A DNA stretch of 20,562 nt from a virus. Both the position numbers and the translations under genes were made by a program. Below the pieces are notes generated by a model. That model was not told the origin of the DNA. It did not search any database and saw only the letters and a list, made by a program, of their open reading frames with translations. Position 1 is the stretch's first letter; each line of letters starts with the position of its first letter. Of the stretch, positions 1 to 20,562 are shown piece by piece. The DNA is taken from IMG/VR virus record IMGVR_UViG_3300020140_000008, positions 1 to 20,562 of that record. One strand, given 5' to 3'.

Positions 1-1384
1 CAGACATGTCATTCCCTTGGAGCTGTTCATTCTCTGAGAACCCAAGAATTTCACGTATATCCTGGCAGCCGCGTTGATATTGCTGTAAAAGACTCTGCGA
101 AAGCTCCCAAGGAGGCATTTTAGAGGGCATAGCACCCGACTTTGGATCAGGTTTTGCAATCAATATACCCATTTGTAGCTCAGGATTACGCCACATTTGC
201 TCGTTACCTAAGATGTTATCAGGCGTTCCAATCCATTGCTCACGGCGTCTATTCTTGATTTCTGCGGCCACTTCAGAGCCTACATAGTTCACAAACTTCT
301 GAGCATCTTTGGCGTCATGGATAAATGAACGCGTATATTGTTGGCCGTTGATGAAGTTAGAGTCTCCATCAACAAAGATAAGTGGAAGGTATTTAGATGG
401 CCAGTCTGTGAAACTAATAATCTGATTCTGCGTCATAATGTACTGACGTATCTTGTAATCTTTGCTATTGCGATCGCCTCTAACCGTTGGTATATCACGC
501 ATGATTAAATCACCAACCACATCGGAAGCATCAGCAAGTCTTCGTCGCATCTCTATAGATTGCTGCATTTCTTCCCATTCTGACTCGGTTACAGTCGAGC
601 CATCAGAGAGAAGAAGTATTTTTAATGGATACCATTCTTTTGCAGTATATTTGCAGACCACTATAGTGTCTCTAGTCTCCCACTGAAAGTCTAATAATGA
701 CCTAGGGTCTGCATAAGATACTGGATTCTGCACCCAGGGGTATGTTGCATAGAACTCTTCTTTAGTATAAACAAATTGTCTTGCGCAGAAATTACCATCA
801 CCTTTATGTGGCTTCATAGCACAAGGGTCAAAGGATGTTCGTGTTACATCTGGAATAATATCGTATTTAATAATCTGGTTAAAAGAGCGGGGGTTTTCAT
901 ACTCTAGACATATTTCAAAGGCACCATGCCCCATTAGCATCGACTGTCTAAACGCCGTCTGATATACCAAGTCATTTTGGCTTTGATAGGATATGGTTCG
1001 CACCAAGTCAGCCCGTAAGTCTATTTGCTTTTGTTCGGCTTTGCCAGTTAATGAGCGCACCATTAAATCTGGCTTATTCTGGCGCTGTTCACCTACAATC
1101 TTCTTTACAGCATCATAGGACTTATTAAAAGTCATTGCAGGTTTAAAGGTTCGATTAAACTCTGAACGCTCTACAGCAGACCATTGATCGCGTAAAACAA
1201 AGTTCATATCATCTTTGCCTCTGACAACGTTCTCGCCGAAGTAGCCATCCCATATCACCAAGTCTTCGCGGGCTTTTATGAGCACATCTGCTTCATCAAT
1301 ACCAGCTTCCCGGAGTTTGTTTTGAAGCTCTTCATTGATACTATCGATGTCATCAACTGACATTTGCTCTGCAATGATTTCCAT
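1..1384 (-). CDS. P22-like portal protein (C-terminus beyond window)
   Basis: This forms the dodecameric ring at the capsid vertex through which DNA is packaged and ejected. I translated it by hand; about 461 residues are present and the frame is still open at base 1, so the C-terminus lies outside. P22-family portals are about 700 residues, so roughly a third is missing. Typical features are the N-terminal segment with FNRTFKPAMTFNKSYDAVKK, a conserved VGEQRQNKPD stretch, and the later KYLPLIFVDGD and IGTPDNILG segments. The start is ATG at 1384 with AGGA about 9 bases upstream; ATG at 1360 (MSVDD) is an alternative. It follows the Tad2-like gene, separated by a strong inverted repeat. Family assignment is by recognised sequence pattern, not by a search. 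Confidence 0.88.
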   Translation of the reverse strand, partial: MEIIAEQMSVDDIDSINEELQNKLREAGIDEADVLIKAREDLVIWDGYFGENVVRGKDDMNFVLRDQWSAVERSEFNRTFKPAMTFNKSYDAVKKIVGEQRQNKPDLMVRSLTGKAEQKQIDLRADLVRTISYQSQNDLVYQTAFRQSMLMGHGAFEICLEYENPRSFNQIIKYDIIPDVTRTSFDPCAMKPHKGDGNFCARQFVYTKEEFYATYPWVQNPVSYADPRSLLDFQWETRDTIVVCKYTAKEWYPLKILLLSDGSTVTESEWEEMQQSIEMRRRLADASDVVGDLIMRDIPTVRGDRNSKDYKIRQYIMTQNQIISFTDWPSKYLPLIFVDGDSNFINGQQYTRSFIHDAKDAQKFVNYVGSEVAAEIKNRRREQWIGTPDNILGNEQMWRNPELQMGILIAKPDPKSGAMPSKMPPWELSQSLLQQYQRGCQDIREILGFSENEQLQGNDMS

Positions 1385-1414
1385 GTAGATTCCATCCTGG
1401 GTTAAATTCCATGC

Positions 1415-1454
1415 AAAATGCGACTTTAACTAAACCAGGCCAAAGTCGCATTTT
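1415..1454. terminator. 13-bp perfect inverted repeat upstream of portal
   Basis: The arms AAAATGCGACTTT (1415-1427) and AAAGTCGCATTTT (1442-1454) are perfectly complementary around a 14-base loop. Because one arm begins with A4 and the other ends with T4, the hairpin resembles a bidirectional intrinsic terminator with a short U-tract. It lies in the only sizeable gap (84 bp) near the portal end of the late operon, so it could attenuate portal transcription, mark a processing site, or serve as an operator. A second small dyad, CCCTA/TAGGG at 1459-1473, overlaps the stop codon of the upstream gene. Confidence 0.6.
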
Positions 1455-1467
1455 AATGCCCTAGTCA

Positions 1468-1737
1468 TTAGGGTTTTATTTCAAGCTCAGCTCCTGCTAC
1501 AGCTTCAACGAATACAGGTTCACATGCGCTTTCTAGTCTAAACGGTTGCCAGTCATCGCTCGATAAATCCTCAACAGAGAAAATATAGTTACCAGCATTG
1601 GGATTTGGATGTAATTGTATCTTCCAAATGTGGGTCATCCCGCACATCAGGGTAAGATATCCTTCTTCTATAGCCCATCCCCTACGATGCATAATTTCAC
1701 CGGACTTCAATAAATCTAAAGCTTCTGCAAACAACAT
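1468..1737 (-). CDS. Tad2/DUF2829-like protein (putative Thoeris anti-defence)
   Basis: An 89-residue protein with the DUF2829 layout: an N-terminal F-x-x-AL-x-x-LK-x-G helix (residues 2-12), a basic R-x-GW motif (MHRRGW), a central strand YLTLMCG, and a C-terminal EDLSSDDW motif. Characterised members of this family (Tad2) bind and sequester the glycocyclic ADP-ribose signal made by Thoeris TIR proteins. I recognise the family by pattern; the activity is inferred. I prefer ATG at 1737 over GTG at 1743, because AAGGAG lies 8 bases from the ATG but only 2 from the GTG. It sits in the late operon just before portal. A tandem two-domain relative is encoded at 15414-15791 on the other strand. Confidence 0.7.
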   Translation of the reverse strand: MLFAEALDLLKSGEIMHRRGWAIEEGYLTLMCGMTHIWKIQLHPNPNAGNYIFSVEDLSSDDWQPFRLESACEPVFVEAVAGAELEIKP

Positions 1738-1777
1738 TTTCACTACTCCTTGTGGTTATTATGGTAAAACTTATTTT

Positions 1778-2005
1778 TCATCCATGAGCTTTTTCTATAT
1801 CTTCGTAAAGAACCTGCTCTCTTGTAATTTGATGTTCTGTTAATAATTTAAATGCAGAGTCACAATAGTCATCATTGTCATGAAAATGCAAATACAAGAA
1901 AGATCCAATATTTTCATTATTAAATCTCTCTTTCAGAATTACAGTTTTGCACACAAAAGCAATTTTTTTACATTTATCACAAACAAGATAAACAGGATTC
2001 CCCAT
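1778..2005 (-). CDS. Hypothetical protein with CxxC motif
   Basis: A 75-residue soluble protein of unknown function. A CDKC pair near the N-terminus (residues 9-12), followed by H-F-H and a later C, could bind one zinc ion; this is inference. The C-terminal half is rich in acidic and helical residues. The start at 2005 has AAGGA 8 bases upstream. It lies in the late operon between the Tad2-like gene and another short Cys-containing gene. Confidence 0.65.
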   Translation of the reverse strand: MGNPVYLVCDKCKKIAFVCKTVILKERFNNENIGSFLYLHFHDNDDYCDSAFKLLTEHQITREQVLYEDIEKAHG

Positions 2006-2022
2006 TGCACATATCCTTGTGA

Positions 2023-2307
2023 TTAATAATCTTCGTTATGAATACTTCTCGCAATTGTGATCCCTTCTTTCAGCCCATCTAAGTAAGCCTTCTTGTAGAG
2101 ATCCCACTGCTCTTGTTGGAATTTGACCTGTAAAGTTGTCATCCTGTTTTGTATTCTTTGTTCCACTTGAGATAAAATAAGCTCTGCAAATCCATTCATT
2201 GGATCGCGTCTAGAATCTTCCACTTGCTTAGCAATCGAATCTTTTAAACAGTCACCAAAACATTTATCGCTTAAAGTACCATCTTGGTTTTTACATTTAC
2301 AGGCCAT
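2023..2307 (-). CDS. Hypothetical protein, Cys-rich N-terminus, helical C-terminus
   Basis: About 94 residues. The N-terminus contains C-K-C-K-N followed by CFGDC, a possible metal site. The remainder is predominantly helical, with a Q/E-rich segment (residues 45-75) that could form a short coiled coil. Two ATG codons are adjacent; the second, at 2307, lies 6 bases from AAGGA and is preferred over 2310. I do not recognise the family. It is part of the minus-strand late operon. Confidence 0.62.
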   Translation of the reverse strand: MACKCKNQDGTLSDKCFGDCLKDSIAKQVEDSRRDPMNGFAELILSQVEQRIQNRMTTLQVKFQQEQWDLYKKAYLDGLKEGITIARSIHNEDY

Positions 2308-2316
2308 CATTTATCC

Positions 2317-2577
2317 TTACGGCAACACGGTCAACTGGCATGAGCCATTCGTAAACACAGGTTTGTACCACTGATGTCCATTTGATGCCACGGCAGCGAC
2401 AAAATCAGTTGATAAAAGGCTAATGCTTTGGGTTGATAGATAGTTATCGAGAAATCCTGCGGCAGCTATTTCCGATAAAGTATTGGATGGGCAATATAGA
2501 CGACCCATGCGAGGTATTACGTTGTTTGCTTCACCTGCAAAATTCAAAATCAAGGTGATTTGTGATTGTGCTGACAT
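2317..2577 (-). CDS. Hypothetical phage protein, possibly structural
   Basis: An 86-residue protein beginning MSAQSQITLILNF. An upstream in-frame start would extend it to 2664, but ATG 2577 has GGAG 7 bases upstream, and the extension would overlap the preceding gene by 56 bases, so the short form is chosen. Composition is neutral with few charges and many A, S, T and N residues. Together with its position next to head genes, this is compatible with a small structural or decoration protein. That role is only a guess. Confidence 0.62.
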   Translation of the reverse strand: MSAQSQITLILNFAGEANNVIPRMGRLYCPSNTLSEIAAAGFLDNYLSTQSISLLSTDFVAAVASNGHQWYKPVFTNGSCQLTVLP

Positions 2578-2608
2578 GTCTAATCTCCATTTAGTGATAC
2601 TTCCTTTT

Positions 2609-2929
2609 TTAACCCCATACAAGCCCGGTGCCATCGCAAGATATACACATTTCCTCTTTGTCATCCATCATAAGTCCATGGCATATAGGGCAGCGATGCG
2701 GTACTTTAATTCGGTTTTGATGGAAGTCATACAAGTCATCCATCATCTCGGTTATTCTTTGATTCTCCATATTTAAAACAACTATGTGCTCTTGTAGTTT
2801 GACCAGTTCTGCACGGAACTCTTCTATATCAAGCGCAATATATTTAAGGTCATGCAGTAAACTATTGTTTATCTCTTTAATACTAATATCTCTATAATCT
2901 TCGCTTGAAACTTTGATATTCTTTTTCAT
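2609..2929 (-). CDS. Coiled-coil protein with C-terminal zinc ribbon
   Basis: About 106 residues. The first 75 are strongly helical with heptad-like leucines and isoleucines (LHDLKYIALDIEEFRAEL), suggesting a coiled coil. The C-terminus carries CPICHG and CISCDGTG, a two-CxxC treble-clef-like zinc site that recurs in short phage proteins. ATG at 2929 follows directly on a GTG at 2932, and the ribosome binding site is weak. Function unknown; zinc binding is inferred from the cysteine spacing. Confidence 0.68.
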   Translation of the reverse strand: MKKNIKVSSEDYRDISIKEINNSLLHDLKYIALDIEEFRAELVKLQEHIVVLNMENQRITEMMDDLYDFHQNRIKVPHRCPICHGLMMDDKEEMCISCDGTGLVWG

Positions 2930-2952
2930 CACTTTATCTCATCTTTGTGTAT

Positions 2953-3102
2953 TTATCTATTCTCTATGAGTTTAAAAGCATTTTCATATTTTTTCTTTAT
3001 CTTTGATACTATCGCTCTAAGTTGCATAGTGCATGATTCGCATTCTCTGCCTGCAATACCTCTGAATGTTTTCTTGCAATATATGCATCGACTCTCAGTC
3101 AT
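2953..3102 (-). CDS. 49-residue CxxC...CxxC zinc-finger mini-protein
   Basis: Hand translation gives MTESRCIYCKKTFRG followed by CESC and a Lys-rich helical tail. The C6/C9 and C21/C24 pairs fit a single four-cysteine zinc site. Its ATG overlaps the TAA stop of the upstream gene (TAATG at 3100-3104), which implies translational coupling and supports its reality despite the small size. The basic tail (KIKKK) could contact nucleic acid. It resembles the zinc tail of the gene at 2609-2929, so the two may be related. Function unknown. Confidence 0.65.
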   Translation of the reverse strand: MTESRCIYCKKTFRGIAGRECESCTMQLRAIVSKIKKKYENAFKLIENR

Positions 3103-3422
3103 TAATATTTTCCAGCCATCTCATATTCCACACCGTAATACTCTTTATATTTATCCTTTAGGCCATTAAGCATGGATATCATTTTGTCTATATCGCAAAT
3201 CATCAAGTAATCAATATCATCTTGAAAAGGAGCGGGCAGCTCTTCCTCATCATTAATAGTTTGAAATCCGTCATAAAGATGCACGACGCCATCTTTACGT
3301 AAGCTTGCAGATGTTCCACATGTTCCATCTTCTAGGATATATTCGTACACAAATCTTGCAGAAGATCCCCCTTCATCTTTTACATGTTTCCATTCAAAGA
3401 TTATTTTATTTTCTTCTGTCAT
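3102..3422 (-). CDS. Hypothetical acidic protein
   Basis: A 106-residue, strongly acidic protein (for example NDEEELPAPFQDDIDYL) with a mixed alpha/beta appearance and no motif I recognise. Its start overlaps the stop of the upstream DnaB-N-like gene by four bases (ATGA), and its stop overlaps the start of the zinc-finger mini-protein (TAATG), so the three are probably co-translated. Small acidic phage proteins sometimes act as nucleic-acid mimics or inhibitors, but nothing here demonstrates that. Confidence 0.7.
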   Translation of the reverse strand: MTEENKIIFEWKHVKDEGGSSARFVYEYILEDGTCGTSASLRKDGVVHLYDGFQTINDEEELPAPFQDDIDYLMICDIDKMISMLNGLKDKYKEYYGVEYEMAGKY

Positions 3423-3787
3423 TCTTTGATTCCAGGATTCGCTCTTTCGAAATCTAGTCCTCTAGTTGCAATAAGTTCTTGAACATATTCTTCAAAATTA
3501 TCCTCTCCAGGAGATTGATTGGCTAAATTATAAATATCTTTGTCTTCAATGTAGCGCCCCGCTTCTTTTGATTTGTCATCAACCTGAGATCGCAGTTGAT
3601 TGATAACTGTTATAGGATCGATTGTTACACCTCTCCATTCGAGAATGGTCATTGCAGCATAAACCTCTGAACACAAGTAATCGCTGAAGTCTTTGACGAC
3701 CAAATCTGCTTTTAAAGGGGTGAACAACTCTCCATTCATCAAAATACAGCCAATTATTGCTCTTTCTAAATTCTTTGAATCTATCAT
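3419..3787 (-). CDS. Stand-alone DnaB helicase N-terminal-like domain
   Basis: A 122-residue protein matching only the N-terminal helical domain of replicative DnaB helicases. Residues 8-16 (ERAIIGCIL) correspond to the DnaB EAEQAVLG-type helix, followed by VKDFSD, an EVYAAMTIL helix, GVTIDPITVINQL and a terminal NFEEYVQEL. There is no Walker A or RecA-like motor domain, so this is not a helicase. The domain normally mediates DnaB ring contacts and primase interaction; a free copy could bind host DnaB or DnaG. It overlaps the large terminase stop (TAATG) with GAGGA upstream. Assignment is by pattern, role by inference. Confidence 0.7.
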   Translation of the reverse strand: MIDSKNLERAIIGCILMNGELFTPLKADLVVKDFSDYLCSEVYAAMTILEWRGVTIDPITVINQLRSQVDDKSKEAGRYIEDKDIYNLANQSPGEDNFEEYVQELIATRGLDFERANPGIKE

Positions 3788-5343
3788 TAAAATATCCTCA
3801 TTACTGGGTTATACATATCAACTCTAGCCTGCCCCGCCATCTTATCAAGCGTAATCCTGTCCGATGCAAGCTCAAGACAGCCATATCCAAGCGCATCCAT
3901 TGGGTGCGATGCCATATTCTTGTTGGGCTTATCCTTGTAACGCTCCTCGCCTGACACCGCAACCCTTGCATACACATAGTCCTTAACAAACCCCTTAAAG
4001 AGTGTAGGACAACTTCTGCGGCTTAATATCAACCCTGGCTTGCCATCTATCATCTTATTTAGAAAGTATCGCACAGAGCCTAATCTGGGTTCAATATCAT
4101 TGGTTCTTGCAGCGATTGTTGGAATGTTTAGCGATGATAGTTCGCCAATGCATGACATTTCTTCTATAATTTCTGAACGATTGTTCCCGGCAGGATCTGC
4201 TATAGATTGACCAACTTTGCAATAGGGAAAATCTTTAGCAAGGAATGGAATAACAATGGAATCCGCAAAGCTTCTGATACCCATGCCATCAGCCACGTAT
4301 TCTTTGAGTATCAGAAGCTGTCCTCGTGCGGATAACTGCATTACAACACATGCGGGCGTTAAACCAAAGTCCCAGCCTAATAATAGAGGCTCGCCTTGAA
4401 TAGCCTCAACAAAGTCTACCGCATGAAAATCAGGGTTAAACTCAGGATACACGCGCTTACCAAAGCCCACCGATCCATACTCGCCCAAGCAGAATACTTT
4501 GACAAACTCTTGCGATTGACCCTCCGCAAGCATCTCGTAATAGTTATCGGGCAGATGGCTTGCATTATCAGCATTTGGATTTCTAACCCACTTGTTATCA
4601 TCATCTTTGATTAATCCCGGTGGCTGCTTGAATAGCTTGTGATGTTCAAAGCTTGCTTCCTCGAAGTCTTTGTATATCCAATGGTCATCTTCTGGTGGGT
4701 TAGTATCTGCAATAATACCTGACCAATAGGGCTCATGGCAGAAGGCTTTAGAAGGGTAGCGATTAACACGACCTTTCATATGCGCCAGAGCTGCTTTAGG
4801 TACTTCTGATAGCTCGTTGATGTAGCATCCCGTCAACTCTAGGGATTTAATCTTACGAACGTCCTCAGGCCTGTCCAGTGCTATAAAGAGCAGTTCCAAC
4901 TCAACTAGACCTTTACCGTCATTAAAGACATGTTCATACGTCATGATTGGTTTCTGGCGTTTGCGTATATCACCTAGTTCGCCGAACCACGCAAGCCAAG
5001 TTGCTAATGTTGTTGACTGTAGCTCGCCGGAGGTATTTCTAACGATACCCCATCGGCTTCTTCGTCGTCCAGAATGCCACACGGGACTAGCGCAGGCTCG
5101 TCTAACGATCTCAGTAATTGCCCATGTGCTTTTACCGCTACCGTAAGGGCCCATAATGACGCGCACAAAGCTATCGTCGCTGTGAGCAAGGTTGCCAGTA
5201 TGAGTGGGGATGTAGAGTTTGTCTTGTTCTTTTTCATGTATAGTCATCTCCATGTCATTTATGGTTATCTGGCATTGCGTGCCTTTACGTGTTGCATCTT
5301 CAATCGCTGCTATTCGTCTGGCTATTGCCGAAGCACTCATCAT
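3787..5343 (-). CDS. Terminase large subunit
   Basis: ATPase and nuclease that cuts concatemeric DNA and pumps it through the portal. In the 518 residues, Walker A GPYGSGKS is at 65-72, a Walker B-type strand ending GCYINE is at 172-177 (Asn replaces the usual Asp before the catalytic Glu, as in several phage terminases), and the RNase H-like nuclease carboxylates are at WDFG (D325), ADPAGN (D383) and HPMDA (D483). Length is normal for the family and the gene looks intact. ATG 5343 overlaps the stop of the DUF551-like gene (ATGA) and has GGAG 8 bases upstream. Confidence 0.95.
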   Translation of the reverse strand: MMSASAIARRIAAIEDATRKGTQCQITINDMEMTIHEKEQDKLYIPTHTGNLAHSDDSFVRVIMGPYGSGKSTWAITEIVRRACASPVWHSGRRRSRWGIVRNTSGELQSTTLATWLAWFGELGDIRKRQKPIMTYEHVFNDGKGLVELELLFIALDRPEDVRKIKSLELTGCYINELSEVPKAALAHMKGRVNRYPSKAFCHEPYWSGIIADTNPPEDDHWIYKDFEEASFEHHKLFKQPPGLIKDDDNKWVRNPNADNASHLPDNYYEMLAEGQSQEFVKVFCLGEYGSVGFGKRVYPEFNPDFHAVDFVEAIQGEPLLLGWDFGLTPACVVMQLSARGQLLILKEYVADGMGIRSFADSIVIPFLAKDFPYCKVGQSIADPAGNNRSEIIEEMSCIGELSSLNIPTIAARTNDIEPRLGSVRYFLNKMIDGKPGLILSRRSCPTLFKGFVKDYVYARVAVSGEERYKDKPNKNMASHPMDALGYGCLELASDRITLDKMAGQARVDMYNPVMRIF

Positions 5344-5603
5344 TCTGGAAGCTCCGGCAACAACATCCAGTGAGTTACCTCTATTTGGCAGTGATGTTTC
5401 TTATCAAATATATCATCGTTCAAAGGCTCTGCAAGAAGCCAATCACCATAAATGTAATACCCCACATAAATATGGGTACCAACTGCATTTGCGCAACAAG
5501 GGCAAACCCTTTTGTAGGCTATCAAAACATCTTCAATGCCCTCTAGTAAACTGTCGCACCCTCCTTCTGGTAGCCTATCGTCTACACTAATCCATTTACT
5601 CAT
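5340..5603 (-). CDS. DUF551-like protein
   Basis: An 87-residue protein with the DUF551 pattern: N-terminal KWISVDDRLPE, a central VLIAY strand, a GYYIYGDWL strand, and a C-terminal VTHWMLLPELPE motif. CPCC in the middle could bind metal. DUF551 proteins are common in phages and prophages and have no established function. It is coupled by ATGA overlaps to the zinc-ribbon gene upstream and the large terminase downstream, which supports expression with packaging genes. Confidence 0.75.
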   Translation of the reverse strand: MSKWISVDDRLPEGGCDSLLEGIEDVLIAYKRVCPCCANAVGTHIYVGYYIYGDWLLAEPLNDDIFDKKHHCQIEVTHWMLLPELPE

Positions 5604-5794
5604 TTTTCAAGCACCGATTTCGGAGGCACAGTTTTATATGGTCGATTCTTGTAGTTCTCGCGAAAGTGTTCTTGAGTAGTATATCGCCCACCACACTTGA
5701 TACATTCACGCCTTCGATATACCTGGTTTGTCTTCTCATCACGCCTGGTTTCGACAATACGTGAATCCATGTAGCCACATGATTTGCAGTGCAT
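5600..5794 (-). CDS. NrdR-type zinc ribbon without ATP-cone
   Basis: 64 residues beginning MHCKSCG, then a basic RRRECIKCG segment and RYTTQEHF. This matches the N-terminal zinc ribbon of NrdR, the repressor of ribonucleotide reductase genes (C-x2-C, RRRREC-x2-CG, R-[FY]-TT). The ATP-cone that follows in NrdR is absent, so nucleotide sensing is lost. It could bind DNA as a phage regulator or interfere with host NrdR; both are inference. Late-gene activators of the Ogr/Delta type are also small zinc proteins, but their cysteine spacing differs. Its stop overlaps the DUF551-like start. Confidence 0.72.
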   Translation of the reverse strand: MHCKSCGYMDSRIVETRRDEKTNQVYRRRECIKCGGRYTTQEHFRENYKNRPYKTVPPKSVLEK

Positions 5795-5979
5795 TACTTC
5801 CTAACTCCTCTCAGAGTTCGTGAGTATGCGGCACGAGCTGCTGCCGTATGCCTTGTAGCCAAAGGCTTGTTGTTGACGACAGCGAGTGTATCGAAGTCAT
5901 CTGATTCGTAAGCTGCGGCAGTTTCTTGCACACGTTTCTTTTTTGCTTTCTCAATCCATTTGTTCATAATCACAGCCAT
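5794..5979 (-). CDS. Small basic hypothetical protein
   Basis: 61 residues, beginning MAVIMNKW, basic at both ends (KAKKKR and RTLRGVRK) with an acidic centre. The start has AAGGA 5 bases upstream, and the stop overlaps the next ATG (TAATG). I do not recognise a family. Size and charge are similar to neighbouring small proteins of the same operon, and it may be a nucleic-acid or capsid-associated peptide. Confidence 0.55.
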   Translation of the reverse strand: MAVIMNKWIEKAKKKRVQETAAAYESDDFDTLAVVNNKPLATRHTAAARAAYSRTLRGVRK

Positions 5980-5987
5980 GATAATCC

Positions 5988-6194
5988 TTACTTGGCTTTG
6001 TGCAATATCCTATTTGCTTTTGCGTCAATCTTTGACTTAGATGATGTCGAAAGCTTTCCCTTTGCTACCATCTGGGCAGCCCTAGCTTTGGCATTTGTAG
6101 CATGAGATTTATCAAAAACTGGATAGCTTCTATCCGCTCCAGCAAAATCAGATTTCGGAAGTTTATTTCTTTTCTTTGTCGTTAATTTTGCCAC
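5988..6194 (-). CDS. DUF6582-like small basic protein, GTG start
   Basis: About 68 residues starting (M)AKLTTKKRNKLPKSDFAG, with a conserved-looking HATNAKARAAQMV segment and KSKIDAKANRIL. This pattern recurs in phage head-region proteins and fused domains (DUF6582). I place the start at GTG 6194: GGAGG lies 6 bases upstream of it, whereas the in-frame ATG at 6200 abuts GGAGG with no spacing. It overlaps the end of the endonuclease VII gene by about 30 bases. A structural or DNA-associated role is possible but not shown. Confidence 0.7.
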   Translation of the reverse strand: MAKLTTKKRNKLPKSDFAGADRSYPVFDKSHATNAKARAAQMVAKGKLSTSSKSKIDAKANRILHKAK

Positions 6195-6636
6195 GGTCAT
6201 CCTCCAGATATTTAATCATTGCTTTAAGCAATTCAGTGTCATCCTTAACACATCCCAAAACTCTATTGCATCTATCACAAATCCATCCGCGAAAGTGACC
6301 CTCGTTATGGCAGTGGTCAAATACGGTAATTCCTGACTCAAGGCATAACTCACATCGCTGTGCTCTTGGTCTTCCTGCTATATCCCAGAGTTCCGCTTCC
6401 TTCTTATTTCGCCATCTCTCATATCGAACTCTTTGCCCTTCTGGATCTTCTTTTCTTCTTTTGCTTTGATATTCTTTTTCTCGCAACCTACATTCATCTA
6501 AATTAGCGCTTCTATACTTCTCTTTTGCCTTTTTACCAGTTTCAGGATGCTTTTTTCTATATCTTCGAGCCTGTTCCAATACTTTATCAGGATTGTTACG
6601 GCGCCATTCCTTCACCTTTTCATAATTTGAAAGCAC
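6163..6636 (-). CDS. Recombination endonuclease VII-like nuclease
   Basis: Resolves branched DNA such as Holliday junctions before packaging. About 157 residues: a long, highly basic helical N-terminus (residues 5-85), then the endonuclease VII treble-clef with C95 and C98, catalytic-type DHCH (107-110), GHFRGWICDRCN (C120, C123, N124) and a final helical YLEDD segment. The DHCH...RG-x-[IL]C-x2-CN pattern is diagnostic of the family. GTG at 6636, 7 bases after GAGTGG, is preferred; TTG at 6651 would add five residues. A promoter-like site with direct repeats lies immediately upstream. Confidence 0.88.
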   Translation of the reverse strand: MLSNYEKVKEWRRNNPDKVLEQARRYRKKHPETGKKAKEKYRSANLDECRLREKEYQSKRRKEDPEGQRVRYERWRNKKEAELWDIAGRPRAQRCELCLESGITVFDHCHNEGHFRGWICDRCNRVLGCVKDDTELLKAMIKYLEDDRGKINDKEKK

Positions 6637-6659
6637 ATTAACACCACTCAAAATATGGT

Positions 6660-6693
6660 ATTATATCCTATACAAGATACAAATATCCAATAC
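6660..6693 (-). promoter_or_regulatory. Candidate promoter with direct repeats before endonuclease VII
   Basis: Reading the minus strand, a perfect TATAAT (6660-6665) has TTGGAT (6685-6690) upstream with a 19-bp spacer, slightly long. Overlapping it are two copies of ATATCC(T/A)ATAC at 6663-6673 and 6683-6693, spaced 20 bp start to start, close to two helical turns. The arrangement suggests an internal regulated promoter, or an operator, within the late operon. Confidence 0.4.
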
Positions 6694-6703
6694 TAATGAC
6701 TTT

Positions 6704-6826
6704 CTACGCTTTGTTGTTAATGTTGCCATCATGGCTTCCTATAATCCCGTTATTCTTACGTTTAAACTTCGCCAATATATTCTTGATGCAATCTTTAAGC
6801 TTTTTGATAAATATTGCTAGCGACAT
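6704..6826 (-). CDS. Candidate 40-residue basic amphipathic peptide
   Basis: Hand translation gives MSLAIFIKKLKDCIKNIL then AKFKRKNNG and a polar tail. The first 25 residues form an amphipathic helix with hydrophobic and Lys faces. The ATG is one base beyond the TAG stop of the upstream gene and has GGAA 5 bases upstream, which supports translation. Coding status is uncertain because of the size. It could be a membrane-active or nucleic-acid-binding peptide. Confidence 0.4.
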   Translation of the reverse strand: MSLAIFIKKLKDCIKNILAKFKRKNNGIIGSHDGNINNKA

Positions 6827-6827
6827 G

Positions 6828-6968
6828 CTATTTCCTCTTGGGCTTCTTGGCCACGTTATATGCAATAGCCACGGCCTGCTTGGGCTTCTTTCCGCCTATC
6901 TTAATCTCTGTCTCAACGTTCTGCTTGAACCCTGGGCTGCCTGGTTTAGCATTCTTGATTAGTGGCAT
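6828..6968 (-). CDS. Conserved small phage protein (MPLIKNAKPGSPGF type)
   Basis: 46 residues by hand translation, beginning MPLIKNAKPGSPGFKQNVE and ending with a Lys-rich tail after KQAVAIAYNVAKK. I recognise this as a recurrent tiny phage/prophage protein type found near terminase genes; no function is established that I know of. ATG 6968 has AGGA 7 bases upstream. It is too short for most gene-calling cut-offs and would easily be missed. Confidence 0.65.
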   Translation of the reverse strand: MPLIKNAKPGSPGFKQNVETEIKIGGKKPKQAVAIAYNVAKKPKRK

Positions 6969-6977
6969 GATATATTC

Positions 6978-7148
6978 CTATTTGTAGTCTTTCTTACCGT
7001 AGTTAGCTTTGCTCTGAGGAGGCAGATTACGACAAGCACCAGCCTCTTTGTATGTGCGCATCTCTTGCTTTTGTTCTCTGTCCAGATAGATGTTATTGCG
7101 TGTAGCCATGTAACCATCCGGCTTATCTGATACATATTTAGCACCCAT
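6978..7148 (-). CDS. Small hypothetical protein
   Basis: 56 residues by hand translation, starting MGAKYVSDKPDGYMATRNN and ending QSKANYGKKDYK. It is rich in Lys, Tyr and Asn. ATG 7148 has GGAG 6 bases upstream (GGAGAGGATAATG). A slightly longer open frame overlaps here in another phase (6959-7144), but it has no ribosome binding site, so this frame is chosen. The stop is 9 bases before the next ATG. Unknown function. Confidence 0.6.
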   Translation of the reverse strand: MGAKYVSDKPDGYMATRNNIYLDREQKQEMRTYKEAGACRNLPPQSKANYGKKDYK

Positions 7149-7165
7149 TATCCTCTCCTAATTTT

Positions 7166-7381
7166 TTAGCCTTCTCTCATTGATTCAAAATGACTTACAA
7201 CCCAGTCAATAGCATCATTCTTTGATGCAAAATAATATTCCTGCTCATCTAAATCAATCTCATATTCGAGCTTAACCTCAAACTGCCTTAGCTCTATAGG
7301 TGGCCACCACACATGCCCCCAAATCTCAGCATCAGTGTAGAAAGTCCAATACTTATCACCCACCTTAAAGTCTTTACCCAT
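7166..7381 (-). CDS. Hypothetical protein, aromatic-rich
   Basis: 71 residues, beginning MGKDFKVGDKYWTFYTD, unusually rich in Trp, Tyr and Phe (WGHVWW), with alternating beta-like segments and a C-terminal helix containing KNDAIDWV. ATG 7381 overlaps the stop of the upstream mini-gene (TGATG); the TTG one codon earlier is less likely. Family not recognised. The pattern is reminiscent of small phage proteins carrying a beta-barrel followed by one helix. Confidence 0.65.
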   Translation of the reverse strand: MGKDFKVGDKYWTFYTDAEIWGHVWWPPIELRQFEVKLEYEIDLDEQEYYFASKNDAIDWVVSHFESMREG

Positions 7382-7494
7382 CAATATTTTCCACTCTTCT
7401 TAGGCATCTTCATAGTCTTAGGCTTTTCTAGTAGATGCTTCTCATGTTTGGCATGCGGGCTATCAGTCTTCTTTTCGGCTTTCTTCTTTATCAT
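7381..7494 (-). CDS. 37-residue Lys/His-rich mini-protein
   Basis: Hand translation gives MIKKKAEKKTDSPHAKHEKH then a Lys-rich end finishing KSGKY. It starts within the 3' end of the small terminase gene (32-base overlap, different frame) with GGGG 6 bases upstream, and its TGA overlaps the next ATG (TGATG). The tight coupling supports expression. The highly basic composition suggests nucleic-acid association. Function unknown. Confidence 0.5.
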   Translation of the reverse strand: MIKKKAEKKTDSPHAKHEKHLLEKPKTMKMPKKSGKY

Positions 7495-7912
7495 CTTTTA
7501 CCCCTATTCCGTCCAATTTATCCATTCTTTGACTTAATTCATTAAGCTGTGCATTCGAGCCGAAATATTTGTACCATCTTCGCTCAAGTAGCCACGCATC
7601 AGCTTGCCATCTTTCAGGTCTTTCGGCCACAATATCCATATGCTGCCTAACTTTTGTCATCTCAGCTTTCTTTAATGCCTCGGAAAACACAGCATAATCT
7701 GACAGCACTCCTTCCTTTTGATGCTTTCTGCCAATTTTAAGCCATTCATAGAGGGTGTCCTCACAGATACCATTAGCTTCAGCGGCCATCTCATAGGGAA
7801 TACGATGGGATATAGCATCAATGATAGATGCGCAACGTTCGGGGGTAAATTTCGATGGACGGCCTGTTGGCTCTGTCGCATATACTTTGGGAAGGTTCGG
7901 CAATCCAGCCAT
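7463..7912 (-). CDS. Terminase small subunit
   Basis: 149 residues. The N-terminal GRPSKFTPER is followed by a helix-turn-helix (about 24-65) with GICEDTLYEWL as recognition-type helix, then helical oligomerisation segments with AWLLERRW, and an acidic/basic tail. This matches the homeodomain-like small terminases that recognise the packaging site and load the large subunit. AAGGA lies 8 bases upstream of ATG 7912. It is separated from the large terminase by about 2 kb containing at least ten small genes, unlike the usual adjacent pair. Confidence 0.82.
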   Translation of the reverse strand: MAGLPNLPKVYATEPTGRPSKFTPERCASIIDAISHRIPYEMAAEANGICEDTLYEWLKIGRKHQKEGVLSDYAVFSEALKKAEMTKVRQHMDIVAERPERWQADAWLLERRWYKYFGSNAQLNELSQRMDKLDGIGVKDDKEESRKED

Positions 7913-7962
7913 ATCAGTAATCCTTTACTGTGTAAATATTTGTGCTTCCAAGTAAATTTATA

Positions 7963-8178
7963 CTATTTCCGACTACGCATTACAAGCATAATTACAAATA
8001 ATATTACAGTTTGAAAGCTATCTGCTGTCGATAGAAGTGTCTGAAATTCATTGTTATCAAGATTCCCATCTCGCAAAAAAGTAAATAGATTAGTCAGAAA
8101 CCCCAGAAACCCAAGCACTGTAGGTATAGACAACATCCTATGCGGCTGTGATACAAAATACTCCCATAGCTTTTTCAT
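7963..8178 (-). CDS. Putative holin (two TM segments)
   Basis: 71 residues with two hydrophobic segments, about residues 15-35 (MLSIPTVLGFLGFLTNLF) and 54-68 (QTVILFVIMLVM), separated by a polar loop and ending in a basic RSRK. Size, topology and position directly after the endolysin gene fit a class II holin, which would permeabilise the inner membrane at lysis. The start is ATG 8178 with GGAG 5 bases upstream; an in-frame start at 8205 lacks this and would overlap the endolysin gene. Family-level similarity was not tested. Confidence 0.68.
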   Translation of the reverse strand: MKKLWEYFVSQPHRMLSIPTVLGFLGFLTNLFTFLRDGNLDNNEFQTLLSTADSFQTVILFVIMLVMRSRK

Positions 8179-8188
8179 GCCTGCTCCT

Positions 8189-8599
8189 TTAGTCAATAAG
8201 CTCAAAATGCACTAAATCCTTAAAGCACTCATCTGTAATATCTTTGTCGCAATCCCAATCACCACCCCACCTAACAGCATGTGTGATCTTGCCATCATCT
8301 TTAAGCTTTTGTGCAAAAGCCATCACATACCCTGCAAACCAGTAAAATCCATTAATATTGCGCCAATCCAGAGGATAAGGGGACGCATCGACGGCCATGG
8401 ATGGCTGATGGTTGTGCTTACCATTAGGCCAATGCAGCTTAGTAGTTCCACTCTTAAAAGCTTTCTCTTGGTCTTCCTGATTACGATAACCCTCTAAAAT
8501 ACTACAGTCAAAATATTTAATAACTTCGTAAAACAGCGCCTGCAAATCAGGATGACACGTGGAGAGTCTCGAAAAAGATAGTTGCGAAAATGCGGGCAT
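8189..8599 (-). CDS. Endolysin, M15 L-alanyl-D-glutamate peptidase-like
   Basis: Cleaves the peptide stem of peptidoglycan at lysis. In the 136 residues, a GYRNQEDQEKAFKSG motif (37-51) precedes the zinc-binding H64-x6-D71 pair, and the third zinc ligand with general base is in DLVHFEL (D128, H131); RWGGDWD (110-116) is also typical of phage M15 enzymes. No signal peptide, consistent with holin-dependent release. It is the first gene of the late minus-strand operon. AAGGA lies about 9 bases before ATG 8599. Confidence 0.9.
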   Translation of the reverse strand: MPAFSQLSFSRLSTCHPDLQALFYEVIKYFDCSILEGYRNQEDQEKAFKSGTTKLHWPNGKHNHQPSMAVDASPYPLDWRNINGFYWFAGYVMAFAQKLKDDGKITHAVRWGGDWDCDKDITDECFKDLVHFELID

Positions 8600-8720
8600 A
8601 GTTAGCAGTCCTTATGACTTATAATCCAAATCAAAGATTAACTAGATAACAATCTGATATCAATACCCCTAGGATTCTGCATGCAAAATTAAATATATTT
8701 AAATATTTTTATTAAAAGTG

Positions 8721-8749
8721 TTGACACATAAATATAGGTGTGTTTAAAT
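8721..8749 (+). promoter_or_regulatory. Sigma70-type promoter for early plus genes
   Basis: A perfect -35 TTGACA (8721-8726), a 17-bp spacer and TTAAAT (8744-8749) form a convincing promoter, starting RNA about 25 bases upstream of the gene at 8782. It lies in the 8600-8781 gap between the late minus operon and the early plus genes. The rest of the gap is AT-rich. A minus-strand promoter for the late operon is expected there, but I see no good consensus; late promoters may need a phage activator. Confidence 0.65.
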
Positions 8750-8757
8750 ACATCATC

Positions 8758-8784
8758 ACTTAAATAAACGAGGAAATAAAAATG
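8758..8784 (+). repeat. Repeated gene leader, copy 1
   Basis: ACTTAAATAAACG, an AGGA ribosome binding site, then an A-rich spacer to the ATG. Copy 2, at 8973-8997, shares ACTTAAATAAACG and the following GGRAATAAA. A looser relative (ATAAATAAAGAGGAAATAAA) precedes the RHH gene at 12312-12331. The similarity extends beyond a ribosome binding site, suggesting leader duplication or a shared translational control element. Confidence 0.6.
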
Positions 8785-8958
8785 AAAGTACAGATACTTG
8801 AAGTAGAGAATGGCATTAGCACAGTGTTCCACACATTGACGATTGATAAGTTCATGACGATGACCAAGGCCATTGAGATATGCGCTAATCGTAACCGTCA
8901 ATTCGGTCATGAGAATAGGGCTTACATTCTTTCAACTCCAGCAGAGGTGGCGGCGTAA
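8782..8958 (+). CDS. Small hypothetical early protein
   Basis: 58 residues by hand translation, beginning MKVQILEVENGISTVFHTL and ending in a short Ala-rich tail. It has alternating beta and helix character with TIDKFMTMTKAIEICANRN as a likely helix. First gene after the TTGACA promoter, with AGGA 7 bases upstream of the ATG. No family recognised. Proteins at this position are often regulators or host-takeover factors, which is only a positional guess. Confidence 0.6.
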   Translation: MKVQILEVENGISTVFHTLTIDKFMTMTKAIEICANRNRQFGHENRAYILSTPAEVAA

Positions 8959-8972
8959 GCTGTCCAACCTTT

Positions 8973-8997
8973 ACTTAAATAAACGGGGAATAAAATG
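8973..8997 (+). repeat. Repeated gene leader, copy 2
   Basis: Second copy of the leader at 8758-8784: ACTTAAATAAACG is identical, followed by GGGGAATAAA in place of AGGAAATAAAA. It lies in the 36-base gap between two small early genes and ends at the ATG of the second. No separate promoter is evident upstream. Confidence 0.6.
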
Positions 8998-9303
8998 TTA
9001 GAAAGCAATAAAAACTATCCATTTGAGGTTCGCTATGTTGGCGCACCTTACGGACTAAACGAAGATGGGGAAATTGTTAGTAGGCACAAGACATATGCCA
9101 ATGCGGTATATGCATGTAACAACTTACAGGATAATCCGAGATATTACGGGGATAATAGCAGAATTGTGCATATGTCTAATACATATAGAGAAATAACAGA
9201 TCACATAGTTTATGAGCGAAGCCCTGGTGAATATACAGAGGCGGTAAGATATGTTTCGGGAAAATTGTTTGACTTAGTGAAAGAAAACGAGGTGATAGAA
9301 TGA
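8995..9303 (+). CDS. Hypothetical early protein
   Basis: 102 residues, soluble, mixed alpha/beta, with many aromatic residues (FEVRYVGAPYG, YYGDNSR). The N-terminal half looks like a small beta-rich fold containing a YANAVYACNNL helix, similar in feel to short phage proteins that reformat query-like repeats, but I do not recognise it. Strong ribosome binding site (GGGG) in the repeated leader. Its stop overlaps the next start by ATGA. Confidence 0.68.
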   Translation: MLESNKNYPFEVRYVGAPYGLNEDGEIVSRHKTYANAVYACNNLQDNPRYYGDNSRIVHMSNTYREITDHIVYERSPGEYTEAVRYVSGKLFDLVKENEVIE

Positions 9304-9518
9304 TTAATTTAGGACACGGTGTTGTTTTAGAAACATCTGCTGAGTTGAAAGAACACCAAAAATTCTTTGATGAAGAAGATAGTTGCAAATCAAAGAATTT
9401 TGACGAATATCCTTTATGGCTCACAACCGACTGCGGTGCAGATCCTAAAGGCTATTTCTCTGTTGAGGAATGCAAAGCTGATTTAGGTGAGGATTTTGAG
9501 CATTTACTGTGGCCATAA
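9300..9518 (+). CDS. Hypothetical acidic early protein
   Basis: 72 residues, strongly acidic (DEEDS, SVEECKADLGEDFEHLL), probably soluble. ATG 9300 overlaps the upstream stop by four bases, so the two are likely coupled. It ends 10 bases before the convergent VRR-NUC stop; I see no terminator hairpin in that gap. No family recognised. Confidence 0.62.
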   Translation: MINLGHGVVLETSAELKEHQKFFDEEDSCKSKNFDEYPLWLTTDCGADPKGYFSVEECKADLGEDFEHLLWP

Positions 9519-9528
9519 GAGAGACGTT

Positions 9529-9915
9529 TTAAATATCCAAAAGATATTCCTCAATAATCCTCTTACCATCAATCCACCCATAACAAAATTCAGCTGCATA
9601 CCCAAATGATCGCACAGTATCAATAAACGCTTGCTGTGCAATCCAGGTAGCAGTCTGCATCTGTGAAGGTGAATATTTCTTAGCACATTTAACTTCAATC
9701 CAAAGCCCGTGGTGCAACTTTGTAGGGAAGTAAATGAAAAGGTCGGGCACACCACGCTTTAACCCCATACGCTTAGAATTTAAGCCTTGTAGGGGTGTTC
9801 TCTTTCCCTCATTGTCATTTTTGCAGAATAAATCTTTGATTATCGGGTGATAACTCATCCACTTTACAAGAGCCATCTGTTCTGCTCGCTCGCTCATTGC
9901 TGATTGTGTCTTCAT
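9529..9915 (-). CDS. VRR-NUC domain nuclease
   Basis: A PD-(D/E)xK-superfamily nuclease domain often found alone in phages and thought to act on branched or recombining DNA. 128 residues: an early E-x-x-Q (AEQMALVKWM), a SKRMGLKRGVPDLFI segment with D58, then GLWIEVK with E74 and K76, and a following SPSQ motif. These residues complete the catalytic set. I choose ATG 9915, which has AAGGA 5 bases upstream, rather than 9930. It is the last gene of the replication operon. Confidence 0.88.
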   Translation of the reverse strand: MKTQSAMSERAEQMALVKWMSYHPIIKDLFCKNDNEGKRTPLQGLNSKRMGLKRGVPDLFIYFPTKLHHGLWIEVKCAKKYSPSQMQTATWIAQQAFIDTVRSFGYAAEFCYGWIDGKRIIEEYLLDI

Positions 9916-9994
9916 CAGGTTCCTTATCATGATAGAGCTTCTTAAGCAGCTCTTTTGCAGCTTCCTTGTCTGCTAAATTTACAGTTTTTCTCAT
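9815..9994 (-). CDS. Possible 59-residue protein overlapping VRR-NUC
   Basis: Hand translation from ATG 9994 gives MRKTVNLADKEAAKELLKKL followed by an acidic stretch and a polar end. It begins 3 bases after the stop of the upstream gene and fills the otherwise empty 9916-9997 gap, but its last 100 bases overlap the nuclease gene in another frame and its ribosome binding site is weak. It may be a real coupled gene or a chance frame. Confidence 0.38.
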   Translation of the reverse strand: MRKTVNLADKEAAKELLKKLYHDKEPDEDTISNERASRTDGSCKVDELSPDNQRFILQK

Positions 9995-9997
9995 TCT

Positions 9998-10309
9998 TCA
10001 ATCCACACAACGGTAATTAATAAAGGGCTTGTTATATACAGCCTTTGTTTCTATCTCACGTTTGGCCTCTCGTGCAAGCCTACTTTTCTCCTCCTGATAA
10101 CTTTCGGTTTTTCCGTTAGCATAGTCTGGTAAACCAGATTTTGCCCAAAGCTCCGTATGAGCCTCCAGAGAAGAGATTTCTATTAACCCTTGCATCATGT
10201 CAGATTTATCGAGATCGTTCAATAGGCGAGTGCTAATGAGCTTTGGCGATACTCCTAACTTGATTCCTAGGCTGAATAGAATCTTTTTGCATTCATCTGG
10301 GGTTTTCAT
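9998..10309 (-). CDS. Hypothetical protein of replication operon
   Basis: 103 residues, beginning MKTPDECKKILFSLGIKLGV. The N-terminal part is helical and the centre is charged with KSRLAREAKREIE, a probable helix. Its ATG overlaps the stop of the P-like gene (TAATG), so it is co-translated with the helicase loader. Not recognised; a replication accessory role is suggested only by position. Confidence 0.68.
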   Translation of the reverse strand: MKTPDECKKILFSLGIKLGVSPKLISTRLLNDLDKSDMMQGLIEISSLEAHTELWAKSGLPDYANGKTESYQEEKSRLAREAKREIETKAVYNKPFINYRCVD

Positions 10310-11007
10310 TACTTGCTACCAAGAAGCTTTTTCATAGCTGCGAGAGATTCCTCTCGACCAAGGCTTCTGTATTCAGGCATCACGATATTATCTTGCTTCT
10401 CTACCTCTTCAGTTACATGTGTTTTGTCTTCCATCATTTTGTCTATGTCTTTGAGATTTCCGTTGAGGTAATCACGTGTAGCTATAGCGTAATACGCCTC
10501 AAACGCCTTCTTAGAGTCAATAGCGGACATGGTTCGATACTGGAATGACCCAATTTGCCTAATGACATGCCGTATAACAAGGTCAATGCGTTTGTCTTCA
10601 TGCTTGTAAATGGAAAATTGGGCGTTCATTTGGATTGATATTGCATGGGCTTCAAGAGGTGATGGGAATCCAAGGCTCTCAAGGGAAGGTTTGCACCATT
10701 CCAGAAATTGTCCTAATTGAGGGGGCCTTCCCCATTTGTGCTTCTCTGTTTGGTTTAGAGCATGTTGAATATGTGATTTGGTTTTTAAGTTGTGTTTGGT
10801 AAAGGCGAGAGTCCACTGGAGTTTTTCTGCGTTCTCTCTTTCAGCGTCAGCATAAAGAGCGTCATATTCTCTGCACAGTAATGCAAACTTGATGAAAACC
10901 TGATCGACAAGTTGAGAACACGCTGGATCAAGAGTATTTTTTTCTATCTTTTCTTCTCTAGCGGAGTCCAGGAATGCTAAATTCGTTATATCAGCAATAT
11001 GTTTCAT
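10309..11007 (-). CDS. Lambda P-like replication protein (helicase loader)
   Basis: Brings the host DnaB helicase to the phage origin through the initiator protein. The 232 residues resemble the replication P family: an N-terminal VDQVFIKFALLCREYDALY segment, a helical middle, W-x-RPPQLGQFLEWCKPS at about 92-107, LGFPSPLEAHA, and a long C-terminal helical part containing YYAIATRDYLNG. It starts inside the end of the O-like gene (17-base overlap) and its stop overlaps the next ATG, the classical O-P arrangement. Assigned by pattern and context. Confidence 0.8.
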   Translation of the reverse strand: MKHIADITNLAFLDSAREEKIEKNTLDPACSQLVDQVFIKFALLCREYDALYADAERENAEKLQWTLAFTKHNLKTKSHIQHALNQTEKHKWGRPPQLGQFLEWCKPSLESLGFPSPLEAHAISIQMNAQFSIYKHEDKRIDLVIRHVIRQIGSFQYRTMSAIDSKKAFEAYYAIATRDYLNGNLKDIDKMMEDKTHVTEEVEKQDNIVMPEYRSLGREESLAAMKKLLGSK

Positions 11008-11758
11008 TGCATTCCCCTAGTATCCTATCTCCAGCAATCTGCTTAAATGATTTATATTTTGTCGATTTGGAAATATTTTGTATTGATATAGCGTCCTTCC
11101 ATCCCTCCTCTCTAAGATATTTCGAAGGATTTCGTATGTAACCATCAAGAAACATGCGATCAAGTTCAATTTGCTGCTTAAGCTTTGGAATAATTTGATC
11201 GACTATTTTCGATAACTTATTTTTTTTCCAGAATCGCCAGCAAACTCCTTCCGATTTTTTTATGGGATATAAATTCCAGAATTCCTGAAATTCAGGAGAA
11301 GTTTCCAAAGGGGACATATAGGGGTTATATGTTTCTTTTATTTGTTTAGATCTATTATTTGTTGTAGGTGGTTTTTCCAGAATGTGGATTTTCAGTAATG
11401 TGGAGTTTTCTCCAGAAGACGGGTTTTCAGGAACATGGGTATATGTAGGCTGAACTTCGTTATATAGCGTGGTTTCCCAGCGGGTTACTCTTCCAAGTTT
11501 ATCTTTTATTGCGACAGTTTTTATTAATCCCATAAGTTTTAATTCTGAGAGTCTAGCGCGAATATAATCACGACCCTTTTCGAATCTATTTTGTAGATTA
11601 GTTTCTGATATTTCCCAGTAGCTAGGCTTGGATGCGAGATAGACATAAATGCCTAAAGCACCGGGATCTTTTATGGCGTCAAGGGTCTTGTTTAGGAATG
11701 TAGTAAACGGGGAACCACAATGTTTTAAAATATGTGGTGTATTTTTTATAATGCTCAT
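10991..11758 (-). CDS. Lambda O-like replication initiator
   Basis: Origin-binding protein. 255 residues: an N-terminal winged helix-turn-helix (about 20-100) with ALGIYVYLASKPSYWEISE and ARLSELKLMGLIKTV, a low-complexity linker (about 100-150) whose DNA contains the probable origin, and a C-terminal domain with FWNLYPIKKSEG, then YIRNPSKYLREEGWKDAI. This domain order is typical of phage initiators. It is followed directly by the P-like gene. The ribosome binding site is weak (GTAGG further upstream), but ATG 11758 is the only sensible start. Confidence 0.85.
   Translation of the reverse strand: MSIIKNTPHILKHCGSPFTTFLNKTLDAIKDPGALGIYVYLASKPSYWEISETNLQNRFEKGRDYIRARLSELKLMGLIKTVAIKDKLGRVTRWETTLYNEVQPTYTHVPENPSSGENSTLLKIHILEKPPTTNNRSKQIKETYNPYMSPLETSPEFQEFWNLYPIKKSEGVCWRFWKKNKLSKIVDQIIPKLKQQIELDRMFLDGYIRNPSKYLREEGWKDAISIQNISKSTKYKSFKQIAGDRILGECNETYC
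11283..11439. other. Candidate replication origin inside the O-like gene
   Basis: Four imperfect repeats of TTTTC-x-CAG-x-AA-x-x-GG lie at 11372-11439 on the plus strand; on the coding strand the core reads CTG-x-AAAA. Their CAG cores are spaced 15, 20 and 15 bp, giving two pairs. Downstream on the coding strand is an AT-rich tract (11326-11365) and then a perfect 15-bp palindrome, TCCTGAAATTCAGGA (11283-11297), which contains the same CCTGAAA core in both orientations. In phage lambda the order inside gene O is likewise iterons, AT-rich tract, palindrome. Function is inferred. Confidence 0.55.
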
Positions 11759-11923
11759 ATATAATTACCTACTGAGTTTGGATGCTCTTGCCGTAAACTT
11801 GCCAAAACATGGCATCCGGTTGTATAAGATTGATTGCAAACTTGGCGGGATGAAATCAATCGCGAATTTGATTATGTGCCAGGGTGGGGAACAATGATGT
11901 CACCCACTCAGCAACTTTTGTAA
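11759..11923. promoter_or_regulatory. Non-coding gap with dyads upstream of the O-like gene
   Basis: 165 bases with no convincing gene. It holds GATTGATT (11828-11835) and AATCAATC (11854-11861) as an 8-bp inverted repeat with an 18-base spacer, a TGCCA/TGGCA dyad (11801-11815), and a repeated CTTGCC word. It may carry an operator or an attenuator controlling the replication genes. I see no strong promoter consensus for the minus strand. A plus-strand open frame crosses it but lacks a ribosome binding site. Confidence 0.4.
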
Positions 11924-12196
11924 TTATGCCTTATCTCCGTAACGAAGTCTTCCCCTTAAATCACAAGCAAGACCAATTGCATCATGTAAAGCTTTAAGAA
12001 TAATCACCTCATCATAGAGCCTACGTGTTATATACTGCGTAAGACCCGCGCACTTTTCTTCGTCTTTATCTTGTCCAAAATATTCATTTTCAAAATTGTG
12101 TACTTGAAGAAAAAACATTTGAAGCGCATGGTTATGACCCCTGTGTATTTCTTGAAGCGCGCCCGAAGTTTCATCAAGAATGTTTTCGTTGTTCAT
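11924..12196 (-). CDS. Hypothetical helical protein, first of replication operon
   Basis: 90 residues, helical and acidic in the N-terminal two-thirds, with ARG-rich end (DLRGRLRYGDKA). AGGTG lies 5 bases upstream of ATG 12196. It is divergent from the RHH regulator gene, sharing the 12197-12331 control region, and is separated from the O-like gene by a 165-base gap. It might be a small regulator of the replication operon, but no DNA-binding motif is evident. Confidence 0.65.
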   Translation of the reverse strand: MNNENILDETSGALQEIHRGHNHALQMFFLQVHNFENEYFGQDKDEEKCAGLTQYITRRLYDEVIILKALHDAIGLACDLRGRLRYGDKA

Positions 12197-12252
12197 TTTT
12201 ACACCTAAAAATTAATCCAAACCTATAATAGCAAATTATGTCCACAAAAGAA

Positions 12253-12298
12253 AAGAAAATATTTCTTATTGATGTTGCAATATTAAAAATGTTATGAT
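12253..12298 (+). promoter_or_regulatory. Promoter and operator-like palindrome before RHH gene
   Basis: TTGATG (12269-12274) and TATGAT (12293-12298), with an 18-bp spacer, form a plausible promoter for the long plus-strand operon. Directly upstream is the palindrome AAGAAA-ATA-TTTCTT (12253-12267), which could be an operator for the RHH protein encoded just downstream or an UP-like element. The 12197-12331 gap also contains CTATAATAG at 12223-12231, of uncertain role. Confidence 0.55.
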
Positions 12299-12331
12299 AT
12301 CTTTATATTTATAAATAAAGAGGAAATAAAA

Positions 12332-12514
12332 ATGCAGAAGATAGAAAACCCAAAGCAGCACCAGATTGTAAGCTGTAGAATGGATAAGGATTCATGGTTT
12401 GATTTGAAGTTAATAGCGCTGTCAGCAGGCATAAGTATGGGGGATATAATTAGAGGTTGTCTTGATAAATATATCAAAGCAAACAAGGGTAAAGTGAGAA
12501 TAAGCAATGAGTGA
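12332..12514 (+). CDS. Ribbon-helix-helix (Arc/CopG-like) DNA-binding protein
   Basis: 60 residues. A single strand QIVSCRM (about 11-17) is followed by helix A (DSWFDLKLIALSAG) and, after the G-[IV]-S turn, helix B (MGDIIRGCLDKYIKA). This is the ribbon-helix-helix plan, which binds DNA as a dimer with the strand in the major groove. As the first gene of the long plus operon, beside a palindrome upstream and a large dyad downstream, it is probably an autoregulator. AGGA lies 8 bases upstream in a leader like those at 8758 and 8973. Confidence 0.75.
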   Translation: MQKIENPKQHQIVSCRMDKDSWFDLKLIALSAGISMGDIIRGCLDKYIKANKGKVRISNE

Positions 12515-12530
12515 GAAGTAAAACAAGATT

Positions 12531-12562
12531 GTGAGATAACTGAGCGTAATCGGTTATCTCAC
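12531..12562. promoter_or_regulatory. 10-bp perfect dyad between RHH gene and next gene
   Basis: GTGAGATAAC (12531-12540) and GTTATCTCAC (12553-12562) are perfect complements around a 12-base loop. There is no U-tract after it on the plus strand, so a simple terminator is unlikely. As DNA it could be an operator for the RHH protein encoded 17 bases upstream. As RNA it would form a stable hairpin 27 bases before the next start codon, compatible with attenuation, RNA protection or processing. Confidence 0.55.
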
Positions 12563-12589
12563 GGTACATAAATCCATACGGAGGATAAA

Positions 12590-13120
12590 ATGAACAAAAC
12601 TAGTTTAGCGTACAATATTAACAAAAAGCAACAAGGCTCATCATGGATTGATGAGATTAAGCCTAAAATGGCACTCAAGGGAGTGGCTACAATGAGTCAT
12701 GGAGAAAACGTTTACTCTTACGCAGAAGAGCTGGTTGCGAATTTTGCAACCTATGACAAAAATGATGACAGATATTATTTAAATCTGTTTTCTATTCCTG
12801 AATATGCCCAAGATGAATTGTCTCGACTATATATAGAACACAATGACAGAGAAATAAACGAGTGTGTCTATGGCGATGACTTCACTATCAATAACAACTA
12901 CACCTGTGCGCTTCTTGCAATGCTTCAAGACAATTGCCAGGAGACCCGCGATAATTTTGCAGATGTAGTGCGAAAGAACATCCTTATTTACTTTGAAGAA
13001 TCCCTGCAATTGTTGCTGAACGAAGCATGTGAGAACTATCTTCATAAAATGAATAATGAGCAAGGATTATACGCCTATCAAGACATGGAAAATGGAGATA
13101 CATTATGGAGAGGTTACTGA
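12590..13120 (+). CDS. Hypothetical early protein
   Basis: 176 residues, acidic and probably all-helical in the second half. N-terminal SSWIDEIKPKMALKG is followed by a central VYSYAEELVANFATYD and a Cys-containing C-terminal part. GGAGG precedes ATG 12590 by 5 bases. It immediately precedes genes for a second unknown protein, the Sak4-like ATPase and SSB, so a role in recombination or DNA metabolism is possible. No motif recognised. Confidence 0.7.
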   Translation: MNKTSLAYNINKKQQGSSWIDEIKPKMALKGVATMSHGENVYSYAEELVANFATYDKNDDRYYLNLFSIPEYAQDELSRLYIEHNDREINECVYGDDFTINNNYTCALLAMLQDNCQETRDNFADVVRKNILIYFEESLQLLLNEACENYLHKMNNEQGLYAYQDMENGDTLWRGY

Positions 13121-13494
13121 TGAAAGCTTTGGTTCGAGATTATATTACAGCAAGTGAGAGATTGAGTTTCTCAGAAAATGTACCTGTGAATACAGGAGGG
13201 TTTGAGACGCTCGATGAACAACCGAACATAAAAGAATTCAAGGAACCTATCATGATGACATTCAAGTCTAGGGCAGAAATAATACAGAAAAGAGATAAAC
13301 AGATTAAAGCATGGGCTAATCAAAGAATAAGGTACTGGGAGAATGTGTTTCTAAATAACCCAAAGCAGTTTGTTGGAGATGATTGTGCTGTGGCTTATGA
13401 CGAAGGTTACGAGCGCGGGCAAGAATCGGGGATATTAGATGCATTCCACCAGGTAGTGGAGTTTCTTGATAGTCAGAAGAAGAGAGGAATATAA
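13120..13494 (+). CDS. Hypothetical protein upstream of Sak4 gene
   Basis: 124 residues. ATG 13120 overlaps the upstream TGA (TGATG) and has GAGAGG 6 bases upstream, so it is preferred over ATG 13105. The centre is a basic helix (SRAEIIQKRDKQIKAWANQRI) and the end is acidic then basic (QKKRGI). It ends one base before the annealase ATPase start. Not recognised; it may be an accessory of the recombination module. Confidence 0.68.
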   Translation: MKALVRDYITASERLSFSENVPVNTGGFETLDEQPNIKEFKEPIMMTFKSRAEIIQKRDKQIKAWANQRIRYWENVFLNNPKQFVGDDCAVAYDEGYERGQESGILDAFHQVVEFLDSQKKRGI

Positions 13495-13495
13495 A

Positions 13496-14344
13496 ATGGC
13501 GTTAAAGGCAAAAAAACCTGCAATGATTGAGCAGAGATTAAAGTGTTTGTTTTATGGTTCTGCTGGCGTCGGCAAAACGATGGCAGCAATTCAGTTCCCA
13601 AAGCCATATATCATTGATACCGAGGGCTCAACAAATAAAAGCCAGTATGTAAGCGCGATTGAAAAGGTAGATGGCGCAGTACTTGTCACCTTAGATTTTG
13701 ATGAGATGATTAATGAAGTAAGGGAGCTTTTGACAACGACTCATGATTACAAAACCCTAGTTATAGATTCTCTTACGTTGCTATACAACGACTTACTGGA
13801 AAAGGCTGAATCAAAGGTAGGCAGCGAATTTGGTCGACATTATGGTGAGGCCAATAAGCGCATGAAGCAGTTGTTAAACCTACTATTTCGTCTTGATATG
13901 AATGTGATTATAACTTCGCATAGCAAAAATGAGTACGGGCAGAATCTTTCGATACTTGGCCAAACTTTTGACTGTTATAAAAAGCTAGATTATTTGTTTG
14001 ATTTAGTATTTGAGATTCAAAAACGCGGCAAAGATAGGGTTGGGGTTATTAAGAAGTCTCGTATCGAGGGGTTTCCAGATACAGAGAGCTTTCCATTTTC
14101 CTATGATGAGATTGCAAGGAGATATGGCAGAGAGGTTCTAGAGCGTGATGCGATAGCGCAAGAGCTGGCAACGCCTGAGCAGATAAAGGAAATATTACAT
14201 TTAATCGACTTGATTAAAGTTCCTGTAGAAACGTGGCAAAAATGGCTGGACAAGACGACCTCTGATAGCTGGGATGTTATGCCAAAAGAATCAATTCAAA
14301 AGTGTATCGATCATCTTAGATCGAAAATAAAAGGAGAAGTATAA
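13496..14344 (+). CDS. Sak4-like RecA-fold ATPase (single-strand annealing)
   Basis: Phage Sak4 proteins are RecA-core ATPases that promote annealing-type recombination together with SSB. 282 residues: Walker A GSAGVGKT (21-28), an acidic DTEGS (41-45), Walker B TLVIDS (87-92) and a sensor-like VIITSHSK (137-144). The C-terminal about 60 residues form a separate helical region. ATG 13496 follows AGGA by 8 bases; ATG-less extension to 13466 would overlap the upstream gene. Adjacent to the SSB-like gene with TAATG overlap. An AAA_24-type label describes the same group. Confidence 0.86.
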   Translation: MALKAKKPAMIEQRLKCLFYGSAGVGKTMAAIQFPKPYIIDTEGSTNKSQYVSAIEKVDGAVLVTLDFDEMINEVRELLTTTHDYKTLVIDSLTLLYNDLLEKAESKVGSEFGRHYGEANKRMKQLLNLLFRLDMNVIITSHSKNEYGQNLSILGQTFDCYKKLDYLFDLVFEIQKRGKDRVGVIKKSRIEGFPDTESFPFSYDEIARRYGREVLERDAIAQELATPEQIKEILHLIDLIKVPVETWQKWLDKTTSDSWDVMPKESIQKCIDHLRSKIKGEV

Positions 14345-14805
14345 TGTCATTTTCGTACACGGCAATGAGTGAGCAGGAAGCAATGAATGAAAGATTCCAG
14401 TTACTAAAAGATGGCATCTATGATGCAGTAGTTACAACCTCTCAAGACAAAACATCAGTCAATAGCGGCAATCCGATGATGGATATGACTCTATCAGTCT
14501 ATGACAAAGAGGGCAATATACACCAAGTGCGCGACTTCCTGGTGTTTACTAAAAGTATGATGTGGAAGGTTGTGCATTGCGCAGAATCCGCAGACCTGGT
14601 GGAAATATATAATAAGCAAAAATTTTGCTCTGAGGCTATCATAGGGAAGCCTGTTAAAGTTAAAGTTACCATCGAGGAAGGCTCTATAATTCCAGAAGAT
14701 AAACTTAAGGGTAAAATGCCAGGCTCGCGTTATCCGAATAAGAATAAAATTGAAGATTATGTTAAGGGTGATGGGGCATTCGTTGATAGTGATATGCCAT
14801 TTTAG
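14344..14805 (+). CDS. DUF669-type single-stranded DNA-binding protein
   Basis: 153 residues with a beta-rich OB-fold-like body (YDAVVTTSQDK, MMDMTLSVYDKEG, GKPVKVKVTIEEG) and an acidic C-terminal tail ending DSDMPF, which mimics the D-D-[DE]-[IL]-PF tip by which bacterial SSBs recruit partners. It follows the Sak4 gene with overlapping TAATG, a pairing recurrent in phages. It would coat ssDNA during replication and recombination. Assignment combines the fold pattern, tail and neighbour. Confidence 0.82.
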   Translation: MSFSYTAMSEQEAMNERFQLLKDGIYDAVVTTSQDKTSVNSGNPMMDMTLSVYDKEGNIHQVRDFLVFTKSMMWKVVHCAESADLVEIYNKQKFCSEAIIGKPVKVKVTIEEGSIIPEDKLKGKMPGSRYPNKNKIEDYVKGDGAFVDSDMPF

Positions 14806-14815
14806 GGGGGGATTT

Positions 14816-14983
14816 ATGGGTGTAATCTATAGAATATTTACAGTTTTTTTGGCAGGAATATGCGTAGGCGTCCCTTTGGCGCGTGGAATGGGGCTTAACT
14901 TCAGCAATATGGCAATGTTGTGTGCTGGAATTAGCCTTTCATTAACTATTCTAGTCGTGTTTGGGAGAGATAATGACATCTGA
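14816..14983 (+). CDS. Two-TM mini-protein A (paralogue of next gene)
   Basis: 55 residues with two hydrophobic segments, about 3-20 (VIYRIFTVFLAGICVGV) and 33-48 (AMLCAGISLSLTILVV), ending GRDNDI. The ATG at 14816 is 4 bases after a run of seven Gs, a strong ribosome binding site; an earlier in-frame ATG at 14750 lies inside the SSB gene and is rejected. The C-terminal half aligns with the next protein. Membrane mini-proteins at this position can be superinfection exclusion, antiholin or anti-defence factors; nothing decides between these. Confidence 0.65.
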   Translation: MGVIYRIFTVFLAGICVGVPLARGMGLNFSNMAMLCAGISLSLTILVVFGRDNDI

Positions 14984-15149
14984 ACAGCTTGTGGTCGCTA
15001 TTTTTAAAGGCGTTATAGTGTGTGGTGCCTCTACGATGATAGGTATAGCACTGGCTACGGGGCTAAATCTTAGTCCATGGAAATCTTCTATGCTGACAAT
15101 GGTAATTAGTCTTGCGCTTTGGTATTTAGGGGGTAGGAATGACAACTGA
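14973..15149 (+). CDS. Two-TM mini-protein B (paralogue of previous gene)
   Basis: 58 residues with two hydrophobic segments (about 8-28 and 40-53), ending GGRNDN. It shares with the previous protein a G-[IV]-x-[LV]-A-x-G-x-x-LN-x-S loop between the helices and an ISL-x-L...GR-x-ND C-terminus, pointing to tandem duplication. ATG 14973 has GGAGAG 3 bases upstream and overlaps the previous gene by 11 bases. A start at 14961 is less likely. Function unknown. Confidence 0.65.
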   Translation: MTSEQLVVAIFKGVIVCGASTMIGIALATGLNLSPWKSSMLTMVISLALWYLGGRNDN

Positions 15150-15399
15150 AAAGATGGAAAAAGAGTCCACAAATAAAATTATTAAAAGGCTCGATGTGAG
15201 TTTAGCATCAACACCAAAGATTGAAGAGCGTCTATTAGAAAAGCGAGAAATTGTGGCTAAGATAAATGCGGCCGTTTCCTCCAAGCTTTTTGAAGACGGC
15301 GAGCGAGCTCCATCTGCCTTAGCGCTGAGTGACGGCGCTACTTTTGGCTCGCTTGATTATTCAGATGAAGAACCAGAGATATTAAGCCTAAAACAATAA
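15139..15399 (+). CDS. Hypothetical soluble early protein
   Basis: 86 residues, helical and charged in the first half (KIEERLLEKREIVAKINAAV), with a polar acidic C-terminus. It overlaps the end of the second two-TM gene by 11 bases, with GGGGG 5 bases before the ATG. No family recognised. It is directly upstream of the tandem Tad2-like gene. Confidence 0.65.
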   Translation: MTTEKMEKESTNKIIKRLDVSLASTPKIEERLLEKREIVAKINAAVSSKLFEDGERAPSALALSDGATFGSLDYSDEEPEILSLKQ

Positions 15400-15413
15400 A
15401 ATCAAGGAAGAAT

Positions 15414-15791
15414 ATGAAATTTTGTGAAGCAATGGAGTTATTAAAAACAGGTTCAAAAGTAACGCGCCTCCCGTGGAAGGATGGGATTTATTTTCAAATA
15501 GAAGATGAGGATGTAAAATCCTTTCAGCCAAGGCTATCCCCTTTCTTGTACAACGAGGACATAATGGTCTCTGAAGGATGGTTCGTTGAAGGTATAGAAA
15601 ATGAGCTTAATTTCTGTGATATTATCCTTTTTTTATTAAAAGGGGCGCGTGCAAGAATGAAAGACTGGACAGACACATACATATTTCTAGACAACAATAC
15701 TAAGTCAATGATGATTCAATCAATGATTATATTTCCATTTACCCCAGACTTCGAGTCTTTCGTAGCTGAAGATTGGGTGGTGGTGGAATGA
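15414..15791 (+). CDS. Tandem two-domain Tad2/DUF2829-like protein
   Basis: 125 residues made of two successive DUF2829-like units. Unit 1 (1-60): F-CEAMELLKTG, R-x-PW, a YFQIEDED strand, and a closing SEGW. Unit 2 (about 65-125): F-CDIILFLLKG, R-x-x-DW, a YIFLDNN strand, and a closing AEDW. Each keeps the order F-x2-A/I-x3-LK-x-G, R-x2-W, strand, acidic-x-W. Single-domain Tad2 proteins sequester Thoeris signalling nucleotides; a fusion might pre-form the dimer that binds ligand. Unit 2 lacks the Ala in helix 1. AAGGAAG precedes ATG 15414. Family by pattern, activity by inference. Confidence 0.65.
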   Translation: MKFCEAMELLKTGSKVTRLPWKDGIYFQIEDEDVKSFQPRLSPFLYNEDIMVSEGWFVEGIENELNFCDIILFLLKGARARMKDWTDTYIFLDNNTKSMMIQSMIIFPFTPDFESFVAEDWVVVE

Positions 15792-16099
15792 CAAGGACTG
15801 CTGAAGCTATTGAAGATGAGCACATGAAGTATTTGATTGAATTGATTGGGAAGCCTACTTTAAAGTATATGATGAGACGAATACAGAATCATATACTTTG
15901 TGATGCGGACAATAAGGATATGTCGATTAACTCTTTTATCACGATCATAGTTGTATCGCTTGCAACGATTGATTCAAACTTCTTGAGGTGGATTCAGAGT
16001 TTCTACAAAGAGAAAGTTGGCGAGGATATAGATTTTGATAAGCTTCGATTTTCACTTGCTAAGAATGTAAATGAGCAATTGGGTATTGAGGTGCATTAA
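15788..16099 (+). CDS. Hypothetical protein upstream of tRNA
   Basis: 103 residues, largely helical, with KYLIELIGKPTLKYMM and a hydrophobic stretch FITIIVVSLATID (about 55-67), possibly a buried helix or one TM segment. ATG 15788 overlaps the stop of the tandem Tad2-like gene (ATGA) and has GGTGG upstream, so the two are probably expressed together. Not recognised; it may be a functional partner of the Tad2-like protein. Confidence 0.65.
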   Translation: MTRTAEAIEDEHMKYLIELIGKPTLKYMMRRIQNHILCDADNKDMSINSFITIIVVSLATIDSNFLRWIQSFYKEKVGEDIDFDKLRFSLAKNVNEQLGIEVH

Positions 16100-16106
16100 C
16101 AAGACT

Positions 16107-16190
16107 TCTGCGGTAGCTCAGTTGGTAGAGCGTCAGCTTAGAGCCACGCATGTTAGCGTGAGGTCGTAGGTTCGATTCCTACCCGCAGAA
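16107..16190 (+). tRNA. Atypical tRNA, anticodon uncertain (possibly Asn-GTT)
   Basis: 84 bases. The acceptor TCTGCGG/CCGCAGA pairs perfectly (extendable by T-A), the D arm is GCTC-AGTTGGTA-GAGC, and the T arm is GTAGG-TTCGATT-CCTAC. The AGGTC variable loop is canonical for a class I tRNA. Between the D arm and this loop there are 12-13 extra bases. The best anticodon stem is CACGC/GCGTG (16144-16159) closing a 6-base loop ATGTTA that would present GTT; a normal 7-base loop cannot be drawn. TAGAGC occurs twice 13 bases apart, hinting at a small duplication. CCA is not encoded. It may be degenerate or specialised. Confidence 0.7.
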
Positions 16191-16216
16191 CTAATTATAA
16201 AATAATAGGATTACAG

Positions 16217-16423
16217 ATGAAAGAAAAAATAAGCTACACACAAGAGCAATTAGATATAGCTTTATTAAAATATGCTAACGAAGGAATTTTGCGAACCCTT
16301 TCAGAGATAAAATCTGAAATCAAAAGCAATTTTCATTGGATGCTTGGATTGATTTTAGGTATATATGCTTTAGGTATCACGGGTTTAGTAAGTGCAATTG
16401 GAAAAGCTTACTCTTGGTTTTAA
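16217..16423 (+). CDS. Coiled-coil plus single-TM small protein
   Basis: 68 residues: a charged helical N-terminus (about 8-37, EGILRTLSEIKSEIKSNF) followed by one TM segment (about 41-62, MLGLILGIYALGITGLVSAI). This plan is shared with XhlA-like and other small phage membrane proteins involved in lysis or in membrane anchoring of complexes, but I cannot assign a family. AGGA lies 6 bases before ATG 16217. It sits between the tRNA and the secreted-protein gene. Confidence 0.6.
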   Translation: MKEKISYTQEQLDIALLKYANEGILRTLSEIKSEIKSNFHWMLGLILGIYALGITGLVSAIGKAYSWF

Positions 16424-16440
16424 CAACAAAAAGGAAAACA

Positions 16441-16956
16441 ATGAGAAAATATTTACAAATTGCTTTATTGGGAACAGTTCTTGTGTCTGGTTTAAGTCAT
16501 GCAGAGCTAGTAATGAAAAATGCCACGCTATTAAGCTCTAAATCCTGGCTTACAGGTAATGCGATCGAAGGTCACCTAGAAGAAGTTACAGGGGGTTTTA
16601 TCAGCGCTGTACCGGGATTAGCTTCGGCTGTTTCTTATGCAGTTACGGGTCCCGTATCTGGATCTATACATGCAAATATAACCCTCAAGGGGACACATAC
16701 TTACTCTGTTAGTAACCCAGATTCCGTAAGCCAACCCATCACAGTTGGTCTTGCTTTATGCACTTCAGACGGAAGTTGCTTTAAAAATCAATCGAATTAC
16801 ACGCTACGAGCAAAAGCCACAGTTACTCAAGCAGTTAACTCATATTTGACATGTGTATTTCCACGGCGCGGAGATTACACATACAGCGCCTACACTTCGA
16901 TATCAGGAGCTGCAATTCACAACTCGAATTCAACATCAACAATTAGTATAAAATAA
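16441..16956 (+). CDS. Secreted protein with Sec signal peptide (moron-like)
   Basis: 171 residues. Residues 1-21 form a classical signal peptide, with positive n-region MRK, hydrophobic core LQIALLGTVLVSGL and an S-H-A cleavage site before E22. The mature part is rich in S, T, N and beta-strand pattern (HANITLKGTHTYSVS), with C-TSDGS-C and one further Cys that could form disulfides in the periplasm or outside the cell. AAGGA lies 6 bases upstream of ATG 16441; a longer frame from 16336 lacks a signal and site. It is probably a cargo gene altering the host envelope or exported; no family is recognised. Confidence 0.72.
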   Translation: MRKYLQIALLGTVLVSGLSHAELVMKNATLLSSKSWLTGNAIEGHLEEVTGGFISAVPGLASAVSYAVTGPVSGSIHANITLKGTHTYSVSNPDSVSQPITVGLALCTSDGSCFKNQSNYTLRAKATVTQAVNSYLTCVFPRRGDYTYSAYTSISGAAIHNSNSTSTISIK

Positions 16957-16963
16957 AGTATTA

Positions 16964-17016
16964 GCCCTCCTGGCCTCTGACGTGCTCCCTAGGCACTCAT
17001 GCACAAATCGGAGGGC
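16964..17016. other. Structured intergenic element after secreted-protein gene
   Basis: GCCCTCC (16964-16970) and GGAGGGC (17010-17016) close a 39-base interior that includes GTGC (16982-16985), able to pair with GCAC at 16993-16996 or at 17001-17004. The local GC content is well above its surroundings. No U-tract follows (GCGCCTTATTAGG), so it is not a classic intrinsic terminator. It begins 7 bases after the stop codon of the secreted protein and ends 18 bases before the next ATG. It may be an RNA stability element, an operator or a small RNA. Confidence 0.45.
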
Positions 17017-17034
17017 GCCTTATTAGGATGAATA

Positions 17035-17418
17035 ATGTCAAAAATTAAATGCACATTCTGCGGTAAAGAGTCGGAGACTGAGCTATCAATGCTTGGCGAT
17101 CAAGAGATGTTGGGTGTTGATTGGGCTTGTCACTGTCATAATGATGATAGACCATCACTTACACTAGAGCCAGAAAAATATTTATACATTGGGTGCATTC
17201 CCGTATCAGCTTGTCCTAATCATCCAGTTGATCAATCTCGATGTGTCAAAATAACTTGCCCTCATTGTAATAAATTAATGTGGCTCAGTGAAAAGAAAAG
17301 AAAAATGATTAATAGAAATCCCGATGAAATTGAAGCCTATTGTTTAGACTGCTTAACCATTTCGGCAATGGGTCAAGACTTAAAGCCGGAACTAATTGAT
17401 ATAGATAAAGTCACATGA
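17035..17418 (+). CDS. Multi-CxxC zinc-binding hypothetical protein
   Basis: 127 residues with CTFCGK (6-9), CHCHND, a single C-P-N-H, CPHCNK and a late CLDC, enough ligands for two zinc ribbons. AGGA lies 7 bases before ATG 17035. Family not recognised; the cysteine spacing suggests a nucleic-acid or protein-binding adaptor. It opens a run of six overlapping small genes to 18883 and overlaps the next gene by ATGA. Confidence 0.72.
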   Translation: MSKIKCTFCGKESETELSMLGDQEMLGVDWACHCHNDDRPSLTLEPEKYLYIGCIPVSACPNHPVDQSRCVKITCPHCNKLMWLSEKKRKMINRNPDEIEAYCLDCLTISAMGQDLKPELIDIDKVT

Positions 17419-17780
17419 ATGATTTCACGAAAGAAGAATTAGAAAAAATATGCCAGTTTTTTAATATAGCGATTGAAGATTTCAAGGAACCGGAAAGTAC
17501 ATATAAATTAAGAGACAAAATCCAATCCATGATTACAGACTATTGCAAGCATAGAACTATTTGCAGTCTGAACTTTAAAGAATCAAGTGAAAAACCCCCA
17601 CTTGGAATTATACCTAGACATTTTTGGTTTAAAAATAGAATTCGGGATTGCATACTTGCATTACAACGCCTCGAAGACACAGAGAATTGGGATTTATATT
17701 TACGTAAATCTAAGGAATTGGCAATAGAAATCAAATATGCATCTGAAGAATGGGAGAAGAATTACCGTGATAATCAGTGA
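17415..17780 (+). CDS. Conserved-type phage protein with KPPLGIIPRHFW motif
   Basis: 121 residues. A central EKPPLGIIPRHFWFKNRIRD segment is followed by helices LQRLEDTENWDLYLRK. Small phage proteins with a PPLG-[IL]-[IM]-PR motif followed by a helical WxxE-type region are widespread, and I place it there by pattern. No function is established that I know of. Start overlaps the upstream stop (ATGA). Confidence 0.7.
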   Translation: MNDFTKEELEKICQFFNIAIEDFKEPESTYKLRDKIQSMITDYCKHRTICSLNFKESSEKPPLGIIPRHFWFKNRIRDCILALQRLEDTENWDLYLRKSKELAIEIKYASEEWEKNYRDNQ

Positions 17781-17931
17781 AAAACAAATCTTGCAGTTGA
17801 TGACGATTGTTAATGCATATAGCGATCGTTTAAAAATCTTTTCCCCGACAAGCGAATATGCTGAAGAAATTGAAAGATTTATCGGTAAAATTATAGCGCA
17901 ACAATCCGAAGAATTAAAGGTGATAGAGTGA
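17767..17931 (+). CDS. Small hypothetical protein, GTG start
   Basis: About 54 residues starting (M)IISEKQILQLMTIVNAYSD, amphipathic helical with an acidic end. An in-frame ATG at 17737 has no ribosome binding site and lies well inside the upstream gene; GTG 17767 has GGGAG 10 bases upstream and overlaps the upstream gene by only 14 bases. Its stop overlaps the next GTG start (GTGA). Confidence 0.55.
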   Translation: MIISEKQILQLMTIVNAYSDRLKIFSPTSEYAEEIERFIGKIIAQQSEELKVIE

Positions 17932-18149
17932 ATTGCGAACACGAATACAAAAAGACACTCGCAAAGAATGGCATGAGCTTTATCATGATGTGCCAAAAAT
18001 GCCGCAAGCAATTTCCATATGCGCAAACCACAGTTGGAGATGAAGAAGTGACAATAGTTTTTCCAATTGAATTTGAGCAATTTCAAAAGATGATAGAACA
18101 AACCACTTGTTTAATAGAAGAAGAAGAAGAAAACAATGGAAAAAACTGA
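17928..18149 (+). CDS. Zinc-ribbon hypothetical protein, GTG start
   Basis: 73 residues beginning (M)NCEHEYKKTLAKNG, with C3 and H5 followed by CQKC at about 22-25, a possible CHCC zinc site, and a very acidic C-terminus (LIEEEEENNG). GTG 17928 overlaps the upstream TGA and has AAAGG about 8 bases upstream. Unknown function; zinc binding inferred from spacing. Confidence 0.65.
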   Translation: MNCEHEYKKTLAKNGMSFIMMCQKCRKQFPYAQTTVGDEEVTIVFPIEFEQFQKMIEQTTCLIEEEEENNGKN

Positions 18150-18489
18150 CTTTACACGTAAAAAATTAGCGCAGATGTTAGTGAAATTGACGCCAGAAGA
18201 GCGAGATATATATGCAGATATGACGGTTAAAAACGCACTCCAAGATGGAGTTACCTTAATTAATTTATGGATACAGGAATTTTCGCCTGACCGCGGAACT
18301 GACGATATCCTTAGACATTTATTTATTCATATGATAATTAGGGTTGGCTTCAGTGCAGATGTATATGCGCTGGAAAACCAAAAGATTGGGAAAAAAACAT
18401 ATATGGGAAAAGAGATAGTGCAGATTGCCGTAGTTGAACTAAAGAAAATTATCGAAGATATGGAAGATTCTCTCGCTAAGGCTGATTAA
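18136..18489 (+). CDS. Hypothetical helical protein
   Basis: 117 residues, helical throughout, beginning MEKTDFTRKKLAQMLVKLTP, with a hydrophobic segment ILRHLFIHMIIRVGF and a charged C-terminal helix. It overlaps the upstream gene by 14 bases, with a GAAGAAGAAG purine run as ribosome binding site. No family recognised. Confidence 0.68.
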   Translation: MEKTDFTRKKLAQMLVKLTPEERDIYADMTVKNALQDGVTLINLWIQEFSPDRGTDDILRHLFIHMIIRVGFSADVYALENQKIGKKTYMGKEIVQIAVVELKKIIEDMEDSLAKAD

Positions 18490-18493
18490 ATAT

Positions 18494-18883
18494 ATGATAG
18501 TAATTAACGACAAAAGTTATATATTAGGGATATGGTTCTCTTCTCATCCAGTAACAAAAAATAATTGGATGGCCTTCATTATGAAGGATCCAGAAAATGA
18601 CCAAACTTATAAATTAGATTATAGATTCTACGATGCTAAAGATGAATCAAAGTCATGGACAAATGCTACATTTCAATTAAGCGAAAAACAAAAATTAGAC
18701 TGGGAAGAAATTATTTTTAGTCACTTAGAAGAAGTGCAAAATCGTTTTGAAAAAGAATATCCAGAAAAAGATAAATTAATTGTACAGGGAAATTCGGAAA
18801 AGCTTTTTTCATTAGCAAAAGAAAAAAAATGGCTAAATGAAATATGTTACATAGAGTCTGATTATATTAATAATCAGACCTAG
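18494..18883 (+). CDS. Hypothetical protein, last of an accessory run
   Basis: 129 residues; the first half is beta-like and rich in aromatic residues (YILGIWFSSH, NNWMAFIMKD), the second half a long charged helix (WEEIIFSHLEEVQNRFEKEY). The ribosome binding site is poor (only AAATAT before the ATG), so it is probably coupled to the gene ending 4 bases upstream. Its stop codon lies beside a strong hairpin that probably ends the run. Not recognised. Confidence 0.65.
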   Translation: MIVINDKSYILGIWFSSHPVTKNNWMAFIMKDPENDQTYKLDYRFYDAKDESKSWTNATFQLSEKQKLDWEEIIFSHLEEVQNRFEKEYPEKDKLIVQGNSEKLFSLAKEKKWLNEICYIESDYINNQT

Positions 18884-18916
18884 TATGATAAGTCTTTGAT
18901 TTATAAATATAAGACT
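18856..18916 (+). terminator. Tandem hairpins at the end of the accessory run
   Basis: GTCTGATTAT (18856-18865) and ATAATCAGAC (18870-18879) form a perfect 10-bp stem with a 4-base ATTA loop, just before the TAG stop. A second dyad, AGTCTT (18891-18896) with AAGACT (18911-18916), follows 11 bases later. Neither has a long U-tract, so termination would be imperfect or factor-assisted; mRNA 3'-end protection is an alternative. Confidence 0.5.
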
Positions 18917-19097
18917 AAATCACGTCAACAATGAAACTGTATAAAATACTTCCTCCACAAATTGATCAATAATAATACCGATATTTGGTATATATTCAGG
19001 TCTAATTGTACATAATACTTATTAAAGACGGTCTACTTGCGAAGAATAATAAAAACTTGTAGCATGATGGTTCTTTAACCAACAAGAATAATAAGAC
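18917..19097 (+). promoter_or_regulatory. AT-rich gap with operator-like dyad
   Basis: About 180 bases without a gene. ATACC (18977-18981) and GGTAT (18989-18993) form a short dyad around an AT core next to TATATT, an operator- or promoter-like arrangement. TTGCGA (19038-19043) with TAGCAT (19061-19066), 17-bp spacer, is a weak promoter candidate for the two genes that follow. Confidence 0.3.
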
Positions 19098-19217
19098 GTG
19101 CGATTCTACATTGAAGGTTACGAACTGGATGTTCAAGACCCAAAATTCTACATGGATGAAGACGAGTTAAAAGAATATCTAAAAGCTTCTGATGATGTTG
19201 TAGGTGACTATGACTGA
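19098..19217 (+). CDS. 39-residue acidic mini-protein, GTG start
   Basis: Hand translation from GTG 19098 gives (M)RFYIEGYELDVQDPKFYMD then an acidic helix ending VGDYD. An in-frame TAA two codons upstream fixes the GTG as the only start. The ribosome binding site is weak (AAGA region). Its end overlaps the next gene's start by 8 bases, supporting coupling. It is strongly acidic overall. Function unknown. Confidence 0.5.
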   Translation: MRFYIEGYELDVQDPKFYMDEDELKEYLKASDDVVGDYD

Positions 19218-19449
19218 AATCTATCAATGGCTAAACAAAGAAAAATCTCGTTATTACGTGATAGACGTGCAGAAAGATGCAGACGATGGAATAGCGCTAA
19301 AACACTCCTGGGGTGGCTGTCATTCTAACCGAGGGGGAAAGAAAAGCTTGCTTGTTCAGTCTGATGAAGAAATAGAGAAGTATATAGGTCAGATGATGAA
19401 GCGGCGAAAAAGTCGTGGATATGAACTTGTTTCGCCAGCCCAGATGTAA
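19210..19449 (+). CDS. Hypothetical basic protein at operon end
   Basis: 79 residues. The N-terminus is MTEIYQWLNKEKSRYYVID, followed by a GGCHSNRGGKK loop and a basic helix (MKRRKSRG). ATG 19210 has AGGTG 3 bases upstream and overlaps the mini-gene stop; GTG 19204 is less likely. Its acidic neighbour and its own basic charge make a toxin-antitoxin or inhibitor pair conceivable, but nothing proves that. It converges on the tail-fibre gene, leaving a 3-base gap. Confidence 0.6.
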   Translation: MTEIYQWLNKEKSRYYVIDVQKDADDGIALKHSWGGCHSNRGGKKSLLVQSDEEIEKYIGQMMKRRKSRGYELVSPAQM

Positions 19450-19452
19450 GTT

Positions 19453-20184
19453 TTAAACAAAATATGAAAACGTCAATGCAATAGATCGTGTTGCATTGTT
19501 TTGATCATCACCAGTCAGTGCAGTATACGCGGTAACACTTGACCAGTAAAATATTGACGTAACTGAAGAGCTAGCAGTAACTACTGTAAAAAGCTGATAT
19601 CTGGTAGCATTATTTAAGCCCGCACCATTAATCCCCATACTTGCACCACTATTTCCTGTGGATGAAGACGATGCAATGGGCAGAGAAAGCGTAAATGCTC
19701 CTGTTCCTGCACCTTCAGCCCCACCATCTCCTGTAAGATATACAGAGCAATGTACAATATTACCTATGCGGGTATATACACCAACATTTGTCGTATATAC
19801 AGGAACTGTATTACCAGCACCACCCACTAATGTCACAGTGGGAACCCATGTGCCTTGAACATAATTAGCAAGAGCGGTTCCTCCAAAGTTAATGCTAGTG
19901 GCTGCGGCAACTCCTAGTATAGGCGTGACAAGTGTTGGTGACGTAGAAAGAACTGCTGCTACAGTTCCTGTTGAGAGCGCCACACCCGTACCACCTTGTA
20001 ATACAGTTAATGGAGTCGTCAATCCAGATAATGAGGTGATATTGCTATTAGCGCCTGATGTTGCAAAAAGGCTGCTTAGCTGTGTTCCGCTTTCTTGGTA
20101 TGTGATCCCACCCTGCACAATTGGAAATATATCCGTAAGTGCAGGAACTGCAACTATAGGTAAATTTGAGATTGAAACGCCCAT
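19453..20184 (-). CDS. Tail fibre / receptor-binding structural protein
   Basis: 243 residues with the composition of trimeric phage fibres: few charges, many S, T, G, A and V. The N-terminus (ISNLPIVAVPALTDIFPIVQ) and the SGLTTPLTVLQGGTGVALS stretch recur in phage appendage proteins. The C-terminal domain, from YVQGTWVPTVT with GVYTRIGNIVHCSVYL to the end, resembles the GTWTPT / YTRIG domain found at fibre tips. AAGGA lies 7 bases before ATG 20184. It is the last gene of the minus-strand block and is probably the distal end of the late operon. Confidence 0.82.
   Translation of the reverse strand: MGVSISNLPIVAVPALTDIFPIVQGGITYQESGTQLSSLFATSGANSNITSLSGLTTPLTVLQGGTGVALSTGTVAAVLSTSPTLVTPILGVAAATSINFGGTALANYVQGTWVPTVTLVGGAGNTVPVYTTNVGVYTRIGNIVHCSVYLTGDGGAEGAGTGAFTLSLPIASSSSTGNSGASMGINGAGLNNATRYQLFTVVTASSSVTSIFYWSSVTAYTALTGDDQNNATRSIALTFSYFV
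19474..19502 (+). terminator. Plus-strand terminator inside the tail-fibre 3' end
   Basis: CAATGCAA (19474-19481) and TTGCATTG (19491-19498) form a perfect 8-bp stem with a 9-base loop, followed on the plus strand by TTTT. This has the right geometry to terminate plus-strand transcripts of the operon ending at 19449. It lies inside the coding sequence of the convergent tail-fibre gene, so the same bases also encode its final residues. Confidence 0.55.
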
Positions 20185-20197
20185 TTATAATTCCTTT

Positions 20198-20562
20198 TTA
20201 TATGTATTCAGTGATTATTACAAAACCACCCGCGCCAGCTCCCCCCGCAGAAGTTCCGCCGGCTAAAGCACTTAATCCTCCACTACCCCCAGATCCATAA
20301 CCAGTACCAGCATTACCTGTACCTTGAACTACTTTAGTATTTCCTCCAGCGCCCACTATAGTTGAAGCTCCAGCTCCGCCATTAACTGTTATGGTAATAA
20401 TAGTCGATGTTATAGCTGGCATACCATAAGATCCTGGAGCTACAATATCTCCGGTTCCTGCTACTCCTCCAGCTCCACCAACTGAAGATGTCCCCCCTGT
20501 ACCACCATTGGCAACACATATAGTCGTAACAGATGTAGCAGTTCCATTGCTTCCAGGATTTG
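20198..20562 (-). CDS. Gly-rich tail-fibre protein (N-terminus beyond window)
   Basis: The frame is open through the right edge, so only the C-terminal 120 or so residues are seen; an internal ATG at 20422 is not the true start. The sequence is dominated by G, A, S and T in GGAG, GSGGSGG and GAGGNT type runs and ends GAGGFVIITEYI. The closing GG-F-V-I-x-E-Y is a hallmark of Gly-rich phage fibre C-termini. Such regions form exposed polyglycine-type tips that contact the receptor. It lies 13 bases upstream of the next fibre gene in the same operon. Confidence 0.78.
   Translation of the reverse strand, partial: NPGSNGTATSVTTICVANGGTGGTSSVGGAGGVAGTGDIVAPGSYGMPAITSTIITITVNGGAGASTIVGAGGNTKVVQGTGNAGTGYGSGGSGGLSALAGGTSAGGAGAGGFVIITEYI

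Follow-up and report, generated by a model that had tools for sequence, protein, structure and literature searches.

Two fused, diverged Tad2-like domains in a viral protein family, predicted to fold as an interlaced pseudo-dimer

The window analyzed here, the whole of a 20,562-base IMG/VR virus record, encodes a small protein that, judged by its sequence, is two fused Tad2-like domains (D1 and D2) that have diverged from each other (Table 1). The domains are homologous, their tree is compatible with a single fusion, and the gene is widespread, under purifying selection and accessory. Our leading explanation, which in our judgment could equally well prove right or wrong, is that this tandem protein is an interlaced covalent pseudo-dimer, fused once, that acts as a counter-defense sponge with a ligand other than gcADPR.

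Table 1. Coordinates of the tandem gene, its predicted parts and neighboring features in the window
Feature	Position	Strand	Evidence and remarks
Single-domain Tad2-like gene, ~90 aa	1468..1743	-	PF11195 E 2.4e-8
AAA_24 ATPase, conserved upstream anchor	13496..14344	+	PF13479 E 1.4e-24; syntenic in most orthologous loci reaching that far
DUF669 protein, conserved upstream anchor	14344..14805	+	PF05037 E 3.7e-6; syntenic
Tandem Tad2-like protein	15414..15791	+	125 aa; PF11195 E 9.3e-11, two stretches; 44 orthologous loci; purifying selection
Tad2-like domain 1 (D1), residues 1-60, S-E-G-W end	15414..15593	+	six-frame PF11195 match
D1 N-half (D1-N), residues ~1-38, predicted first part of canonical Tad2 unit	15414..15527	+	structure match range and chimera scoring; crossover approximate
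Tad2-like domain 2 (D2), residues 65-125, A-E-D-W end	15606..15788	+	six-frame PF11195 match
D2 C-half (D2-C), residues ~104-125, predicted second part of canonical Tad2 unit	15723..15788	+	structure match range and chimera scoring; solved Tad2 C-termini align here (phmmer/hmmsearch)
ATGA-overlapping ORF, 103 aa, not a conserved partner	15788..16099	+	no significant family match

The tandem open reading frame runs from an ATG at 15414 to a TGA at 15789-15791, and its whole product matched PF11195 (Tad2-like, formerly DUF2829) with 42.6 bits, above the Pfam-A cut-off of 25. A six-frame search with the same model found the halves separately (15414-15551, E 7.2e-7; 15609-15785, E 7.7e-5), and when scored by themselves, half 1 reached 26.4 bits (1e-5) and half 2 reached 21.2 bits (4.4e-4), the latter under the cut-off of 25. 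These matches bear out a preliminary description of this DNA, made from its letters, in which two successive DUF2829-type copies had been recognized, the first ending in GW and the second in DW. The difference in endings is real: across the family, G occupies residue 55 in 26/30 and D occupies residue 120 in 30/30 non-redundant orthologues. Profile-profile comparison of the family's D1 and D2 (residues 1-60 and 65-125 in the window protein) gave a probability of 96.5 and an E of 9e-10, indicating that the halves are homologous. All 30 non-redundant orthologues also matched PF11195 (E<=0.001), and a chance match to the Tad2 profile is ruled out by the PF11195 scores, the homology between halves and this agreement among members. 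Neither PADLOC nor NCBIfam gave a match to the tandem protein.

Three scans of viral contigs recovered full-length orthologues in at least 44 viral loci, 124-134 aa in length and 30-65% identical to the window protein, and more divergent further members lie beside related AAA_24 genes; one of these lies on a contig of 34 kb that had been assigned to a Planctomycetota MAG. Named phages held no full-length match to the tandem protein, and a first scan of genome contigs found no relative. The closest genome contigs belong to MAGs of Planctomycetota, Nitrospirae and Legionellales and are possibly binning accidents. Among close pairs of orthologues the median dN/dS is ~0.10, with low values in D1 and D2 alike, which indicates purifying selection; with the frame kept in 44 loci, this rules out a frameshift, an assembly artefact or a pseudogene. 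By mean pairwise identity, D1 is somewhat more conserved than D2 (0.55 vs 0.47).

Every member carries the two domains in one chain. In a domain tree of 70 columns with many unresolved inner forks, all D1 sequences fall in one clade and all D2 sequences in another (98/97 and 100/100 support), and this sequence-based topology fits a single ancient fusion predating diversification of the family. The preliminary description had overlooked a single-domain Tad2-like gene in the same window, counterparts of which, with a conserved NPNAGNYIF or APNAGNYIF stretch, are found in four 34-kb relatives; since the tandem and single-domain genes are both present, the window phage and these four relatives have three Tad2-like domains in two genes. 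D1 groups weakly with the single-domain copies (84/87) in the 70-column tree. An origin of the tandem gene by recent duplication of the single-domain gene in this window is unsupported, as D1 and D2 each form one clade across members.

As far as the literature searched shows, this is a fused form of the Tad2-like family that has apparently gone unremarked; our search, of incomplete coverage, found no paper describing a fused Tad2 pair. Same-chain Tad2 tandems were likewise absent from 80 canonical Tad2 loci, a non-random sample made up of the best matches to two patterns, outside which lie the longer Tad2-like proteins of BFVD (147-270 aa). Two named phages offer partial parallels. In phage SpaA1, P60 and P61 (L179, 1259-1764) are adjacent DUF2829 genes with a one-base overlap that encode separate polypeptides, an arrangement that, by analogy, might be how an unfused ancestor of the tandem protein looked. 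In Pasteurella phage Pmp13, XYO02325 (L092, 7-564) is, like the tandem protein, a fusion, but its Tad2 domain stands behind Phage_gp49_66 (PF13876), another domain, rather than a second Tad2.

For the window protein, AlphaFold returned a pLDDT of 88.2 and a pTM of 0.64 from a 14-sequence alignment, its five models spreading over 62-88, and for the orthologue in locus L088, which is 44% identical, it returned 95.6 and 0.77 from a 30-sequence alignment, all five models lying at 93-96. Both proteins contain a helix-strand-strand-strand-helix-strand unit twice, represented in the window model by H3-11, E16-18, E26-30, E33-43, H48-51 and E56-58 in D1 and by H67-75, E79-82, E89-93, E98-108, H113-117 and E121-123 in D2. 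When the best Foldseek chains were re-aligned, Tad2 or AcrIIA7 structures filled the first ten PDB places for both models (Z 9.9-11.2, 60-63 residues, rmsd 1.2-1.7 Å), and the entry that followed had a Z of ~5 for both. The tandem protein, which is predicted to have a Tad2 fold in an interlaced arrangement, thus superposes as a model on solved Tad2 structures. The aligned range of the models extends from residue 1 to the C-terminus, yet comprises ~61 residues, aligned to chains of 74-104 residues, so the Tad2 unit in the models is made up of the start of D1 and the end of D2. Foldseek matches covering 36 columns at ~1 Å suggest that the first lobe takes in the modeled chain up to about residue 36, the exit lying within the long strand 33-43; we infer a crossover at ~36-43, because the structure matches give the ends of ranges only and not residue pairs.

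In these models, D1 and D2 appear to be an interlaced pseudo-dimer and not beads on a string. Two domains fused once, long ago, would now be folded round each other, such that the first half of D1 and the second half of D2 would build one lobe, a Tad2 unit close to the canonical one, and the remaining halves, the first of D2 and the second of D1, would build a diverged unit. The covalent pseudo-dimer envisaged in the preliminary description therefore stands insofar as two diverged Tad2-like domains are fused and probably form a pseudo-dimer, but not as a pair of independent beads, both AlphaFold models being interlaced. AlphaFold can mispair the halves of duplicated domains, and two separate, self-contained Tad2-like beads with a linker between them, the interlacing being an artefact, would be the simplest result of a tandem duplication. 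We consider this unlikely: the same outcome was reached from two orthologues of 44% identity, the second with five high-confidence models, and, independently of the models, D1-N is matched with D2-C both by sequence profiles and by alignments to solved Tad2 chains.

If the canonical unit consists of D1-N and D2-C, these halves are expected to be the most Tad2-like, and this is what was observed when chimeric sequences were scored. Against the Pfam model, the window chimera D1-N+D2-C scored 34.0 bits, compared with 26.4 for D1 and 21.2 for D2, and the reciprocal chimera had no match. With an HMM of 11 phage Tad2s, D1-N+D2-C was best in 28/30 members and the reciprocal worst in 27/30; an HMM of 75 canonical sequences gave a weaker result in the same direction (best in 22/30, reciprocal worst in 21/30), and as the 30 members share ancestry, these counts make up one lineage-level observation, not 30 independent ones. 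Solved Tad2 sequences align in the same manner, the Tad2 N-terminus onto D1 and the C-terminus, weakly, onto D2.

The solved structures also set out what the tandem protein shares with characterized Tad2s. SPO1 Tad2 (Gp34.65; PDB 8SME, 8SMF, 8SMG and 8WJE), an anti-type I Thoeris sponge, has PF11195 in common with it, along with ~61 residues that superpose at 1.2-1.7 Å and the order of helix, central strands, short helix and D-W end. Unlike the tandem protein, which has two short domains per chain and lacks the motifs, SPO1 Tad2 is a single-domain protein of 89 aa, homotetrameric (PMC12043709), that has both WNG and W..S..D as well as a long insertion. ModTad2 of a Myroides prophage (PDB 9EIB and 8V3E), which binds His-ADPR, has the same fold as the tandem models and is the best sequence match to the family profile among solved structures (E 3e-4), but is single-domain, and the canonical Tad2 pocket motifs were not found in the tandem family. 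AcrIIA7/HgmTad2 (PDB 8KBI-8KBM), solved with cADPR and cGG and named 'Inhibitor of Type II CRISPR-Cas system' in the deposition, likewise has the same fold (Z 10-11) but is single-domain with a longer insertion; in the models, the likeness to this anti-CRISPR is one of fold only.

Known Tad2s are homotetramers that capture the Thoeris signals gcADPR or His-ADPR and the cyclic dinucleotides of CBASS, in a pocket to which loops beta1-beta2 and beta4-alpha3 contribute together with helix alpha3 (PMC12043709; PMC13299392). By our own mapping, from the order of secondary-structure elements, WNG and W..S..D would fall in the pocket-forming loops. These motifs occur in 0/30 non-redundant tandem members; they occur in 74/75 canonical Tad2s, a biased figure, because the patterns used to retrieve that set overlap the motifs, and in 10/11 phage Tad2s, nearly all of them found by similarity to SPO1 Tad2. 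The tandem domains, at ~60 residues each, are also without most of the Tad2 beta2-beta5 insertion, which is said to bind cyclic dinucleotides. With the predicted fold present but the motifs and most of the insertion gone, the known ligands are not to be assumed; gcADPR binding cannot be claimed, and nor can the widened or split ligand specificity suggested in the preliminary description. An ordinary Tad2 sponge in fused form, capturing established Thoeris or CBASS signals (gcADPR, His-ADPR, cyclic dinucleotides), would agree with the structural match of the models to Tad2 in complex with these ligands (Z 10-11) and with the A-x-D-W end of D2, kept in 30/30 members, but the loss from all members of the motifs of the pocket-forming loops (PMC12043709) and of most of the insertion makes such a protein quite improbable.

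We infer instead a sponge whose ligand has changed, and with it a counter-defense role and an oligomeric state. During infection, the tandem protein would act stoichiometrically, sequestering a nucleotide-type immune signal other than gcADPR, which would be held in pockets between the lobes or between two chains, as in the Tad2 tetramer. The main rival to a changed-ligand sponge is a protein-binding role, in which the Tad2 fold has been repurposed, for example to bind a host or phage protein as an inhibitor or as a helper of AAA_24 or DUF669. Loss of the pocket motifs, the steady place of the gene near the AAA_24 and DUF669 genes and strong purifying selection, not arms-race divergence, all speak for such a role. 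The genomic context makes it somewhat unlikely nonetheless: 18/56 relatives have AAA_24 and a DUF669-like gene but not the tandem gene, which these two thus do not require, and no partner gene is conserved directly adjoining.

In most orthologous loci that extend that far, the tandem gene sits 3' of the AAA_24 and DUF669 genes. Among the 56 AAA_24-anchored loci, defined as those with ~3 kb or more downstream, it is present in 38, and the 18 from which it is missing have other small ORFs in the variable stretch that follows the DUF669-like gene. Because of these absences the tandem gene is accessory, and a core replication gene is unlikely; patchy occurrence in a variable stretch is what would be expected of an accessory counter-defense gene. 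The preliminary description had correctly noted the ATGA overlap of the tandem ORF with the ORF at 15788, which is exactly as described, and had put forward the latter as a possible partner. A homologue of that ORF lies directly 3' of the tandem gene in only 6/44 orthologous loci, which rules out a dedicated partnership of the two as a general rule; across the 44 loci, no conserved partner directly adjoins the tandem gene.

A new sponge subclass, in which an asymmetric interlaced Tad2 pseudo-dimer with a rebuilt pocket captures an immune signal outside the range of all known sponges, seems to us improbable, but if true would point to an undescribed signaling defense in the hosts. Sponge proteins reveal which alarm molecules bacteria use, and a conserved, fused, asymmetric Tad2 family without the known pocket motifs offers a concrete set of proteins for a ligand screen, as well as a test of sponge evolution by domain fusion.

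Several minor observations concern the surroundings of Tad2-like genes. Just past the tandem operon, the window carries a tRNA gene at 16107-16190 (+; Rfam 52.7 bits) whose anticodon loop ARAGORN could not assign (four-base 'taga') and which could be degenerate or unusual; of 18 related loci scanned, 17 yielded no tRNA. Serine recombinase/resolvase-like genes, recognized by eye, lie in the variable region of two relatives (L102, ~8260-8840; L005, 4855-5409). In Aeromonas phage Ahp1_CNU-2021 (L097, 283-519), a canonical Tad2-like gene adjoins a nicotinamide phosphoribosyltransferase gene, a pair that could possibly combine signal capture with NAD replenishment. The terminase encoded in the window shows a distant resemblance, at 36-40% identity, to its counterparts in Pelagibacter phage Hodr, Burkholderia phage BcepC6B and Methylophilales phage MEP301.
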